Shown here in pieces: positions 1-64,000 of a stretch of 64,000 nt of DNA. The notes beneath the pieces were generated by a model that was given only the letters and a program-made list of their open reading frames with translations, did not search any database and was not told the DNA's origin. The position numbers and the translations under genes were made by a program. This stretch comes from Gammaproteobacteria bacterium. GTDB taxonomy: Bacteria; Pseudomonadota; Gammaproteobacteria; Ga0077536. The stretch spans positions 496,001 through 560,000 of the forward strand of contig JAJFJQ010000028.1 of assembly GCA_021773835.1 (NCBI GenBank), in the 5' to 3' direction. Numbering within the stretch: position 1 is the first letter of the stretch; the number at the start of each line of letters is the position of its first letter.

Positions 1-964
1 AATCATCGTAGCCAATGATCGTAACGCCGTGGACCTTAGCTATTTCACCGGGCTTGGTGAGCTCGCAATTGCCGCCTTGCTCGGCCGCCATATCGACGAT
101 AACCGAACCGTCGCGCATGAGCTCAACCATGTCTGCCAGGATTAATTTTGGCGCGGGCTTGCCAGGTATCAACGCGGTCGTAACGATGATGTCGACTTCG
201 GCGGCCTGCTCTCGAAACAAAGCCATTTCTGCTTCAATGAACGCGGGGCTCATTTCTTTCGCATAACCACCCGTACCACTGCCTTCTTCTTCGAAGTCGA
301 GTTCCAAGAATTGTGCACCCATACTCTCGACTTGTTCTTTTACCTCAGGTCGCGTGTCGAACGCACGCACGATTGCGCCGAGACTCATTGCGGTACCGAT
401 CGCGGCCAGCCCGGCGACGCCACCGCCAATCACTAGGACCTTAGCGGGTGGTACCTTACCGGCTGCGGTGATTTGTCCGGTAAAAAATCGACCGAAGTTG
501 TTGGCCGCTTCTATAACCGCTCGATAGCCACCGATATTCGCCATCGAGCTCAGTGCGTCGAGCTTCTGCGCCCGCGAGATACGCGGCACGCTATCGAGTG
601 CCAGCACGGTGACATTTTTCTGCGCAAGCCGATCCATTAGCTCCGGGTTCTGCGCCGGCCAGATAAATGACATTAGCGTTTGGCCATCGCCCAGTAGATC
701 GGCTTCATGCTTGTTCAGCGCGGGGTGGTGTTCGGGGCTGCGGACTTTAAGTACGATGTCTGCGTTACGCCACAGCGCTTCAGTGTCAGATTCTATGGTC
801 GCGCCTGCGGTGGTATAACTCGCGTCAGAAAAACTGGCACCAGCCCCGGCGTTTGTCTCCACTATCACCTCGAAACCGAGATCGCGAAGCTTAATCACGA
901 CGTCCGGCGTTGTGGCGACCCTACATTCCTTTGGATGTACCTCTTTCGGTACAGCAATCTTCAT
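1..964 (-). CDS. pntA: NAD(P) transhydrogenase subunit alpha, partial (3' end outside window)
   Basis: NAD(H)-binding subunit of the proton-translocating transhydrogenase, which with PntB passes hydride between NADH and NADP+ at the inner membrane. About 321 codons are visible. The protein opens MKIAVPKEVHPKECRVATTP, the AlaDH/PNT N-terminal signature, and has a Rossmann loop VIGGGVAGLAA near residues 175-187 followed by RAFDTRPEVKEQVESMGA. The C-terminal part lies beyond the left edge, so I cannot say whether it carries the membrane helices of a long PntA or is the short split form. The ATG has GGAGGGG 7 nt upstream. Alanine dehydrogenase shares the fold, but the FDTRPEVKEQVES segment favours PntA. 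Confidence 0.93.
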   Translation of the reverse strand, partial: MKIAVPKEVHPKECRVATTPDVVIKLRDLGFEVIVETNAGAGASFSDASYTTAGATIESDTEALWRNADIVLKVRSPEHHPALNKHEADLLGDGQTLMSFIWPAQNPELMDRLAQKNVTVLALDSVPRISRAQKLDALSSMANIGGYRAVIEAANNFGRFFTGQITAAGKVPPAKVLVIGGGVAGLAAIGTAMSLGAIVRAFDTRPEVKEQVESMGAQFLELDFEEEGSGTGGYAKEMSPAFIEAEMALFREQAAEVDIIVTTALIPGKPAPKLILADMVELMRDGSVIVDMAAEQGGNCELTKPGEIAKVHGVTIIGYDD

Positions 965-1327
965 CGTTACCCCTCCTCGCCCATGGCGAGATTGAACGTG
1001 ATTAAGGCGCGGACTGGGTCCACTGATCTCACTTTAATTCGCAAATTCATATGCGCCACCTGATGCGGCCGTGTGCCATCAAATGGTTTGCCAGGCGGTT
1101 GCGTCGTGCGGCGTGAATTAGAATTAGTGGCATTTCGCGTGACGTCTAAACGGTAGTGCCTCTGAGTGTGTTGTCGGCATCTGTTTTTTCGATACCTCTA
1201 CCGAGCATTTATCAACTATTTTATTGCAGCGGGGAAATAGACTAAGGCGCGCATCTTAACGAAAGCCTAGCGATAAGTCAGTCCCCAAGGCGTGTCGCCG
1301 CGAGTGAAATAATCGAGAAAAATCGGT
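965..1327. other. Intergenic region upstream of pntA
   Basis: About 360 nt between the start of pntA and the stop of the nitroreductase gene (both minus strand). It should contain the pntA promoter. I see an A+T-rich patch around 1190-1225 (TTGATA on the minus strand) but no hexamer pair with good spacing, no convincing open frame and no terminator hairpin with a T-run. Confidence 0.5.
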
Positions 1328-2002
1328 CTATGGATTAAATGTGTCTCCGTCGAAACGGTCGATCGTAGTGAAGGATTCGACGGGCTTGCGCTTGAGCCGG
1401 GTCAATTGTTTCACCGGTCGCCCGAGCGGTAGCATCGCCGCCACGGCATAGTGATCAGGCAAACCAAGAAGCGCCCGCGCTGCTGGTTCGCCGTTGGCCA
1501 GAAACGTGGTGAGAACGCCGCCGAAACCCTCGTTTCGGGCACCAAGCAGAATATTCCAGGCAAATGGATAGATTGAGGCGCCACTGATCACGCCGATGCG
1601 TGCCTGATTTAGGTCAAACGCCGTGACCACTCGAAGATCGAGCGCAATGACGAGGACCACAGGCACTTTCGTCGGGTCATCAAAATGACCGAGCATCGGG
1701 TAACGAAGCTCGGTTCGATCGGCCTCGGCGGGATCGACCGTTGTCGGGTTTATCGGATTAAACGGTACTTCGCCGGCCGCTTCCTGCGCCCGGTAGTAGC
1801 GGAAGGTGTCGGCACAGATCGACGCGATTGTGCGCCGGATCTCAGGGTCCCGCACCACGATCACCCGCCAGCCTTGCAGATTGGCGCCACTGGAGGCAAA
1901 ACGGGCATTGTCTAAGATACGGTATAGAGTCTCGTCCGGTATCGGCTCATCCGTAAACGCCCGTGCTGAAAACGTTGTACGCATTACTTCGTTTACTTCC
2001 AT
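1328..2002 (-). CDS. Nitroreductase family protein (FMN-dependent)
   Basis: Predicted flavin oxidoreductase of 224 residues using NAD(P)H on nitro-aromatics, quinones or similar acceptors. It has the family N-terminus with ARAFTDEPIPDETLYRIL, then NARFASSGANLQGWRVIVV (the FMN-phosphate loop), and a C-terminal LPLGRPVKQLTRLKRKPVES like the usual PxGxP...R..L closing motif. The frame opens GTG-ATG; I chose the ATG at 2002 because GAGGAG lies a suitable distance before it. It has its own spacing from both neighbours, so is probably monocistronic. The physiological substrate cannot be read from sequence. It is more like the 220-residue class than the 206-residue nitroreductase at 32500. Confidence 0.85.
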   Translation of the reverse strand: MEVNEVMRTTFSARAFTDEPIPDETLYRILDNARFASSGANLQGWRVIVVRDPEIRRTIASICADTFRYYRAQEAAGEVPFNPINPTTVDPAEADRTELRYPMLGHFDDPTKVPVVLVIALDLRVVTAFDLNQARIGVISGASIYPFAWNILLGARNEGFGGVLTTFLANGEPAARALLGLPDHYAVAAMLPLGRPVKQLTRLKRKPVESFTTIDRFDGDTFNP

Positions 2003-2192
2003 CACAAGCTCCTCATGCAGTACTTTTAGCTTCGGGTTGTACCGAAGTCTGGGAATGATCGCGCAGTCTCGCGTGTCCCTAGCCTGGCTTCCACCACTGG
2101 CGGTAATATTCCCATAGAACTTTCGTCCGCAACGGTGTTCCTAAAGGAGTGGCCGCGCGCGCAATTTTGCCCTGCGCATAAGGAGGCTGGCA

Positions 2193-2672
2193 ATGAAACA
2201 TCGTATTTCACTGATGATCCCGATCATGATATTGGCCATTACGGTCCACGCCGGCGCCTTTGCCAGCACCCGTCTTATCGTCCTCAATGAGGTCCTGGAT
2301 GCCACGACTGACGTCGATCACAGCGTGCCACTGTACCTTTCACGACTTGGTAGTTATTACGCGGAGTTATATCTTGAGCCTGGGGTCGTGATCGATATCG
2401 AACGCACGGTCCCGCTTGATCTTGCATTTACTGTTTCGTTTCTACGTCGCGAAGAGCTCGTGCTATCGAAAGAGGTCGCGATATCGCTTGAGCCGGGACA
2501 GGACGTCGCAACCCTGTTTTATCTCCATTCGCCCTACGATTTACCGCAACGCAAAGGCCTGGACGTCGTGGTCAATTTCCATGACGTCGATCCGCACTTC
2601 AAAGAATACTATGAAGCCGTGCGTCTACAACTAACGCGCAAAGCACAACTTGCGCCAAGGTTTATCCGCTAG
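2193..2672 (+). CDS. Hypothetical exported protein
   Basis: Unrecognised 159-residue protein. Residues 1-24 form a signal peptide (KHR, a hydrophobic stretch MIPIMILAITVHAGA, cleavage near AFAS), so the mature part is likely periplasmic. The remainder is rich in beta-type segments (VIDIERTVPLDLAFTVSF) with no cysteine and no known motif. A strong Shine-Dalgarno AAGGAGG precedes the ATG, which supports it as a real gene. It converges with the DUF937-like gene at 2681 with an 8 nt gap, and no terminator fits between them. Function unknown. Confidence 0.7.
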   Translation: MKHRISLMIPIMILAITVHAGAFASTRLIVLNEVLDATTDVDHSVPLYLSRLGSYYAELYLEPGVVIDIERTVPLDLAFTVSFLRREELVLSKEVAISLEPGQDVATLFYLHSPYDLPQRKGLDVVVNFHDVDPHFKEYYEAVRLQLTRKAQLAPRFIR

Positions 2673-2680
2673 GCGATCCT

Positions 2681-3103
2681 TTACTTCAGAAATTTCGAGG
2701 CCATTCCAAGCAGTCCGCTGCTGCCGCCGACGGCGTCAAGCAGACCGCCACCCTTGCTATTGCTGTCGATCAACTCTGGCAGCATACCGGCGAGACCATC
2801 AGTTGCGGTCGATGGATCGAGATTCAGATTCGATGCAAAGTTGCCGACTTCCGACTCCCCAAATAGGTCCATAATTTGCTGCGGCGAGATCCCACCGTTA
2901 GTGCCATCGCCAAGCCAAGATTGCGCCAGAGAAGCCAAACCGCCGCCATCGAGCTTTGATATGATCGAGCCGAGATCGATATCGCCGCTGCTATTGCCAA
3001 GCAAACCGCCGAGGGCTTTACCCACCATACCTTCGCTGAGTCCGCCGGCGCCGCCGCCAAGCTTTTGCATGAATATCTGCGTTGCCATCCCCATTAGGTC
3101 CAT
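2681..3103 (-). CDS. DUF937 / YidB-like protein
   Basis: Small 140-residue Gly/Leu-rich protein. It shows the YidB/DUF937 pattern: LGGGAGGLSEGMVGKALGGL, then a repeated SIISKLDGGGLASLAQSWLGDGTNGGISPQQIMDLFG block, in which the Gly-Leu-Ala-SWLG..N..IS..Q...LFG run is the family signature (compare YidB of E. coli). The molecular role of the family is poorly defined. No signal peptide or membrane segment is evident. AGAGAGA lies upstream of the ATG. It ends 8 nt from the exported protein on the opposite strand. Confidence 0.75.
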   Translation of the reverse strand: MDLMGMATQIFMQKLGGGAGGLSEGMVGKALGGLLGNSSGDIDLGSIISKLDGGGLASLAQSWLGDGTNGGISPQQIMDLFGESEVGNFASNLNLDPSTATDGLAGMLPELIDSNSKGGGLLDAVGGSSGLLGMASKFLK

Positions 3104-3138
3104 TGCGAGTCTCTCTGCTATCTGATTGTGAAATGATT

Positions 3139-3912
3139 CTACACCAGACCAGGATGGCCGCCAGATCCACCATCAACAGTGATGATGGAACCGGTGGTGT
3201 AGGTGGATGCGTCGCTGGCTAGGTATAGCGCCGCACCGGCGATCTCAGTCGGTTCGCCGCCGCGTTGCAGCGGTATCGCGTCCTTCGCCAATGCGGTGAA
3301 TCGTTCCATATCCCACGCCTTGGAAATATCGGTCAAAAAGGGCCCGGCCATGATCGCGTTGACCCGTACCTTTGGGGCATATGCATGTGCGAACGAACGT
3401 GTGATGGCGTTCAGGCCCGCCTTCGCTGCGCCATAGGGTTCGGCCGCCGGGCTCGGTGTGATGGCACCGGTGCTGGTGATGTTGATGATGCTGCCACCGT
3501 TTCCTGCGGCCATGCGCTTGCCGACCAGTGCGCTGAGTCTAAACGGTCCTTTGAGATTGACCCCGATCACTTTATCGAACAGCTCTTCGGAGATTTCGTC
3601 TAATGAGTCATATAGGGGTGACATGCCTGCGTTGTTAACCAAAATGTCGATGCGACCGAATGCTGCGTATGCCGTTTCGACGAGAGTGTCGAGCGCATCC
3701 CATTTGCCAACATGACAGGCCACCGGTAACGCGCGACGGCCAAGCGCTTCAATTTCTTTTGCCGTCGCTTCGCATTGCTCAAGCTTGCGGCTTGCGATGA
3801 TTACATCCGCGCCGTGCGCGGCGAACGCGAGTGCCATTTGTCGACCCAAGCCACGACTCCCGCCGGTAATCAACGCGATTCGATCGCTAAGATCAAAGTT
3901 AATTTTTGTCAT
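3139..3912 (-). CDS. SDR family NAD(P)-dependent oxidoreductase
   Basis: Classical short-chain dehydrogenase of 257 residues. The cofactor loop ALITGGSRGLGRQ is near residues 13-25, NNAG near 91, the catalytic Ser in NITSTGAITPSPAA and the YxxxK pair in YGAAKAGLN, ending with TGSIITVDGGSGG. The Thr-Gly-x3-Gly-x-Gly loop with a following Arg suggests NADP(H) is possible. It starts 2 nt after the stop of the rhodanese gene, so the two form an operon. Substrate is not predictable; the gluconate 5-dehydrogenase / 3-oxoacyl reductase-like subfamily is the closest general shape. Confidence 0.9.
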   Translation of the reverse strand: MTKINFDLSDRIALITGGSRGLGRQMALAFAAHGADVIIASRKLEQCEATAKEIEALGRRALPVACHVGKWDALDTLVETAYAAFGRIDILVNNAGMSPLYDSLDEISEELFDKVIGVNLKGPFRLSALVGKRMAAGNGGSIINITSTGAITPSPAAEPYGAAKAGLNAITRSFAHAYAPKVRVNAIMAGPFLTDISKAWDMERFTALAKDAIPLQRGGEPTEIAGAALYLASDASTYTTGSIITVDGGSGGHPGLV

Positions 3913-3914
3913 CT

Positions 3915-4268
3915 TTATTTTTTTCCATTACCAGCCCAGGCCTCGAAGCCACCAGCTAGTGAACTCACATTGCTAAAGCCAAGTTGTTGTAAGGTCTGCG
4001 CCGCCAGCGCCGAGCGTCCACCGCCCTTACAGTAAACTACCACGCGCACGGATCTATCTTTCAATGGTTCTTCGGATTCGGCGCGCCATTCCAACACGCC
4101 GCGTGGGATGCACAGCGCTCCTGGGACCGTACCGTCTTTCCATTCCGGCGGTTCCCGGACATCGACGAAAACCGCCTTACCGTCAAGTAACGCCTTGGCT
4201 TCAACGACATTGATTTCACGGATTTGAGCTTTGGCCGCGCTGACCATGTCCGCCGCAGTTTGCGTCAT
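3915..4268 (-). CDS. Rhodanese-like domain protein
   Basis: Single-domain rhodanese of 117 residues. Residues ~20-110 carry the fold: LLDGKAVFVDVREPPEWKDG, IPRGVLEWR, then the active loop VVVYCKGGGRSALAAQTL with the persulfide-forming Cys, and SSLAGGFEAWAGNGKK at the end. It transfers sulfane sulfur or acts as a persulfide carrier in the cytoplasm (no signal peptide). It is the first gene of a two-gene operon with the SDR at 3139. The start is ATG with AGGA somewhat distant upstream, so the ribosome site is weak. Confidence 0.88.
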   Translation of the reverse strand: MTQTAADMVSAAKAQIREINVVEAKALLDGKAVFVDVREPPEWKDGTVPGALCIPRGVLEWRAESEEPLKDRSVRVVVYCKGGGRSALAAQTLQQLGFSNVSSLAGGFEAWAGNGKK

Positions 4269-4464
4269 TTAGTCTATGTCCTAATGGAAGTGACAGGAGC
4301 TTAGCGAGCGAGTTGAAATATTGCTAGCGCTAGAAGGCATACAAACAAATGCGGTATCGCGATCGCTGAACAATTAAGTCACTCAGGTGAGTTGCTACTA
4401 ACCAATAGCCTCAGTAGGATTGGACAATTGTCCTGGCCGCGTTCGGCTTACGGTGAATATAACC

Positions 4465-5988
4465 ATGACACTGGTAGATCTACTCTCGCACGGCGACGAT
4501 CAGCGTCCGGCGATTAGCGCCCCGGAGAGACTGTCAATGTCGTATGCTGAACTGCGTGCATTGTGTCGTGGCCGTGCGGCAGATTTCTCCCGTCATGGTA
4601 TCGGTGCAAACGACCGCATCGCGATCGTGCTGCCAAACGGTCCTGAAATGGCCACCAGCTTTATCGCGAGCGCAACTGTCGCCACAGCGGCGCCCCTGAA
4701 TCCGGCATACAAAGATGCGGAGTTCGAATTCTATTTATCCGATCTGAAGGCTAAGGCGATTATCGTCGCCGCCGGTATCGAGTCCCCAGCGGTCCCCGTA
4801 GCGAAGCGTCTCGGCATTCCAATAATAGAACTGGTAACGGAAGCGGGGGATCCGGCTGGCCATTTCGATCTCGATTTTGCCGGCATGACCGAGGTTAAAT
4901 CCACCACCACCGCAAAGGTTTCCGACACCGCACTGGTGCTACATACCTCCGGGACTACTTCGCGACCGAAGATCGTTCCCTTAAGTCAGTCGAATCTATG
5001 CGCCTCGGCGACGCATATCGGGCAGACACTTTCACTGACGGCCGAGGATCACTGTCTGAATGTCATGCCCTTATTTCATATTCACGGTTTAATAGCGGCG
5101 GTACTGGCTTCGCTTAACGGCGGCGCCTGCGTTACATGTACGCCGGGATTCAATGCGATGAAGTTTTTTGCCTGGTTGGCCTCAGAGCGGCCGACTTGGT
5201 ATACCGCGGTACCTACCATGCACCAGGCGATCCTTGATCGCGCGGAGCGCAACGCGGCGATCGCCACCGCCGCGGGATTACGATTTATTCGCTCATCGTC
5301 TTCTTCCCTACCGCCGCAGGTGATGCAACGCCTAGAGCAGGTTTTCTCATGTCCTGTTATCGAGTCTTATGGCATGACCGAGGCGGCGCACCAAATGACA
5401 TCGAATTTGCTGCCACCGGGTTCGCGTAAGGCGGGCTCGGTTGGGGTCGGCGCCGGACCAGAAGTCCGCTTAATGGACACCGACGGGCATTTCATTGCGG
5501 GGAGCGAAGGTGAAATCGTGATCCGCGGGCCGAATGTGACCGGTGGCTACGAGGCTAACCCACAGGCGAACGCCGATGCCTACGTTGCTGATCCTGACGG
5601 TGGCGGTAATTGGTTTCGCACCGGTGACCAGGGCGTATTCGATGACGAGGGATTTCTAACGATCAGTGGTCGCCTTAAGGAGATCATTAATCGCGGCGGT
5701 GAAAAAATCGCGCCGCGCGAGGTTGACGATGTGCTCATGGACCACGAGGGTGTGGGTCAGGTCGTGACCTTCGCGCTACCACATCCGAAACTTGGCGAAG
5801 ACGTCGCGGCGGCGGTTGTGTTGCGCGACGGCGCGGAAGTTACGGAGCGCGAATTGCGCGATTTCGCAGGCACTCGACTCGCTGCCTTCAAGGTTCCGCG
5901 CGTGATCGTTTTTCTCGACGAGATCCCGAAAGGTGCGACCGGGAAGTTGCAGCGGATCGGGTTGGCAGAAAAACTCGGGCTCGGCTAG
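4465..5988 (+). CDS. AMP-dependent acyl-CoA synthetase, AAE3/Pcs60-like
   Basis: Adenylate-forming ligase of 507 residues that activates a carboxylic acid with ATP and couples it to CoA. The P-loop LHTSGTTSRPKIVPLS is near residue 165, SYGMTEAAHQMTSN is the A5 motif, WFRTGDQGVFDDEGFLTISGR the A7/A8 region, and PKGATGKLQR holds the catalytic Lys. The run RSSSSSLPPQVMQRLEQVF and NLLPPGSRKAGSVG look like the AAE3/Pcs60 group, some members of which are oxalyl-CoA synthetases; this substrate is inference only. I chose ATG 4465 over a TTG 45 nt upstream because MTLVDLL is a usual family start and GGTGA precedes it. It is followed by a ketopantoate-reductase-like gene on the same strand. Confidence 0.85.
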   Translation: MTLVDLLSHGDDQRPAISAPERLSMSYAELRALCRGRAADFSRHGIGANDRIAIVLPNGPEMATSFIASATVATAAPLNPAYKDAEFEFYLSDLKAKAIIVAAGIESPAVPVAKRLGIPIIELVTEAGDPAGHFDLDFAGMTEVKSTTTAKVSDTALVLHTSGTTSRPKIVPLSQSNLCASATHIGQTLSLTAEDHCLNVMPLFHIHGLIAAVLASLNGGACVTCTPGFNAMKFFAWLASERPTWYTAVPTMHQAILDRAERNAAIATAAGLRFIRSSSSSLPPQVMQRLEQVFSCPVIESYGMTEAAHQMTSNLLPPGSRKAGSVGVGAGPEVRLMDTDGHFIAGSEGEIVIRGPNVTGGYEANPQANADAYVADPDGGGNWFRTGDQGVFDDEGFLTISGRLKEIINRGGEKIAPREVDDVLMDHEGVGQVVTFALPHPKLGEDVAAAVVLRDGAEVTERELRDFAGTRLAAFKVPRVIVFLDEIPKGATGKLQRIGLAEKLGLG

Positions 5989-6040
5989 TGACAATCACAA
6001 TGTCGAATACACCAGCCTGCCGCCGCCGGCTAGCCGCGCG

Positions 6041-7015
6041 ATGAAGATCTGCATCTACGGTGCCGGCGCGATCGGCGGTTTCCTTGGCGCGCGTCTCGGT
6101 TTGGCTGGGGTCGACGTGAGTCTTGTTGCCCGCGGCCCGCATCTTGCGGCGATCCGTGAGCGGGGCTTGCGGCTTCGCAGTGGCGGCAGCGAATCGGTTT
6201 GCCGGGTTACAAGCACCGACGACCCGAACGAACTCGGCATTCAGGACTACGTAGTGATTGGACTCAAGGCGCACTCCGTCCCGGCCGTCGTTGACCAAAT
6301 TGAAACGCTATGTGGCGAGCACACGGCAATCGTACCGGCAGTTAACGGCGTACCGTGGTGGTACTTTCATGGCCTGGATAGCGCGTACCGAGGGCATCGA
6401 CTGCGCAGCGTCGACCCGAGCGGAAATCAGTGGGATGCGCTGGGCCCTGAACGAGTGATTGGCTGTGTCGTTTATCCCTCATGCGAGGTACCTGAGCCAG
6501 GTGTCATAGAGCACATCGAAGGTGATCGATTTACCCTGGGCGAGCCGTCTGGGGAGAAAAGCGGTCGGGTCACCGAATTGTCGCAAGTGTTGCGCGATGC
6601 CGGCCTAAAGGCGCCCGTGAAAACACGTATTCGCGATGAAATATGGGTCAAGCTATGGGGTAATGTTGCCTTCAATCCGATCAGCGCACTGACGGGAGCA
6701 ACACTTGAGGCCATTTGTGCCGACCAAGGACTGCGGGCGCTTGCGCGTTCAATGATGTTGGAAGCACAAGCAATCGGCGAGTTGCTCGGTGCACGCTTCG
6801 GTATTCCGATCGATAAGCGGATTGACGGCGCTGCGGCGGTCGGCGCACACAAGACATCAATGTTGCAAGACTTGGAGCGAGGACGTCCAATGGAGATCGA
6901 CGCTGTTATCACTGCGGTCCAGGAGCTTGGCCGCCTGGTTGATGTAGCGACACCGAACATCGATGTGGTACTTGCGCTTGTCCAAGCCCGAGCGCGCGAA
7001 GCTGGATGCTACTAG
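6041..7015 (+). CDS. 2-dehydropantoate 2-reductase family protein
   Basis: Ketopantoate reductase (ApbA/PanE) family, 324 residues. The NADP-binding loop YGAGAIGGFLGARL starts at residue 5. LKAHSVPAVV and AIVPAVNGVPWW match the family's active-site region, and the C-terminal domain has KLWGNVAFNPISALTGATL and HKTSMLQDLERGRPMEIDAV, typical of PanE. PanE reduces 2-dehydropantoate to pantoate for CoA synthesis; many paralogues have other substrates, and the PGSGTSHEG-free central insert around FHGLDSAYRG is typical of such paralogues, so I leave the symbol blank. The start is ATG 6041 (MKICIYGAGA), 52 nt after the acyl-CoA ligase, so the two are probably co-transcribed. Confidence 0.85.
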   Translation: MKICIYGAGAIGGFLGARLGLAGVDVSLVARGPHLAAIRERGLRLRSGGSESVCRVTSTDDPNELGIQDYVVIGLKAHSVPAVVDQIETLCGEHTAIVPAVNGVPWWYFHGLDSAYRGHRLRSVDPSGNQWDALGPERVIGCVVYPSCEVPEPGVIEHIEGDRFTLGEPSGEKSGRVTELSQVLRDAGLKAPVKTRIRDEIWVKLWGNVAFNPISALTGATLEAICADQGLRALARSMMLEAQAIGELLGARFGIPIDKRIDGAAAVGAHKTSMLQDLERGRPMEIDAVITAVQELGRLVDVATPNIDVVLALVQARAREAGCY

Positions 7016-7191
7016 CAGTAGCTCGTAGCGAATCTCCGCATTCCTAAATCACGTTGAAAAGCGTGCGTTAATGCCGCACATGTGTGCGTGCAGTTGATAC
7101 GAAAAACATAACGAGCGCCCACAAAATTCTATTGCGTGTCACATCTGTTTATACTTACGCGCGCTGGCGCCCAGGAGGCGCGTATCGATTA

Positions 7192-7216
7192 ATTTAGCTT
7201 GAATCAAATCTAATCA
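7192..7216. repeat. Dispersed motif, copy 1 (upstream of rapA)
   Basis: ATTTAGCTTGA followed by ATCAAATCTAATCA, 34 nt before the rapA start codon. The same two blocks occur at 63203-63241, separated there by 14 extra nt. Between the copies the right block differs at one base (ATC versus ACC). No function is evident; it could be a regulatory site or a trace of a repeat family. Confidence 0.4.
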
Positions 7217-7249
7217 GACGGAATTCGAGCGCAGGGGTTACTAAATTTG

Positions 7250-10138
7250 GTGGACTCGGCATTTACTGCTGGTCAACGTTGGATCAGTAATACCGAGTCG
7301 GAACTCGGTCTCGGCATTGTCGTCGAATACGCCGATCGACGAGTAACTTTAAGTTTCCCAGCTGCAGGCGAGCGGCGCGTTTATGCGAGCGACAATGCGC
7401 CGCTAAGCCGCGTGATGTATGAAGTCGGCGAAACAATTAGAAGCGCGGACGGTGTTGCGCTCCGGGTCACCGAGCGCCACGAGGCCAACGGTTGCTACAT
7501 CTATGGCGGCACCGCTGAAGACGGTAGCGAGGGGATCCTGCCGGAGCTCGACCTCGATAGTTTCGTTCAGTTTAGTCGACCGCTCGATCGCCTCTTCGCC
7601 GGCCAGATCGACAAGAACAATAGCTTTCTTTTGCGCGCCGAATCGCTGCGTCTACAACACCGACACCAACAATCACAGGCTTACGGCCTCGTCGGCCCTC
7701 GGGTGCAGTTGTTACCTCATCAATTTTATATCGCAAACCAAGTCGCAGCGCGTCACCACCCACGAGTCTTATTGGCCGATGAGGTTGGTCTCGGAAAAAC
7801 CATAGAAGCGGGCTTGATCTTGCACCAACGGCTGATGAGTGGTCGCGCCGACCGCGTGTTGATTGTGGTCCCCGATAGCCTGATCCATCAATGGTTAGTA
7901 GAGATGTTGAGGCGCTTCAACCTGCACTTCACCATCCTCGATGAAGAGACCTGCGTCGCGATCGAAGAGCGCGATGAGGACGCAGAAGAAGACATCGACG
8001 CCGAGTTTGAGAACCCCTTTGACAGCGCCCAACTCATTTTGATTGGGCTGTCGCTATTGGTTGAACACCCAGAGCGCCAGGCGCAGGCCTTGGCCTCACA
8101 ATGGGATTTGATGGTTGTCGATGAAGCCCATCATTTAAGTTGGAATGAGCAACAAGTTAGCCCAGCCTATCGCGCAATGGAGGCGCTCTCACAGGCGGCA
8201 TCGGGACTCGTGTTGATCACCGCGACGCCGGAGCAACTCGGGGTCGAGGGACACTTCGCCCGGCTACGCCTACTCGATCCGGATCGTTATCACGACTTAC
8301 ATGAATTTCGTGCCGAGGAAGACAATTACCGACCGATAGCAGAGCTCGTCGGAGAATTACAAGATACTGCAGCGATCGAATCAATTCCCAACGATGCGGT
8401 TCTACAGCGTTCTCTCGGTGAGTACCTAGGGCCGGCTAAGGTCGACGAAATTAGCACGGCGGATCTGCCGCATAGAAAGGTGTTAATTTCCGAAGCGATT
8501 AAAAACCTTCTCGATCGTCATGGCACTGGTCGCGTCTTGTATCGCAATTGCCGCGACACGGTACAAGGTTTCCCCGAGCGTAAAGTTTTTCCCTATCCGC
8601 TCGTAGCCCCGGCCGAATATTTGGCCAGAAGTGTCAATACAGCACCCGCTGATCTGCTTAACCCAGAGGTCTTGCTGGGAGAAGCATGGCTCACGCTTGA
8701 CCCGAGAGTCGAATGGCTGGACGCATGGTTGCACGAGCGTCGTGAACAAAAAACCTTGGTGATATGCGCTCAAGCAGCAACAGCGATCGCTTTGGAAGAG
8801 CACCTAAGAGTGCGACGCGGGATCCGAACGGCCGTGTTCCATGAAGGACTAAACCTGGTTGCCCGGGACCGAGCTGCCGCCTACTTTGCCGACGAACAAG
8901 AAAACGCAGAAGCACTCGTGTGTTCCGAAATTGGCAGCGAGGGACGAAATTTTCAATTTGCCCATAATTTAGTGTTGTTCGATATTCCGCTGAATCCTGA
9001 CCTCCTGGAACAACGGATCGGGCGCCTGGATCGTATCGGCCAACGGAATATTGTGCAGATACACGTGCCCTACTATGTAGCCAGCGCCGCCGAGGTGCTT
9101 TTCAAGTGGTACGACGAAGGCCTAGACGCGTTTGAGGAGGTCTTTTCTGCCGGTCGAGTGTTGGCTGAGCAATTTGGAGACGGGTTGAGATCTGCTATTA
9201 GCGATCCGTCGAATGAAGCTGCTCGCGATGCGCTCATCCAGGTTACCCGCGAACAAGCGGCGCTAACGCGTGAAGCGCTGCGCCATGGCCGTGACCGGCT
9301 GCTCGAACTCAATTCTTTTGACGAAGCCGAGGCATCCGAGATCATCGAAGCGGTGGCGGAGTCCAGCCGGAAACTCGAACTAGCAGACTACATGGATGGC
9401 GTGTTCGACTTTTTCGGCGTCGAACAGCAAACACATGGGTCGCTCAGCGTCATCGTGCATCCTGGGGATCATATGCTGTGCCACAATTTCCCCGGTCTCC
9501 CGGAGGGTGGGGTAACCGGAACCTATGACCGTGCCGAGGCCCTATCAAAGGAAGACATGCACTTTCTGACCTGGGAGCACCCTATGGTGACCGGTGCCAT
9601 GGACATGATGCTCTCCGGAGAATTTGGCAATGCAACCCTGTGCGCGCTGAAGGCGCCGTTTTTGAAGCCCGGGACGCTATACCTCGAAGCGATCTTCGTT
9701 GTGAGCTGTGCTGCGCCACGCTATCTGCAGCTGCCACGCTACATTCCACAGGCGACGATCCGCGTGGTAATTGATAGGGAACATAAGGATCTTACCAATG
9801 TGTTGACTCAGGAACGGATCAACGCGGTAGTCGAACCGATTAAAAAACGAGTCGCACACGAAGTTGCAAAGCATGCTCGGTCTGAGATCAATGCCATGGC
9901 CAATCGTGCAACCGAGATCGCGGAGACCCAACTTGTTCCGCTAGTCGATATTGCGCGCCACGACATTGATGCGGAGCAACGCGCGGAACTCGAACGGCTG
10001 CAAGCATTAGCAGCCGTCAATCCGAACATACGGACCGAGGAAATTGAATTTCGAAAGGACTTTTCAGCCGAACTGGTTGCACACATTGAGCACGCGCAGT
10101 TGCGGTTGGATGCGGTTCGCGTTGGGCTGGCTACATAA
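7250..10138 (+). CDS. rapA: RNA polymerase-associated ATPase RapA
   Basis: SWI2/SNF2-type ATPase that binds RNA polymerase and recycles it after termination. The 962-residue protein follows E. coli RapA closely end to end: FTAGQRWISNTESELGLG (Tudor-like N-terminal domain), RVLLADEVGLGKTIEAG (Walker A, near residue 175), VVDEAHHL (DEAH box), LLITATPEQLGVEGHFARLR, SEIGSEGRNFQFAHN and PDLLEQRIGRLDRIGQ (helicase motifs IV-VI), and AVNPNIRTEEIEF near the end. The start is GTG 7250, directly after an in-frame TTG. It stands alone. RapA is largely confined to Gammaproteobacteria, which helps place the organism. Confidence 0.97.
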   Translation: MDSAFTAGQRWISNTESELGLGIVVEYADRRVTLSFPAAGERRVYASDNAPLSRVMYEVGETIRSADGVALRVTERHEANGCYIYGGTAEDGSEGILPELDLDSFVQFSRPLDRLFAGQIDKNNSFLLRAESLRLQHRHQQSQAYGLVGPRVQLLPHQFYIANQVAARHHPRVLLADEVGLGKTIEAGLILHQRLMSGRADRVLIVVPDSLIHQWLVEMLRRFNLHFTILDEETCVAIEERDEDAEEDIDAEFENPFDSAQLILIGLSLLVEHPERQAQALASQWDLMVVDEAHHLSWNEQQVSPAYRAMEALSQAASGLVLITATPEQLGVEGHFARLRLLDPDRYHDLHEFRAEEDNYRPIAELVGELQDTAAIESIPNDAVLQRSLGEYLGPAKVDEISTADLPHRKVLISEAIKNLLDRHGTGRVLYRNCRDTVQGFPERKVFPYPLVAPAEYLARSVNTAPADLLNPEVLLGEAWLTLDPRVEWLDAWLHERREQKTLVICAQAATAIALEEHLRVRRGIRTAVFHEGLNLVARDRAAAYFADEQENAEALVCSEIGSEGRNFQFAHNLVLFDIPLNPDLLEQRIGRLDRIGQRNIVQIHVPYYVASAAEVLFKWYDEGLDAFEEVFSAGRVLAEQFGDGLRSAISDPSNEAARDALIQVTREQAALTREALRHGRDRLLELNSFDEAEASEIIEAVAESSRKLELADYMDGVFDFFGVEQQTHGSLSVIVHPGDHMLCHNFPGLPEGGVTGTYDRAEALSKEDMHFLTWEHPMVTGAMDMMLSGEFGNATLCALKAPFLKPGTLYLEAIFVVSCAAPRYLQLPRYIPQATIRVVIDREHKDLTNVLTQERINAVVEPIKKRVAHEVAKHARSEINAMANRATEIAETQLVPLVDIARHDIDAEQRAELERLQALAAVNPNIRTEEIEFRKDFSAELVAHIEHAQLRLDAVRVGLAT

Positions 10139-10153
10139 GCTGCCTGCCTCGCC

Positions 10154-10474
10154 TTAGTTTTGCTCAAGCACAGTTGCCGGAGCGCTTGAAGTGTTGTTCG
10201 AGCCCGTGGCTGCCTCGCCGTCCGCAAGTTCGACCGCTCGTTTATCTTTATACTCGCGATAAGTTTCTCGTTGTCCGCCCAATGCTTGTGGGTCGCAGCG
10301 TTCTCGATGTGTGCGCGCATCGCCTTCGAAGTGGGATCGATCGCAGTCATATTGTTTCGCCGTTTCAAACATCGATTCCAATAGCTGATCTTTGGAACAC
10401 CCGACGGCGGATAGTGAAATCGCTACGGCAATAATCATCGCGGCGATTATTCTGACGCTCTGTATCAACATCAT
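10154..10474 (-). CDS. Small putative lipoprotein
   Basis: Unrecognised 106-residue protein with a lipoprotein signal peptide: a hydrophobic helix RIIAAMIIAVAISLSAVGC with the lipobox Cys at residue 26. The mature part is hydrophilic and charged (KQYDCDRSHFEGDARTHRERC) with two further cysteines and a low-complexity Ser/Thr/Ala C-terminus. I chose ATG 10474 because GAGGAAG lies 6 nt before it; the longer frame to 10606 lacks a ribosome site. It converges with rapA 15 nt away. It is the last gene of the minus-strand accessory block. Function unknown. Confidence 0.65.
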   Translation of the reverse strand: MMLIQSVRIIAAMIIAVAISLSAVGCSKDQLLESMFETAKQYDCDRSHFEGDARTHRERCDPQALGGQRETYREYKDKRAVELADGEAATGSNNTSSAPATVLEQN

Positions 10475-10634
10475 TTGCTTCCTCGCTTCACAATAGTTTA
10501 TCGCAATGAGATTTGAGTTATCCAACTTGGTGTGGTGTGAGAAAAGTGATTCTGCATTTGGCAGCCGTTTTGTGTCGACATTCTGCGGTAACAGCGTGCT
10601 AGCCATCCGTCAGAACGCCCCGTCCTTCACCGAT

Positions 10635-10976
10635 TTAGCGGCCCTTGCTTGCCGCTTCAGTATCGAGGCGATCCAAGGCACGTCGGTTCAGAACTAAAAA
10701 CACCGTTCCCCACACAGCCACGGATACAAAGATGATAATTGATATCACGACAGGATCGCCGTAAGCAAAATTGAATCTATCGACTAATACGTAGTTTAAA
10801 CCCAGTGCGGTAAATACAGTCGCGGCGAAGATATCCGACCACAGTAACCAGTATCGTCTCGTGGTACAGAATTTAAACGTAGTGGAACAGTGCGGGCAAT
10901 TATGTTTGCCAGAAATGGACTTCAAATACCGTGACCAGCTTAGCTCCACCAGCGATTTGCAAGTCGGGCAAATCAT
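10635..10976 (-). CDS. Small zinc-ribbon membrane protein
   Basis: Unrecognised 113-residue protein. The N-terminus carries a CPTC...CPHC pair (residues 3-6 and 27-30) that should form a treble-clef or zinc-ribbon site. Two membrane helices follow (about 44-62 and 75-95), then a short basic tail. The family resembles the many small 'zinc ribbon plus two helices' proteins found in accessory DNA; no function is known. It is A+T-rich relative to rapA and sits in the minus-strand block. A hairpin (10991-11010) lies 15 nt upstream of its start. Confidence 0.6.
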   Translation of the reverse strand: MICPTCKSLVELSWSRYLKSISGKHNCPHCSTTFKFCTTRRYWLLWSDIFAATVFTALGLNYVLVDRFNFAYGDPVVISIIIFVSVAVWGTVFLVLNRRALDRLDTEAASKGR

Positions 10977-10990
10977 ACGAGGTTAGGTCG

Positions 10991-11010
10991 CCGCGACTGC
11001 ATCGTCGCGG
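10991..11010. repeat. Perfect 7-bp inverted repeat
   Basis: CCGCGAC, a 6-nt loop and GTCGCGG, between the MAPEG-like gene and the zinc-ribbon gene. A GTTAGGT heptamer (10982-10988) lies next to it. There is no T-run, so it is not a standard terminator on either strand; it might be an attenuating hairpin or part of a decayed recombination site. Confidence 0.4.
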
Positions 11011-11147
11011 TTCGTGTGCGGCGGGTTGAAGCCAAAAATCCCAAGTTTCATATTAGTGATCAGCCAGAATTTCGCCTATCGTTGACTGACCGCGGTTCGT
11101 GGCCAGTTACAGTGGGTTCCGTAACGCGGAGATAGCTTCTCGGCGAA

Positions 11148-11582
11148 TTATAAATTCATCCCCGAGCCATCCAAACTCAAATACGAGCGCACCCAAATTA
11201 TTACCAAAACAACATTGCTGGTGGCGAAGATAAGTAGTCTATGGACCACATTGTTGTACGTAAGATGAACCAAACTATGCAGAATTCTGCAACCGACATA
11301 TGCCCAAGCTAAGTAAAGCGTTAAATGGTTCGTCCCCTGCGTTACGTACAGCATTAGGCATGCGACGTAAAACAGAAGTGGCAGTTCTAAAAGATTCATG
11401 TAGTTCCGGTTCGGAATGCTCACGACACCCGGGACATTGTCCGACTCCCCAAGCTTGAAATCGTCGACTACGACTTCCTTTCGGAATGCTGCTTTGAAGC
11501 GCTGATACGGGATCAGCAGCAAAACAAGTAGGGTCCATCCGGCAAGAGCCGTCATTGGATATAGTGTTAACGTTTGATCCAT
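11148..11582 (-). CDS. MAPEG family membrane protein
   Basis: Integral membrane protein of 144 residues, four helices, MAPEG fold (membrane-associated proteins in eicosanoid and glutathione metabolism). Seen: a first helix ALAGWTLLVLLLIPYQRF, then the family segment RNYMNLLELPLLFYVACLMLYV (N..E..P.F), and WAYVGCRILHSLVHLTYNNV (R..HS..H). Bacterial members are mostly uncharacterised, some with glutathione transferase activity. ATG 11582 is preceded by AGAGGAT; the longer frame to 11681 would overlap the next gene and lacks such a site. In the cassette-like block; function beyond the family is unknown. Confidence 0.82.
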   Translation of the reverse strand: MDQTLTLYPMTALAGWTLLVLLLIPYQRFKAAFRKEVVVDDFKLGESDNVPGVVSIPNRNYMNLLELPLLFYVACLMLYVTQGTNHLTLYLAWAYVGCRILHSLVHLTYNNVVHRLLIFATSNVVLVIIWVRSYLSLDGSGMNL

Positions 11583-11620
11583 CCGAACGATCCTCTGGTT
11601 TCGATGCTTGTAGTGGTCCG

Positions 11621-11983
11621 TTACACGTCGGCAACTATTTGTCGCCCCGTTGTTTCGACCTTGTCTAGCGACGTATCCCAATTCGCAAGCTCAGATCGGT
11701 CGATCTCTTCAGCGGAGGCATCTCGTAGAAGCTCCTTCAGATCGGTTCTTAGTTTTTCGATCGCCCAACCGAACGGGTCTGCATGCACGATCGGAACTAA
11801 TGGGTTTTTTCGGTAAGAGAAAGCGGTGTGATAGTGGGGTTTGTTTTCGAAACAATCGAACCGCAATATCTCCTCTATGCTTCCATCTACCGGTCCGAAC
11901 ACATGTATTGAGAGTCCACGGTCCGTTTCCAGATCTCGGAACTCTAGGGAGATTTTGAGTCTTCCGATGTCGTAGTTGTGCAT
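11621..11983 (-). CDS. Hypothetical protein
   Basis: Unrecognised 120-residue soluble acidic protein with no signal peptide or membrane helix. It begins MHNYDIGRLKISLEFRDLET and has an antiparallel-strand look (ISLEFRD, LSIHVFGPV, ILRFDCFE) followed by two helices (WAIEKLRTDLKELLRDASA). Shine-Dalgarno AAGGAG lies 10 nt before the ATG. The stop TAA overlaps a plus-strand GTTA, as is common where a cassette gene runs into its recombination site, but the heptamer (GTGTAAC) is off consensus. Function unknown. Confidence 0.6.
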   Translation of the reverse strand: MHNYDIGRLKISLEFRDLETDRGLSIHVFGPVDGSIEEILRFDCFENKPHYHTAFSYRKNPLVPIVHADPFGWAIEKLRTDLKELLRDASAEEIDRSELANWDTSLDKVETTGRQIVADV

Positions 11984-12031
11984 TAGCTACGCTCCTTTCG
12001 CTGTTTACGTTTACGAAGCGGCCGTTAACAG

Positions 12032-12075
12032 TAACGTCTGGCATGGAATCGAATGAAGTATTCGATCGAGAGTTA
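12032..12075. repeat. Imperfect stem-loop; possible decayed attC
   Basis: Between genes 11621 and 12105. GTAAC (12032) pairs with GTTAC (12071-12075), and ATCGAAT-gaagt-ATTCGAT (12048-12066) forms a perfect inner stem. The AAC/GTT ends and the nested arms resemble a short attC site, but the outer heptamers do not match RYYYAAC/GTTRRRY, so this is a weak candidate only. Confidence 0.3.
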
Positions 12076-12104
12076 CCGTCCTCAAGTCGATAGCTTTCGT
12101 ACCA

Positions 12105-12551
12105 CTAGACCTTCTGTACCCGCATCACCGGATGCCGATGTGCAATTTTTTCATATTCTTCCTCTCGGCTTCCAGGTTGCACCGCAAAAAAGCGCTGTAC
12201 TGTCTTGTTGTAACGTGACAGATACACACGCAAAACGTCAATTTTCTGAGGTCCCTCTATTTCATCAACGCGATATAGCGCGTTGTCAGCTCCTCGCTTT
12301 AACCATAGCTCACCGCTACTTCTAATGTTATGTATCCACTGCGTTTCGCCTCTCGGTGAGACCAAAAAGGTTTCTCCGTCGATATAAGTCAGATTGACGG
12401 GTGTCGAATAGCGTTTACCAGTTTTCCGGCCAAGGGCCGAGAGCTGGTAATTATGGCTTAGCCCGATCCCGCGCCCTGCGAAAAAACCGAAAACTTTATT
12501 GAACCAGCGTTCGGCTATTGTCGGTGTAACGATTTCTGGATCCTTTGACAT
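12105..12551 (-). CDS. Deazaflavin-dependent nitroreductase (DDN) family protein
   Basis: Split beta-barrel protein of 148 residues from the F420/flavin-binding DDN family. The signature is visible: LSALGRKTGKRYSTPVNLTYIDGETFLVSPRGETQWIHNIRSSGELWLKRG (G..SG..R..P......G....S.G.....W..N). Classical members use coenzyme F420, but many proteobacterial relatives occur in genomes not known to make it, so the cofactor is uncertain. It begins 2 nt after the stop of the upstream gene (12554), with GAGG before the ATG, so the two are probably co-translated and may travel as one cassette. Confidence 0.82.
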   Translation of the reverse strand: MSKDPEIVTPTIAERWFNKVFGFFAGRGIGLSHNYQLSALGRKTGKRYSTPVNLTYIDGETFLVSPRGETQWIHNIRSSGELWLKRGADNALYRVDEIEGPQKIDVLRVYLSRYNKTVQRFFAVQPGSREEEYEKIAHRHPVMRVQKV

Positions 12552-12553
12552 AG

Positions 12554-12967
12554 TTAATCAACCTCATCGTCCATCCATCCTTTGAAAGGCACCCATCGCA
12601 AATATCTGTCAGTTGAACCGTCCGGTTGAAGCCGTAGAAATCTCCTGCCTTCTTTCCGGTAGAAATCGCCACATTTGCATTGTGATTCATATTCCCCGTT
12701 CCTATGGCGTACGTACTTGTAGTCGGAATCAATGCACTTACCATTTCTACAACGAGGTCGCCTCGGGATCCCTCCCCAAAAAAAGTTCTCTAGATAAGAT
12801 AATGCATTCAATGCCGTTGGCGGGAGTACTCCGGCAAGTACGACCCCAATAACCAACCCGCCCCATGAAAACATGTCGTAGCCCCAAGACGCAGCGAACC
12901 ATATCGACGTTGCCCAAGCCAGGACTACTAGTAGTTCAATCAGTGTCGCGCCTCGTATGCGACTCAT
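12554..12967 (-). CDS. Hypothetical membrane protein with Cys cluster
   Basis: Unrecognised 137-residue protein. Two hydrophobic helices (LIELLVVLAWATSIWFAAS, then GGLVIGVVLAGVLPPTAL) are followed by a basic soluble tail with CRNGKC and QCKCG, a possible metal site. A GTG at 13012 would extend it, but that falls inside the attC-like site; ATG 12967 lies 11 nt after the site's outer GTTAGGC heptamer, the spacing expected of a cassette gene, so I chose it. No strong Shine-Dalgarno is visible. Paired with the DDN gene downstream. Confidence 0.6.
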   Translation of the reverse strand: MSRIRGATLIELLVVLAWATSIWFAASWGYDMFSWGGLVIGVVLAGVLPPTALNALSYLENFFWGGIPRRPRCRNGKCIDSDYKYVRHRNGEYESQCKCGDFYRKEGRRFLRLQPDGSTDRYLRWVPFKGWMDDEVD

Positions 12968-12978
12968 GAAATTATGCA

Positions 12979-13089
12979 GCCTAACGTCGAGTTGAGTCGC
13001 ACGTGACAGCACAATTTAGTGGAGTGACAGTCTTCATGGGCGGAAGAAAAGTCCGCTGCAACGCGCCAGACTCCAAGCGCTGGTTAGGT
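12979..13089 (-). repeat. attC-like recombination site (integron cassette)
   Basis: 111-nt imperfect palindrome between two minus-strand genes. On the minus strand it opens with ACCTAAC (RYYYAAC) and closes with GTTAGGC (GTTRRRY). Inside these, TTGGAGTC in one arm pairs with TTGAGTC of the other, leaving one unpaired G, as in attC L boxes, and a further hairpin (GCGGA...TCCGC, about 13041-13055) lies in the centre. The TAA stop of gene 13084 falls within the first heptamer and the next gene starts 11 nt after the last one. The arms also resemble known sites such as that of aadA7. Orientation agrees with the genes. Confidence 0.72.
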
Positions 13090-13521
13090 TGAAACCGTAA
13101 GATAGACATAGACGGTAGCGCCGATCGAGCTCAGGACGCTTCGTACTGCATGTAAATGACCCCATTTTTTTTGTAGACCTAGCGTCTCTATTGATGTGCG
13201 ATCGCGATCAGGATCTAGCAGCAGCTTATTCGTTGGCATGATTCCTATAAATGTAAACGGGATAACTAAGAATATTAACAGCGCTCCGACAAGCCACAGT
13301 GATCTCCCCCCGTTTAATGTGACAGCAATGCCAGCAATCGTGGCGACGATGGCTAGAGAGACCTGCATTGTGGTCGCGCGATGGTAGCTGGGTCCGAATA
13401 CCGTCGCAGCCAATTCCGTGCCGCATTCCAATCTCGCGGGGTGCTCCGCAACGTTAATATATATCGCCGCACCTGCAAACATCGAGCATGACAGCGTCGC
13501 AAGTATTTCTAGGATTCCCAT
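13084..13521 (-). CDS. DUF1772-like membrane protein
   Basis: Integral membrane protein of 145 residues with four helices. Seen: first helix with SCSMFAGAAIYINVAEHPARL, helices near 55-72 and 75-98, and a final helix after KKWGHLHAVRSVLSSIGATVYVYL; the 'W..LH..R' segment is typical of DUF1772 (anthrone oxygenase-like) proteins. Catalytic role is unproven for most members. Its stop codon overlaps the attC-like site downstream; upstream only 42 nt separate it from the gene at 13564, with no full site between them. Confidence 0.72.
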   Translation of the reverse strand: MGILEILATLSCSMFAGAAIYINVAEHPARLECGTELAATVFGPSYHRATTMQVSLAIVATIAGIAVTLNGGRSLWLVGALLIFLVIPFTFIGIMPTNKLLLDPDRDRTSIETLGLQKKWGHLHAVRSVLSSIGATVYVYLTVST

Positions 13522-13563
13522 TGCTGCTCTTCCTATTGGTAAGCGATCAGCTCGAGCGATTTG

Positions 13564-14082
13564 TTAAGGCGTATTTTCGTTTGATGATTTACTAATTGTC
13601 GGGATCGTTCCCGATTGATCGATATTCGACATTTGCTCCTCCATATAAGTAACGAACTCTTTCGAGAAGCGACTCTTATCTCTTGACCACCACTCCTTCA
13701 CACCAGGGAGGCTGCTCACATACAGTGGCATCTCATAGGCGAGTTTCTCCCACATGGCTTCGTCCAGTTGCCCATTCAGGTGTTGATGGTAAGCAAAGTC
13801 GAAGTGATTATAGTAGGCGAAAAACCAGGTACTAAATCGAAAGCGCTCTTCGTCTGACATCGCGTCAGGCTCGTAACTTCCTTTCATGGCAATTGCCGCT
13901 AATTCGCCATTGTTAGCAAACATATAATTAGCGTCGGAATTCGCGGCGATTAAATTTTGGGTCGTTTGATATCGCGTCGCTTTTGTATTCTGTCGGATTT
14001 GCACCGCCACGTAACCAAGCGATACCACAACGGCGATTGCGCCAACAATCTCCGCTATCCCTATTACTGCATCCCAGTTCAT
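13564..14082 (-). CDS. MNWD-type small membrane-anchored protein, paralogue 1
   Basis: 172-residue protein of unknown function. One N-terminal helix (AEIVGAIAVVVSLGYVAVQI) is followed by IRQNTKATR and a helical cytoplasmic domain (EERFRFSTWFFAYYNHFDFAYHQHLNGQLDE...WEKL). It is paralogous with the genes at 15671 and 16181: all start MNW(D/E), share ExVGAxAVVxxLxYxxxQxR, and have an acidic-aromatic domain of similar plan. Such proteins are common in marine bacterial genomes without assigned role (recollection, not searched). The gene end overlaps a near-consensus core (CCTTAAC on the minus strand). Confidence 0.72.
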   Translation of the reverse strand: MNWDAVIGIAEIVGAIAVVVSLGYVAVQIRQNTKATRYQTTQNLIAANSDANYMFANNGELAAIAMKGSYEPDAMSDEERFRFSTWFFAYYNHFDFAYHQHLNGQLDEAMWEKLAYEMPLYVSSLPGVKEWWSRDKSRFSKEFVTYMEEQMSNIDQSGTIPTISKSSNENTP

Positions 14083-14349
14083 CGTTCCGTTAGCTGCTGC
14101 ATGTTTCTAAAAACCTAAAAACGGGGTTAAAAACGGGGTCGGAGTAAGTTATGGGGGTCGAATAAGCTGTCCCTAATAACAACGGAGATTAAATTAGAAG
14201 GTAAGGGCTAATTTTAGGACGAATAATGACAAGGACACCGAGTAATTACATCGCGGTTATGCCGTGTCATGCGGTGCAGCGCGCACTCGACACGCAAGCG
14301 GTCGAACCGTTGCGATGAGGTAATTGACTCCGACCCCTTTTTCCTTTTT
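14083..14349. repeat. REP-like inverted-repeat element in a gene gap
   Basis: The gap between genes 13564 and 14350 holds GGGGTCGGAGT (14135-14145) and its exact reverse complement ACTCCGACCCC (14327-14337), each flanked by an A- or T-rich run, with about 180 nt between. A tandem of the 12-mer TAAAAACGGGGT starts near 14116. This layout is like the GGGGTCxGAGTxAATT palindromes that accompany REP-associated transposases or form small non-autonomous elements. No transposase frame lies inside. T-rich tracts outside the right arm (14338-14349) may also help terminate transcripts reading plus. Confidence 0.6.
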
Positions 14350-14817
14350 CTATGCCCCTTTCGCCATTTCTTCCATTTTCTTTAACGTCTCCGGTGACCA
14401 AACTTGGCTCGAGTCTAGCCACCCGTCAAATGCTATTGCGTCGTCCGGAAGTTCAAACCATGGTTGTTTACTTCGCGTGAAAATATGATATGTCGGTGGC
14501 GCCAATGTCGGATCGTTTAGTGTCCCACCCCTAACTGCAATGATCGGAAGTTCCACAAAGTGGTATTTGTTCCAGATGACTGTGGCACATTTCGAGCACG
14601 CATGGGCATCGTATCCAGAACCGCTTGGTGTGGGGTTCGTGACCGTAGATATGTTGCCTTCAATCTCAAAATCTGCTTCTGCGACACCGAGTAATATCAC
14701 GAACGCAGAGCCCGAATATCGTTGGCAATCGGCACAATGACAAGCATGGACAAATAACGGTTGATCTCTAATCTCATAATGGACTTCACCACAAATGCAA
14801 CTACCGATTAACGCCAT
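14350..14817 (-). CDS. GFA (glutathione-dependent formaldehyde-activating) family protein
   Basis: 155-residue zinc protein of the GFA/CENP-V family. Zinc ligands are visible: CIC (residues 7-9), CHCADC (26-31) and HACSKC in the middle, with the family segment G...FVILLG and the WNKYHF / RGGTLND region that follows. Some members add glutathione to formaldehyde, but most are of unknown substrate. AGGAGGAA directly precedes the ATG. The gene is in the accessory block; its 3' side abuts the REP-like element. Confidence 0.88.
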   Translation of the reverse strand: MALIGSCICGEVHYEIRDQPLFVHACHCADCQRYSGSAFVILLGVAEADFEIEGNISTVTNPTPSGSGYDAHACSKCATVIWNKYHFVELPIIAVRGGTLNDPTLAPPTYHIFTRSKQPWFELPDDAIAFDGWLDSSQVWSPETLKKMEEMAKGA

Positions 14818-15670
14818 TTGTTCCTCCTGTAATATTCCGGTATGGGAATTTCACTCATGTTTAGGATTTCTGATGTGGCCTAATGGTCAGCTTCAGCATC
14901 TTAATACTCATTGAGGCCTCTTCGGGGACGTTCAGGCTCAACCATCAAACTGAACGTCCTATATGTTAGAGGGTTTCTAGACTCGACGTCCACAAGGGGA
15001 CCTCGATGAGCGTTAGCAGCACAACTCGTCAACATTATTGCGGTATGAGTTTGTACGCGAAGACCATGTACGTGTCCATCAATAATGCGTACAGCGAAAT
15101 CGTTCTGCATCGCAATATAAAAAGTGAATCACATAGTCTAGCCGCCGCGGTCGAACCCAATCGTAAAGACCTCGACATCGGCGTCCAGCGTTTGTTCGTC
15201 GCAGCTTTGATTCCTGTGTCGCACCTTTTCTTGCGTCTTTCAGCCGTGATATTGGCTCGCCGACAGGTGCGCCCTGGAAAATATTCCCTTCGACCTCGGT
15301 CATGCACTTTAGGTGAATGCGATCCTTGGCGGTGAGGAGAACGAATCCAAGGATGGGGGAGGTAGAGCAACACAGGAGCAGCGGCCGAGAATGACCGCAT
15401 TGAATTCAAGAAAATTACGCGAGTACTCAAAGGCGGTATTGTCCCTCAGATCTACGCATATCGCTCCAAGATGTGTGCTACTGCTCGCGCAGCGGAAGCG
15501 TCCTTGGGGTGTTACCGCCATTGTATTTTGATCCGTAGTCCGCCCCTGTTACAGGACCCTTACTAGCGCACGCAACACTGCAGGACAACCGCTAAAGCTC
15601 GACGGGTGCTTTTCGATATTGATTTCAGGTAGCCCCATAGGAGTTAGGCAGCACCAGACCGCTTGTAATT
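14818..15670. other. Gene-poor stretch within the accessory block
   Basis: About 850 nt with only overlapping short frames on both strands (for example minus 15079-15303 and 14901-15110) that have no ribosome site, no recognisable domain and implausible composition. It may hold a decayed gene: three minus-strand frames follow one another without overlap continuity. A GTTAGGC heptamer at 15643-15649, 22 nt past the stop of gene 15671, looks like one end of a cassette site, but no matching partner with paired arms was found. A palindrome CCTGTTACAGG lies near 15545. Confidence 0.45.
14926..14959. repeat. Perfect 10-bp inverted repeat
   Basis: GGACGTTCAG, a 14-nt loop and CTGAACGTCC, lying about 110 nt upstream of the GFA gene in the gene-poor gap. 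There is no T-run after it on either strand. It could be an operator-like palindrome or a remnant of a mobile element. Confidence 0.45.
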
Positions 15671-16162
15671 CTAACCGTCGAATACATCTCCTACCCTCTT
15701 GAAGTCGTCGGCTGGTTGGAGCCCCTCGACAAACTTTTGAAAATCGGGTGTAAAGATGTCTCGTCGAACCTTCCAATAATGCTGCGCTCCGGGAGCTGTC
15801 GCGTATGATGCGATGAAACGGCGCCAACCCTCCCACGCATCCTCTCCTAGCGTTCCATGCAGGTAGTGATAGTGAACATTCTCGAAGGCTTTAAAAAGAT
15901 CGTACATCATGAACGCGAAATCGAGTCTCTGCTGCTCACTTAGTGTTGCGTAGTCCTCAAGCCCTTGTGAGAAAACTTCCGTTAAGCCGGAAGCAAGCAT
16001 TTGCCGCGTGAATTGACGAAAATCACGTGTTGTTCCGTCATGGGTGGCCACTCGAACTTGACGTGTATTTTGACGTATCTGAATTGCCACATAGACGAGC
16101 GAAAGTACTACCGCCACGGCGCCCACGGCTTCTGAGATTGTTCTAACAGCTTCCCAGTTCAC
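15671..16162 (-). CDS. MNWE-type small membrane-anchored protein, paralogue 2
   Basis: 163-residue protein of unknown function in the same family as 13564 and 16181. The N-terminal helix (SEAVGAVAVVLSLVYVAIQI) is followed by RQNTRQVRVATHDGTTRDFR and a helical domain (LDFAFMMYDLFKAFENVHYHYLHGTLGEDAWEGWRRFI). The last helix segment, HYWKVRRDIFTPDFQKFVEGL, corresponds to WWSRDKSRFSKEFVTYMEEQ in paralogue 1. Start is GTG with GGAG 9 nt upstream. GTTAGAC (minus strand) lies 17 nt before the start. Confidence 0.72.
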   Translation of the reverse strand: MNWEAVRTISEAVGAVAVVLSLVYVAIQIRQNTRQVRVATHDGTTRDFRQFTRQMLASGLTEVFSQGLEDYATLSEQQRLDFAFMMYDLFKAFENVHYHYLHGTLGEDAWEGWRRFIASYATAPGAQHYWKVRRDIFTPDFQKFVEGLQPADDFKRVGDVFDG

Positions 16163-16180
16163 GAATATCTCCGGTGCCGT

Positions 16181-16726
16181 CTAACGTTGATCCACGGATT
16201 CGCCGGTACCTTCATTTTCTTTAGAGCTCCGTCTACTAGATTGTTTTTCAATTAGCGTTTGAACGTCTGCGACAAACTCCTCGGAGATATTTGCCAAGAA
16301 TGGCATCATTCGGATCCATTCTTCATGCGCTTTCGGATTCGCACTAATTACCGCAGCAACGTTGAGTGCATCGTTTGATTCTTTATGTCCAGAAGCAGAA
16401 TAGAGGCCGCTACGATAAGCAGTTACTGCAACGTAAAACAGTTCTTCAAAATAGGTCGAAAAGATAAGACTCTCTTGTGCGGTAAGAGCTTCAGAACCAC
16501 GTGCCTTGATCAAAACGGCAGATACATCAGCGGTATCAAGTAGTGACCCACGCCATCGCGAGTACATTTCCATTACCGCGTTCGTAGCTTGTTGCGAGGC
16601 GTGCTTAGATGTTTCCTCTGTCGCAATTCGAGTCAGCCGAGTTTGAATCGAAAGATAAACTAGCGTGATAACTACAGCGATAGCTCCAACAATTTCTGCA
16701 AGTGTTCCTAGTGCTTCCCAGTTCAC
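16181..16726 (-). CDS. MNWE-type small membrane-anchored protein, paralogue 3
   Basis: 181-residue protein, the most divergent of the three MNW(D/E) paralogues. The N-terminal helix is AEIVGAIAVVITLVYLSIQT; the soluble part has SKHASQQATNAVMEMYSRW, FSTYFEELFYVAVTAYRSGLYS and EEWIRMMPFLANISEEFVADV. The C-terminal 20 residues are low-complexity and charged. Start is GTG 17 nt downstream of a GTTAGGT heptamer (16743-16749), and its own stop codon is the TAG of a GTTAGAC heptamer (16179-16185). Function unknown. Confidence 0.7.
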   Translation of the reverse strand: MNWEALGTLAEIVGAIAVVITLVYLSIQTRLTRIATEETSKHASQQATNAVMEMYSRWRGSLLDTADVSAVLIKARGSEALTAQESLIFSTYFEELFYVAVTAYRSGLYSASGHKESNDALNVAAVISANPKAHEEWIRMMPFLANISEEFVADVQTLIEKQSSRRSSKENEGTGESVDQR

Positions 16727-17211
16727 GAGTTCATCTCTAGCAACCTAACGCCTATTAGTGGACCTAAAGGCCGGTTTGTTATTGGATAAATAGGCCGGGC
16801 TAATTTTCATCGATCAACAATATCTACATCATCGTGGTTAATGGTACTGCGTGTACCACTAAAATTCATAACATTGTGCTGGAGCAAAGCAATGCTTAGG
16901 GCTACTGCGCTGCAAGAAGATTGGCGCGATACATCGCTGTTTTGCGTTGCTGTTGGATTTGGGCAGTGTCCTGAAGTAGTGCACTGTGCGGTCAGCGCTA
17001 ATGGCATTGCTCGTGATATGACACCTTTGAAACTTGACGCCCAGAACTAAACAAAACTGTCCCAAACACGCGCGCGATTGTACTTGGGCTACGGCGAGAA
17101 CGAATCTAGACCTCGGCTTGGATGCGCGCTCCATGGTCGCTACGTTGACCCAATCTGGCAGTCGCTTCACCATGTGGCGCTTAGTTTCAAGTTTCTGTTG
17201 AGGAGATCACG
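16727..17211. other. Boundary region between accessory block and LLM gene
   Basis: 485 nt without a convincing gene. Near the left end GTTAGGT (minus strand, 16743-16749) is followed outward by GCCTATT/AATAGGC arms (16750-16756 with 16788-16794), a possible degenerate attC. If the block were a complete integron, attI and a divergent intI would be expected here on the plus strand; the only plus frame (16841-17050, 69 codons) has no recombinase feature. The stretch 17040-17200 should hold the promoter of the LLM gene, but no good hexamer pair is visible. Confidence 0.5.
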
Positions 17212-18468
17212 ATGCGCTTTGGCGTGTTTTACGAATTGCAGTTGCCGCGACCATGGGCCGACGGTGATGAACACCGATTGTTTAAAGATGCCCTGGAACA
17301 GGTTGCGTTGGCCGACCGACTGGGTTTCGACTACGCGTGGCAGGTCGAGCACCATTTTCTCGACGAGTATTCACATTCCTCGGCACCGGAAGTTTTTCTC
17401 GCCGCCGCTGCAGTGCAAACCAAAAATATCCGCATCGGCCATGGTATTCGTCAGGTTATCCCCAACTACAATCACCCCGCGCGTACGGCTGAGGGGCTTG
17501 CGACCTTGGACTTGATTTCCGATGGCCGAGTCGAGTTCGGTATTGGTGAGGGCGCAACCCGGCTTGAGCTCGGTGCGTTTGGAATCTCGGCAAAGACCAA
17601 ACGCGCACGGGCACTCGAGGCTGCGGAGCAGATCTGCAACATGATGGTATTGACGCCCTATCCGGGTTTCGACGGCGAGGGGTTTTCCATGCCGTGCCGC
17701 AACGTATTGCCGAAGCCGTTGCAGACCCCGCATCCACCTTTGTGGATGGCATGCACGAATCGCGAGACGATCAAAGTTGCAGCGCAGAATGGCATCGGTG
17801 CGTTAGCGTTTTCGTTTTTGGACCCAGATGAAGCGCGCACCTGGTCGAAGATCTATTACGACATAATAAAGAGCGATCAATGCGTACCCTTGGGCTGGTC
17901 GGTGAACGCCAATCTGGCCATGGTCTCAGCATTTTCGATGCATGAAGATCGTTCCGAGGCGATCCGTCGCGGGCAGGATCATTTCGAGTTTTTCCGTTAT
18001 TCGCAGCAAAAGTTGGTTGCCGATGACTTTGTCCCAGGCCATAGCAACATGTGGGAGGAGTTTTTGGAAAAACGCGGCGATGCATCGGATCGCCTGATCA
18101 AGGCCGCGCTGGCGCGGGGCGAGTTTGATGGGGCCGGGATCGGTACACCAGATGATATGCGTGCCCATATAGCCAACCTGCAAGAGGCTGGGGTCGATCA
18201 AGTCGTATTCCTGCAGCAAGCAGGACGCAATTCGCACGAGAATATTTGCGCATCGCTCGAACTATTCGCAGACACCGTGATGCCGCAATTCGTCGCCGAT
18301 GTCGAGGAGCGTGAAGCGAATAAGCAAACGGAACTCGCACCTTATATTGAGGCAGCATTGGCGCGTAGACAGCCTATGCAAGCGCTAGCCGAGGCGGATG
18401 TCCCGGTCGTTAAAGCGGCGGTGAAGGCTTCTGTGCCATCGCATCGGACCGCAGCCGGCAAAACCTAG
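17212..18468 (+). CDS. LLM class flavin-dependent oxidoreductase (bacterial luciferase-like)
   Basis: 418-residue member of the luciferase-like monooxygenase superfamily (TIM barrel, reduced FMN). Seen: FGVFYELQLPRPW at the start, the family segment LADRLGFDYAWQVEHHFLDEYSHSSAPEVFLAAAAVQTKNIRIGHGI, and LDLISDGRVEFGIGEGATRLELGAFG. It uses FMNH2 and O2 to hydroxylate an unknown substrate. GAGGAG precedes the ATG. The C-terminal 60 residues are Ala/Arg-rich and poorly conserved in type. It converges with pbpC. A second LLM gene at 47190 begins similarly (EVGAFYLP...EHHF) but is only distantly alike. Confidence 0.88.
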   Translation: MRFGVFYELQLPRPWADGDEHRLFKDALEQVALADRLGFDYAWQVEHHFLDEYSHSSAPEVFLAAAAVQTKNIRIGHGIRQVIPNYNHPARTAEGLATLDLISDGRVEFGIGEGATRLELGAFGISAKTKRARALEAAEQICNMMVLTPYPGFDGEGFSMPCRNVLPKPLQTPHPPLWMACTNRETIKVAAQNGIGALAFSFLDPDEARTWSKIYYDIIKSDQCVPLGWSVNANLAMVSAFSMHEDRSEAIRRGQDHFEFFRYSQQKLVADDFVPGHSNMWEEFLEKRGDASDRLIKAALARGEFDGAGIGTPDDMRAHIANLQEAGVDQVVFLQQAGRNSHENICASLELFADTVMPQFVADVEEREANKQTELAPYIEAALARRQPMQALAEADVPVVKAAVKASVPSHRTAAGKT

Positions 18469-18502
18469 ACGAACAACCACTACAGATTAACTGAGTCCGC
18501 GA

Positions 18503-20692
18503 TCAGTTCACTCGGTATTGGACTACATCGGTTTTTACGGGTGGGTGATCGTTTTTAAGCAGCACTTCTGCGTAAGCAGAAAACTTACCGCGGGATAATT
18601 TCCAGTTGTAGTTCGGTGATTTCGTCGTCGCTATTAGCCGTCCGTTGACGAACCATTGAACCCGTTCGATTTCTTCTAAATCTGCAAGCGCGAATTCAAA
18701 GTATTCATGATCGTCCGGAATGCGTGGATCCATGGCCAAGGATAGGCCTTTACTCGGTTTACGGATCCGGACCTCAGCAGGCGTGTTGGTTTTCGTATCC
18801 GGGCCGACGCCGGAGATGAACCATTCATCGCGGGCTTCGCACTCGGCAGTGGCAATCTGGCCGGTATCGGCGCAGATCCTTTGTTTGACCAACTCATGAC
18901 TTAAATATAACGGTCGTGCATCGCGATTTTGATTCAATTCTTTGAAGATCGAACGCAAGGCTAGGGCTGGTCCGGCGGCGCCGGTTATTTCCTGCATCGG
19001 CGTATAGTCCATATTGCCCATCCACACGCCAACCGTGTATTTGTCATTAAATCCAACCGCCCATGCATCGCGGTAATCACTGGATGTCCCGGTTTTAACT
19101 GCGGTTTGATGGGGGAAGTTGAGGATCGAATTGAGGCCGAATTCTTTTTCCCGCGCTGCCGGATCGGACATTATGTCGGCAATCAAGCTCGCCACATCGT
19201 CGGAGAACACCCGACGGTTGTTCGATAGCAGGTGTTGTCCATCGAGTGCGCTTAGCGGTTTGTGGTCACCCATGCGGGCTAAGACGGTATAGGCCTCGAC
19301 TAATTCATATAGGCTCAATTCCCCGTTGCCTAAGGCCAATCCGTCGCCATAGACATTTGGGTGTTGAGACAAACTTTCGATCCCTAATTCACGCAAGAAC
19401 GACAAGAAGGTTTCTGGACCAACGAATTGAATGGCCCGCACGGCTGGGATATTGAGCGAGTTGCCGAGTGCCTCGCGTAAGGAAACACTGCCATAGTGTG
19501 CGCGGCTGTAGTTGTGATAGCTGTGCATGCCAATACCAACGCCTTCCTCTAACGGTGAGTCATCTAGGCGGGTGGCGGCAGTCCAGCCGCGCAAAAGGGC
19601 ATTCGTATAGAGCAGTGGTTTGAGGGCAGAGCCGGGTTGCCGGCGTGCACGCACGGTATCAACCTGATTGAACGGCTTGTCATTCTGCCCCGCGTAACCA
19701 ATCACCCATGACAAGATCTGATTCGTTTTGTGATCGATAATCAACGCGGCGCCGTTACCAACCTGTCGATAGGCCAAGCGTTGCAGACGATTGTCAATAA
19801 TGTTCTGTACCTTGTCCTGCAATTCCAGGTCGATCGTTGTATGGATCGCGTGACCGACCCGATCGAGTGCGGTCGCCTGGCGGTTGGCAAATGCGAGGAA
19901 GTGTTGGACGTTGTAGGTTTTTTGGCTGCGCTTCACAGTGATTTTTCTAGTGGCAATCTTTTCGTACGGCTCGCTCAGCATGTCCAGTTGCGCCATGCGT
20001 CGCGCCAGGTCGTTGACGGAGCGCTCAAGCTTGTCGTTGTGCTTCTCCGGGTCCAACCAGCGCGGCGACCGTACGAGTACCGCCAATGTCAGGAGCTCTT
20101 TTTCGCTGAGTGTGTCGAGATCCCGATCAAAGTAGTAATGCGCAGCTTGCACTACACCTCTGCGCCTGGCCTTGTAGGGCACCTGATTTAAGTAGAACTC
20201 CAGAATTTCGAGCTTACTGTGCTGACGCTCGAGGGCCGTTGCTTCGAAGCCCTCAAGCCAACGCGACCAAAGCTTGCGTGGCCGTGGATGCAGCATGCGG
20301 GTGACTTGCTCGGAAATCGTACTGGCGCCGCGTACAACCTCACCGGCAATTAGGTTTTGCTTTAGCGCGTGAAATCTAGCTTGCCAATCGACACCAGCGT
20401 GTTCGAAAAACCGTTTATCCTCGGCCAATACAAATGCTTGCTGCAACCCCTTCGGTAAATCATGGCTGTCGAGTCGGTCACTGAGATTCCATGTGTTCTC
20501 AAAGGTTACGTTTAGGCGACGACCAACACGATCAACGTAGGTATTGCGCTTAATCGTACCGATATGCTGACTCAGATCGTCCGGGATCGGTTGCAACTGT
20601 GAGGCAGTGATGACGGCTAGTGTCGCGAACATTACAACGCTGCCAAAACCAACTAGCCGTGCAATCATCGTCTTAGTTATCCTTAGACGCAT
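18503..20692 (-). CDS. pbpC: Penicillin-binding protein 1C
   Basis: Bifunctional class A PBP of 729 residues: glycan polymerase and putative transpeptidase in the periplasm, held by one N-terminal helix (GFGSVVMFATLAVITASQL). The transglycosylase motif AEDKRFFEHAG holds catalytic Glu91, followed by RGASTISEQVTRML and LEFYLNQVPY. The transpeptidase has SALK at Ser355, and KTGTSSDYRDAWAVG. The C-terminus (residues ~640-729) matches the BiPBP_C domain of PbpC proteins. It follows the A2M gene by 3 nt, the same gene order as in E. coli (yfhM-pbpC), so the pair is one transcription unit. Confidence 0.95.
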   Translation of the reverse strand: MRLRITKTMIARLVGFGSVVMFATLAVITASQLQPIPDDLSQHIGTIKRNTYVDRVGRRLNVTFENTWNLSDRLDSHDLPKGLQQAFVLAEDKRFFEHAGVDWQARFHALKQNLIAGEVVRGASTISEQVTRMLHPRPRKLWSRWLEGFEATALERQHSKLEILEFYLNQVPYKARRRGVVQAAHYYFDRDLDTLSEKELLTLAVLVRSPRWLDPEKHNDKLERSVNDLARRMAQLDMLSEPYEKIATRKITVKRSQKTYNVQHFLAFANRQATALDRVGHAIHTTIDLELQDKVQNIIDNRLQRLAYRQVGNGAALIIDHKTNQILSWVIGYAGQNDKPFNQVDTVRARRQPGSALKPLLYTNALLRGWTAATRLDDSPLEEGVGIGMHSYHNYSRAHYGSVSLREALGNSLNIPAVRAIQFVGPETFLSFLRELGIESLSQHPNVYGDGLALGNGELSLYELVEAYTVLARMGDHKPLSALDGQHLLSNNRRVFSDDVASLIADIMSDPAAREKEFGLNSILNFPHQTAVKTGTSSDYRDAWAVGFNDKYTVGVWMGNMDYTPMQEITGAAGPALALRSIFKELNQNRDARPLYLSHELVKQRICADTGQIATAECEARDEWFISGVGPDTKTNTPAEVRIRKPSKGLSLAMDPRIPDDHEYFEFALADLEEIERVQWFVNGRLIATTKSPNYNWKLSRGKFSAYAEVLLKNDHPPVKTDVVQYRVN

Positions 20693-20695
20693 CGA

Positions 20696-23600
20696 CTATT
20701 GCGCCACTTGTAAAATAGACGACAATCCTTTGCCGTAAACATCCGGGTCGTACATCTCTTCGGCATGCACCGGCATCACCGAAAATTTACCTTCGGCGAT
20801 TGCTTGGGCGGTGTATGAAAGATGATAATTCCCGGCCGGTAGGTAGTCGGAATAAAAACGGGCAGAGTCGTGACGCAATTCTTTATGGTAGAAACTCCAG
20901 AAATGCCGACCGTAATAAGACCAATTTGAATAATTAAAAAACCAGGAATCGGCCGCCGCCTTGAATCGACCTTTTTCTGTATCGATCGCTGAGCTTGTCG
21001 CAAGATCTGTGTTGACCGGTTCGAGGCCGCCGGGTATTGGGTCATTGACGACGACAAAATGTCTCGCCGTTGGGATTGAGACAAACAGATCGACTCTAAC
21101 GAGATCTCCACGTTTGATGGTCATCGGCGATTGCAGAAGCGTAAATTCGCCGTTACGTTCTACGGCGTACTCTCTGCGGATCTCGATCCCTGAATTGATC
21201 CGTTCGCGATTGTCCTCAAGCAGGTCGTAGGCGATCCGAGCGGAATAGTACAGGCGGCCGGTACCCTGTTTAGTTATCTTAAGCGTTGTCGATTTTCCTG
21301 GATCGTCGACGGCCATTGGCCGGAATACCCGCACTGGGGGATTTGTTTTCGCATTAAAATCGGTGGAACCGAGGGCAACATCATCGAATGCAACCGATAC
21401 TTGCATCTGGGGATCTTCGACCTCATAGAGCTTAGCGTAGTCGGTCAAGGCGTTCAGGCAAAACACATTCTCTTGGGTGTTTTCCCAACGGTCTCGACGA
21501 CCACGGCTTTGCGTGATGCTACGCACGAGTTTAAACGGGACGTCACCGATCGATGGGCCTTTGTTTGATCTAATTTGTGTATCCAATAAGCTCGACAAGA
21601 CGGTGCAGTTCGATCGCAAGGGCGTCGCCAACAGATATTTGTAGCTGTCATCCCAGGCTTCGTTAAACTGAAACTTACCGCCTGTTTGGCTTGCGTGTCC
21701 GAGTATCGTATCGATGGTCTCGCTAACGATGCGCTGATCGACACCCTTCGTTTTTATCGCTGCCTGCAGAAAGTGAGACTTCCCGAACAAGTCCATTTCA
21801 GGTACGTGTCGGTCGTAGCGTTCCACGTCGTCATGCGTGATTTTGCCGGACTCGGATAGTGCCGCGAGCGCTACCGCGCGCACCGTGGAAGCCATGCCTT
21901 TGCTGTAGAACGTGGGAAATTCGTTGCGTCTGAGCAATTGCAGCAAGTACTGATGCAGGCGATCCTCAACCGTCCCGGGAATGGCATGCCCACTTCGACG
22001 CAGCCAGTTAAACGCGATCGCAGTGTAAGCCGATAGATACGGGCTGACGCGCCGGTTCGTTGGGACCCAATAAACCATGCCGCCGTTTGGCGCTTGGAAG
22101 TTTGCCGCCGCCAGCAGTGCGTTGGCTAAATCCGCGTCCGGTTCAGGCCATTCGACTTCCTCGCCGAGATAATCATTTAGGTCAAGGTAGGCGGTTGCAA
22201 ACACGGCCTTAGTTAGGCGTTGCTCCCAGCACATATGGGGGTAGCGCTTAATATAATTAAACGCGCCGTCGATGTTACCGATCACGGTCGGTGACAATAC
22301 CGCACCAATCTCACCGACGTCGGTGTAGATTCCATCGGGGACTTTGACGGATTCACTGATCAGTTCTTGGGTTGTGGTGCCGTAGGTCGCCGCTGTTTCA
22401 AGCGAGCGACGCTTATTCACCGTTACTCGATGTTCAATTGCGTCGCTATCGGATCCGTCCCCACCGCGTGCTACGAATATAAGTTCACCATACCCTTTGG
22501 TTGCGACTGGTAGCCAAATACTTTCTCGTTTGTAGGGCGGGACGACTACGTCGTAAGTCGCGATCTTGTTTGTGTTCGCTGCCAGCGGCCCTGTTACATT
22601 GACCGATACCTTCAATTCACGCGAGGCGGCCGTGCGGTTCATGACAGTAAATCCCGCCTTGAACTCGTCGCCTTCTACTACTTGATTCGGCATGATCGGA
22701 CGGATCTCGGTCGGTCGATTCACTTTAATTGCAGTGTCGCCCAAACCCATCCTGTCGTTGGGGGTAACCGCCATCGCCAGGATCCGCCAAGCGGTGAGAT
22801 TGTCGGGTACCTCGAATTCGATCTCAGCGTTGCCGTTTTCATCGGGAATGAGGGACGGGTTCCAGTAGCTGACGAACTTGAACAGGTTGCGCATCTGGGT
22901 AAACGTAACCCCGCCATCGCCGCCTGGGTTCGCGCCTTTCTTCTCAAACTTTTGGCGGCCGACTAAGCGACTTATTAAGCTGTAGTTGCCGACGTCCAAG
23001 GCATCGAGTTTGTTGAAACCAGCGTAGGGATCGTAGTACGCGCGACCACGCTGATTCATCGCCAGCACCGCTTCATCGACGACGGCAACGGCGATCTCGA
23101 TCGGTTCATTATTGCTACCGGCGCGCGGACTAACGTGGATCGCGGCAGAGACCGTCTCGCGCGGCCGATAGACGTCACGCTCTGTTTCAACGTCGAGCGT
23201 CAGTTGCTTATACGGATCAGTGACCTTTGCGGTGACGTACCCTATCCGATAGCTAGGCTTACCCAAGTCGACTTTACCCGGACCGAGCGGCATCGCCACC
23301 CGCGGCGACACGGCGACAACGGAAAGATAAAACCCCGGCAGATAATCTGGTCTTATCGGCACACTGATCACCGGTGTGCTCGTGTTCAGGGTCTCGATCC
23401 AACTGTCGATCACGCCATAGCGTTCTACGCTTACCAAGGCCTTGGCACCTGGAAACGGATTTTTGATCAGGTATCTGGCGGTATCGCCGATCTTGTAGTC
23501 GGTCTGCTCCGGCACGATTTGTAAGCTTGCATCATTCGATTGATCCCACACCACTGCACCGGATCCGGTCGCCCAGCCGTTGATGGTTGTCTTGTGTTCC

Positions 23601-26581
23601 CGGTCAGCGTCGTCTCGGGTCGACGCCACGAATTGGTAGTAGCCGGGGTGTGAAGGGGTGAACGCACAGATTGCAGCGGCCTTGCGGCTCACAACCGCGC
23701 AGCTAGACTCCTCTACCCATTCCATGATGTTTTGCGTTAGATACGCGTTGCCCGGACCTTTAACGCGTGCGGCTTTGTATTCTCGTCGGTTGATTTGAAC
23801 CGTGACAGCGGCGTCTTCGATCAATTTTCCATTTGCGTCAACAACCAGGACCTCAAGCTCGGCCGGCTCATCTTTTTTATACAGCCAGCGCGTATTCTTT
23901 AGTCCGGCGAAACGGGTTCTCCCCGCGTAATCGGCCCGTGCTGTGGCGGCGACAAACTTGCCGCGGTCATCCTTAACCGCCGACTCCACCATCAGCGAAC
24001 CGTAATAAATATCGGCGTCCGGTAACGCGAAGGTATCTTGATGTTGGCCGAGATCATTCAGTCGGTTGCGGACATCGAGCAAGTTGATTTGCGTGCTAGT
24101 TGCTGCGGCTTCGTTGTAGCTGCCAAAGGTGAAGCCGGTGGCCTTTGGGTTGTTCGTGCGAAACGGTGTTACTTGCAGTCGAGCGGTGAGGCGAACTTCT
24201 GCGTCGGTGTACGGGCCACCCGCATGCAGTGTACCAAGCGAAGTCACCTCTACTTGGTCATTGGCGTGGAAGATCGCGCCATTCAATTCGGTCTTTACCT
24301 TGAACGGGGCTGGGGTGAAGTCGCTGACGAGTACCGATAGCGGTGACCAGGTAAAGCGTGGACGTTTTTCTTGCGGCGTTTTTGTTGGACTGAGGGCGAA
24401 CCGGTACCACCCGACTGCACCTTGTTCCGGCACTTTAAAACGCCCATCGAAGGCGCCGAATTCACTTAAGCTGAGGTCAAGTCGTTCGAATACGGATTTA
24501 CCTTGGGGATCGGTGACGACCAGATCGTAGCCAGACTTCACCGGCGACTTCCAAGCGCGGTTGCTTTGTTCACGCACATAGATCTTAAATTCGATAGTGT
24601 CACCGAGCTTATAGATCCCTTGGGCTGTCGTGCCCCAGGCGTGGGTATGGCTGCCGGCTTTGCGCAGGCGGGTATAAGCGCCGTTACCACGTACACCGAA
24701 ACCGTAACTCAGAGGGAGTAAGGCAAGGTCGCCGTCTTTTTCTACTTTTGCGAACAGGCTGGTGCCATTTCTGCCATAGATAAGCTGCAGCTCGGGGTCA
24801 AAATCTGCTAGTCCTGCTAACTGCACAAGTCCGTTGGCATCTGTGGTACCGGTGATAGCTAGGTCGCTAAGTTTGTCTAGCCCATCCTCGGTTCCTCTGA
24901 ACAGGGTGATAGTCGCACCGCTTACGGGCTGCCCAGTGGCAAAGTCCGTGACCCATCCCAGTGAATTAAAATGCCCGGCCTTAAAATGGATCTGATACGG
25001 CGTTACTTGGACCAAGATGCTTGGGTCTCGATACCAATTTGGCGGAGCCGGAACCGGATGCAAGCGACCGAACATCACGCCTGTATCGTCGCCAAGTAAT
25101 TCCCGAACCTCCATCGGCACTGCGTAGGAAATATCTTCAACGCGATCTATTTCGTGTTCTTTCAGCAAACCGGATTGCGTCGTTTTCTCGCCGAGTTTGG
25201 TATAGGAAATTTGGACCTTGTCCAAGTTCGTGACATACAGTGGGACGTCGCTATCCACGCCTTTTTCAAGCACCGCATATCGATGGCTTAATTTGAGGTT
25301 TGGCTCTCTGTGGTCGGTAAAAAAACTGAAATCGATTGCCTGGTCTAGTTTCCGCCCAAATTCATCGGTGATTTTTGCAACGTCGAGCTCAACCGTGTAC
25401 TCCTGGTAGGCGCGTAGCAACTCGGGTAACCAGTGCTGATAAACCCTTCCCGTCTTATGCGGTGAGGCGAGCCGCGTCCAATCATGGGTGTTGACCCAGG
25501 GATCATAGTTTTCACGCCCACCATTCAATGCTGGCGTGAACGCAATGTGCTGTTTAACGACGGAGTTCAGCACCGGTGATGTAAACAGCAACGCGAACGG
25601 TTTTAAGGGTGCGCAACGGCGTACGGATAGCAGCTTTGATTTCCGCCGTTGTATGGGATCAAACAGAATATTTTGCGCATAGGCCTCTCCTTTGAAAGTG
25701 CATCGCACACCGAAAAACTTAAATTCCGGGTAGGTGTCAAATGAGACGATCGTGCGCGCTTCGATGCCGGGTTCCATCCCTTCGCTAGATTGCAGGCCTG
25801 GCCTAACGTCTAAGGAGACGGTTGTATCGAGCGCTAGTTCTCGGGTCGGTTCAATCACCCAGATCCGACGGGCCTCCTCTGCACCGACGACGGTGAGTTG
25901 ATCGTTAACAGTCAATTGCTTCCGTTCGTTTGAGGCCAACCGCGACCACCACGGTAATCGTCGCGGTAGATTGTCGGGCAACGCAACGATGGCAACGCCA
26001 ACGTTTTCGTCGACAATGCTCAGTGCTTGTTCAACCGAGCGCCGCGTTACCGGCTGGTTGAAGGTCACCTGGATCAGGGGCGTGCCGGGGGTGAGCCAAT
26101 TGACGAATCGTGAGTAGGTAACTTTCGGTCTGGCGGTGGTAAAGCGGTGCTCGATCGGGTCGGCCAGCCCAAACCCGTCTTCGGTTCTGATCCCGGGAGA
26201 CATGACTACCTTGTATGTCGTAGCGAGCTGCAGTTTGTCTTGATCGCGCAGTTGGCACGCCAAGGCGCTCGTATTCAACCAGCGCCACTCGCAGTTCAAC
26301 TCTGGTTCGATAGCGACCGGGATCTCACTCGCTTGCCGGTTCATTCTCCCGATCGGAACCACCGGTCGATCAAACTGAAATACGATCTGGTTACCGGGGA
26401 GGACATCATTACCTTGCGGCGTAATACGCAGCAGCTTTAATGTGGGACCGTTCGCAACGTTTGCAGAATCGTATGCTTTCGACGTGTCCGGGGTTTGAGC
26501 GGGTGCATTTGCTGGCGCGGACTCAAAGGCAGCTGTTGCTTGAATGGTTACTAAGACAATGATCCAAACGATGGCTTTCAT
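20696..26581 (-). CDS. Bacterial alpha-2-macroglobulin, thioester-containing
   Basis: Very large periplasmic protease inhibitor (1961 residues) of the YfhM/MagD A2M family. Residues 1-19 are a signal peptide (MKAIVWIIVLVTIQATA). MG-type beta domains fill the first ~1300 residues; YAWGTTAQGIYKLGDTIEFKIYVREQ and WNPSLIPDENGNAEIEFEVPDNLTAWRILAMAVT are typical. The thioester motif CWEQ is at Cys1451, in the alpha-helical thioester domain, followed by an MG10-like receptor domain (YFFNYSNWSYYGR). Unlike E. coli YfhM I see no lipobox, and the protein is ~300 residues longer. I chose ATG 26581 over GTG 26611 for the signal peptide. It partners PbpC in repair and defence of the envelope. Confidence 0.95.
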   Translation of the reverse strand: MKAIVWIIVLVTIQATAAFESAPANAPAQTPDTSKAYDSANVANGPTLKLLRITPQGNDVLPGNQIVFQFDRPVVPIGRMNRQASEIPVAIEPELNCEWRWLNTSALACQLRDQDKLQLATTYKVVMSPGIRTEDGFGLADPIEHRFTTARPKVTYSRFVNWLTPGTPLIQVTFNQPVTRRSVEQALSIVDENVGVAIVALPDNLPRRLPWWSRLASNERKQLTVNDQLTVVGAEEARRIWVIEPTRELALDTTVSLDVRPGLQSSEGMEPGIEARTIVSFDTYPEFKFFGVRCTFKGEAYAQNILFDPIQRRKSKLLSVRRCAPLKPFALLFTSPVLNSVVKQHIAFTPALNGGRENYDPWVNTHDWTRLASPHKTGRVYQHWLPELLRAYQEYTVELDVAKITDEFGRKLDQAIDFSFFTDHREPNLKLSHRYAVLEKGVDSDVPLYVTNLDKVQISYTKLGEKTTQSGLLKEHEIDRVEDISYAVPMEVRELLGDDTGVMFGRLHPVPAPPNWYRDPSILVQVTPYQIHFKAGHFNSLGWVTDFATGQPVSGATITLFRGTEDGLDKLSDLAITGTTDANGLVQLAGLADFDPELQLIYGRNGTSLFAKVEKDGDLALLPLSYGFGVRGNGAYTRLRKAGSHTHAWGTTAQGIYKLGDTIEFKIYVREQSNRAWKSPVKSGYDLVVTDPQGKSVFERLDLSLSEFGAFDGRFKVPEQGAVGWYRFALSPTKTPQEKRPRFTWSPLSVLVSDFTPAPFKVKTELNGAIFHANDQVEVTSLGTLHAGGPYTDAEVRLTARLQVTPFRTNNPKATGFTFGSYNEAAATSTQINLLDVRNRLNDLGQHQDTFALPDADIYYGSLMVESAVKDDRGKFVAATARADYAGRTRFAGLKNTRWLYKKDEPAELEVLVVDANGKLIEDAAVTVQINRREYKAARVKGPGNAYLTQNIMEWVEESSCAVVSRKAAAICAFTPSHPGYYQFVASTRDDADREHKTTINGWATGSGAVVWDQSNDASLQIVPEQTDYKIGDTARYLIKNPFPGAKALVSVERYGVIDSWIETLNTSTPVISVPIRPDYLPGFYLSVVAVSPRVAMPLGPGKVDLGKPSYRIGYVTAKVTDPYKQLTLDVETERDVYRPRETVSAAIHVSPRAGSNNEPIEIAVAVVDEAVLAMNQRGRAYYDPYAGFNKLDALDVGNYSLISRLVGRQKFEKKGANPGGDGGVTFTQMRNLFKFVSYWNPSLIPDENGNAEIEFEVPDNLTAWRILAMAVTPNDRMGLGDTAIKVNRPTEIRPIMPNQVVEGDEFKAGFTVMNRTAASRELKVSVNVTGPLAANTNKIATYDVVVPPYKRESIWLPVATKGYGELIFVARGGDGSDSDAIEHRVTVNKRRSLETAATYGTTTQELISESVKVPDGIYTDVGEIGAVLSPTVIGNIDGAFNYIKRYPHMCWEQRLTKAVFATAYLDLNDYLGEEVEWPEPDADLANALLAAANFQAPNGGMVYWVPTNRRVSPYLSAYTAIAFNWLRRSGHAIPGTVEDRLHQYLLQLLRRNEFPTFYSKGMASTVRAVALAALSESGKITHDDVERYDRHVPEMDLFGKSHFLQAAIKTKGVDQRIVSETIDTILGHASQTGGKFQFNEAWDDSYKYLLATPLRSNCTVLSSLLDTQIRSNKGPSIGDVPFKLVRSITQSRGRRDRWENTQENVFCLNALTDYAKLYEVEDPQMQVSVAFDDVALGSTDFNAKTNPPVRVFRPMAVDDPGKSTTLKITKQGTGRLYYSARIAYDLLEDNRERINSGIEIRREYAVERNGEFTLLQSPMTIKRGDLVRVDLFVSIPTARHFVVVNDPIPGGLEPVNTDLATSSAIDTEKGRFKAAADSWFFNYSNWSYYGRHFWSFYHKELRHDSARFYSDYLPAGNYHLSYTAQAIAEGKFSVMPVHAEEMYDPDVYGKGLSSILQVAQ

Positions 26582-26692
26582 GTTCGTTACGATGCTCACG
26601 AGGTAAGTCACGCAACATTGTCCGCGGTGATTCCGACAAGCGCCGGGCAGAAATATGATGAAATATGGCGGACCGAGTTCGTGCGCTCCACG

Positions 26693-27601
26693 CTATTCGG
26701 GCGGTCGCAGCAACGCTACAGCCTTTTCGGCAAAAAAATCCAGGAACGCGCGAGTCTTGCTTGGCAGGTGTGTGCGGCTGGGGTAGAGGGCGGTGACGGG
26801 CGTACCCCGCGGTTCAATCGCATAGTCTGCGAACAATCTGATTAGCGTGCCGTCTTTTAATTCATCTTGGACCAACCAGTCGGTCACCATGGCGATCCCA
26901 AGACCATCGAGCACCAACTGCTTTAGCGCTTCACCATTGTTAACCGCAATTTTTGCGGTGATGCCGACCTCCACGCACTGTGTCCCTTTCGAAAATTTCC
27001 AGGTATTGCGCCCGGTTCGCGCGTGGAAAGACAGACATTGATGGTCTTTGAGTTTACGCGGTTCGGTAGGATGGCCGTGGTGTTTGAGGTAGTCGGGGCT
27101 CGCGCATACGACAGAGTCGGTAACCGCGAGTGTCTTTGCCACTAAACTCGAGTTCTCGAGGCGTCCGATCACAATGGCGACGTCGAATCCTTTTGCAACG
27201 ATGTCACCTGGGTTGTTGGTCAAATCCAATCCCAGGCTAACTTCTGGATAGCGTTCGCGGAATTCGCAAATGTGGGGGACGATGAGGCGTAAGGCGATGG
27301 AGTCGTGGGCGGTCACGCGTAAGCGGCCGTGCGGGACAGCGTCGAAATCCTGTAGGGCTTCGTGGGACGCATTAATGGCCTCGACGATCGCGCTCGCATG
27401 TTCGCGGTAGACCTCGCCTTCTGCAGTGAGGCTAACCTTGCGAGTCGAACGGGTCAGCAAGCGGGTATTTAGGCTTTCCTCAAGTGCGGCGATTCGACGG
27501 GTCGCACCGGTGGGTGAAATCCCGAGCCGGCGGGCGGCGCCCGCGAAGCTTTCTTGTTCGGCAACTGCGAGAAAAAGCTTAATCGATTCAACATCTTCCA
27601 T
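26693..27601 (-). CDS. LysR-type transcriptional regulator
   Basis: 302-residue LysR regulator. The N-terminal helix-turn-helix is clear (FLAVAEQESFAGAARRLGISPTGATRRIAALEESLNTRLLTRSTRKVSLTAEG, residues ~8-62), followed by the periplasmic-binding-like effector domain (LRVTAHDSIALRLIVPHICEFRERYPEVSLGLDLTN). The sequence looks like the CrgA/DmlR subgroup, which ends with a domain like VTALYPSRTHLPSKTRAFLDFFAEK. It is divergent from the small gene at 27750, whose shared A+T-rich intergenic region is the obvious operator location. It is on the same strand as A2M-pbpC, 111 nt upstream, so control of that pair is also possible. Confidence 0.93.
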   Translation of the reverse strand: MEDVESIKLFLAVAEQESFAGAARRLGISPTGATRRIAALEESLNTRLLTRSTRKVSLTAEGEVYREHASAIVEAINASHEALQDFDAVPHGRLRVTAHDSIALRLIVPHICEFRERYPEVSLGLDLTNNPGDIVAKGFDVAIVIGRLENSSLVAKTLAVTDSVVCASPDYLKHHGHPTEPRKLKDHQCLSFHARTGRNTWKFSKGTQCVEVGITAKIAVNNGEALKQLVLDGLGIAMVTDWLVQDELKDGTLIRLFADYAIEPRGTPVTALYPSRTHLPSKTRAFLDFFAEKAVALLRPPE

Positions 27602-27749
27602 TGTTTCAAATTTCGCAATAATAAATTACAAAATCAGTATATTATCATCAGAAATAAGGTCAATTAGAATCCCTTCCATGCGCTGAGTAATACAACTCGG
27701 CTCGACAAAAATCCCCGGTCGATGGATTGGGAATGGAAAGGAGAAAATC
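27602..27749. promoter_or_regulatory. Divergent LysR intergenic region
   Basis: A+T-rich 148 nt between lysR-type gene and small gene 27750, with dense A/T from 27605 to 27665 (AATAATAAATTAC, AGTATATTATCATC). LysR proteins usually bind T-N11-A sites in such regions; several loose matches occur (for example TTTCGCAATAATAAA), none diagnostic. Confidence 0.4.
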
Positions 27750-27935
27750 ATGACTACACAGACATTAAACAAACATCCGCGATTAGTAACGGCCCTACAA
27801 TTGGCGCTGTTGGTGGTGGTCTTCCAGGGCGTGATCGGTACCACGCCGACGGGATACCTCGGCATCAATACGGCAGTGGAATCAAGTGCCGCCTATGTAA
27901 GCGAGACGGTGTCCCTCACCCACGCTGAGCACTAG
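27750..27935 (+). CDS. Small hypothetical membrane protein
   Basis: 61 codons: MTTQTLNKHPRLVTALQLAL, then a helix LLVVVFQGVIGTTP and a short polar tail ending SLTHAEH. A strong Shine-Dalgarno AAAGGAG sits 7 nt before the ATG, and an inverted repeat follows 26 nt after the stop, so translation is likely despite the small size. It lies divergent from a LysR regulator, which may control it. No family recognised. The single helix near the N-terminus could be a membrane anchor or an uncleaved signal sequence. Confidence 0.55.
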   Translation: MTTQTLNKHPRLVTALQLALLVVVFQGVIGTTPTGYLGINTAVESSAAYVSETVSLTHAEH

Positions 27936-27960
27936 GCTGGGCGCCAAATGTCCCCCGCGA

Positions 27961-27986
27961 CCGGAGCTGGCAGACGTCAGCTCCGG
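27961..27986 (+). terminator. Hairpin after small gene 27750
   Basis: CCGGAGCT, a 10-nt loop and AGCTCCGG, a perfect 8-bp G+C-rich stem, then ATTTCCC. The T-run is short, so termination efficiency is uncertain. Confidence 0.5.
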
Positions 27987-28098
27987 ATTTCCCGTACCCA
28001 CATCACATTGCGTCTGTTCGACCCGAATAATTCTCAAGTTATTCGCGCGCGGGGCCGATGTTTGTAGGCACCCGTAGACAATTCTCAGGAATAGCATC

Positions 28099-29013
28099 GT
28101 GAATAGCGCAACCGCAACTGCAACAGTGGAACGCACCGAACAAGCGCCCGTTCAAGCCAACGAATCGCTAGCGCGCAGCGTCATCGACGACATGTCCACC
28201 CTGGTCTCGCCCCCGGACGTCTACCTCAAAATCAATGAACTCATTTCCAGCGATACGGCGTCCGCTCAGCAAATTAGCGAAGTCGTGATGCGTGACCCCA
28301 GTCTCACTGCCAGGGTGCTGAAACTCGTCAACAGTTCCTACTATGCGCTGCCGACGAAGGTCGACACAGTCACCCGTGCAATTGCCTTAATTGGCACCCA
28401 TGAGCTATCGAGTCTTGTCTTCTCGATGTGCGCTGTGCAGTCGTTCTCGCGGATCTCTAGCAGTGTCACGAACATGAATACGTTTTGGCGCCATGGTGTC
28501 TACTGCGGATTGGCGGCCAAGGCGATTGCGGCCCGCGTCAATTGTCTCAATACGGAACGCTTGTTTGTCGCCGGACTACTGCATGACATTGGGACCTTAA
28601 CGATAAATTCGCGCTTTCCGGAGATCGCGGAAGAAGCCATCTTCAAGGCCCGTGGTGACGAATCGGCCATGATCCTGCTCGAACAATCGGCCATCGGATT
28701 CGACCATGCGTACCTCGGAGCGATGATGTTGGAGAACTGGCAGATGCCTGAGGCTACCTGCGACGCCATTCGTTACCACCATCAACCGGGCCTCGCAGAG
28801 GTCACGCCACTTGAAGCGAGCATTGTCCACGCCGCCGACACCTTGGCGAACTACTCTGGGACTGGTAGCTTTTCTGAGACCATCGCCGAGCATGACGATA
28901 TTGCGGCAGACCTCAAGGCGCTGATCGAGTTGCCTGCTGACTTCGACCACGACGAATTACTCGATGAGGTCGACCGGAAGTTTGTCGAGACGATCTATCT
29001 GCTGGTCGCCTAA
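28099..29013 (+). CDS. HDOD domain protein
   Basis: 304-residue signalling protein with an HDOD domain (residues ~25-225), the non-hydrolytic relative of HD-GYP domains. Seen: LVSPPDVYLKINELISSDTASAQQISEVVMRDPSLTARVLKLVNSSYYALP (the family core), VTRAIALIGTHELSSLVFSM, FVAGLLHDIGTLTI and WQMPEATCDAIRYHHQP. These proteins act as docking or regulatory modules in stress, cyclic-di-GMP or chemotaxis pathways. Start is GTG 28099 with AGGAA 7 nt before it. It stands alone, converging with the NTF2-like gene. Confidence 0.9.
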   Translation: MNSATATATVERTEQAPVQANESLARSVIDDMSTLVSPPDVYLKINELISSDTASAQQISEVVMRDPSLTARVLKLVNSSYYALPTKVDTVTRAIALIGTHELSSLVFSMCAVQSFSRISSSVTNMNTFWRHGVYCGLAAKAIAARVNCLNTERLFVAGLLHDIGTLTINSRFPEIAEEAIFKARGDESAMILLEQSAIGFDHAYLGAMMLENWQMPEATCDAIRYHHQPGLAEVTPLEASIVHAADTLANYSGTGSFSETIAEHDDIAADLKALIELPADFDHDELLDEVDRKFVETIYLLVA

Positions 29014-29022
29014 AAATAGTTG

Positions 29023-29493
29023 TTAACGATTGATGTGATGCGCCGATTCCTGGCGTGCGCGCAGCGCCTGCGCCTCGCGTCCAATGAGTTTGACTAGGCG
29101 CTCGCTCCCGAACCCAAGCTGATGTAAACCGGTAATGGCATCGGCTACCTCGCGGTAGTCTTCAATCAAACCGTCGCGTAACCGGCAAATTGAGACGCCC
29201 TCGAACACTGCACGATTTCCGCGCGACTCGGCAAGCTTAGAATCGTAGCTAAAAACGTAACGCACATAACCCAGTTGCCCATCGTCTACAGGATCGTGAA
29301 GGTCCCAGATGAAGTTTTGCGCATCGCGGTGAAAGTGATTTTCGATCATGTCGGCGATAGCGGCACCCTTAAAAGAGCCGTAAAATACGTCGTGGTATAC
29401 CCCAGAAGCAGTGAAGCATGCCGCCGTTGCCGTACCGTCGCCCGCGCAGGCCGCCTGGGTCATTTTCGTGATTAAGGTCTTGAAGTCCGCCAT
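29023..29493 (-). CDS. SnoaL/NTF2-like protein
   Basis: 156-residue cone-shaped fold of the NTF2/SnoaL-like superfamily, without signal peptide. Signature parts: LITKMTQAACAGDGTATAACFTASGVYHDVFYGSFKGAAIADMIENHFHRDAQNFIWDLHDPVDDG, followed by RYVFSYDSK and EGVSICRLRDGLIEDYREVAD. Such proteins are ester-cyclases, isomerases or ligand binders; which one is unclear. It converges with the HDOD gene (9-nt gap) and is divergent from the carboxymuconolactone-decarboxylase-like gene. Confidence 0.72.
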   Translation of the reverse strand: MADFKTLITKMTQAACAGDGTATAACFTASGVYHDVFYGSFKGAAIADMIENHFHRDAQNFIWDLHDPVDDGQLGYVRYVFSYDSKLAESRGNRAVFEGVSICRLRDGLIEDYREVADAITGLHQLGFGSERLVKLIGREAQALRARQESAHHINR

Positions 29494-29658
29494 GGATAGT
29501 GTCCACCTGTATTGATTGGGTTTAGTGTTAGATAGGGAGCTGACATCGATTCTACTGCTATGTCATGCCGGTAGGTATCAAAGAATAAACTCGATTTGCG
29601 CTTTACTCGGTACGCTAAATTCCCCACTATCGCGGGTTTTTAACCGGGATCTCATAAC

Positions 29659-30036
29659 ATGGACAAAGCACTATTCGACGCCGGCATGGCGTTGCGCAAG
29701 AAAGTCGTTGGGGCGGAGTATGTCGAGCGATCGATGGCGGCTGCCGACGAGCTGACCCAGGCCTTCCAAGAACTGGTGACCGAATATTGTTGGGGAGCAG
29801 TATGGACCAGAGAGGGTCTCGCCCATCGTGACCGCAGCTTGCTTAATCTCGGTATGCTCACAGCGCTTGGTAAACCGAATGAACTGAAATTGCACGTCCG
29901 GGGAGCGTTAACCAATGGCGTGACCCGCGAAGAGATCAGTGAAGTATTTTTACAGACAGCGATCTACTGCGGTGTCCCTGCGGCGCTGGAGGCATTTAAG
30001 GTTGCGCGCGAGGTGTTCGCTGAACTCGATGCCTGA
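29659..30036 (+). CDS. Carboxymuconolactone decarboxylase family protein
   Basis: 125-residue helical protein of the CMD/AhpD family. It resembles 4-carboxymuconolactone decarboxylase (PcaC): RKKVVGAEYVERSMAAADELTQAFQELVTEYCWGAVWTREGL, then LLNLGMLTALGKPNELKLHVRGALTNGVTREEISEVFLQTAIYCGVPAALEAFKVAREVF. PcaC decarboxylates in the protocatechuate branch of the beta-ketoadipate pathway, but no other pca gene is near, so the exact reaction is unproven. No clear Shine-Dalgarno. It converges with the sulfurtransferase gene. Confidence 0.85.
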   Translation: MDKALFDAGMALRKKVVGAEYVERSMAAADELTQAFQELVTEYCWGAVWTREGLAHRDRSLLNLGMLTALGKPNELKLHVRGALTNGVTREEISEVFLQTAIYCGVPAALEAFKVAREVFAELDA

Positions 30037-30061
30037 AAAAATGCGTCGCTGGCGATACCGC

Positions 30062-30931
30062 CTACGGTGAGTCGCCTAAGGTGAGCGGGAGTGACTCGTC
30101 TTTGATCCATTCCGACATCGACCCGTCATAGATCGCAATATTGTCATGGCCTGCGATGTGTAGGGCGAGTGCGTCCATCGTCGCCGAGATACCCCCGCCG
30201 CAATAGACGACAACCCGTTCCGCCTCGAGCGAGCCGGAATCAGTGAATTGCTTGCTTAGCGATTCGCGTGACAAAAATGTTCCGGCTTCAGGATCGATGA
30301 GGTTGCCGTAAAAAACATTGTGGCTGCCTGGGATGTGTCCTGCGCGGCCATAACGGTTGGTCTCGCCGTTGTATACGTCCGGCGACAATGCGTTCAAGGT
30401 ACAAGCGCTGCCATCTTCGATGATTTTTAGCATGTCATCCTTGTTTGCCCACATCTGCGGACGTGGCTTGGGGGTCAGCTTTGTTGGCGCGTAGCTTGGT
30501 GAGGAGCCACTCGTCGGTCGACCTTCGCGCTGCCATTTCTGCCAACCGCCATCAAGCACGACAACATTGTCAAAACCAACGGAGCGGAACATCCACCACG
30601 CGCGGGTCGACCACATTGGAATACCATCGCTATACAACACCACCAGAGAGTCGTCACCGATCCCATGCGCGGCAGCCCGATCGCAAAATGCGTTGGCCGG
30701 CGGCATCATAAACGGTATGGGGTTTGAACTATCAGAAAATTCTTCGATGAGGTCGAGAAAGCCGGCACCCGGAATGTGCGCCTTCGCCCACGCATCGCGG
30801 CCGCTATCGGCTTGGTACCCGCTACCGTCCGCCTTGACCTGGAGATATACGCTTACGTCAAAGATACGCAGATTTGTCTGCTCCAAATTTTCAGCCAGCC
30901 AATCAGAACTGACTAGGGCGCCATCAATGTT
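30062..30931 (-). CDS. Sulfurtransferase (3-mercaptopyruvate/thiosulfate type)
   Basis: Two-domain rhodanese of 289 residues. The N-terminal domain (DVSVYL...AHIPGAGFLDL) is inactive; the C-terminal active loop is VVVYCGGGISA with persulfide Cys245. The CGGG.SA loop is nearer the CG(S/T)G mercaptopyruvate type than the CRKG thiosulfate type, but this is a judgement from one loop. I chose ATG 30931 because GAGGAG precedes it at a workable distance; the longer frame to 30991 adds 20 residues without a ribosome site. It moves sulfur from 3-mercaptopyruvate or thiosulfate to thiophiles. Confidence 0.9.
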   Translation of the reverse strand, partial: NIDGALVSSDWLAENLEQTNLRIFDVSVYLQVKADGSGYQADSGRDAWAKAHIPGAGFLDLIEEFSDSSNPIPFMMPPANAFCDRAAAHGIGDDSLVVLYSDGIPMWSTRAWWMFRSVGFDNVVVLDGGWQKWQREGRPTSGSSPSYAPTKLTPKPRPQMWANKDDMLKIIEDGSACTLNALSPDVYNGETNRYGRAGHIPGSHNVFYGNLIDPEAGTFLSRESLSKQFTDSGSLEAERVVVYCGGGISATMDALALHIAGHDNIAIYDGSMSEWIKDESLPLTLGDSP

Positions 30932-31086
30932 CATCGCAATAGTTACTCCTCTTAAAGACTGATATCTCCTCGGGCCTACAGATTGTAGCAAGCGTTTGTC
31001 CGGCAGACTTTATGCAGATCCACCCACCGGCCGAAGTCCGCATCAGGACTTGCTAGAATCGCCCTACAATTCGATGGAGAGATGCC

Positions 31087-31860
31087 GTGAGTGCTAATCA
31101 ATTATTGGGAAAAGTCGCCGTTGTTACCGGTGCCAGCCGTGGGATCGGCAAGGGTATTGCTATCACCTTGGCGGCACATGGTGCGCGCGTGGCGTGCATT
31201 GCGACATCGACTAAGAACGCCGTAGCTACCGTAGATCAGATCAAGGCGAACGGTGGCGAAGCGATTGCACTTGGCGCAAGAGTCGAAAATTCGGCGGACG
31301 TAACCACCGCATTTAATGCGGTCGTAAGTGACTTAGGCCCAGTCGACATATTGGTAAATAATGCCGGGATTTCCCGTCCTCAACCGTTGCTTAAGATGAC
31401 GGAGGAGAATTGGGATGAGCACATGGACGTCAACGCCAAATCAGTTTTTCTATGTTCCAAATCCGCGATCCAGCAAATGAAGGATTCTGGGAATGGCGGG
31501 GTTGTGGTTAATATCGGATCCATCGTTGGTCAAAATGCCATTCCACAGACGCTCGGCTATTGCGCGTCCAAAGCTACGGTAGAACACATGACCCGGGTAA
31601 TGGCAGTTGAATGTGCCAAGTATGGGGTGCGGGTCAATTGCATAGCACCCGGCTACGTCCGCACCGAATTGATTGATAAGCTGGTCGACGACGGCAAGCT
31701 CGCGCTCGATGCGATCGAAAAACGCACGCCGCAACGACGCATGGGTTCGATTGACGAAATCTCTGAGGCGGTCTTGTTCGTTGCAAGCCCCGCGGCTGGG
31801 TTCATGACGGGAAGCGTCATCAACATCGATGGCGGTTGGACCGCCTACGGTTACTTGTAA
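31087..31860 (+). CDS. SDR family oxidoreductase (FabG-like)
   Basis: 257-residue classical SDR. Cofactor loop VVTGASRGIGKGIAI near residues 12-26, NNAGISRP near 90, catalytic Ser in NIGSIVGQNAIPQ, YCASKATVEHMTR with the YxxxK pair, and MTGSVINIDGGWTAYGYL at the end. The TGxxxGIG loop and RGIGK suggest NADP(H). Close to 3-oxoacyl-ACP reductases and glucose dehydrogenase-like enzymes; no operon partner gives a substrate. GTG start with GGAGAG 5 nt before it. The SprT-like gene starts 22 nt after its stop. Confidence 0.9.
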   Translation: MSANQLLGKVAVVTGASRGIGKGIAITLAAHGARVACIATSTKNAVATVDQIKANGGEAIALGARVENSADVTTAFNAVVSDLGPVDILVNNAGISRPQPLLKMTEENWDEHMDVNAKSVFLCSKSAIQQMKDSGNGGVVVNIGSIVGQNAIPQTLGYCASKATVEHMTRVMAVECAKYGVRVNCIAPGYVRTELIDKLVDDGKLALDAIEKRTPQRRMGSIDEISEAVLFVASPAAGFMTGSVINIDGGWTAYGYL

Positions 31861-31882
31861 GCTTACCGGTAATGTAGAAGCG

Positions 31883-32410
31883 ATGGGCAGCATCGAACCA
31901 ATCGGAGAACAACAACGCTTGAGCGTGACTGCCGCGACCGCACAATGCGTTGAGCGGGCCAATAAGCTACTGGATACGAACTTTGACTTGATCCCGGTAC
32001 GTTTTGATTTAACCGGACGCGCGGCTGGGATGTATAAGGTTGTTCGCGGGCAGCGCATCATCCGTTACAACCCTTACTTATTCGCAAAATATTTCGACGA
32101 GAATCTATCCACTACTGTCCCGCACGAAGTAGCACACTACCTAACCGATGCTGTCTACGGCTATGCGAACGTCAAGCCGCATGGGAGCGAATGGCGCACC
32201 GTTATGCAGATGCTAGGAGCAGATTCTACGGTCCATTGCGACTTCGACCTGGAGGGGATCCCGGTGCGGCGTTATCGCCGAATACGCTACAGGTGTCGTT
32301 GTCGTTTCTTTGAGCTAACGAGCATCCGCCACAACCGGATAGAGCATCAGGGCGCACGCTACTATTGCCAGCTGTGCCACACCGAGTTGGTTCTCGCAGC
32401 GCAGGACTAA
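31883..32410 (+). CDS. SprT-like zinc metalloprotease
   Basis: 175-residue protein of the SprT family. The zinc-binding HEVAH is at residues 81-85 (SPRTN/SprT type H-E-x-x-H), followed by HGSEWRTVMQMLG with the third His, and a C-terminal zinc ribbon with RCRC...CQLC. Family members bind DNA and, in eukaryotes, degrade DNA-protein crosslinks; the bacterial SprT role is undefined. The frame could open at 31829 inside the SDR gene, but ATG 31883 (MGSIEPIGEQQ) is the family-like start. Probably co-transcribed with the SDR upstream. Confidence 0.85.
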   Translation: MGSIEPIGEQQRLSVTAATAQCVERANKLLDTNFDLIPVRFDLTGRAAGMYKVVRGQRIIRYNPYLFAKYFDENLSTTVPHEVAHYLTDAVYGYANVKPHGSEWRTVMQMLGADSTVHCDFDLEGIPVRRYRRIRYRCRCRFFELTSIRHNRIEHQGARYYCQLCHTELVLAAQD

Positions 32411-32499
32411 GTCCTCAAGCTAGCGAGGTGTGCAAGCGCGCACCGAGTATAATCAGAATTACAACTATAAAGTCAGGCAAACCCCGAAGGAGCATACAA

Positions 32500-33120
32500 T
32501 TGGACTTTTTTGAGTTGGCAGCCGATCGCCGCAGCGTTCGAATTTATGAACCCGGGTCACAAATCAGTGATGCGGAGCTAAAAAATATTTTCGACACCGT
32601 CATCCTGTCGCCGAGTTCTTTCAATGTTCAGCATTGGCGCTTCATCGTAGTACGCGATCAAGCGCGGAAAACGGAGTTGCGCAGCATCGCCTACGGGCAG
32701 GCGCAAGTCGAAGAGGCGGCCGCCGTCGTGTTGGTGTGTGGGCGCCTTAACGCCTACGAGGATGCGCCGCGGATTTATGCCGATGCCGATGAGGCGACCC
32801 GCGATAAGTATCTGCCAATGATAGAAGGCGTGTATAAGGACCAACCGGCATTGCAACGTGAAGAGGCAGTACGATCCGGCTCCTTGGCCGCGATGTCACT
32901 AATGTACGCGGCCAAAGCGCTGGGATGGGATAGTGGTCCGATGATTGGCTTCGACGCCGCCAAGGTCGGTGCAATGTTGAAGTTAGATGGCAACACGGTT
33001 CCGGTAATGATGGTGGTTTTAGGTAAGGCGGCCGCCGGCAAGCAGGTGCAGCGCGCCTATCGGCGACCGGTTTCTGAGGTGGTATCGCTCGAATGGAGCG
33101 GCGGAGACACCTTGGCGTAA
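32500..33120 (+). CDS. Nitroreductase family protein
   Basis: 206-residue FMN nitroreductase. Seen: LAADRRSVRIYEPGSQISDAELKNIFDTVILSPSSFNVQHWRFIVVRD (the P-N-Q/S-S-F-N-x-Q-x-W flavin loop), AAMSLMYAAKALGWDSGPMIGFD, and VPVMMVVLGKAAAGKQVQRAYRRPVSEVV. This looks like the MhqN/YodC group, which reduces quinones or nitro compounds. I chose TTG 32500 because AAGGAG lies 8 nt before it; the open frame continues to 32365 without any start signal. A TATAAT hexamer at 32448-32453 may belong to its promoter. Confidence 0.85.
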   Translation: MDFFELAADRRSVRIYEPGSQISDAELKNIFDTVILSPSSFNVQHWRFIVVRDQARKTELRSIAYGQAQVEEAAAVVLVCGRLNAYEDAPRIYADADEATRDKYLPMIEGVYKDQPALQREEAVRSGSLAAMSLMYAAKALGWDSGPMIGFDAAKVGAMLKLDGNTVPVMMVVLGKAAAGKQVQRAYRRPVSEVVSLEWSGGDTLA

Positions 33121-33166
33121 AGTGTCAGCACACCGCATTCGACCACGGCGCACAGGCGATTAGTCT

Positions 33167-33442
33167 ATGAATCTTGAATGGTACGACCTCGTCGGTACCT
33201 CCGGCGTAGTCTTAATTCTAGTTATCTACTATCTACTGCAGGTCGGCCGTATCGATGCGCAGGGGGTGATGTATTCCGTTGCTAATTTTCTCGGTGCGGG
33301 GATGATTGCCACATCGTTGGTCTATGAATTCAATTTCTCGGCACTGATGATTGAGATCTGCTGGATGCTGATAAGCCTTATTGGCATCGCGCGCTATCTA
33401 CGCCAACGGGGCGCCGAGCGACCAGTCAAGACGATAAATTAA
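33167..33442 (+). CDS. CBU_0592 family membrane protein
   Basis: 91-residue protein with three membrane helices: SGVVLILVIYYLLQV, MYSVANFLGAGMIATSLVYEF, LMIEICWMLISLIGIARYL. The E/F-N-F-S and EICWMLISL..GI..Y pattern fits the CBU_0592-like family of small membrane proteins; its function is unknown. Its stop codon overlaps the ATG of the next gene (TAATG), so the two are translationally coupled. Confidence 0.8.
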   Translation: MNLEWYDLVGTSGVVLILVIYYLLQVGRIDAQGVMYSVANFLGAGMIATSLVYEFNFSALMIEICWMLISLIGIARYLRQRGAERPVKTIN

Positions 33443-33927
33443 TGGTGACCAGCGACGGGCTGTTGCCTGAAGAATATCAAGCCGTGGTCGCGCCTGCGAT
33501 GCAGGCAGCGGCTGAGCTTGCAGCGGCGCGCGGCGATCCCTACTTATACAACGACCTCGCCTGCATGCTCACATTGATGGTTCTAGTTCGCGATCTGGCC
33601 GACTTATACCAGGATCAATGGGCCGCGCTCGGGCAGACATCGGCGCCCGCAATTTTTGCAGCGGCACCGGTGGCAGCGGTCGTGATGGTAATGACGGAGT
33701 ACGAACTTGAGCCAAGTTCGATTCAGTCTATGACCGCTGCTCTAGAACGTGCTTATCAGCAGATCGCAAACGATAATGTATTTGGTCCCGAACGGATCCA
33801 GATCCAAAAGGCGTGGGACGCGCGCATCGCGGACAAAGTAGATACTGCTAATGCTTTCATGCGCCAGGCTGCAGCAGCCACTGCAGGCGCGATCGATGCC
33901 TGGGAGTCACACCGCGGTATGTCGTAG
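33442..33927 (+). CDS. Hypothetical helical protein coupled to CBU_0592-like gene
   Basis: Unrecognised 161-residue, Ala-rich, all-helical protein without signal peptide. One rather apolar stretch (APAIFAAAPVAAVVMVMTEYEL) is not hydrophobic enough for a sure membrane helix. The ATG overlaps the upstream stop codon, which argues that the product is made with the membrane protein. No metal or catalytic motif is seen. A molybdopterin oxidoreductase follows 103 nt later, with no sign that they belong together. Confidence 0.6.
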   Translation: MVTSDGLLPEEYQAVVAPAMQAAAELAAARGDPYLYNDLACMLTLMVLVRDLADLYQDQWAALGQTSAPAIFAAAPVAAVVMVMTEYELEPSSIQSMTAALERAYQQIANDNVFGPERIQIQKAWDARIADKVDTANAFMRQAAAATAGAIDAWESHRGMS

Positions 33928-34030
33928 AGTTGGGTTGTAGACGATTGCACTAAGGCATCACCGCGATGGTTTGATTGTCACCGATGGATTCGGCATATTG
34001 TCAAATCACTATTAGGCAGCGATAAAAATC

Positions 34031-36112
34031 ATGAATGCCGTCCCAGAAATCCATATCAGCGCGTGTCCGCACGATTGCCCGTCGACTTGTGCGCTTGAGG
34101 TTGAGAAGCTCGACGCCCATCACATCGGCGCCGTTCGCGGTGCGAAGGAAAACACCTACACCGCCGGCGTTATCTGTAGCAAGGTTGCCCGTTACGCCGA
34201 GCGCATTCATCATCCGGATCGCTTGACCGTACCGTTGCGCCGAACAGGCGCCAAAGGTGCAGGCGAATTTTCACCGCTTGATTGGGATGAGGCCTTGGAT
34301 GAGGTCGCCGAGGCCTTGCTAAAGGCCGAGCAGCGTCACGGAAGCGAGACCGTGTGGCCGTATTTCTATGCCGGAACAATGGGTTTGGTTATGCGTGATG
34401 GTATTAACCGACTACGCCACGCGAAGAAGTATTCTGGTGAGCATGCGACGATCTGCGTGACCTCGGCCTGGAACGGGTATTTAGCCGGTACCGGTAAATT
34501 AGCCGGGGTCGATCCGCGAGAGATGGCGGTAGCCGACGTTATTGTGATCTGGGGCACTAACGCGGCGAGTACGCAGGTTAATGTGATGGTGCACGCGTTG
34601 CGCGCGCGCACTGAACGCGGCGCAAAGATCGTCGTGATCGATACCTATCGCAACGCGACGGCTAAGCAAGCGGATAGCTTTCTCTGCGTTCGCCCGGGAA
34701 CCGACGGCGCATTGGCATGCGCGGTCATGCATGTGTTGTTTCGTGATGGCTATGCGAACCGGGGCTATCTTGAACAATACACGGATTGCCCGCACGAACT
34801 CGAGGCTCATTTAAAGACGCGGACCCCAGCCTGGGCAGAGGCGATTTGCGGTGTGCCGACGGCAGAGATCGAAGCCTTTGCCAAACTGGTCGGCACCACA
34901 CCTCGAAGCTTCTTTCGTCTTGGCTATGGTTTCTCGCGTAGCCGTAACGGTGTCTCCAATATGCATGCAGCCTTATCGATCCCGGCGGTAACCGGCGCGT
35001 GGCTGCACGAAGGTGGCGGTGCTTTTCACAACAACGGCGCCGTGTTTCATTGGGACCGGACCTTGATCGATGGCCTCGATGTACGTGATCCTGAGGTACG
35101 AGCGTTAGATCAATCGCGTATTGGTGCGGTGTTACTCGGCGATCGTTTCGATCTCGGTGACGGACCGCCGGTCACCGCAATGTTGATCCAAAGCACGAAT
35201 CCGATGTCGGTTGCGCCGGATCAAAATGCGGTGCATGCAGGATTCGTAAGAGAGGACTTGTTCGTCTGCGTGCACGAACAGTTTATGACTGAAACCGCGA
35301 AGGTCGCCGATATCGTATTACCGGCTACGATGTTTTTAGAACACGACGATATCTATCAAGGTGGTGGTCACCAGCACATTATCTTTGGTCCCAAGGTGAT
35401 TGAGTCACCGGAAGGCTGTCGTTCCAATCACGAGGTGATCTGTGGGCTAGCAAGCCGACTCGGTGCACAACACCGCGGTTTCGACCTGACGCCCCGTGAG
35501 ATTATCGATTGGACCTTGCAGAGCTCAGGTTGGGGAACATTAGCGCAGCTAGAGTCAACCGCTTGGATCGACTGCCAGCCGGGTTTTGATGAGGCCCACT
35601 TCATAGAAGGTTTCGGTCATGACGATGGGCGTTTTCATTTCGCGCCCGATTGGTCAGCGTTTGGACCTAGCGGTTTTGGTCCGGTCGGCGATGATGCGGT
35701 GCCGCCGGCGTTGCCCGATCATTGGACTAGCATCGAAGAAGCCACGATTGATATGCCGTTCCGCCTGGTCACTGCGCCGGCACGGCACTACCTCAATTCG
35801 AGCTTCAACGAAACCGCAACTTCTGCGCGACGCGAGCGGCGTCCAAGTGTCATGTTACACCCCGATGATGCGAGCGAGCTCGGACTTGCGCCCGGACAAA
35901 TGGCGAGACTTGGTAACGCGCGTGGTGAACTGAGTATCGAAGTTGAATTGTTCGACGGACTTCATCGTGGCGTGGTGATAGTGGAGAGTATCTGGCCGAA
36001 CGATTCTTTCCCCGGCGGCCAGGGGATCAATGTCCTCACCGGCGCCGATCCCGTGTCGCCAACCGGGGGCGCTGCGTTCCACGACAATCGCATATGGATC
36101 AAGGCCGCTTAG
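34031..36112 (+). CDS. Molybdopterin-dependent oxidoreductase, single-subunit (BisC/FdhA-like)
   Basis: 693-residue member of the DMSO reductase superfamily. The Fe4S4 motif CPHDCPSTC...GVICSK is at the N-terminus, followed by FSPLDWDEALDEVAEALL, GTNAASTQVNVMVHALR, VSIDTYR-like VVIDTYRNATAKQAD, QSTNPMSVAPDQNA and EQFMTETAKVADIVLPATMFLEHDD. It lacks a twin-arginine signal, so it is cytoplasmic. There is no electron-transfer subunit or chaperone beside it. The sequence is like formate dehydrogenase-type or assimilatory oxidoreductases; the oxidised substrate is unknown. ATG 34031; its Shine-Dalgarno is weak. Confidence 0.88.
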   Translation: MNAVPEIHISACPHDCPSTCALEVEKLDAHHIGAVRGAKENTYTAGVICSKVARYAERIHHPDRLTVPLRRTGAKGAGEFSPLDWDEALDEVAEALLKAEQRHGSETVWPYFYAGTMGLVMRDGINRLRHAKKYSGEHATICVTSAWNGYLAGTGKLAGVDPREMAVADVIVIWGTNAASTQVNVMVHALRARTERGAKIVVIDTYRNATAKQADSFLCVRPGTDGALACAVMHVLFRDGYANRGYLEQYTDCPHELEAHLKTRTPAWAEAICGVPTAEIEAFAKLVGTTPRSFFRLGYGFSRSRNGVSNMHAALSIPAVTGAWLHEGGGAFHNNGAVFHWDRTLIDGLDVRDPEVRALDQSRIGAVLLGDRFDLGDGPPVTAMLIQSTNPMSVAPDQNAVHAGFVREDLFVCVHEQFMTETAKVADIVLPATMFLEHDDIYQGGGHQHIIFGPKVIESPEGCRSNHEVICGLASRLGAQHRGFDLTPREIIDWTLQSSGWGTLAQLESTAWIDCQPGFDEAHFIEGFGHDDGRFHFAPDWSAFGPSGFGPVGDDAVPPALPDHWTSIEEATIDMPFRLVTAPARHYLNSSFNETATSARRERRPSVMLHPDDASELGLAPGQMARLGNARGELSIEVELFDGLHRGVVIVESIWPNDSFPGGQGINVLTGADPVSPTGGAAFHDNRIWIKAA

Positions 36113-36133
36113 GCGGTTAAATGGAAAATATCG

Positions 36134-36985
36134 CTACGGAGACCCTGCCCCAGGAATCTCGACGGTAACCGTCTCAATTCGCGCTAGGCGTTTTCCTGAT
36201 CCAAGATCTGCCATTTCACCGGCGAAGGTCAGGCAGTACAGCGTACGGTTGTCGGCGCCACCGATTTGGCATGCGACAGCCGCTTTGTTTTCGACCTTAA
36301 TTCGGTCTGTGATTTCACCCCCATCGATGACCCGTACAAAGTCGCCGGTCATAAATGACGCAACCCAAATGCCACCCTCAATATCTAGACAGATACCGTC
36401 CGGTGTGAGCTCCCCCATTTCGGCGAAAACGCGTCGGTTATTGAGGTCGCCGTTGGCATCGCGATCAAAAGCGGTAAGTCGATTGGCAAACGTCTCTGCA
36501 ATCACCAGGGTACGTTCGTCGTTCATCAGCACCATGCCATTGGGAAACATCAACCCACCCGCTACCACACGATGCGTGCCTGAGGGTTCGATAAGTACCA
36601 AGTCGGCGTCTTGCGGATCGGCGTCGGAGAATAAGTCGTAGCCGAAGTTGCCGACATAAGTGCGACCCTGTTTGTCGATAATAATGTCGTTGATGTTCGC
36701 GCTTACGGTTGCGCTGAGATCGGCGTGAACCGCGAGCCTACCCTGGTCGTATTTGTACACGCAGCGATCGGCCATCGATGCAATCAATAAAGTACCGTCG
36801 GGCATAAACCCTAAGCCCGACGGACGTTCCGGAACGTCGACCACATCTGTAACGATCCCGCTCGGCGTCATCCGATGAACTTTGTGGCCCCACATATCTG
36901 AGAACCACAGCTCGCCGTTATGCCAGCGCGGGCCTTCGAGGAAAACGAAATCGTCGGCTAAGACGGTAGGGGATAGATCACTCAT
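36134..36985 (-). CDS. SMP-30/gluconolactonase family protein
   Basis: 283-residue six-bladed beta-propeller. Seen: FLEGPRWHNGELWFSDMWGHKVHRM (metal-ligand Glu and the first blade), PSGLGFMPDGTLLIASM, NDIIIDKQGRTYVGNFGYDLFS, FPNGMVLMNDERTLVIAETFANRLTAFD and DGICLDIEGGIWVASF. The family hydrolyses lactones using a divalent metal. AGGAA precedes the ATG. It is followed after 24 nt (to the right) by the divergently similar-strand SDR, so the two may share a transcript. Substrate unknown. Confidence 0.88.
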   Translation of the reverse strand: MSDLSPTVLADDFVFLEGPRWHNGELWFSDMWGHKVHRMTPSGIVTDVVDVPERPSGLGFMPDGTLLIASMADRCVYKYDQGRLAVHADLSATVSANINDIIIDKQGRTYVGNFGYDLFSDADPQDADLVLIEPSGTHRVVAGGLMFPNGMVLMNDERTLVIAETFANRLTAFDRDANGDLNNRRVFAEMGELTPDGICLDIEGGIWVASFMTGDFVRVIDGGEITDRIKVENKAAVACQIGGADNRTLYCLTFAGEMADLGSGKRLARIETVTVEIPGAGSP

Positions 36986-37009
36986 GGTTTATTCCTATAG
37001 TGGGGCGGT

Positions 37010-37840
37010 TCAATTAGGTGGTACTTTACCGCGCATCTTGCGCATATCGCGAATGGTTTTTAGTGCGAACGAATTCGTCAGCGAATGTTGGAACCGATAA
37101 AGCCACCAAAATATTTTGGCATATGTCGGGAATACGATGATTGCTTTGTTACGTGCGACGCCATTAAGTATATTCGCTGCCGCTACCTCGGTTTCGACGA
37201 GCTTAAACGGAATACTCTCAACAACGTCGGTGCGGGGGATATTGACCATCTCGCTGGCTTGGAAAATATTCGAATCAATAAACCCCGGACACACCACGCT
37301 GACCTTCACGCCGAGATCGGCCCCTTCCGCGCGCAGCGACATCGATAGCCCGACCACTGCGTGCTTGGTCGCGGAATACGGTAGGTTCGTCGGAAACGGG
37401 ATCAAGCCGGCGAGAGAGGCGATGTTAACGATGTGTCCGTGTCCTTGTTCGGCCATCACATCAAAGGCGAATTTACTGCCGTAGACTACCCCCCAGTAGT
37501 TCACGTCGGTGACCTTGCGCCAATGATCGAGGCTCAAGTCGCGACTATCGGCGGCGATGGCGATACCGGCATTGTTGAACATGAAGTCAATCCGACCTTC
37601 ATCTGAGAGCGCTTCTGTGACCAATGCTGAAACGCTCCGTGAGTCGCTGACATCGGTGTGCCGATAGCGTGCTTTGCCGCCGGCTGCTCGGATCTCGCTG
37701 CACAGGCCTTCACCCAGTTCATCGTTAACATCGCCAATAACGACGCGCGCTCCGGCCTTGCTAAGCGCTTGGGCTAAGGTCTTGCCGATCCCGTTGGCGC
37801 CGCCAGTAATGACGGCTACCTGGTCGCTGAACTTGTCCAT
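37010..37840 (-). CDS. SDR family oxidoreductase
   Basis: 276-residue classical SDR: VITGGANGIGKTLAQAL, NNAGIA near residue 90, NIASLAGLIPFPTNLPYSATKHAVVGLS with Ser-Tyr-Lys, and a longer C-terminus than FabG-like enzymes (VVFPTYAKIFWWLYRFQHSL) with a hydrophobic patch. This looks like the subfamily that acts on lipophilic acyl or steroid-like substrates. It precedes the SMP-30 gene on the same strand (24-nt gap), likely as an operon. AAGG lies upstream of the start. Confidence 0.88.
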   Translation of the reverse strand: MDKFSDQVAVITGGANGIGKTLAQALSKAGARVVIGDVNDELGEGLCSEIRAAGGKARYRHTDVSDSRSVSALVTEALSDEGRIDFMFNNAGIAIAADSRDLSLDHWRKVTDVNYWGVVYGSKFAFDVMAEQGHGHIVNIASLAGLIPFPTNLPYSATKHAVVGLSMSLRAEGADLGVKVSVVCPGFIDSNIFQASEMVNIPRTDVVESIPFKLVETEVAAANILNGVARNKAIIVFPTYAKIFWWLYRFQHSLTNSFALKTIRDMRKMRGKVPPN

Positions 37841-37878
37841 TCACGTTAGCCTTCTCTGCATGAATAGAGCGCGATTGT

Positions 37879-38709
37879 ATGCTGAATTTCGGCTACGCTC
37901 TGCAGGTGAAAACCATATCGGATCCTACGACCCACATGCTGGACGGTGCCGCTGCGTGCCTAGCCGAACCGGACCCGGAGACCAAATGTGCGGCCGTCGC
38001 CAAGCTGAGTCTGCAACCGGGCGATAGTCGAAACCGGAACGAACAAGACGTCTCGCCAGGGCGGCCAACCAGGCCGACCTTGGTCCACCCCCGAAAATTA
38101 CCACGCCGAGCGCTCGGCAGTGAAGAAGGGCATGCGGCCTTTGTGCATGCGATTTGCCATATCGAATTCACCGCGATCAACCTCGCGCTCGACGCAGCTG
38201 TGCGCTTCAGTGACATGCCCGCGGCGTTCTATTCAGACTGGATCTTGGTCGCAGCCGAGGAGGCGCTACATTTTTCGCTGCTGAGTCGCCATCTCAATAC
38301 GCTTGGCTACGCCTATGGCGACTTCGACGCTCATAATGGTTTGTGGGACATGGCTGAGCGGACCAGCGATGACGTATTACGGCGCATGGCATTGGTCCCG
38401 CGGGTAATGGAAGCCCGTGGACTCGATGTCACCCCAAACATGATGGAGCGTCTGCAAAAAATTGGAGATCAGGACGGTGCGCAGATCTTAGGAAAAATTT
38501 TGCACGACGAGGTCAAGCATGTACGCGTTGGTAGTCGTTGGTTCACATATGTTTGTAATCATCGCGGGCTTGATCCGATTGCAACATTCTTGGACATCGT
38601 CGCTGCTGAACTCGGTGCAATCCGGGCGACCAGCCTAAACTATGAGGCTAGGATAGCGGCGGGCTTCTCAAAGGCAGAATTGGATTCCTTGTCAAAGGCC
38701 GCGAGATAG
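37879..38709 (+). CDS. DUF455 ferritin-like protein
   Basis: 276-residue protein of the DUF455/MiaE-like ferritin family. Diiron-type helices are seen: HAICHIEFTAINLALDAAVRFSDMP, FYSDWILVAAEEALHFSLLSRHL and ILGKILHDEVKHVRVGSRWF, providing the E-x-x-H/H-E pairs. Family members are often uncharacterised, with a role in tRNA or fatty acid oxidation proposed for relatives. The first codons (MLNFGYALQVKTISDPTT) are less conserved; an alternative ATG is 19 codons in. The gene is divergent from the SDR at 37010. Confidence 0.85.
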   Translation: MLNFGYALQVKTISDPTTHMLDGAAACLAEPDPETKCAAVAKLSLQPGDSRNRNEQDVSPGRPTRPTLVHPRKLPRRALGSEEGHAAFVHAICHIEFTAINLALDAAVRFSDMPAAFYSDWILVAAEEALHFSLLSRHLNTLGYAYGDFDAHNGLWDMAERTSDDVLRRMALVPRVMEARGLDVTPNMMERLQKIGDQDGAQILGKILHDEVKHVRVGSRWFTYVCNHRGLDPIATFLDIVAAELGAIRATSLNYEARIAAGFSKAELDSLSKAAR

Positions 38710-38785
38710 CCGAAAACGAGGTGAACTTGCGTCAATCTTTCACCTCTAATACATTCGCCGGTTGGTTGACGAAAGGAATTACGGA

Positions 38786-39289
38786 ATGAAATCATTACGA
38801 CAAGTATTAATCGTGGCGCTTTTGGTTGTATTGAGCAACGATGTATCCGCGCGCGCTAGCGACTTCCAGATAAAAACAATGGAAGGGAAGGATGTGCCAT
38901 TGTCCTCGTTTTTCGAACCAGGAAAATGGACCATGGTGATGCTCTGGACGACCTACTGCGCGACATGCCGTAAACAATATCCGATGATTTCCAAGTTCCA
39001 TAACGAACGCAAAGATAAGGACGCAAAAGTCATTGGCATATCACTGGATGGACCGGCCGTAATGAACCGAGTACGCAGTTACATTGCGAAGCAACCGATG
39101 GCATTTGAAAGCGGTATCGTCGAAATTGCCAAGTTCTCGCGCGCCTTCAAGGAGATAACCGAAGAAGATTTCATGGGCACGCCGACATACATAATGTTCG
39201 ATCCGAGCGGCGCCATGGTTGGTCACTCGACAGGTCCTATGAAAATAGAGCTTGCTGAAAGATTTATTGCAGAACATATACCGGAGTAG
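38786..39289 (+). CDS. TlpA/ResA-like thioredoxin-fold protein
   Basis: 167-residue exported protein of the AhpC/TSA-thioredoxin type. A signal peptide (MKSLRQVLIVALLVVLSNDVSA) precedes the fold. The active site is WTTYCATCRKQYP with Cys58-Ala-Thr-Cys61, and MGTPTYIMFDPSG holds the cis-Pro. It reduces disulfides in the periplasm, such as apocytochrome c or other partners. ATG 38786 is favoured by AAGGA 9 nt upstream; the frame to 38762 lacks this. It stands alone between DUF455 and a Cys-rich gene on the opposite strand. Confidence 0.88.
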   Translation: MKSLRQVLIVALLVVLSNDVSARASDFQIKTMEGKDVPLSSFFEPGKWTMVMLWTTYCATCRKQYPMISKFHNERKDKDAKVIGISLDGPAVMNRVRSYIAKQPMAFESGIVEIAKFSRAFKEITEEDFMGTPTYIMFDPSGAMVGHSTGPMKIELAERFIAEHIPE

Positions 39290-39414
39290 CGCGCCATCGC
39301 GCTTCAGTTCTCGGTCCATCATTAATCGGGTCCACGATCGCGTCGGTGGTTCAGCCTGCATAGGATCCGCGCGCGGCGTGATCCGGATAGCGCCACCTAA
39401 CGGCGATTTCGCGC

Positions 39415-39795
39415 CTACAGTGCCATGCAAGTTCCCCACCCGGGGCCGGTTACCACACAATCCATTCCAGCAGGACATTCCTGGGTGACCACGCAGGCAT
39501 TGGCGGGCCGCTCGGTGGGATTCGCGAGGGGATCGAACAGCCCGATGCCCGGCATGGGGGCACCGAATTCAGGTGCAGGACCCGAGGGTGGGGCAAATGC
39601 AGCGTCAGGTGTAGCAACGGGTGCGGCAGGGGTCTCAGATTTCGAAAGATCACCACCGTAGCAGACGCCCCGGGCCCGCCTTTCGCGTTTGATGCAGGTA
39701 CCACCAACACCGCACTCACTATCACTGTCGCAGGCGAACACAGGGCCAGGGACTAGGAGCGCTGATACGAATATCGTAACGAATATTGTTCTCAT
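39415..39795 (-). CDS. Cys-rich secreted protein with two four-Cys modules
   Basis: 126-residue secreted protein. Signal peptide MRTIFVTIFVSALLVPGPVFA, then CDSDSECGVGGTCIKRERRARGVC, and at the other end CVVTQECPAGMDCVVTGPGWGTC: both are C-x5-6-C-x5-C-x8-9-C modules, likely two disulfides each. Between them is a Pro/Ala/Gly-rich linker (~50 residues). The spacing is like small disulfide-rich repeats of secreted or cell-surface proteins. It sits opposite the TlpA-like gene, 126 nt away. Function unknown; no Shine-Dalgarno strong enough to remark. Confidence 0.72.
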   Translation of the reverse strand: MRTIFVTIFVSALLVPGPVFACDSDSECGVGGTCIKRERRARGVCYGGDLSKSETPAAPVATPDAAFAPPSGPAPEFGAPMPGIGLFDPLANPTERPANACVVTQECPAGMDCVVTGPGWGTCMAL

Positions 39796-39993
39796 GCCGG
39801 CCTCCCCTGGATGTACAAAGATTCTGCGATCGGGTTCTATCTCAGTTCGACCGGCCGACCGGATATTGGTTCGTCCATTGATCTCAGATTATATTAACCG
39901 ATCGCACGATGTGTCGGCGTTTCCGACGGTAGGATCGCCAGCATTTGGTTTTGACCGGCTTAGCCGCCGCTAGCTCCGAGGACGGTCGTTTCA

Positions 39994-40488
39994 GTGTCAG
40001 TAGTAAGTGTGCTATTCGTCTGCATGGGTAATATCTGCCGCTCACCGACTGGTGAAGGGGTGTTCTCACAGTATATTCAAGACCGCGGGCGCGATGAGCA
40101 ATTCGAAATTGATTCGGCGGGTACAATTGCCTATCACAGCGGTCAACCAGCCGATCAACGCATGCGCGAAGCAGCGCATCGGCGCGGCTATCGCCTAGAT
40201 TCGATCGCACGCCCAGTGACTGCGGCCGATCTAGAGTACTTCGATCTTGTCGTTGCGATGGATCGAGATAATTTCAGCGATCTCGTGGCTCTGCGTGCCG
40301 GCGACAACGCAAACGTCAAAATGCTCGGCGAATTTCTACCAAGTATCAAAGCAAGCGCTGAGCCCTTGGATGTGCCGGATCCCTACTATGGTGGGGCCGA
40401 TGGCTTTGAGGTTGTTATCGACATGTGCGAGCGTGCGTGTCCGGCGATATTCGATCACTGTGTGGAATTGCGTGCAAAGCGACAGTGA
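39994..40488 (+). CDS. Low-molecular-weight protein tyrosine phosphatase
   Basis: 164-residue LMW-PTP. The P-loop VCMGNICRSPTGEG gives C10-x5-R16; the general acid is in DVPDPYYGG near residue 127-133. It dephosphorylates phosphotyrosine (or arsenate or other substrates in relatives), cytoplasmic. Start GTG 39994. Its TGA stop overlaps the GTG start of the fructosamine kinase gene by 4 nt (GTGA), so the two are translationally coupled. This arrangement suggests a joint role in reversing protein modification. Confidence 0.92.
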   Translation: MSVVSVLFVCMGNICRSPTGEGVFSQYIQDRGRDEQFEIDSAGTIAYHSGQPADQRMREAAHRRGYRLDSIARPVTAADLEYFDLVVAMDRDNFSDLVALRAGDNANVKMLGEFLPSIKASAEPLDVPDPYYGGADGFEVVIDMCERACPAIFDHCVELRAKRQ

Positions 40489-41363
40489 AGGAGACCTTAT
40501 TACGGGTCGAGGCGGCCATCTCAAACGCCACTGGCGTCGCCGCTGAGATCGCCTCTACGAGTGCGCAGGCCGGAGGCTCTATTAGTTCTGCCTGCATGGT
40601 GGAACTTGTTGATGGTCGATCCTATTTTTTAAAAACGCTTCCGCAACCGGAGCGTTATCCGGGCATGTTCGAAGCGGAGTTTAAGGCTTTGGCGTTACTG
40701 AGAAAGGCCAACGCGATCCGCGTGCCAGAACCAGTGACGAGCGACACCGGGTTCATCGTAATGGAGGCATTCACGGCGGGCGCTAAGGCGCCTGATTGGC
40801 AGCAGATAATGGGGCGGCAATTGGCCGAGCTTCATCGAGCAACCCGACATCAAGGCTTCGGCCTCGATTTCGATAACTATATTGGTACTACCCCGCAAAC
40901 GAATGCCTGCGGCGATCACTGGATCCGCTTTTGGCGCGAGCGCCGATTGAATTGGCAACTCGAGCGCTTTGCCGCTGCTGGCAATCAAGGTGATCCCTTG
41001 ATTGCGCTTGGCTGGGAGCTTAGCGAAGCCTTGGACGACATCCTTGACGGACCAAGTGAACCCGCCGTTTTGTTGCATGGCGATCTATGGTCTGGCAATG
41101 CTGCCGCCGACGAGCACGGCGCACCAATCATCTATGACCCGGCAAGTTATTACGGTCATCGCGAAGCAGAGTTTGGCATGATGCAAATGTTTGGCGGCTT
41201 CGATGCGAACTGCGAAGCTGCCTACGCTGAGGTGTGGCCACTGGTCGACGGGCACGAGCGACGCGTTCCGGTATATCGCCTATACCACGAGCTTAACCAT
41301 TTGAACCTATTTGGGCGCAGCTATTATGACAATTGCGTAGCGACAGTACGCGCAGTGCTTTAG
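40485..41363 (+). CDS. Fructosamine kinase family protein
   Basis: 292-residue aminoglycoside-phosphotransferase-fold kinase. Seen: a glycine-rich opening QAGGSISSACMVELVDGRSYFLKTL, EFKALALLRKANAIRVPEPV, and the catalytic loop HGDLWSGNAAADEHGAPIIYDPASYYGHREAEFGM (HGDLWxGN...DPA). It is expected to phosphorylate ketosamines on glycated proteins, so removing glycation. Start GTG 40485 overlaps the phosphatase stop. Conserved FDANCEAAYAEVWPL and YRLYHELNHLNLFG at the C-terminus match the family. Confidence 0.92.
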   Translation: MKETLLRVEAAISNATGVAAEIASTSAQAGGSISSACMVELVDGRSYFLKTLPQPERYPGMFEAEFKALALLRKANAIRVPEPVTSDTGFIVMEAFTAGAKAPDWQQIMGRQLAELHRATRHQGFGLDFDNYIGTTPQTNACGDHWIRFWRERRLNWQLERFAAAGNQGDPLIALGWELSEALDDILDGPSEPAVLLHGDLWSGNAAADEHGAPIIYDPASYYGHREAEFGMMQMFGGFDANCEAAYAEVWPLVDGHERRVPVYRLYHELNHLNLFGRSYYDNCVATVRAVL

Positions 41364-41423
41364 AACACGACGATTCGCGACGGAATACGACCGGGTGCGA
41401 TGCCGGATTTAAATAGATAGTTC

Positions 41424-41496
41424 AACCACGGAGACCACAGAGGACACTATGATATTCGCGTTTAATAATCATATTTCCTCCGTGTTCTTAGTGGTT
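41424..41496. repeat. Imperfect palindromic repeat element
   Basis: AACCACGGAGACCACAGAGG (41424-41443) and TCCTCCGTGTTCTTAGTGGTT (41476-41496) are imperfect reverse complements, with an A+T-rich loop. The AACCAC..GAG..CAC..GAGGA wording is like the accacagagaacacagagg-type palindromes spread in many genomes. It lies between two convergent genes, fructosamine kinase and acoC, and could also serve as a bidirectional terminator. Confidence 0.5.
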
Positions 41497-41537
41497 AATC
41501 ACGCATTCGCTTGCTGCCCACGTGCTGATCCGCGACC

Positions 41538-42650
41538 CTACCCTTGCAAAAGCTTATTCACCTCGCTCGCGGCCTCCACGTGCACCAAGTGGCCAAAACC
41601 TTCAATCACCTTCACGCTAACGTTGTCGGGTAAATTATCCGCGTGGCCGGCAGGAATTATCTGATCCGCCGAACCCCAAATCACGCGAACCGGGATCGAT
41701 ACCGACGCCAAATGGTGGCGTAGGTCAACGGTTTGCCGGTCGCCATCCAAAAATTCGCTGGCGATGGTTCGCAGCGCTTCGGTAACACCGTCAAGTCGTT
41801 TATATTTCAAGATATCGTCGATGAGGTTACGGTTGATAAGACTCGGGTCCCCGACCAGCTGTTGAAGTAGTGGCTTAATCTCCCGGCGCGATTCGGCTTC
41901 AACGAATCCATTGATATAGGTACCGTTTATCTCTGTACCAATCCCCGCGGTCGCGATCAATGATAAGGCGTCGACTTTATCCGGGTCGGCGATCGCTGTT
42001 TGGATAGCGACCGCACCGCCCAGAGAATGGCCGATCAAATGCGCGTGCTCGACGCCAATGTGGTCCATAAATTTCGTCACAATACTGGCCATAGCGGCGA
42101 CCGAGCCATCGCCGACCGTCTTCGTCGACTGCCCGTGTCCGGGCAGATCGAGGGCGTAGACGTTGGCGCTCGCGGACAGTGGTCCTTGGGTAAAAAGCCA
42201 GCGGTCCAAGTCGCCCCCAAAGCCATGGACCAGGACGATATTCCTATCGCCCTCACCCATTCTCAAGTAACGGATCTTGTAATCATCGATGTCCGCCCAC
42301 TCATAGCTAATCGCCGCTTCTTCGCCTTCCACGATCTCCGGCGGTACGTAGCTAGCCTGAAAGTCTTCAATGAAAGCGTCGATGTCCGCGTCGGCGGTAT
42401 CGGGTTCCGCAAGCACCCCGAGTAAGGCCCCAATTGGTAGCGTCTGATCGGCTTCGGCGACTTTACGCCGCAAGACGCCGCCATCGAGCGCTTCGAAGGT
42501 GTTAGCGATTTTCTCCGTTTCGATATCAAGGATCTCGTCGCCGACGGCGACGTCGGCATTTTCCTCGACCAGCCATTCGATAACCTTGCCTTCGACCATA
42601 GATAGTCCCCATTTCGGCATGGTGATCGCGGTTATTGTCGTGTTACTCAT
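41538..42650 (-). CDS. acoC: Acetoin dehydrogenase E2 component (lipoyl domain + alpha/beta hydrolase)
   Basis: 370-residue fusion. Residues 1-80 are a lipoyl domain (MPKWGLSMVEGKVIEWLVEENADVAVGDEILDIETEKIANTFEA, lipoyl Lys in ETEKI), the rest an alpha/beta hydrolase (VHGFGGDLDRWLF, nucleophile Ser in GHSLGG, ending FGHLVHVEAASEVNKLL). The AcoC form of E2 has this hydrolase-like domain in place of an acyltransferase, so the cluster uses acetoin, splitting it into acetaldehyde and acetyl-CoA. Third gene of acoA-acoB-acoC on one strand. Confidence 0.9.
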   Translation of the reverse strand: MSNTTITAITMPKWGLSMVEGKVIEWLVEENADVAVGDEILDIETEKIANTFEALDGGVLRRKVAEADQTLPIGALLGVLAEPDTADADIDAFIEDFQASYVPPEIVEGEEAAISYEWADIDDYKIRYLRMGEGDRNIVLVHGFGGDLDRWLFTQGPLSASANVYALDLPGHGQSTKTVGDGSVAAMASIVTKFMDHIGVEHAHLIGHSLGGAVAIQTAIADPDKVDALSLIATAGIGTEINGTYINGFVEAESRREIKPLLQQLVGDPSLINRNLIDDILKYKRLDGVTEALRTIASEFLDGDRQTVDLRHHLASVSIPVRVIWGSADQIIPAGHADNLPDNVSVKVIEGFGHLVHVEAASEVNKLLQG

Positions 42651-42701
42651 AGGTCTTGATCCGTATCGCGCCGTTGCAGGCTTATGTGGGCTGGTGGATG
42701 A

Positions 42702-43715
42702 TTAATTGCCATAGTCAGCGGTCTTGCGTACCGCGGATTCGATTTTTTCGGGGCTCGGAATATACAGGTCTTCGAGTGCACCACTGAACGGTACCGGCGT
42801 ATGCGGCGCCGTCACCATCTCAATTGGCGCTTGTAAATAACCGAAGCCTTTTTGCGCGACGAGACTCGCGATGTCGGTTGCCATTGAACAGCGCGGATTT
42901 GCCTCGTCGACGACGACCAGGCGGCCCGTATTCTCAACGCTCTCAAGTATCGTATCTTCGTCGAGCGGTGAGGTGGTTCGCGGATCTATGATCTCGCAGT
43001 CGATTCCATCCGCCGCCAAGGTATCGGCGGCCTTGGCGGCGAATCGCACCATGCGTCCCAGCGCAACGATCGTGACGTCGTCGCCTTCGCGGACAATATT
43101 CGCCTCGCCGAATGGGATCGCATAGGATTCTTCGGGTACGTCACCCTCCGTCGCATAGAGCGCTTTATGCTCACAAAAAATCACCGGGTCGTCATCGCGG
43201 ATCGCTTGGATCAGCAAACCCTTAGCGTCATATGGGCTGGACGGCATGACCACTTTTAGGCCGGGGACGTGGGTAAAAATATTGTAGAGGCATTGGGAGT
43301 GCTGTGCAGCGGCGCGAAATCCTGCGCCGTACATAGTGCGGATCACCACCGGCGTCTTCGCCTTCCCACCAAACATATAGCGAAATTTCGCCGCTTGGTT
43401 GTAAATCTGGTCGAAACACACGCCCATGAAATCGATAAACATGAGTTCGCACACCGGCCGCATGCCGGTAGCGGCGGCGCCGACTGCCGCGCCAACCAAT
43501 GCCGATTCGCTGATCGGCGAGTCCATGATGCGGTCGCCGTATTTACCATACAGGCCTTTCGTTACGCCCAACACGCCGCCCCACGCATCCATCTCACCGT
43601 TTGCACCAGTGCCCCCAACAACGTCCTCGCCCATCACGATGATGCTGTCATCACGGGCCATTTCCTGGTCTAGCGCCTCATTGATCGCGTCTTGATAAAG
43701 GATCTTGCGTGCCAT
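42702..43715 (-). CDS. acoB: Acetoin dehydrogenase E1 component, beta subunit
   Basis: 337-residue E1-beta (transketolase-like). Seen: DAINEALDQEMARDDSIIVMGEDVVGGTGA, GDRIMDSPISESALVGAAVGAA, IDFMGVCFDQIYNQAAKFRYMFGG, and the C-terminal domain DTLAADGIDCEIIDPRTTSPLDEDTIL. It forms with AcoA the ThDP enzyme. AGGAG precedes the ATG. The spacing to acoC is 51 nt and to acoA 97 nt, all minus strand. Without acoC and the E2 type one could not tell it from pyruvate dehydrogenase E1-beta. Confidence 0.92.
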   Translation of the reverse strand: MARKILYQDAINEALDQEMARDDSIIVMGEDVVGGTGANGEMDAWGGVLGVTKGLYGKYGDRIMDSPISESALVGAAVGAAATGMRPVCELMFIDFMGVCFDQIYNQAAKFRYMFGGKAKTPVVIRTMYGAGFRAAAQHSQCLYNIFTHVPGLKVVMPSSPYDAKGLLIQAIRDDDPVIFCEHKALYATEGDVPEESYAIPFGEANIVREGDDVTIVALGRMVRFAAKAADTLAADGIDCEIIDPRTTSPLDEDTILESVENTGRLVVVDEANPRCSMATDIASLVAQKGFGYLQAPIEMVTAPHTPVPFSGALEDLYIPSPEKIESAVRKTADYGN

Positions 43716-43812
43716 CGGTGTACTCCTGAGGTCGTTATTCTTGTTTCGCTGAAACCGTCAGCGGCGCGCTATTCTCGCGACGATATCCGGTTCGAGAATC
43801 GGCGCTGCCGGG

Positions 43813-44787
43813 TCAATATTTGATGTAGACGTCAGTGAGCAAGGTTTCTGGCCCCGGCTCGGTGTCTGCAACGGCTTTTGCGACCGCGCTATCGATAAGC
43901 GCTTGTACCTCGCCATCGATTACCGCCAAATCATCGGGCGTGATGTCGGTGTCCGCGGTAATGGTAGCGCTAAATCGTTTTATGCAGTCCTTTTCTTCTC
44001 GGATCGTCTTCACCTCGTTTGGGGCGCGGTATTTCTGATTGTCGCCTTCAAAGTGACCAAAAAATCGATCAAGTTTGCACTCAATCAAACTCGGTCCTTC
44101 ACCAGCGCGCGCGCGCTCAACGGCTGTTTTTGTCGCCTCATGCACGGCAAAGAAGTCATGGCCGTCAACCGTGACCCCAGGCATGCCAAATCCTTCAGCT
44201 CGGGTGGAAATATCTTTACACGACACCGACCAAGAACTTGCCGTGGCTTCTGCATAGCCATTATTTTCCGCGATAAATACAACCGGCAGTTTCCACACCG
44301 TAGCGAGATTCATGCTTTCGAAGGTGGTGCCCTGGTTTGACGCGCCGTCGCCAAAAAACGCCAGCGCAACGCCGCCCTTACCTTGCAGCTTCGCGCTTAA
44401 GGCGGCACCGCACACGAGCGGAGGACCACCGCCGACAATGCCATTTGCACCCATCATGCCGACGTCGAGATCGGCAATGTGCATCGAGCCACCCTTACCG
44501 TGACAGGTACCGCTACCCTTGCCGTAGATCTCTGCCATCATCCCACTGACTTCGACCCCCTTCGCGATGCAATGCCCGTGGCCGCGATGGTTGCTGGCGA
44601 TGTAATCGTCCTCCGTGAGGTTCATGCACACGCCTGTCGCCGAAGCTTCTTCGCCGGCATAGAGATGAACAAAACCGGGGATCCCGCCCTTGGCGAACTC
44701 CACATGTACGCGCTCTTCGAATTCACGGATCGTCTTCATCGTGCGATAGGCGTCGAGCAAGTCCTCGACTGATAGCGATGCGGCCAT
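43813..44787 (-). CDS. acoA: Acetoin dehydrogenase E1 component, alpha subunit
   Basis: 324-residue E1-alpha (ThDP-binding). Seen: MKTIREFEERVHVEFAKGGIPGFVHLYAGEEASATGVC, GHGHCIAKGVEVSGMMAEIYGKGSGTCHGKGGSMHI, and the ThDP motif FFGDGASNQGTTFESMNLATVWKLPVVFIAENN (GDG...NN). Start ATG with GGAG upstream. First gene of acoABC; a sensor kinase/regulator pair lies directly upstream on the same strand. No acoX, acoR or E3 (acoL) is beside it. Confidence 0.92.
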   Translation of the reverse strand: MAASLSVEDLLDAYRTMKTIREFEERVHVEFAKGGIPGFVHLYAGEEASATGVCMNLTEDDYIASNHRGHGHCIAKGVEVSGMMAEIYGKGSGTCHGKGGSMHIADLDVGMMGANGIVGGGPPLVCGAALSAKLQGKGGVALAFFGDGASNQGTTFESMNLATVWKLPVVFIAENNGYAEATASSWSVSCKDISTRAEGFGMPGVTVDGHDFFAVHEATKTAVERARAGEGPSLIECKLDRFFGHFEGDNQKYRAPNEVKTIREEKDCIKRFSATITADTDITPDDLAVIDGEVQALIDSAVAKAVADTEPGPETLLTDVYIKY

Positions 44788-44950
44788 GCGGTTTACTCCC
44801 GTGGGCGATTATTATGGGTATCCGGCGTAGGGCAAACGGATGTGGCTATAGGCTATCAAGCCTTTGTCCTGTACGCATTAGTTTCCTGGCGAGCCAACGC
44901 CCAAAGCGGGCGCATGTCCAGCGTTTTGGTGCGGGGCTATTGTGTCGCGA
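44788..44950. promoter_or_regulatory. Gap upstream of acoA
   Basis: 163 nt between the sensor kinase gene and acoA (same strand). It may contain an acoA promoter, or the aco genes may be read through from the regulator pair. I see no -24/-12 element (GG-N10-GC with the usual context) as would be needed for AcoR-sigma54 control, nor a clear sigma70 pair. Confidence 0.4.
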
Positions 44951-46294
44951 TCAAAACGACGCGGCCGCGGCTTTAGTCGATGGCCTCGGTGCCGGCTCGA
45001 AATCAGCCTCGGGGAATCCAACTTCAACCACCGTACCGTGTCCGGGACGGCTCGTGATATTGACCGTCCATCCAAAGCGATCCGTCATACGTTTAACAAG
45101 GCTGAGTCCGATGCCGTGTCCACTCTCGCGCGCGTTAGAAACTCTGTAGTACGGAGAAAAGACGGCCTTGATCTGGTCGTCGTGGATCCCGATACCGGTG
45201 TCTTCTATACGTACCTTGGCGTCCGAGATGCGCACTCGAACGTGGCCTTTTTCGGTATATGCACAGGCGTTGCGAATCAAATTGCCGATCACAACTCCCA
45301 GAATCTTGGGCGACGAAGAAACCCACAGACTACCCGTGTCGACATAATCCAGTTTTAGGCCTTTCTCTCGATAGACCAGCTCGCAGCGGGACATCTCATT
45401 GAGCACGATATCGTTGACACAAACGCGCTCCCTCGTAGCGCCTGATTCAGACTCACGCGCCAATAGTAAGAAGGCCTGTGTGAGTTCCTCCATGTCATTT
45501 GCTGCACGTTGAATTCTATCCGCCGTCGCGCGATTAGCATCACTGATGTCGTCTCGTGCCAACAATGTCTCGCTAGCGATTTTTATAACGGTAAGCGGGC
45601 TACGCAACTCATGGCTCGTTTCACGGGTAAATATGCGTTCGCGCTCTACGAATTTGTTAACTCGCTCGACGAGTTGTTCGAGCGCATGGGACAAGATCAA
45701 AATCTCGTCATCGGCCCCTTTTAGCTCACTGGTATTGACCAGCCTCACCGTATCCGCTGCTTCTAGATCGAGGTCTCGGACCTCCCGCGCAAGTTTGATC
45801 AATGGCGACACCGCACGACCGGCGATACGGTATGCAACCCATGCAGAGGAATACAACACGATTAACAGCAGGGTGAGCGGAACGAGGCCAAAGTAGGTTG
45901 CAAGTTGGCGAATGTTATCGGCGTCAAAGACCAAAAATAAGCGGCGGCCGTTATTGTCGCTCACGTGCACGACCGATTTACCGACCGGTGTGATCAAGTC
46001 GTGGATCCCCGCGCCGAGTCCCTGAAATTCCTCGGGGTAACTGGTATCAAGATCGGCGTCGAACAGATATCCGATTAAGGTGTGCGTGTTGGGGGCCGGC
46101 GTATAGGGATCGATGTTCTCCCGGGCCCAAAAATATTCCGCTTCGCGTTTTAGTGCGGAGACGATGAGCACTTCTCGGATAGCAAATTCGGCGAGATAAA
46201 CACCGACTCCAGCCGAGGCGCTGATCAAGACAATCTGTATCACAAAGGCTCGCCAAAGGCGGCGATTCAAGCGCCGGCTGGAATCAGACTTCAT
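44951..46294 (-). CDS. Two-component sensor histidine kinase
   Basis: 447-residue membrane sensor kinase. Helices near residues 14-35 and 135-157 frame a ~100-residue periplasmic sensor, followed by a HAMP-like linker, the dimerisation box FTRETSHELRSPLTVIK with His228, and an HATPase domain (LIRNACAYTEKGHVRV, DTGIGI, GHGIGLSLVKRM). The start overlaps the regulator's stop by 11 nt, so the pair is coupled. It lies upstream of acoABC on the same strand, so a link to acetoin or another C source is possible but unproven. Confidence 0.92.
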   Translation of the reverse strand: MKSDSSRRLNRRLWRAFVIQIVLISASAGVGVYLAEFAIREVLIVSALKREAEYFWARENIDPYTPAPNTHTLIGYLFDADLDTSYPEEFQGLGAGIHDLITPVGKSVVHVSDNNGRRLFLVFDADNIRQLATYFGLVPLTLLLIVLYSSAWVAYRIAGRAVSPLIKLAREVRDLDLEAADTVRLVNTSELKGADDEILILSHALEQLVERVNKFVERERIFTRETSHELRSPLTVIKIASETLLARDDISDANRATADRIQRAANDMEELTQAFLLLARESESGATRERVCVNDIVLNEMSRCELVYREKGLKLDYVDTGSLWVSSSPKILGVVIGNLIRNACAYTEKGHVRVRISDAKVRIEDTGIGIHDDQIKAVFSPYYRVSNARESGHGIGLSLVKRMTDRFGWTVNITSRPGHGTVVEVGFPEADFEPAPRPSTKAAAASF

Positions 46295-46970
46295 CTGTTA
46301 GACGAAACCCGGCACCGTGGACGGTACGAATAAGAGATTTTGCGAACGGTTTATCGATGGCCTTGCGCAAGGTGTACATGTGGCTGCGTAGGGCGTCGCT
46401 ATCCGGTGGTAGATCGCCCCAGATCTCGCGCTCGATGTCGCGCCGTCGGACTACCCGGGGTGACCTGCGCATCAACAATTGCAATATCTTCAAGCCAATC
46501 GGACTTACCGTTATTTCCAGCCCATCCCGAGTGACTCGGAGCGTTTCGGCGTCGAGATCGAGGCCGCCGACGCTAAGATTGCCCGCCGATACGGCGCGCG
46601 TGCTGCGGCGGATCAGCGCCGTTAGTCGCGCTTCCAATTCCTCGAGTTCGAAAGGTTTTACGAGATAGTCATCCGCGCCGTGATCAAATCCGGACAGTTT
46701 TTCCGCCAGGGTGTCGCGCGCGGTTAGCATTAATACCGGCACATCGTTGTGGGATTCTTCACGCAGACGACGACAAACATCTAGGCCATCAAGACCCGGG
46801 AGCATCACGTCAAGCACAATGGCATCGTAGTTGTTGGTGTCGCCGAGGCGAAAACCCGAAAGCCCATCAGAGGCGTAATCGACCACATAATCTTTGGATT
46901 CAAGAAAGGCTCCAACCATCTCAGCGATGTCGAGATGGTCTTCAACCAGGAGCACGTTGTGCAAGGTCAT
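46284..46970 (-). CDS. OmpR-family response regulator
   Basis: 228-residue response regulator. Receiver domain residues ~3-120: LLVEDHLDIAEMVGAFLESKDYVVDYASDGLSGF with the phospho-acceptor Asp54 in VLDVMLPG, and YLVKPFELEELEARL with the conserved Lys. The winged helix (residues ~135-225) has the OmpR-type ALRSHMYTLRKAIDKPFAKSLIRTVHGAGFRL. ATG 46970 is chosen over a frame to 47009 with no signal. It is expressed with the sensor kinase that follows. Confidence 0.93.
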   Translation of the reverse strand: MTLHNVLLVEDHLDIAEMVGAFLESKDYVVDYASDGLSGFRLGDTNNYDAIVLDVMLPGLDGLDVCRRLREESHNDVPVLMLTARDTLAEKLSGFDHGADDYLVKPFELEELEARLTALIRRSTRAVSAGNLSVGGLDLDAETLRVTRDGLEITVSPIGLKILQLLMRRSPRVVRRRDIEREIWGDLPPDSDALRSHMYTLRKAIDKPFAKSLIRTVHGAGFRLTDEV

Positions 46971-47141
46971 TGAGGCGCCCGTAAATCGCGCGGCTTTGGC
47001 GCTGCACAATCTCGTAACCTAGGTGATGAAATTTGGTGTGTGCTTGCCATTCTCGCACCTATGGGCAGTCGTTGTTCAAATACATGAACTTAGGCGCCAT
47101 CGCGGCGTAGTAGTTCCACTACTCGGAAGTTTTCCGAGCCG

Positions 47142-47170
47142 AAAAAAAGCCCCGCGTTGAGCAGGGCTTC
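47142..47170 (-). terminator. Rho-independent terminator for LLM gene 47190
   Basis: On the minus strand, GAAGCCCTGC, a short loop and GCGGGGCTT, followed by TTTTTTTC. It lies 20 nt past the stop of gene 47190 and has the full stem plus T-run. Confidence 0.85.
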
Positions 47171-47189
47171 GTCTCGCGCACTCTCGTTT

Positions 47190-48419
47190 CTATCCCGCGG
47201 AGGCTACTTTCTTGCCACCGGACGGTTTTATCTTGTCGGTGAAGTTTGGCCAAACCTCGTTGGTTAGTAATTCAAGGCTACGCATCTGCGCTGCATGTGG
47301 CATGTGGTTATAGATAAACATCCACAGATAATCGACCGGAAGTTCTTTCAGCAGGGCCTCAATCTTGCGATTGATAGTGCTAGGCGAACCATGGATGACG
47401 AGGCCCGCGTTGTCGAGGCCTTCGAATGTTGCCGGCGGGTCCCACGGGCCCTCACCAGGTCCGGCTATCGCGGCATTGAAGCCGAATGGCACGAAAAATT
47501 TATTCCAAATAAACGAGCCAGCGTCGCGCGCAAGACGCTCTGCTTCGGCGTCCGTATCGGCGACGACAATTTCGCGCGTTAGTGCCATACCTTGGCCGAA
47601 TTTAAGATCGCGTCCGGCCTTTGCGGCGGCCTCTTGTCCGGCTCGGAAATGGCTTTTGATGACTTCCGGATGGGTCATGATGGTAACTGGGACGATACCG
47701 CGTTCCATTCCCCACGCGATCGATCGCTCGGAGGTTGCGAACGGCATGAACATATCGAGCATTTTGTTGTTATATAGCCCGGGCGCGATCCCGATTTCCT
47801 CGATGGTGCCATCCTGGCGCACACCCTGGCCGAATTCGTGCGACACCTTCGCCGCAGGCCATTCGATATCTTGGCGTGGTGGGATCTGCCAATGTTTTCC
47901 TTGGTAGCTGAATGTATCGTTTTGCCAGCACTTCATGATGATCTCGAAGTGTTCTTCGAATAGTGATCGCTTCAGCTCTTCGTACTCTTCACCAGTACCG
48001 GGGTCGCCGAGGCCGACTTGCTGACCAAGAATATTTACCCATCGCGGTTGGTAGCCGCGCGCGAAGCCGGCAAACGCGCGACCTTCGAGCATCTGCGACA
48101 TCATGGCGATATCTTCGGCACGATTGATCGGATTTGTGCATGGCAACACGTTGCCAAGCTGACCGAATTTCATATTTTTGGTGCGACTGCCGAAGTAGAC
48201 ATTCAGCATGACTGGGTTGGTTGAGACCTCTTCACCCTCGATATGGAAGTGATGCTCGGTCGTGCCGCAGCCGTAGTAGCCGAAATCGTCCATGAACTGC
48301 AGCTGTTCGGTGATCTCTCCGAGCATTATTTGGTATAGGTCGGTCCGTTTGCCGGCCATTCCAGCTTCGATATCTTCTTTACGGCCCACCGACGGTAGAT
48401 AAAAGGCGCCTACTTCCAT
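47190..48419 (-). CDS. LLM class flavin-dependent oxidoreductase
   Basis: 409-residue luciferase-like monooxygenase. Seen: MEVGAFYLPSVGRKEDIEAG, QLQFMDDFGYYGCGTTEHHFHIEGEEVSTNPVMLNVYFGSRTKNMKFGQLGNVLPCTNPINRAEDIAMMSQMLEGRAFAGFARGYQ. The enzymes of this kind act on alkanes, aldehydes or sulfur compounds with FMNH2 and O2; substrate unknown here. AGGAG precedes the ATG. A strong terminator follows. It diverges from cbbQ, over a gap of 237 nt that probably contains both promoters. Only weakly alike to the LLM protein at 17212. Confidence 0.9.
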   Translation of the reverse strand: MEVGAFYLPSVGRKEDIEAGMAGKRTDLYQIMLGEITEQLQFMDDFGYYGCGTTEHHFHIEGEEVSTNPVMLNVYFGSRTKNMKFGQLGNVLPCTNPINRAEDIAMMSQMLEGRAFAGFARGYQPRWVNILGQQVGLGDPGTGEEYEELKRSLFEEHFEIIMKCWQNDTFSYQGKHWQIPPRQDIEWPAAKVSHEFGQGVRQDGTIEEIGIAPGLYNNKMLDMFMPFATSERSIAWGMERGIVPVTIMTHPEVIKSHFRAGQEAAAKAGRDLKFGQGMALTREIVVADTDAEAERLARDAGSFIWNKFFVPFGFNAAIAGPGEGPWDPPATFEGLDNAGLVIHGSPSTINRKIEALLKELPVDYLWMFIYNHMPHAAQMRSLELLTNEVWPNFTDKIKPSGGKKVASAG

Positions 48420-48656
48420 CGAAATTCTCCTACAAGTACCGCGACAGCGCGGCTCGCTAAATTCTAAATATGGTTGACAAGATTACTACGACGTCGAATT
48501 CATGTATATAAAAGGGCTGATCTCCCATGAAATGTGACGTTGCGGCGATGCGGAGATCCCTAAAGTCGGGCACAATGCACGGCACCAGCGCATACCTTCC
48601 CCGTGTGGCTCGATTGTATGCGGTCGTCCAGTGAGATTAATTCAGGCGCGAAAACG

Positions 48657-49472
48657 ATGTCGATTCAAGCAATTCGAACAGAAGAAAATTTGGTCACCGA
48701 GGAGCCGTACTACGAGCCGGTTGGAGACGAAGTCAACGTTTTTGCCGCCGCCTATAAGAACCAGCTTCCAGTTTTGCTCAAGGGCCCCACCGGTTGCGGC
48801 AAGACCCGTTTCATTGAATACATGAGCTGGTTCCTCCAGCGACCAATGATTACAGTCGCTTGCCACGACGATCTTACCGCCTCAGATTTAGTCGGTCGCT
48901 ATTTGGTAAAAGGCGGTGAGACGGTATGGGTAGATGGCCCGTTGACCCGGGCTGCGCGCAACGGTTGCATTTGTTATCTGGACGAAATCGTCGAGGCCCG
49001 CAAAGATACCTCGGTCGTCATCCACCCCTTGTGTGACGATCGCCGGTTGCTGCCAATTGAAAAGCTCGGCGAGCTGCTGCAGGTACCAGTCGAGTTTTGC
49101 CTCGCGATTTCCTATAACCCAGGTTATCAGAGTGTGTTGAAAGACCTAAAGCAGAGTACCCGTCAGCGCTTTGTGGCACTCGAGTTCGACTACCTTGATG
49201 CGGCCAAGGAGCAGCTCATCGTTGAGAACGAGGCGGCCGGGATCGATCCCGTAATTGCCAAACACCTAGTTAAATTTGGCACGATGACGAGGAACCTAAA
49301 AGGTGGTGGACTCGATGAAGGGGCGAGTACTCGCCTGTTGGTCAACGCGGCAAAGTTGATCGTCTCGGGTATTACACCGGTTGTTGCCACCGATACGGCC
49401 GTAGCGCTTGCACTTACCGACGACATAGATATGTTGAAGGCGGTACACGAACTTAGCCGCTCTGTATTTTAA
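48657..49472 (+). CDS. CbbQ/NorQ-type AAA+ MoxR-family ATPase
   Basis: 271-residue AAA+ ATPase of the CbbQ/NirQ/NorQ group. Walker [14 protein letters not shown] (residues ~42-55), Walker [12 protein letters not shown], and the family segment [31 protein letters not shown]. Partnered with the VWA protein just downstream (23-nt gap). CbbQ-CbbO activates Rubisco in autotrophs, and NorQ-NorD assembles nitric oxide reductase, but no rubisco or nor gene is in this window. ATG 48657 ([29 protein letters not shown]) is the family start. Confidence 0.9.
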
Positions 49473-49495
49473 GTTTAACGGCGGAAAATTTCCCG

Positions 49496-51646
49496 ATGTC
49501 GGATGAAAGCCGCCAAAGCTTCCTCAATAAGGTCCGTGTCCAAAAAGACCTTGAGCAGATCACCGGCGCGGTGATCGAGGGCCACGGGCGGGGCGCAGAG
49601 TTGGTCTCGAAATTTGCGGCGCTCGAACGCGAAGACCAAGATTTCATTTACCATTGGGCCGAAATCGTCGGCAAGTCGAACGAGGAACTGGCTGGACATT
49701 TCGTCAATCGGGCACCCCATGCATTCGACGAAATGGACCGCAGCGGCGTGGAAGCGTGGTTGATGGCGGCAATGGACGAGTTCGACAATCGGGGGCTTGG
49801 GGCTGGCATCGAGGTGTTGGAAAAGCTTCCCGAGTACGTGCAGTCCTACCATTGTCGACATAACAGCTGCACTTTCGACCTCGTCGCGCAATTCCTCCAG
49901 CATTTCGTTACCGGCCTTGGTGGTCGCGAAATGATCATCTCTACCGATCCAGAAACCTATACCGATACCGAGAAATTGTTTCTCCCGGAAGTCATAAATG
50001 AGTATGACGAGCGTGATCTGAATTTCTCCGTATACAAACTTACCGCGGTACATTTGTGGGCGCAGTCGTGGTACGGGACATGGCGTTATCAAGTTGTAGA
50101 GCGACTCTTACGCGCGCCCGATACGGGGGCTGTTAGCGCAATTTTCAATCGCCTCGAATGCATTCGACTTGATGCTTGCATTGCGCGTGAACTCCCTGGC
50201 TTGCACCGTCAATTTGAAGCGCTCGCCTACCGTTCTGCGGCGCACAAGCAACAGTGGGACATTTGGCACGAGCGCGCGCCGTACCTCACTGACCCGGCTG
50301 CATCTGCGATGGACAGCATCGCGATGGTGTCCGACTTCGTGACGCTGTCACTGCCTGAACCAAAACGTTACCAGGGTGAAATTCACCTCCAGCGGATCCG
50401 CGAAGCAATGTTTGCCCGCATCGAGCGTGAAAAAGCTGCGATGAAGCAAGCGTTGGGAGAGCTTCAGCGCGCGCTACAGGAAGCCGGCGAGGGCGAGCCA
50501 GAGGCAAGTGACAATCCGAAAGAAATGGGTGAGTTCAGCCTCGCCGAAGACGGTGATCCGGGCTCCGGCGGGGAGGTCAATTTCGAGCTGCGCTATGACG
50601 GGGAACAAGTAGAGATGACCCCAGAGCTCGAGGCCTTGTTGAGTTCCATCATGCAAGATTTTGGTGAAGTTCCGGATGACCATCTACAAGGCATCGACCC
50701 GGCGATGTATCCGGACCAGCTAGAGTCAGACGGCGGCGGGTCTTCGGCGAACGGAAATGAAGACTCTGAGCTACAAGACGCCATCAGCTATCGTGAGTGG
50801 GATTACACCCGTCAACGTTATCGAGAAGGGTTTTGTCAGTTAAATGAATTCGATGTCCCCACGGGTGAGGAAGGGTTTGTAGAGGACACCCTGGCGAAAT
50901 ATCAAGGCCTACTCAAATCGATAAAGAAAACTTTTGAGGCTGTCCTGGGCGAGGCAAAACTACAACGCAGACAATCTCAAGGCGACGATATCGACATCGA
51001 TGCGCTGGTCGAAGCGCACGCTGATTTCGCCAGCGGGCGCGAGATGAGTGACTACGTCTATACGCGCTACCGCAACCTCGATCGCAATATCGCGGTCATG
51101 TTTATGGTTGATATGAGTGGCTCAACCCTTGGTTGGGTTAACGACGCCGAGCGCGAATCGCTAATACTCTTATGCGAGGCACTAGAGACACTCGGGGATC
51201 GTTACGCGATTTATGGCTTTTCTGGACGCACGAATAAACGCTGCGAAATTTACCGCGTGAAACGCTTCGACGAGTCGTATACCGGCCTTGTACGCGAGCG
51301 CATTAGCGGGATAAGGCCGAAGAGCTATACGCGCATGGGCGTCGCGATCCGACATCTCGGGCATCTGTTGAATATGACCCGAGCGCGAACGAAGATACTG
51401 ATCACCTTGTCCGACGGGCGGCCAGAGGACTATGGCGGTTATAAGGGTCGCTATGGCATCGAAGACACACGCCATGCGCTACTCGAACTGCGTCGGGATG
51501 GCGTCCACTCGTTCTGCATTACGATCGATAAGGAAGCGCAAGATTACTTGCCCCACATGTACGGGATGGCGAACTATGCGGTGATTGATGAGGTTAAGAA
51601 GCTGCCGTTGAAAGTTGCCGATATCTACCGTCGACTCACGACCTAA
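49496..51646 (+). CDS. CbbO/NorD-type VWA domain protein
   Basis: 716-residue partner of the CbbQ-type ATPase. The C-terminal VWA domain (residues ~530-715) has the metal site VDMSGSTLGW (DxSxS) and the closing TLSDGRPEDYGGYKGRYGIEDTRHALLELRRDGVHSFCITID. The N-terminal half is helical; a low-complexity acidic region (about 320-420) lies between them (FELRYDGEQVEMTPELEALL). The stretch RYNLDRNIAVMFMVDMSGS marks the VWA start. Probably guides the ATPase to a client protein that is not apparent here. Confidence 0.88.
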   Translation: MSDESRQSFLNKVRVQKDLEQITGAVIEGHGRGAELVSKFAALEREDQDFIYHWAEIVGKSNEELAGHFVNRAPHAFDEMDRSGVEAWLMAAMDEFDNRGLGAGIEVLEKLPEYVQSYHCRHNSCTFDLVAQFLQHFVTGLGGREMIISTDPETYTDTEKLFLPEVINEYDERDLNFSVYKLTAVHLWAQSWYGTWRYQVVERLLRAPDTGAVSAIFNRLECIRLDACIARELPGLHRQFEALAYRSAAHKQQWDIWHERAPYLTDPAASAMDSIAMVSDFVTLSLPEPKRYQGEIHLQRIREAMFARIEREKAAMKQALGELQRALQEAGEGEPEASDNPKEMGEFSLAEDGDPGSGGEVNFELRYDGEQVEMTPELEALLSSIMQDFGEVPDDHLQGIDPAMYPDQLESDGGGSSANGNEDSELQDAISYREWDYTRQRYREGFCQLNEFDVPTGEEGFVEDTLAKYQGLLKSIKKTFEAVLGEAKLQRRQSQGDDIDIDALVEAHADFASGREMSDYVYTRYRNLDRNIAVMFMVDMSGSTLGWVNDAERESLILLCEALETLGDRYAIYGFSGRTNKRCEIYRVKRFDESYTGLVRERISGIRPKSYTRMGVAIRHLGHLLNMTRARTKILITLSDGRPEDYGGYKGRYGIEDTRHALLELRRDGVHSFCITIDKEAQDYLPHMYGMANYAVIDEVKKLPLKVADIYRRLTT

Positions 51647-51920
51647 CTACCCCGTTTATCCTACACACCGTCGCTACTCAGCGACAAATACGCCGTCGAG
51701 GCTGGCGAATGTCCGTGTTTTAAGCAATACACAGCCGTCGGCGTCAATAAGGATAATAATGTAGTCATTTATAATCAATAACTTACGTTAACCGCTGAGC
51801 GTGCAGGCTATTACAATGATAACAATCGTAATTCTGGTACGAGTATTGCATCACGGTAATTGCTACATAGAATAAAAAAATTAAGACCCGACGTAATCGG
51901 TAAAAAAAAGAAGGGAAATA
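51647..51920. other. A+T-rich gap upstream of pilZ gene
   Basis: About 270 nt, strikingly rich in A+T (AATAAGGATAATAATG, TTATAATCAATAAC, GAATAAAAAAATTAAG) after a G+C-rich start near cbbO. No frame with coding character. It should contain the promoter of the PilZ gene; TATTACAATGATAACAA lies well upstream. Nothing further supported. Confidence 0.45.
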
Positions 51921-52346
51921 GTGAATTCTCAGCCCAAGCAATCTGTCGACGTGCGCGACGGCGGTGTGGATGCAAATGAGCGGCGCGACCTCAAACGCGT
52001 TCCGCTCGAATGCAACGCGCTCGTGCGTCTTGCGGAGTACCTGACGTTCCGTGCGCGCTTGCGCAATATCTCTGCCGACGCCGTACAAGTGGTATGTGAT
52101 CCCCGCTATGCCTTATTGATCCATCCTGGTGGAGTCGAGTCCGCACCGGACTCGAATCGTCTGATCGATATTTCTGTTGCGCTACCAGAATTTGATGACG
52201 CGGGTGATTTTAAAGCCCGATGTCGAGTCAAATATTGCGTTCACGATATGGACGGAGACGAACGTATGGTCCTTGGTCTTCAGTTTGTGACAATGGATTT
52301 TAGTTCGGTTCAACACCTCGATCGATTTATGGAATCGCATCGCTAG
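51921..52346 (+). CDS. PilZ domain protein
   Basis: 141-residue protein with a PilZ c-di-GMP-binding domain. The R-x3-R start ERRDLKRVPLECNALVRL and the later D/N-x-S-x2-G-like box (RNISADAVQV) are degenerate but recognisable, followed by CRVKYCVHDMDGDERMVLGLQFVTMD. Start GTG with AGGGAA upstream. It may be a c-di-GMP receptor; the window encodes a diguanylate cyclase at 54289. Cytoplasmic; no membrane segment. Confidence 0.78.
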   Translation: MNSQPKQSVDVRDGGVDANERRDLKRVPLECNALVRLAEYLTFRARLRNISADAVQVVCDPRYALLIHPGGVESAPDSNRLIDISVALPEFDDAGDFKARCRVKYCVHDMDGDERMVLGLQFVTMDFSSVQHLDRFMESHR

Positions 52347-52474
52347 GTTTCAATTACACAGCAATCATTGTCTCTATCGTTCGGCCGCAGTTAAACTGCC
52401 ACTAATTCCCGCAATGGAACCCGCAATGAGGTTCTGCGGCCTCGCTAACGAACAATGAGCTCGCCCATATCCAA

Positions 52475-54268
52475 ATGGCGCATGACATCGTCCACCTAGT
52501 TGTATTTATTGCATGTGCCGGCGTAGCGGCCCAGTGGCTAGCGTGGCGATTTCGGATCCCTGCTATTGTCATACTAACCGCCTTCGGCGTGTTACTCGGG
52601 CCAGTCAGCGGTGTACTGCAACCAAGTGAAAACTTCGGGAGCTTATTAACGCCATTCGTGCAGCTCGCGGTCGCCGTGATCCTGTTCGAAGGAGGCCTCA
52701 ATCTCCATTTGCATGAGTTAAAAGATGCCGGCGTTGGCGTGCGCCGCTTGATCACCGCGGGCCCTGTTTTAGCGTTTGCCTTGGGATCAGGCGCCGCTCA
52801 TTTCATCGGCGGATTGTCGTGGCCCGTTGCACTCGTATTCGGCGCGATAACCATCGTCACGGGGCCAACCGTGATCATGCCCTTGTTGCGGCATGCACGA
52901 TTACGTCCGCGAACAGCTTCAATTTTAAAATGGGAAGGGATCGTTAACGACCCGGTGGGCGCATTACTAGCGGTGGTTTTATTCGAATACTTTGCGCTCG
53001 CCGACAGTGGTGCGACTGGGATCAGTCTAGTCGCAGAAATGATCGAAACAATCGTCGCAGCCGGAATGTTTGGCGGCCTCGTCGGCTATCTGTTGGGGAA
53101 GGCCTATCCGCTCGGTTATTTCCCCGAGTATTTGAAAGGGCCGACCATGCTGGCAGCCGTTCTACTTGTGTACGCCGGCGCAAATATTCTGCACGAAGAG
53201 GCAGGCCTAGTGTCCGCAACGACCCTTGGTCTGGTCATGGGAAATATGAATCTACCGAGCATTGACGAATTGCGCCGATTTAAGGAGTACATCACCGTCA
53301 TACTCGTATCGGGACTTTTCATTGTGTTGACCGCGGACCTTGATCCCGGGCTTTTGATCGAGATGGATTGGCGAAGTTGGGCCTTGCTCGCAACATTAAT
53401 ATTCATCGTACGACCGCTCACTGTTTTTGCAGCCACCGCGGGTGCCGGGCTCGCCCACGAAGACCGTATTTTAATTGGTTGGATCGCGCCACGAGGGATC
53501 GTTGCGGCCGCGGTCGCCGGCGCCTTCTCGGTGCGTATGGTTGAAGCAGGATACGAGGACGCGGTGACGCTACTGCCATTGGTATTTGCGTTGATTATTT
53601 TAACAGTGACCCTGCATGGCTTTTCCATTGCGCGCCTGGCTAAGCATCTCGGGATCGCGTCGCAGAAACAAAATGGTTTAATCATTGTTGGCGCATCGCC
53701 GTGGACGATTGATTTAGCATCGCACCTACACGAGCTCGATGTTCCCGTGATCTTGGTCGACGGTTCTTGGCATCGCCTGCGTCCGGCGCGACTGGCCGGT
53801 TTGCCTATCTACTTTGGTCAAGTAGTCTCGGCGTCTGCGGATGAGACGCTCGATTTAAGTTCGATGGGGTATCTTTTGGCAGCGAGTGATAATGATGCCT
53901 ACAACGCATTAGTTTGTACCCGTTTTGGAAATGAATTCGGGCGTAGCCGCGTGTTTCAAATTCCTATGCCCGCCGCCGACCAGCATGAAACTAAGGGTTT
54001 GATCTCGGGCTTACGGGGACAGTCTGCATTTGCAGCAGCGGCGCTTTACGAAGAAATTCTACGTCGTTATTTTCAGGGCTGGCGCTTTCAGAAAACGCGT
54101 TTTACCGATTCCTATACGTACGAAGATTATAAGGCTCTGGTGCCCGATGAAACTTTCGCCAGTATGGTGGTGCGGCCCAACGGTGCCTTGAGGCTCGGAT
54201 CATTGGAGACGGCTCCCGAACCTGAGGATACGTTGATTAATTTCGTGGCGCCGAAAAAATCGGAATGA
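52475..54268 (+). CDS. Cation:proton antiporter (CPA) with cytoplasmic NAD-binding-like tail
   Basis: 597-residue membrane protein: about 12 helices in residues 1-400 and a C-terminal cytoplasmic domain. Seen: helices with LFEGGLNLHLHELKDAG, VTGPTVIMPLLRHARLRPRTASILKWEGIVNDPVGALLAVVLFEY (ND in the ion site), FIVLTADLDPGL and WIAPRGIVAAAVAGAF. After residue ~400 comes a Rossmann-like segment GLIIVGASPWTIDLASHLHELDVPVILVDGS that resembles TrkA-N/KTN domains. It exchanges Na+ or K+ for protons. ATG 52475; no strong ribosome site. Confidence 0.9.
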   Translation: MAHDIVHLVVFIACAGVAAQWLAWRFRIPAIVILTAFGVLLGPVSGVLQPSENFGSLLTPFVQLAVAVILFEGGLNLHLHELKDAGVGVRRLITAGPVLAFALGSGAAHFIGGLSWPVALVFGAITIVTGPTVIMPLLRHARLRPRTASILKWEGIVNDPVGALLAVVLFEYFALADSGATGISLVAEMIETIVAAGMFGGLVGYLLGKAYPLGYFPEYLKGPTMLAAVLLVYAGANILHEEAGLVSATTLGLVMGNMNLPSIDELRRFKEYITVILVSGLFIVLTADLDPGLLIEMDWRSWALLATLIFIVRPLTVFAATAGAGLAHEDRILIGWIAPRGIVAAAVAGAFSVRMVEAGYEDAVTLLPLVFALIILTVTLHGFSIARLAKHLGIASQKQNGLIIVGASPWTIDLASHLHELDVPVILVDGSWHRLRPARLAGLPIYFGQVVSASADETLDLSSMGYLLAASDNDAYNALVCTRFGNEFGRSRVFQIPMPAADQHETKGLISGLRGQSAFAAAALYEEILRRYFQGWRFQKTRFTDSYTYEDYKALVPDETFASMVVRPNGALRLGSLETAPEPEDTLINFVAPKKSE

Positions 54269-54288
54269 TTTAGCGCCTTTGCCGTGCT

Positions 54289-55959
54289 CTAGGCGGATTC
54301 CTCGCGCAAATGGCCCTCAGAGCGACACTGATTTCGGCCCGACCGTTTTGCGAGGTACATTGCTTGATCTGCCCGATCAAATACGTCCTCAATGCTGTCG
54401 TCTTTATGAAACTCAGCAACCCCGCACGACATCGTTACCGTGACGGGGGTCTTTTGATAATGAAAATTACATTCTGCGATGTAGATCCGTAGTTTTTCCA
54501 ATAGCCCCATTGCGTCCTCTAGCGCAGTCTCGGGAAGCAGCAGTACAAACTCTTCACCGCCGTACCGGCACAGAACATCGCACTCTCGGATTTGTCCTTC
54601 AATTTGCCGTGCGATCGTTGCGAGCACCTTATCCCCGGCGCTGTGGCCATAGGTGTCGTTAATATTTTTGAATAAGTCGAGGTCAATCACAGCTATTGAA
54701 AGATCGGAATTGTAACGGCGCCAACGGACAAATTCTTTGTTGATATTCTCGTCATACCCGGACCGGTTGAGGATCCCGGTAAGCGGGTCTATCAACACCT
54801 GCTCATGTTGTTTTTCGAGGCTATCGCGCAGCTCCTTGGCCTCATATTCAAGTTCGTTGAGCGCACTTACCATGTGGGTGATCCGTTCACGAGCTTGTTT
54901 GTGCCGTTGGTCTTCCACTTGGACAAATTCGCCCAGGCTTTCGTCAATTCGGTCGAGGTGGGTGCTGACAGCAGCCTTGATTGTAGCGATATCCATCTCG
55001 TCATCGATCTCGCTTCGTATTTCCTCGGCGTGCTCCCCCATACTACGCTCGAGGTTGAAAGCGTGTTCCATGCTCTCGTCGTGAAAACTATTTGATTGCC
55101 GAATTTGTGCCTCGAACTCGCGAAGGCGCCCAAGTGTGTTCTTTAGAAACTCTCCAAGCTCGTCGATCTCTGCTTGAAACTGCAGCCGCATCGTGGCGGT
55201 GAGGTCGGCAATCTCTGGAATACATCCGTACAGTGCGGCGGCAGATTCTGCCTGTTCAATAGAGCGCCTGGTTTTACTAGAGCGGTCCGTTAGACTGGCC
55301 GGAAACGGGATCAGATTCATTAACAGTAAAAGTTGGTCACGCGCGTTGGCAAATTGATTCGCGTCGGTACTGTTCGACAACTCAAGGGAAATTATCTGTG
55401 CGGCACGATCGATTTGTCCCATCAAATCGACATCCTTGCGTAATGTCCGAATTGATTCTTTTATCTCACCAATTTCCGGACTGCCGGACAAGGGGTGATC
55501 GATACCATCGAGTAGGCGCGCGATTGCGTCACCTGTCGAATCCGAAGGGTTATCTACCACGATACTTGCGATGGCACTGGCAGCGTTGTCCAGCGCCTGT
55601 TCAAATTTCGCTGATGCAAGCGGTAGCGATAATTCTTGTTGGATCGCATCTAAACCGTCGTGCGTTGGCAGCTTCGATCCAATCCGTTGTATGAGAGCCG
55701 ATAAAGAGTTGCCACCTAGCTGGTCGGTATTTTGAGCGATTTTCTGCGAGACGATGGTATCGACGATCTCGTCGATTACGCTTTGCAATCGGTCGTCCTT
55801 TTTCCCGCTTCGAATTAGCGCACTAAGTTCCTTTAACCCTTCATCGAGTTGTTCATTTTGACCATGGAAGGACAGTGCAAGCTTAAGCACGCCGCGTTGT
55901 AAGCGCGAAATGATTTCCCCGGCGTTGTTAGCGGGACTGCTGGTCGATTGCTTGCTCAT
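54289..55959 (-). CDS. Diguanylate cyclase (GGDEF domain)
   Basis: 556-residue cytoplasmic cyclase. The first ~380 residues form a long helical, coiled-coil-rich region (ALSFHGQNEQLDEGLKELSALIRSGK, HLDRIDESLGEFVQVEDQRHKQ) and the GGDEF domain fills the end: DPLTGILNRSGYDENINKEF, CRYGGEEFVLLLPE (GGEEF active site). RECD lies five residues before GGEEF, so the allosteric I-site RxxD is present. It makes cyclic di-GMP. It occupies the place after dsbA found in Pseudomonas relatives of this block. Confidence 0.93.
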   Translation of the reverse strand: MSKQSTSSPANNAGEIISRLQRGVLKLALSFHGQNEQLDEGLKELSALIRSGKKDDRLQSVIDEIVDTIVSQKIAQNTDQLGGNSLSALIQRIGSKLPTHDGLDAIQQELSLPLASAKFEQALDNAASAIASIVVDNPSDSTGDAIARLLDGIDHPLSGSPEIGEIKESIRTLRKDVDLMGQIDRAAQIISLELSNSTDANQFANARDQLLLLMNLIPFPASLTDRSSKTRRSIEQAESAAALYGCIPEIADLTATMRLQFQAEIDELGEFLKNTLGRLREFEAQIRQSNSFHDESMEHAFNLERSMGEHAEEIRSEIDDEMDIATIKAAVSTHLDRIDESLGEFVQVEDQRHKQARERITHMVSALNELEYEAKELRDSLEKQHEQVLIDPLTGILNRSGYDENINKEFVRWRRYNSDLSIAVIDLDLFKNINDTYGHSAGDKVLATIARQIEGQIRECDVLCRYGGEEFVLLLPETALEDAMGLLEKLRIYIAECNFHYQKTPVTVTMSCGVAEFHKDDSIEDVFDRADQAMYLAKRSGRNQCRSEGHLREESA

Positions 55960-56087
55960 TCCACCATGGTCTCAAGATCTCCTCCTAGCCCATTAGCCTC
56001 GAACAGCCGAGACTTACCCACAATTTAACGCGGTGCCGCCGGCGACCGTATTGCCGGTAGCATCCCGTCAAGGTCTATTGGCCGGGT

Positions 56088-56708
56088 TTACTGCGTGCTT
56101 TGTATATCGACGAGGTGGTCGACAACCTTTAGCATTTCTTCGTAGCCGCCAGTAAATCGGGCGCTAGTGCGGAAGCGCCCGTTGACAATCATGGAGGGGA
56201 CGCCGGTGATGCCATATTCTTTCGATAAAATAGCTGCTTGGCGAGTCTTGGTGTCTACCGAAAAGGAGTTGTAAGCTTCACGAAAATCTTCCTCTGAGAC
56301 GCCTTGCGCGATGAAAAACCGCTCAAGACTTTCGGCGTCCCTGATCTTCTTTTTCTGAACGTGAATTGCGTCGAACAATGGCGCGTGTATTTTGTCCAGA
56401 ACACCAAGCGCTTCTGCTGTATAGAAGGCGCGGGCATGTGGTATCCAGCTTTCCGAGAATATTCCCGGCATTCGTCGAAATTCAACGTTATCAGGAAGCG
56501 CAGGTTTCCATTTTTCTAAATGTGGTTCGAAGTCGAAACAGTGATGACAGCCATACCAAAATATTTCAACCACCTCGGTTTTCCCGTTGGTAAGGGTCGC
56601 AACCTCAGGGGTAATGCGCTCGTAGTGTTCCCCTTCTATGTAAGGGGATTCGGCGTTCGCACTCATCAACAAAATACTGCATAGCGCGCCGATCATTATT
56701 CGAAGCAT
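56088..56708 (-). CDS. dsbA: Thiol:disulfide interchange protein DsbA
   Basis: 206-residue periplasmic oxidase. Signal peptide MLRIMIGALCSILLMSANA; active site FWYGCHHCFDF at Cys54-His-His-Cys57 (an unusually CHHC-type pair rather than the commoner CPHC), and the cis-Pro in TGVPSMIVNGRF. It introduces disulfides in exported proteins. AGGA precedes the ATG. It follows the cytochrome c4 gene on the same strand, 122 nt later, as in Pseudomonas relatives. Confidence 0.93.
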   Translation of the reverse strand: MLRIMIGALCSILLMSANAESPYIEGEHYERITPEVATLTNGKTEVVEIFWYGCHHCFDFEPHLEKWKPALPDNVEFRRMPGIFSESWIPHARAFYTAEALGVLDKIHAPLFDAIHVQKKKIRDAESLERFFIAQGVSEEDFREAYNSFSVDTKTRQAAILSKEYGITGVPSMIVNGRFRTSARFTGGYEEMLKVVDHLVDIQSTQ

Positions 56709-56830
56709 CGGTATTAATCCTTTTTTCGGTTTGCGGGTCGAAGTCAGACCATTAGGCCGACAAAACGCAGTTGGGTTCCTTCAGTATTGTTAACGGGTGC
56801 GCATTTCCATATGCAATGGTCCGCGCCCGG

Positions 56831-57430
56831 TTAATGTAATGCGTTGATGTACTCCGAAATATTGGAGATATCTTCGTCAGATAGCCTGCGTGCAATAATC
56901 TGCATCATAAGTTTGCGATCCGCATCCGTCTTGCGTGCACCGCTTTTGTAGGCCGCTAATTGGTTGCTGGTGTATTTTGCGTGCTGGCCGCGTAAGGCGG
57001 GATAGTTAGCAGTTGGGTTACCAGCACCATTTGGACCATGGCACGCCATGCACGCCGGTATCCCTTTATCCTTATCGCCGCCACGATATAGTTTTTCCCC
57101 TGCTGCAATCTTATCCGATGCAATCGAGCCGATTTTTGGTGCTTGGCCGGCGTAGTAGGCAGCGATAGCAACCATGTCATCGGAGCTCACGTTCGCGACC
57201 ATGGCTGACATACTTGGATCCGTGCGAGTACCACTTTTGAACGCTTCTAGTTGCTGCACCGTGTATTTCGGGTGTTGGCCGGCCAAATTTGGCCATTCAG
57301 GGTTAATACTGTTGCCATCCGGCCCATGACAGGCTGCGCATTGGCCTTTTGCGATCTCATTCGATGATGCATCAATGGACGTGATGCACAGGGCGATAAT
57401 CGCCGTCACCACGGCATAGGTAAATTTCAT
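56831..57430 (-). CDS. Cytochrome c4 (two-haem class I c-type)
   Basis: 199-residue di-haem cytochrome. Signal peptide ends near residue 22; haem sites CAACH (31-35) and CMACH (127-131), each with a downstream Met ligand (DPSMSAMV; LMMQII). The two domains are internal repeats. It carries electrons between the bc1 complex and cytochrome oxidases in the periplasm. ATG 57430 (MKFTYAVV) is chosen over a frame to 57460. It diverges from engB. Confidence 0.93.
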   Translation of the reverse strand: MKFTYAVVTAIIALCITSIDASSNEIAKGQCAACHGPDGNSINPEWPNLAGQHPKYTVQQLEAFKSGTRTDPSMSAMVANVSSDDMVAIAAYYAGQAPKIGSIASDKIAAGEKLYRGGDKDKGIPACMACHGPNGAGNPTANYPALRGQHAKYTSNQLAAYKSGARKTDADRKLMMQIIARRLSDEDISNISEYINALH

Positions 57431-57458
57431 AGATATTCCAACGACTGTGTATGGCGGC

Positions 57459-57464
57459 ATTATA
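57459..57464 (-). promoter_or_regulatory. Candidate -10 hexamer for cytochrome c4 gene
   Basis: TATAAT on the minus strand, 29 nt before the ATG of the cytochrome gene. No good -35 hexamer lies 16-18 nt upstream (AGAAAC is there), so this is a weak candidate. Confidence 0.35.
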
Positions 57465-57590
57465 TAACGCCTCGACCCTTGGTTTCTCTAGTTTGTGCGC
57501 CAATGTGCGAATCCGCCTTGCGGCGTGCCATTGGCGCAATATCGGGTTATAACTCTCGGCCCGTAAGCCGATCGATTGAGACCCGAATTC

Positions 57591-58220
57591 ATGTCTACGC
57601 TGGAGCCGCCGCAAGCGTTTACCTTAGCCACCGCGGAATTTGTCAAAGAAGCGCATTTGCTTAGCCAAATGCCACCGGACACAGGCGCCGAAATCGCCAT
57701 TGCCGGACGGTCTAATGCTGGAAAATCGAGCGTCATCAATACGCTTTGCAATCGTCGCAAACTGGCACGTACAAGCCGCACCCCGGGCAGAACCCAACAA
57801 TTCGTGGTCTACGAGTTCGCCGCCAATCGCCGGATCATCGATCTTCCGGGGTTTGGTTTTGCCAAAGTTTCTAAAACGAAGCGCGACCACTGGTCTCACG
57901 AGATTCCGCGCTATCTTGAGAGGCGCCACTCGTTGATAGGGTTAATTTTGGTTGTTGATTCTCGCCATCGGCTAAAAGAGCAAGAGTTGGAAATTGTCGG
58001 GTGGTGTGCGTCAGCCGACTTACCAATATTGCTGCTTCTGAACAAGTCGGACAAATTGAACCAACAACAAACAGCGGCAGCCTTGCGGAATCTGGAGCGC
58101 GATGTCGAGCGATCTGCTACAGGGCTTAGTATGCAGCTTTTTTCTGCGACGGCGCGACGCGGCGTTGACGCCGCGCTTAGCGTAATAGCAGGTTGGTTTG
58201 AGGCGCACGGTGGACAATAA
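57591..58220 (+). CDS. engB: Ribosome biogenesis GTPase EngB (YihA/YsxC)
   Basis: 209-residue essential GTPase. G1 GRSNAGKSSVINTL (residues ~44-57), G3 DLPGFGFAKV, G4 NKSDKL and the C-terminal FSATARRGVDAALSVI (G5, SAT). It acts in assembly of the large ribosomal subunit. ATG 57591 (MSTLEPPQ) is favoured over an in-frame TTG 15 nt upstream. Divergent from cytochrome c4, the order seen in Pseudomonas and relatives. Confidence 0.95.
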   Translation: MSTLEPPQAFTLATAEFVKEAHLLSQMPPDTGAEIAIAGRSNAGKSSVINTLCNRRKLARTSRTPGRTQQFVVYEFAANRRIIDLPGFGFAKVSKTKRDHWSHEIPRYLERRHSLIGLILVVDSRHRLKEQELEIVGWCASADLPILLLLNKSDKLNQQQTAAALRNLERDVERSATGLSMQLFSATARRGVDAALSVIAGWFEAHGGQ

Positions 58221-58266
58221 AAAAGGCCCCGGTGGCTTGTATTGGGGGAATAAAAATACCGGGGCC
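58219..58266 (-). terminator. Rho-independent terminator for the M48 protease gene
   Basis: On the minus strand: GGCCCCGGT (58258-58266 read in reverse), a loop of 24 nt and ACCGGGGCC (58225-58233), followed by TTTTTTATTG. It ends transcripts from gene 58389 and, being symmetrical, may also slow plus-strand transcripts from engB. Confidence 0.8.
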
Positions 58267-58388
58267 ACGTCTGCCGGTCACGTTGGGGATAGCGGACCGG
58301 CTCCATCGCTACAGGCCGCGATGGGACGCTCTTTTAGAACGTAGTTTAGAGACCATTGATGGTGGCGAAAGTTCCAACCAGCTAGCAA

Positions 58389-59870
58389 TTATTCCACAAC
58401 CTTTATGCGCCGCGTGTGCGGCGCAGCCGCCCCATCGGGCGACGCGTTTAGCAAGCGGAGGCGATGCTCAGCGAGCTTCTCGAGCGGCGAGGCGCTGGCC
58501 AAGCTTGACCACGAAATCGCACCCTTAAGATTCACGACCCGAAGCCGTTGGCCACCCGCCCGGTTTCTCTCGGCGTCACTCAGGCGGTGAAAGCTCATGG
58601 CGACGGTTCTAAACGTCTCGTCGTAGTGTGTTTGTAAGGATGCGCTGCGCGCATACCCCGTGATCACGAAACCATGTTCTCCAAGCACAATACCGCTAAC
58701 TCGAACGACTCGTGTCCCGCTGTTGGTGCTTACCGTAGTCAGACCCGTGATACCCGCTACGCCGCCGGCCGCGATGGGTTCCGCGGCGCTAAGACCAGTG
58801 ATCCCAATGTTGGTGAGTAACGCTTGAGGTGTTGTTCCGGGTGCGACCGCACGTTCCATTAGCTGAATTTGTGCACGTTTCGCCCCATCGATTGCGACCA
58901 GCTGGTCGGGTCTGTTCGAAACTTGCCAACCCGCCGGAAATTGGATCGCAAAGCCAAGATTTCGATGGTGGAAGACATTTCCGATGAGAACCCCAGCCGC
59001 CGGATTTGGACCGAACACCATACCGTCAATTTCGTCCAGAAATCGATCGCGGAACACACCGTCAGCTGCTGAATTCTGTTGCGATTGGTGATCGATGATC
59101 TCGCGCAACCGAGTATCGCTGTCTGGATGTGTTGAAAAGACGCCGTGGTAGGCGCGCGTTTGACGTCCTTCGATGCGCGCAAGATTTTGGTCAAAGATCT
59201 GGTGCTCTTTCAAGGTTCGAATGACCCTAAACATGGCCTGTGGATCGTAGCCGCTGCGAGCGAGGTAGTCCGCGCCGAGTCGGTCGGCTTCTAATTCGTG
59301 CTCGCGTCCATATCCTCGCAGCAAGGCCGTGCCGAGTAAGTTGACCGATTGCCCAAGTCCAGCACCGGACAGCTCCGGCAGTAGTATTGACAATACGCCC
59401 GCGCCGAGGCTTGCGGCTTGTGCGGACGTTTGTTGCCGTACGCCATGGCGTGCCGTAACGTGGCCGATCTCATGTCCCAACACCGCGGCGAGTTCTGCCT
59501 CCGAATTGAGATACGCCAACAAGCCGCGGGTGATGTAGATGTAACCGCCCGGTAATGCGAAGGCATTGATCTCCGTGCTATCGACAACGGTGAATTGGTA
59601 ACTAAGGTTTGATCGGTGGCTTTTTTCCGCGAGTCGTTGCCCGACGTTGTTGATGTAGAGCTGCAACTGTTGGTCTGGGTAGATTTGATACTGCTTTAGA
59701 ACTTGTTGGTTTGCTTGACGGCCCGCCGCGAGTTCCTGCTGTTCGGACATGAGGACGAATTGCTGCTGCCCGGTAACGGGGTTAACCGCGCATCCCACCG
59801 TTGCCAGTGCTACAAAGACAAGCACAGCCGTGCGCCCTACGGAGATTAGGGTTACGAACGCGCGGAGCAT
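58389..59870 (-). CDS. M48 family metalloprotease, lipoprotein
   Basis: 493-residue lipoprotein, lipobox Cys27 (LATVGC). Catalytic zinc motif HEIGH at 133-137 with the preceding ALPGGYIYITRGLLAYLNSEAELAAVLG; third ligand in ELEADRLGADYLARSGYDP. The C-terminal third (residues ~330-480) is like the TPR-less part of BepA/YfgC-type outer-membrane quality-control proteases, though no TPR is evident. It acts at the outer membrane or periplasm. ATG 59870 (MLRAFVTLIS) gives the lipoprotein signal; the frame continues to 59912 without a start signal. Confidence 0.9.
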   Translation of the reverse strand: MLRAFVTLISVGRTAVLVFVALATVGCAVNPVTGQQQFVLMSEQQELAAGRQANQQVLKQYQIYPDQQLQLYINNVGQRLAEKSHRSNLSYQFTVVDSTEINAFALPGGYIYITRGLLAYLNSEAELAAVLGHEIGHVTARHGVRQQTSAQAASLGAGVLSILLPELSGAGLGQSVNLLGTALLRGYGREHELEADRLGADYLARSGYDPQAMFRVIRTLKEHQIFDQNLARIEGRQTRAYHGVFSTHPDSDTRLREIIDHQSQQNSAADGVFRDRFLDEIDGMVFGPNPAAGVLIGNVFHHRNLGFAIQFPAGWQVSNRPDQLVAIDGAKRAQIQLMERAVAPGTTPQALLTNIGITGLSAAEPIAAGGVAGITGLTTVSTNSGTRVVRVSGIVLGEHGFVITGYARSASLQTHYDETFRTVAMSFHRLSDAERNRAGGQRLRVVNLKGAISWSSLASASPLEKLAEHRLRLLNASPDGAAAPHTRRIKVVE

Positions 59871-59917
59871 ATTAGGTTGACGGCAGGGACGCTTCGGCAA
59901 GCGCCTGCCCAAACGGG

Positions 59918-60118
59918 CTAACCGTATCTACGACGGAATTTATCAATGCGTCCGGCGGTATCAACGATCTTTTGTTGCCCCGTGTAGAACGGATGGCAGG
60001 ACGAGCAGACCTCGAGATGGAGTTCGTCGTCGGCCATGGTCGAACGCGTTTTGAAACTATTGCCGCAACTGCAAGTAACGGTGAGCTCTTTATAGTTAGG
60101 ATGGATGTCAGATTTCAT
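59918..60118 (-). CDS. rpmE: 50S ribosomal protein L31, zinc-binding type
   Basis: 66-residue ribosomal protein: [20 protein letters not shown]...[32 protein letters not shown]. Cys16, Cys18, Cys38 and Cys41 make it the C+ (zinc) form that is replaced by the C- paralogue under zinc limitation in many bacteria. The long frame to 60238 is upstream leader. A clear sigma70 promoter is present (see 60153-60181). Confidence 0.96.
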
Positions 60119-60152
60119 TGGTATTGGCCGGAATAACCCTGGAGAGGGCGCG

Positions 60153-60181
60153 ATTCTAGGCCCCGATGGTGGCAATTTCAA
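60153..60181 (-). promoter_or_regulatory. Sigma70 promoter of rpmE
   Basis: On the minus strand, TTGAAA (60176-60181) and TAGAAT (60153-60158) are spaced by exactly 17 nt. The start codon lies 34 nt after the -10, so the leader would be about 27-28 nt long. Confidence 0.75.
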
Positions 60182-60306
60182 GGAGCCGGCGGTCGTCGTT
60201 CCAGAGCTGTCCTCTAGCGACGGACCGGATCGGCCCACCGTCCACGGCTATGTTGGGCTTACCAATATCGCCGAAAGGGTCATACTCAAGCACCTAACTC
60301 ACGTGA

Positions 60307-61062
60307 CTAGACGCGAAATCCACCGTGTCGGCGCCGGCTAAGATAGTCGATGAGATAGGCGCCCGCGCCGAAGGAAAGCAATAGCGCGATACCGAAGATG
60401 ACCAATACGGGCGTGGAATACGAATCGATCACAGCTTTTGGATCGGGCAGGGTCGGTTGTTCCTGCAGCCGCGATTCAAGTTTCTGATGAGTTTGAATGG
60501 CACTTTCGAGGTCGCGAGTGAGTGCTTTATTGGCTGCCGCAAGGTCTGCGATGCGAGTATCGGCGGGAGTTGACGCGCGCTCAGCAACATCAGCCTCGAG
60601 TTTGCCTATCTTCGTCTGCAATTGTCCGGATTTCAGTATTTCCGCCGATAGTTTCCGTTTTAGTTCGGTGTTCTCTTTGGTGAGTTTGTCGCGCTCTGCG
60701 CTGGTAGATGCGTCCTCACCATCGGTCGAGCTCGCCGGCGCATTCAGCTTCGCAGTCAAGGTAGCGTTTTCGTCCAGCAAGGCCTTGACCCTGACACTCG
60801 CCGGCACTTCCTCCATTAGGTATGCGGCATCGACCCAGCCACTAGTTCCTTCGGGGTCTTTCACAAGGGCCAATTCGCCCTCCCGCCTGACGATCTCGAG
60901 TTTGGTCCCGGTTGGTAATACCTTGATGATTGCGCTGTTGAGATCTTGGTCTTGATGTACCCCAACGAGCAGTTTATCGATCACATAGGCGTCACCGGCC
61001 GCAGCGACCGGCGGAGCCGAAATGACTGCGAGGACGGCAAGGATAAGCGAGATGACCTTCAT
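60307..61062 (-). CDS. YgiM-like SH3 domain membrane protein (TIGR04211)
   Basis: 251-residue protein. Signal peptide MKVISLILAVLAVISAPPVAAA, bacterial SH3 domain (residues ~24-90: VIDKLLVGVHQDQDLNSAIIKVLPTGTKLEIVRREGELALVKDPEGTSGWVDAAYLME), a long coiled coil (~92-205), a membrane helix (PVLVIFGIALLLSFGAGAYLID) and a basic cytoplasmic tail RRRHGGFRV. This is the layout of YgiM/TIGR04211 proteins. Likely an envelope protein with the SH3 domain in the periplasm. 21 nt downstream of prlC's stop on the same strand. Confidence 0.9.
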   Translation of the reverse strand: MKVISLILAVLAVISAPPVAAAGDAYVIDKLLVGVHQDQDLNSAIIKVLPTGTKLEIVRREGELALVKDPEGTSGWVDAAYLMEEVPASVRVKALLDENATLTAKLNAPASSTDGEDASTSAERDKLTKENTELKRKLSAEILKSGQLQTKIGKLEADVAERASTPADTRIADLAAANKALTRDLESAIQTHQKLESRLQEQPTLPDPKAVIDSYSTPVLVIFGIALLLSFGAGAYLIDYLSRRRHGGFRV

Positions 61063-61083
61063 GTTTGGCAGTTGTAAACCTTA

Positions 61084-63123
61084 TCAGGTGGAGAGTCCAG
61101 CCTGTTTGAGTAATGGCTCGATGTGCGGTCCGCGACCACGGAAGCGTTCGAACAGCACCATCAGGTCTTCGCTACCGCCGCGCTCAAGGATGCACTCGCG
61201 AAATGATTTTCCGGTATCCGGATTGAACACGCCTTCCGCCTCGAAGCGCGAAAACGCGTCAGCCGCCAGGACTTCTGCCCACTTATAACTGTAGTATCCC
61301 GCGGCGTACCCACCCGCGAAAATATGCGAAAAGCCATGTTGAAAGCGGTTATAGGATGGCGTCTTTATCACCGAGACCTGCTCACGTACCTCATCTAGGA
61401 TCGCCTGAACCGATTTTGAAGCCGGATCCCCGCTATGAATGCGAAAATCGAACAACGCGAATTCGAGTTGTCGCACCATCTGCAAGCCTGCTTGAAAATT
61501 CTTCGCCGCGCACATCGCCGCGAAAAGCTCATCGGGGATCGACTCTCCTGTTTCGAAATGTCCACCGATCACATCGAGCGCTTGACGCTCCCACACCCAG
61601 TTTTCTAGAAATTGGCTCGGGAGTTCAACGCCGTCCCATGGCACACCGTTGATACCCGACACCGGTGCGAAATCGACCAAGGTCAGCATGTGGTGCAAGC
61701 CGTGCCCAAATTCGTGAAACAAGGTCAAGACCTCGTCGTGCGTTAGCAGGGAGTCATTACCACCAACTGGTGGCGTGAAATTACAAGTCAGGTAGGCGAC
61801 CGGAGCCTGTACCGAGTTGCCACGCGATCGTCGAACGATGCATTCATCCATCCATGCCCCACCACGTTTTTGTTCGCGCGTGTACAAGTCGAGATAAAAA
61901 ATTCCGCGCAAACCCCCGGTGTCGTCTCGGATCGCATAGACACGAACATCTGGATGCCAGCAATCAACCCCTTGTACCGGCTCTACCGTGATCGCGAACA
62001 AACGAGTAACGGTTTTGAACAATCCTTCGATAACGCGCGTAACCGGAAAGTACGGCCGCAATTCTTCGGCGGAGAAGGCGAATGTGTGCTGGCGCAATTT
62101 CTCGGTGCAATAAGCGATGTCCCATGGTTCGACCGAATTGAATCCAAGCTCAGTGCTAGCAAACGCGGTGAGCTGATCGTAATCGCGTCGGGCGGCGCCG
62201 GCCGAACGTTGGGCGAGATCCTCAAGGAATTCGAACACCGCAGCGCTAGAAGGTGCCATCTTGGTTGCCAGCGAATACTCCGCATAATCGGAAAAACCGA
62301 CAAGGCGAGCCAATTCACCTCGCAGTGCCAATATTCGGTCGATGTTCTTAGAGTTGTCATAGCGCCCGGCATAGGGCCCTTTGTCCGAGGCGCGCGTGAC
62401 GTAGGCTTCATACATTTCACGCCGCAATTCGTGGTTGTCGCAATAGGCCATTACCGGCCCATAGCATGGGTAATCGAGTGTCAGCGTATAGCCCGATTGA
62501 TCGCGATGCTTCGCGTTCTGCCGGATTAATCCCAGTGTGCTTTCGGGTAGCCCCGCCAATTCGGCAGGGTCATCAATATTCTTATTCCAAGCTTGCGAGG
62601 CGTCGAGTACGTTCTCGGAAAAGCTGGTGGTTAGCTGCGCGAGTTCGGCATTCAGTTCACGAAAGCGCTGGCGTTTGGCGTCGTCTAATTCAATTCCGCC
62701 AAGCCGAAAATCACGCATGGCATTATCAATTACTTTCTTTTGGCCGGGTTTAAGCGAGTCAAAATCGGGACTTTCGTGCAGGCTTTTGAAAGCCGCGAAC
62801 AAGCGATCACTTTGCGCGAGTTCGGTTGCGTATTCGGTCAACATTTGAACCGCTTCTGTGTACGCGTCGCGTAAGGCTTCGCTATCGGCGACCCCATGCA
62901 GATGCCCAATTGGAGACCAGAAGCGATTCAGGCGATCCCCAATATCCTCAAACGGCGCGACGAAGCCGTCCCAGTCGAGCTCGCCTTCGATTGCCAGCAG
63001 CGCATCGATCTCAGATCGGTTCTGCGCTAGCAGTTTATGCAGGTCGTCAACGATCGTCTGTGGCTGAATGGTCGAAAACTTTGGGAGGAGCTTGGTCGCG
63101 TGGTCAATATCCGCAGTGGGCAT
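61084..63123 (-). CDS. prlC: Oligopeptidase A (M3 metallopeptidase)
   Basis: 679-residue cytoplasmic M3 peptidase that degrades short peptides and leader peptides. The active site FHEFGHGLHHML (HExxH) is near residue 465, with the downstream Glu in QLEFALFDFRIHSGDP. Other segments match OpdA: LTTSFSENVLDASQAWNKNIDDPAELAGLPES and RGIFYLDLYTREQKRGGAWM. ATG 63123 (MPTADIDHA). It is read first, then the YgiM-like gene (21-nt gap), probably as one unit. Confidence 0.95.
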   Translation of the reverse strand: MPTADIDHATKLLPKFSTIQPQTIVDDLHKLLAQNRSEIDALLAIEGELDWDGFVAPFEDIGDRLNRFWSPIGHLHGVADSEALRDAYTEAVQMLTEYATELAQSDRLFAAFKSLHESPDFDSLKPGQKKVIDNAMRDFRLGGIELDDAKRQRFRELNAELAQLTTSFSENVLDASQAWNKNIDDPAELAGLPESTLGLIRQNAKHRDQSGYTLTLDYPCYGPVMAYCDNHELRREMYEAYVTRASDKGPYAGRYDNSKNIDRILALRGELARLVGFSDYAEYSLATKMAPSSAAVFEFLEDLAQRSAGAARRDYDQLTAFASTELGFNSVEPWDIAYCTEKLRQHTFAFSAEELRPYFPVTRVIEGLFKTVTRLFAITVEPVQGVDCWHPDVRVYAIRDDTGGLRGIFYLDLYTREQKRGGAWMDECIVRRSRGNSVQAPVAYLTCNFTPPVGGNDSLLTHDEVLTLFHEFGHGLHHMLTLVDFAPVSGINGVPWDGVELPSQFLENWVWERQALDVIGGHFETGESIPDELFAAMCAAKNFQAGLQMVRQLEFALFDFRIHSGDPASKSVQAILDEVREQVSVIKTPSYNRFQHGFSHIFAGGYAAGYYSYKWAEVLAADAFSRFEAEGVFNPDTGKSFRECILERGGSEDLMVLFERFRGRGPHIEPLLKQAGLST

Positions 63124-63202
63124 GGTGCAATCTGTCCGTCGTTTAAGTTTATTAAAGTGGAGGCGCGCGGCGATGAGTAAGTTTACCAGCCCAAATCCGA
63201 TG

Positions 63203-63241
63203 ATTTAGCTTGAGCAATTCAACTTGAACCAAATCTAATCA
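63203..63241. repeat. Dispersed motif, copy 2 (between prlC and GIDE-like gene)
   Basis: ATTTAGCTTGA, 14 extra nt, then ACCAAATCTAATCA; see 7192-7216 for copy 1. Here it is itself an imperfect palindrome (GATTT...AAATC, TTGA...TCAA) lying just after the stop of the GIDE-like gene on the minus strand. Confidence 0.4.
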
Positions 63242-64000
63242 TCGAATGGTCAGCATCCAAACGACCGCGCAGCTTGAGATGAGCGTCAGCACACACAAGC
63301 CGACTGCCCGCCAGTGAAAGTGTGAAAGCATTTCTGCTTCTGTTTTGGCCGCAATGACGAATGGGTTGCGTGATCCCGCAGCATGCCCTATGACATCCAC
63401 TGGGGGCGCAGCGGCGAGTTCGGTGCGTTGTTTGTCGACCTCCATTTCAGCGGCGGCTCGTGCAGCGTCCCATTCGCCCATGTCTATGTTGCCGTCATTG
63501 TTCGTATCGAATCGTTCGAGCAAGGCGGTTTTGTCCTGTTTCCATTTGGCCAGGAGTTCACGTACGTCCTCGCCTCGGTCGAATGCAACCCCGGCGCCGC
63601 GATGCGTCGTAAAATCACCCAGGACATACAAGGGATCGCCGGGCTCAATTCGCTCTTCTGTGTAGCGATAGTTCCGCCCCATCTGTGCGATGCCGGTAAA
63701 CCGTAACCAACCCGAATCGCGTTCAACGCGGCCCGGAAAACGACTTTTGCCGTACCACACGTCGCGCGAAGAACGCGTAACTTTCGCGCCATCCGGGTCA
63801 ACCGCGCAGCGCCCTGTCGCATCAACAATATAAAACAAGCTATCGGATATATCGCGTTCGACTGTGCGCCAGTTTGAGCGGCTACCGCTTCCGGAATAGG
63901 AGCGACTTTTCTCTTCAACCTTGTAGCGATACCAAACACAAGTCCGCATCGATAGCGGTGCGACGATTTTATCGCCGTCCATCAGCTCCGCGTGACCCTG
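63239..64000 (-). CDS. GIDE-like membrane protein with an EF-hand, partial (5' end outside window)
   Basis: At least 254 codons are visible, and the frame stays open to the right edge (codons before the first Met read QGHAEL), so the start is probably outside. Residues from the first Met: VAPLSMRTCVWYRYKVEEKSRSYSG and WYGKSRFPGRVERDSGWLRF look like the GIDE/MUL1-type domain; EPGDPLYVLGDF is family-like. A full EF-hand loop DTNNDGNIDMGE (D-x-N-x-D-G-x-I-x-x-x-E) follows, then a C-terminal membrane helix (VGLCVLTLISSCAVVWMLTI). Function unknown; calcium binding is suggested by the loop. Confidence 0.78.
   Translation of the reverse strand, partial: QGHAELMDGDKIVAPLSMRTCVWYRYKVEEKSRSYSGSGSRSNWRTVERDISDSLFYIVDATGRCAVDPDGAKVTRSSRDVWYGKSRFPGRVERDSGWLRFTGIAQMGRNYRYTEERIEPGDPLYVLGDFTTHRGAGVAFDRGEDVRELLAKWKQDKTALLERFDTNNDGNIDMGEWDAARAAAEMEVDKQRTELAAAPPVDVIGHAAGSRNPFVIAAKTEAEMLSHFHWRAVGLCVLTLISSCAVVWMLTIR

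Follow-up and report, generated by a model that had tools for sequence, protein, structure and literature searches.

A probable relic of a chromosomal integron cassette array with a single intact attC site

The block and its intact attC site

The window analyzed here is a 64-kb stretch (bases 496001–560000) of contig C21 (628 kb) from a gammaproteobacterial genome of 6.14 Mb in 74 contigs. Between RapA (7247–10138, plus strand) and a luciferase-like monooxygenase gene (17212–18468, plus strand) lies a block (10139–16803) of eleven open reading frames, all on the minus strand. An original prediction, made from the letters of the window, had described short minus-strand genes between these flanks and an A+T-rich composition. 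Both points were confirmed, with GC per kb at 46.6–51.1% across 10–17 kb versus 50–60% for nearly all of the remaining window. Searching plasmid DNA with the block as query gave no match, PADLOC defence models returned nothing for ten block proteins, and an Rfam scan of the window was also empty (Rfam may not hold attC).

Three of the genes are paralogues of one family, MNWEA, whose members combine an N-terminal hydrophobic helix with a helical domain (paralogue 3, 16181–16726; paralogue 2, 15671–16162; paralogue 1, 13564–14082). A GFA-like gene with a PF04828 domain match (14350–14817) lies between the second and the first. Downstream follow a small membrane protein gene resembling anthrone oxygenases (13084–13521; PF08592, 54 bits) and an orphan gene (12554–12967). 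Five further small genes occupy 10154–12551: an orphan and, by family matches, zinc-ribbon-like, MAPEG, DUF7700 and deazaflavin oxidoreductase-like genes.

One attC site of 111 nt (12979–13089, minus strand) is intact. Its R'' (ACCTAAC, 13089–13083) and R' (GTTAGGC, 12985–12979) boxes satisfy the consensus RYYYAAC and GTTRRRY and are complementary at 6 of 7 positions. Pairing between L'' (TTGGAGTC) and L' (GACTCAA) leaves a single unpaired G, an extrahelical base on the L'' side (TTG-G-AGTC against GACTCAA). The TAA stop codon of the anthrone-oxygenase-like gene falls inside R'', and 11 nt separate R' from the ATG (12967) of the orphan gene, likely the start of the next cassette. This agrees part by part with the site described in the original prediction.

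Covariance models were used to assess the site. The first (R1) was built from 36 aligned attC sites, the window site left out, taken from integron loci near intI in the genome's family and in public genomes; its base pairs covary strongly. Run on the window with filters off, R1 matched the site at 46.2 bits (E = 5.5e-9 over the 64-kb window, 5.3e-7 per genome), versus 11.1 bits for the runner-up in the rest of the window. The antisense reading of the site reached only 7.0 bits. The second model (R2), trained on attC sites of the type found in this genome together with one relative, gave 46.1 bits (E = 8.4e-12), and an R2 scan for weak sites in the block found none apart from this one. False positives look rare: two same-genus genomes without detected intI yielded zero matches at E ≤ 0.001. 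The original prediction had named a missing model match as grounds for abandoning it; the match was present. Furthermore, the site aligns over its full 111 nt with an attC adjoining the intI of G017, a genome from a different genus in the family. A whole-site DNA similarity search of its own genome was significant only for the site itself.

Shuffled controls gave 0.005 structured sites of equal score per block. Bare heptamers numbered 14 versus 12.7 ± 3.6 in dinucleotide shuffles, close to the roughly 13 that had been expected by chance. Single-strand folding, proposed as a further check, gave a mixed outcome: for both strands, the minimum-energy fold contains the R and L stems, but the folding energy is no better than that of shuffled sequence (z = +0.23 and −0.77). 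The inner hairpin likewise folds no better than shuffled sequence, and the ordinary energy is attributed to its drift. As a test for attC, fold energy was set aside as uninformative. Heptamers at chance frequency and an ordinary fold energy are what an island of small genes with fortuitous attC-like features would display. Such an origin is nonetheless very improbable: the model score contradicts it, and the two models agree with the half site, the insertion sequence position and the cassette homologues described below. By every sequence test, 12979–13089 is a genuine attC site.

Site remnants and an insertion sequence relic

The junction of genes 13564–14082 and 13084–13521 holds half an attC (13539–13570, minus strand), belonging to the next cassette upstream. 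Only the R''-L'' half is left, with hairpin, L' and R' lost, and the stop codon of gene 13564–14082 falls in its R''. Over 13539–13566 it matches the corresponding half of a contig C15 attC at 25 of 28 nt. The half site scored 44 versus a null maximum of 30 in 1500 control pieces. When an attC library was compared with the whole window on both strands, the intact site ranked first and the half site second, the next match scoring 36.

An apparently gene-free stretch (14822–15670) contains an internally deleted relic of an IS1111-family insertion sequence (about 14905–15640, plus strand; ~736 nt versus ~1.6 kb intact). It shares 73–78% nucleotide identity with an intact insertion sequence on contig C16, whose transposase is of the IS110/IS1111-type DEDD class and matches PF01548 and PF02371, both over cut-off. 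The C16 copy carries subterminal inverted repeats (TGAGGCCCCC / GGGGGCCTCA) near both ends, decayed in the window copy, and a non-coding stretch of ~450 nt downstream of tnp. It interrupts an attC, separating R'' from L''. Both ends of this kind of junction are seen in the window and on C16, and the L'' side only at C15, C63 and C9. In the window, the heptamer GCCTAAC (15643–15649, minus strand) has the same position relative to the insertion sequence end as GTTAGGT in the intact C16 copy. Across the relic, alignment with the junctions on C16, C15, C63 and C9 identifies 14878–14904 (minus strand) as a remnant of the attC of gene 15671–16162, in which L'' (AAGATGCTGAAGCTGACC) runs directly into an R'-like box, ATTAGGC, and the hairpin is missing. 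The relic lies between GCCTAAC and this L'' remnant, and the heptamer at 15643 is therefore the R'' of the interrupted attC.

Targeting of one attC end by IS1111-family elements is already known. The IS1111-attC group, including ISKpn4 and ISPst6, shares with the element described here a DEDD transposase, subterminal inverted repeats, a downstream non-coding region and insertion at one end of attC (PMC11187229). The likeness to both is one of described features, and the window copy differs from them in being an internally deleted relic.

Two R' heptamers on the minus strand, GTTAGAC (16179–16185) and GTTAGGT (16743–16749), each stand 16 nt before a GTG start, that of gene 15671–16162 and that of gene 16181–16726, respectively. 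Proven MNWEA cassettes carry the R' box ~15–18 nt ahead of the start codon, and the chance of finding it at 16 nt in two of the three window paralogues is about 3e-5. The heptamer at 16743–16749 is likely the 5' boundary of the first cassette. Directly before the one at 16179–16185 lies an L''-like 10-mer, GTGGATCAAC; the pair is only suggestive of a collapsed attC, a reading that falls at 2.8% of the null and, taken alone, is within chance. A simple scan for collapsed sites (10-mer plus heptamer) proved unusable by itself, since chance matches were too many. Elsewhere in the genome, collapsed sites of 44, 45 and 56 nt adjoin 111-nt sites on contigs C57 and C16.

The consensus heptamers listed in the original prediction at 15643, 16179 and 16743 are thus present and better supported than it had supposed. 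They are probably real boxes, given the half attC, the position of the insertion sequence, the R' spacing and an attC-flanked homologue of gene 13084–13521 (see below). Block junctions other than 12979–13089 score as background in both covariance models, and the interval separating the GFA-like gene from gene 13564–14082 showed no sign of an attC. Traces of cassette structure are confined to 12979–16749.

Could the whole of 10139–16803 nevertheless be cassette-derived, the five left-hand genes included? The shared strand, the lower GC and the patchy gene content speak for it, as does the lack of any match for the DUF7700 gene and of any homologue for the orphan 12554–12967 among the other class genomes searched. 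Against it, in the models and the attC-library comparison 10154–12551 yielded neither an attC or half attC nor an R' box at the right spacing. We regard this extension, and with it a cassette origin of these five genes, as possible but on balance doubtful.

Cassette families and the integron elsewhere in the genome

The genome encodes 28 complete or nearly complete copies of the MNWEA family. For 17 of them an attC is found within 5 kb, whereas the zones so defined cover 1.6% of the genome, the share expected for these copies. With contig C21 left out, the count is 14 of 25. Paralogue 3 is 48% identical to a copy adjoining an attC on contig C12. The predicted structure of paralogue 1 is all-helical (mean pLDDT 91.6), and comparison with the PDB gave nothing convincing (best Foldseek E 0.56; best VIA Z 5.5, in the chance range for helical proteins). 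On contig C57, a relative of the GFA-like gene (34% identity) has attC sites around it. Of 369 genomes of the class, 7 carry the anthrone-oxygenase-like gene, its own genome counted; one homologue (genome G208) has an attC on either side (39.9 and 34.7 bits), and another (G063) is preceded by an attC of 25.3 bits.

A full-length integron integrase of 464 aa is encoded on contig C4 (TIGR02249, 472 bits versus a curated cut-off of 265), and a genome search placed TIGR02249 over cut-off solely at C4:1998–2939. About 55 further attC sites are spread over seven small contigs and the ends of C47, C63, C55 and C20. Arrays with many intact sites are found on C4, C9, C13, C15, C16, C17 and C57; isolated single sites occur on C12, on C47 and in the window. 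Cassettes of the arrays on other contigs include MNWEA-family and GFA-like relatives of the window genes. Judged by its integrase gene and arrays, the genome holds a living integron. No intI lies beside the block on contig C21, which is therefore not part of a complete integron. The original prediction was right that the locus lacks an integrase; it had no view of the one on C4 or of the other arrays.

Origin and fate of the array

IntI, a tyrosine recombinase, joins cassettes at folded attC sites. We consider it highly likely that 12979–16749 is the relic of a chromosomal integron gene-cassette array whose sites have eroded. The original prediction of a decayed cassette array is borne out by one real attC together with a half site, a site split by an insertion sequence, and R' boxes. 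The array would have been built as IntI joined circular cassettes at attC sites, and we infer that the C4 enzyme was its maker. At least five genes, all in one orientation, are probably cassettes (the three MNWEA paralogues, the GFA-like gene and the anthrone-oxygenase-like gene), and the start of a sixth (12554–12967) would follow the intact site. Erosion would have come afterwards, sparing one attC, cutting another to its R''-L'' half and reducing a third to its R' box. A further site was presumably split by the attC-homing IS1111-family element and lost its hairpin later.

Upstream, gene 13084–13521 has nothing more than a half site and should not be excised as a circle. More generally, none of the resident cassettes retains a complete site at each end, so excision should be blocked and the array is probably frozen. 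The intact site could still be a substrate for the C4 integrase. A new cassette would probably enter there, and such capture is the one reaction likely to remain.

Two other routes to the locus were considered. IntI might have placed one or a few cassettes at an ordinary chromosomal site (attG), the remaining block being unrelated native DNA. Insertion at attG sites has been reported (Loot et al. 2024, as cited in PMC12444791 and PMC12901181), and the genome has both the integrase with a large array elsewhere and isolated attC sites on C12 and C47. Single attC insertions of that kind resemble the block in their isolated site and distant integrase; the block differs by its several decayed junctions. 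With attC boxes or remnants at four or more junctions, the block once had more than one cassette. The intact site moreover has a canonical R', complementary to R'' at 6 of 7 positions, which fits an array and not an isolated attG junction. We judge this route unlikely.

Slightly less improbable, though still not favored, is that a piece of the main integron was moved here by chromosomal rearrangement and not by the action of IntI in trans. Relatives differ among themselves in gene order around RapA and the luciferase-like gene, and the IS1111-family copies in several arrays could recombine. However, the L'' of the intact site is unlike that of most main-array attC sites and is common to a site in another genus, and no breakpoint repeat was identified. 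Relatives offer no empty site for comparison, since RapA and the luciferase-like gene are adjacent in none of them and the contigs of the closest relative end at both flanks. The original prediction had held that the same gene order in distant relatives would count against it; the order of the block is not kept in relatives, and its gene content is patchy among genomes of the class.

The label CALIN-like, used originally, has to be qualified. A CALIN by the IntegronFinder 2 default has two or more attC sites in a cluster (PMC9024848). The block resembles one in having cassette genes in one orientation with attC and no intI in the locus, but it has one intact attC, with remnants otherwise, and intI lies elsewhere in the genome. 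With one site versus the two required, the block falls outside the present default for a CALIN. From the sedentary chromosomal integron on C4, C9, C13, C15, C16, C17 and C57, with which it shares the 111-nt attC class, the MNWEA and GFA families and an attC-targeting insertion sequence, it differs in that those arrays have many intact sites, and C4 the integrase, versus one site here. An eroded array with a single intact attC is the best name for it.

The phenomenon is of a known kind. Its usefulness lies in a decay series within one genome, from intact arrays through mixed decay (C63) to near-bare islands (C12, C41 and the window), and in three kinds of remnant by which such islands can be recognized. 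Finders that require two intact attC sites overlook them; hemi-attC sites, the ends of attC-homing insertion sequences and cassette-typical gene families can expose them. The series illustrates one route by which mobile cassettes may turn into settled chromosomal genes. As a tentative generalization, and one we hold to be rather unlikely, attC sites outside the active array in this lineage may decay preferentially by deletion of the inner hairpin, the R and L boxes surviving at one or both ends. If so, hairpin loss would fix cassettes in place as ordinary genes of the chromosome. The short collapsed sites on C57 and C16, and three remnants in the window that lack a hairpin, fit such a preference.

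Cargo and interruption of the living array

Cassettes of the living array on contig C16 (fetched as locus L194) encode a CAP12/Pycsar-type TIR protein (2525-3301), a Fic-domain protein (172-561) and a PIN-like DUF5615 protein (895-1215). Judging by these products, the cargo of the array may include genes for defence or for toxin-antitoxin systems. An IS1111-family element, present in multiple copies in the genome, was found occupying attC sites (fetched loci L194, 3420-5020; L193, 7934 to the end; L198, 14814 to the end; L191, 1-125; and L071, 15562). Ends of contigs C15, C63 and C9 fall within this multi-copy element, which is therefore probably responsible for the fragmented assembly of the array. 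An end similar to that of the element was also seen in genome G001.

Short attC sites

Sites of 44, 45 and 56 nt (L195 1198-1241, L195 2969-3013 and L194 2466-2521, respectively) neighbour 111-nt attC sites. They look like hairpin-deleted versions of this long type.

Genes and repeats in the window

Genes of the MNWEA family recur as cassettes in the lineage of the source genome, with three copies in the window (13564-14082, 15671-16162 and 16181-16726) and 25 further copies elsewhere in the genome. The encoded proteins are small, predicted to be helical and probably membrane-anchored; a Pfam search returned no significant family. In the stretch between the GFA-like gene and its neighbour (14100-14345), the near-repeats AAAAACGGGGT and GGGGTCGGAGT look like the termini of an internally deleted transposon. 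No other copies of this putative transposon were present among the fetched loci.

RapA flank in the closest relative

In the closest relative, G026, contig C106 (L072) stops 80 nt past RapA. These final 80 nt include GGATCAACCTAAC, which is reminiscent of an attC L'' box.

Follow-up and report, generated by a model that had tools for sequence, protein, structure and literature searches.

The choice between the two strands of an attC site is directed by extrahelical bases according to the available excerpt of PMC2727003, in which a change of G to C at the unpaired base lowered integration by IntI1 2.7-fold and hardly altered cassette deletion. The same excerpt reports a variable terminal structure and assigns it no role in strand selection. 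For the unpaired position, the portion of PMC3053210 at hand gives G in most attC sites and names blaVIM-2 as the sole cassette with C, while attCdfrA1 is written there as A-N7-8-C. In excerpts of other published work, cassette arrays distant from intI are described as common in Xanthomonas (PMC12444791), the partial loss of an attC site is stated to yield fused cassettes (PMC4670013), and the default for a CALIN is set at two attC sites with the remark that single-attC cases can be true positives (PMC9024848).

Here we describe a site in a window of 64,000 nucleotides, this being the whole stretch of DNA that was analysed, which lies on contig C21 of a genome of 6.14 Mb in 74 contigs. Judged from its sequence, the segment 12979-13089 is an attC site with cassettes on the minus strand, because a covariance model built without it gave 57.8 bits on that strand, over the full length, against 8.1 bits on the other; recombination would then involve the plus strand, as bottom strand. 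The minus-strand cassette orientation put forward in a preliminary description of the locus is borne out by the same scores. It is very probable, in our judgement, that this is a diverged yet complete attC site of the genome's own kind, and that it forms the 3' end of a cassette with a gene of the anthrone-oxygenase family (Table 1). Like the CALINs and the fused cassettes with truncated attC that appear in the excerpts of PMC9024848, PMC12444791 and PMC4670013, the locus has cassette genes and attC but no integrase gene beside them, and as in the fused cassettes of these excerpts, the partial loss of an attC site would have joined two genes. It differs from a CALIN, for which IntegronFinder 2.0 by default requires two or more attC sites and no intI, in having one complete attC and a half site.

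Table 1. Position of the attC site, its boxes and the surrounding genes in the window.
Feature	Position	Strand	Remarks and basis
attC site	12979..13089	-	Cassette strand minus, bottom strand plus; own-genome covariance model
R'' box ACCTAAC	13083..13089	-	Holds TAA of ORF 13084-13521; sequence
L'' box TTGGAGTC	13069..13076	-	With extra base (13073 or 13074); sequence, L-helix scan, fold
L' box GACTCAA	12992..12998	-	Sequence
R' box GTTAGGC	12979..12985	-	Bottom strand GCCTAAC then G, as in 28 aligned sites (invariant columns)
Half attC, R''-L'' arm only	13537..13569	-	Other arm missing; stop of ORF 13564-14082 inside
ORF, cassette ending in attC	13084..13521	-	Pfam Anthrone_oxy, E 2e-14
ORF, ATG 11 nt past R'	12554..12967	-	Sequence
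ORF, weak DUF4760 match	13564..14082	-	Paralogues in attC-bearing contigs of the genome
Minus-strand ORF run, probable decayed cassette array	10154..16726	-	Between rapA and luciferase-like gene
rapA	7247-10138	+	
Luciferase-like gene	17212-18468	+	

Read on the minus strand from 13089 to 12979, the site takes the form ACCTAAC-CAGCGC-TTGGAGTC ... GACTCAA-CTCGAC-GTTAGGC. Complementary boxes of the RYYYAAC ... GTTRRRY form were found, with the R'' and R' heptamers complementary at six of seven positions, together with complementary L boxes in which L'' is one base longer than L', giving a helix of 7 bp plus one extra base, which is G on the minus and C on the plus strand. Either C of 13073-13074 on the plus strand can be the extra base, and it lies in the arm adjoining the stop of the ORF at 13084-13521. 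The pairings CCTAAC/GTTAGG and TTG(G)AGTC/GACTCAA, and the placing of an extra base in the arm next to the gene stop, had been proposed in the preliminary description and are present as proposed. The site separates two genes: the TAA of the first lies inside R'', and the in-frame ATG of the next ORF is at 12967. Cassette junctions are arranged in this way, with a stop in R'' and a start after R'. The product of this next ORF starts with MSRIRGATLIELLVV, which is similar to the leader of type IV prepilins, and it matches the Pfam family N_methyl with an E-value of 0.0069, which is below the cut-off.

The covariance model was built from 28 aligned attC sites of the same genome, which are 28 of 36 candidate rows and were identified from their box pattern and context rather than experimentally. 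The dropped rows comprise alternative boundaries of sites that were used (L050 1495-1637, L052 1213-1310, L053 2027-2116 and L056 10589-10726), three rows of L055 that were judged by eye not to be attC, and L056 16959-17111, which looks interrupted. The E-value of the window site is 1e-12 over the window and 9.9e-11 over the genome, and the site outscores two of the 28 training sites (56.7 and 49.3 bits). At this score the site resembles the host attC sites, themselves defined by pattern, in both sequence and structure. The second-best match in the window reached 14.4 bits and no second complete attC was found there by the model. The genome-wide scoring covered 150 of 1033 candidates and gave 103 matches, an incomplete count in which some sites appear on both strands. 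Rfam at gathering thresholds gave no match in the window.

A chance inverted repeat or the hairpin of a transcription terminator could also be read into this segment and would suit its unremarkable fold energy; we regard this as extremely improbable in view of the E-value over the window, the strand preference and the lack of a T run after the stem in the sequence. The boxes are also rarely produced by chance. When 200 copies of the window were generated by a first-order Markov model, heptamers at a distance of 60-150 bases with six or more complementary positions formed 1.12 pairs per copy; pairs that also had a 7-bp L helix with no more than one bulge numbered 0.025 per 64-kb copy. The thresholds were chosen after the site was known. 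The window itself contains two heptamer pairs that pass, with the L helix occurring at 12979-13089 only. Taken singly, the arms of the site are weak by position matrix: the 5' arm scores 10.6 bits, a level reached 15 times in 6.4 Mb of one-strand Markov sequence, and the 3' arm scores 13.1 bits, a level reached 4 times in that length. This counts against the attC reading.

The extra base occupies the position, the 16th base of the cassette strand in L'', at which all 28 model sites carry either C (17 sites) or G (11 sites), a count made by position and not by pairing site by site, and this supports the interpretation given in the preliminary description. On the bottom strand the same count becomes G in 17 of 28 and C in 11 of 28, and the unpaired base of the window site is C on this strand, not the commoner G. 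That extrahelical bases direct strand choice, which the preliminary description had stated, is indeed published (PMC2727003, in excerpt). A bottom-strand C has likewise been described already and called rare: the portion of PMC3053210 at hand has mostly G and gives C for blaVIM-2 and attCdfrA1. In this genome it is common. The attC sites of dfrA1 and blaVIM-2 share the extrahelical C with the window site and differ from it in sequence and in the spacing to the other bulge, as compared without alignment. The unpaired base obeys known rules, and what is mildly unusual is the number of C-bearing sites in the genome.

In most respects the site is an ordinary integron attC. It is alike to the attC sites on C4, C9, C13, C15, C17 and C57 in its length of about 111 nt, its R and L boxes, the position of the extra base in L'' and the C before the GTTA of R', whereas it differs from them in its weaker stem, in a second bulge that has two bases and not one in the minimum-energy structure of the bottom strand, and in its L'' box, of which GGATCAACC is the common form. 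The attC at C55:164988-165098 has the same L'' box as the window site, the same length of 111 nt and the same bottom-strand C as extra base. However, its bottom strand folds more strongly (-29.2 kcal/mol against -14.5 kcal/mol for the window site) and it is accompanied by other attC sites near the contig end, whereas the window site stands alone.

The R boxes and the L boxes are joined in the unconstrained minimum-energy structures of both strands. The hairpin linking the heptamers, on which the preliminary description depended, is therefore predicted to form, at a stability no better than that of shuffled sequences: the z-scores were -0.77 for the minus and +0.23 for the plus strand, and -0.99 and +0.45 with other shuffles. 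The bottom-strand z was -1.82 or lower in 27 of the 28 other sites. Since the bottom strand of the window site folds weakest of all 29 sites, its earlier designation as best-formed holds only within the window. Fold energy was discarded as an attC test at this site, where it is uninformative.

These folds bear on whether the site could still be used. It may be a dead fossil, descended from an attC but no longer usable by any integrase owing to decay of the stem section that links the L boxes to the loop, and we see about an even chance of this. The weak bottom-strand fold agrees with such a fate, as do the bottom-strand L-box pairs, with probabilities of 0.22 to 0.52 and the G beside the bulge split between two partners, and the neighbouring attC at 13537-13569, which is only a half site. 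On the other hand, the boxes, their spacing and the extra base are retained, the mean R-box pairing probability on the bottom strand is 0.82, and the terminal structure is variable among attC sites with no strand-selection role given in the excerpt of PMC2727003.

The sole integron integrase above the family cut-off (TIGR02249) is found on contig C4 with 472 bits. None of the twelve TIGR02249 matches of the genome falls on C21, and a complete integron, with intI beside the array, is absent from this contig. Sites of the attC type were found on C4, C9, C13, C15, C16, C17 and C57, near the ends of C20, C47, C55 and C63 and, a few, inside C12, C41 and C68. A plasmid search with 2.1 kb around the window site gave no match.

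The run of minus-strand ORFs around the site was represented by eleven ORFs hand-picked from an ORF list that also has overlapping and plus-strand ORFs. Pfam matches above the cut-off in this run were MAPEG, DUF7700, F420H2_quin_red (just above), Anthrone_oxy and GFA. The ORFs 13564-14082, 15671-16162 and 16181-16726 are mutually paralogous and have paralogues on attC-bearing stretches of the genome, where homologues of the GFA ORF are also found. The half attC at 13537-13569 scores 22.0 bits by position matrix, and no match that high was found in 6.4 Mb of Markov sequence; in real sequence amounting to 332,492 bases over both strands, the best match had 18.5 bits and the runner-up 10.2. This half attC, together with the paralogues that nearby ORFs have on contigs with attC sites, suggests that a cassette array around the site has decayed, and because the half attC lacks its other arm, 13084-13521 and 13564-14082 would form one fused cassette.

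Alternatively, the C4 integrase may have inserted a single cassette into an attG site outside any integron, the other ORFs not being cassettes, as would fit one complete attC in the window, an integrase on another contig and the mention of attG insertion in the excerpt of PMC12444791. We consider this improbable, given that a half attC lies one gene upstream, that attC-bearing contigs contain homologues of the GFA ORF and of three other ORFs of the window, and that no junction was identified.

On the decayed-array reading, the site would be left over from a cassette array in which most attC sites are gone. The plus strand, if exposed in single-stranded form, could fold, and an integron integrase, for example the one encoded on C4, could act in trans, cleaving inside the AAC of R' and thereby moving either the gene 13084-13521 or the fused two-gene cassette 13084-14082, with the extra base in L'' telling the integrase which strand to take. 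The efficiency would be expected to be low, given the decay elsewhere in the stem. We think it rather unlikely that both parts of a fuller proposal hold, namely that the decayed array, without an integrase of its own, feeds the fused cassette 13084-14082 through the C4 integrase in trans and that this integrase accepts C as readily as G. That the host integrase takes a bottom-strand C as readily as G is suggested by the mixture of 17 G and 11 C among its sites, against a 2011 study in which C is rare. A single leftover attC of this kind, skipped by default tools, is recognisable with the other attC sites of the genome as model, and would point to the decay of a cassette array in a genome where an integrase persists.

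Relatives of the 13084-13521 protein were found at eleven loci (10 genome contigs and one from G011). The covariance model found attC at one of the eleven, in Zhongshania sp. BJYM1, with two matches ahead of the gene, and the TAA of this homologue lies within ACCTAAC. Among the ten loci viewed by eye (L079 left out), no RYYYAAC box was observed at the stop of the remaining relatives. Based on the model matches and the inspection of stops, the cassette layout occurs in one other genome and is not visible in most. No empty site was seen in the relatives, because the DNA upstream of the luciferase-like gene is different in G001, G009 and G010, and in G003 contig ends intervene: a contig stops 80 bases from rapA, and the luciferase-like gene is close to the start of a contig. 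The single attC among eleven loci and the lack of an empty site count against our reading of the site, as do the unremarkable fold energy and the lack of a second complete attC in the array.

A few further observations were made on arms and gene families. The 18.5-bit match in real sequence resembles a 5' attC arm and is located in the relative G001 (L062 2366-2398, minus strand), where it has no partner. In the window, 16172-16204 on the minus strand (CCGTGGATCAACGTTAGAC) has L'' fused straight to R' and is perhaps a collapsed attC; its score is within chance and we do not claim it. A family of small proteins starting with (M/V)NWEA.., with a weak likeness to DUF4760, has many copies on the attC-bearing stretches of the genome, and its members include the three paralogous ORFs of the window as well as copies in L056, L053, L054, L052, L064, L067 and L068. 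Finally, strong attC 3' arms without a 5' arm were observed in a genome list of half sites that mixes true halves, short sites and contig ends; two of them, L067 9095-9121 (minus strand, 36.7 bits) and L069 2320-2346 (plus strand, 34.0 bits), lie inside the long contigs C12 and C68 and are taken as other decayed arrays or half sites.
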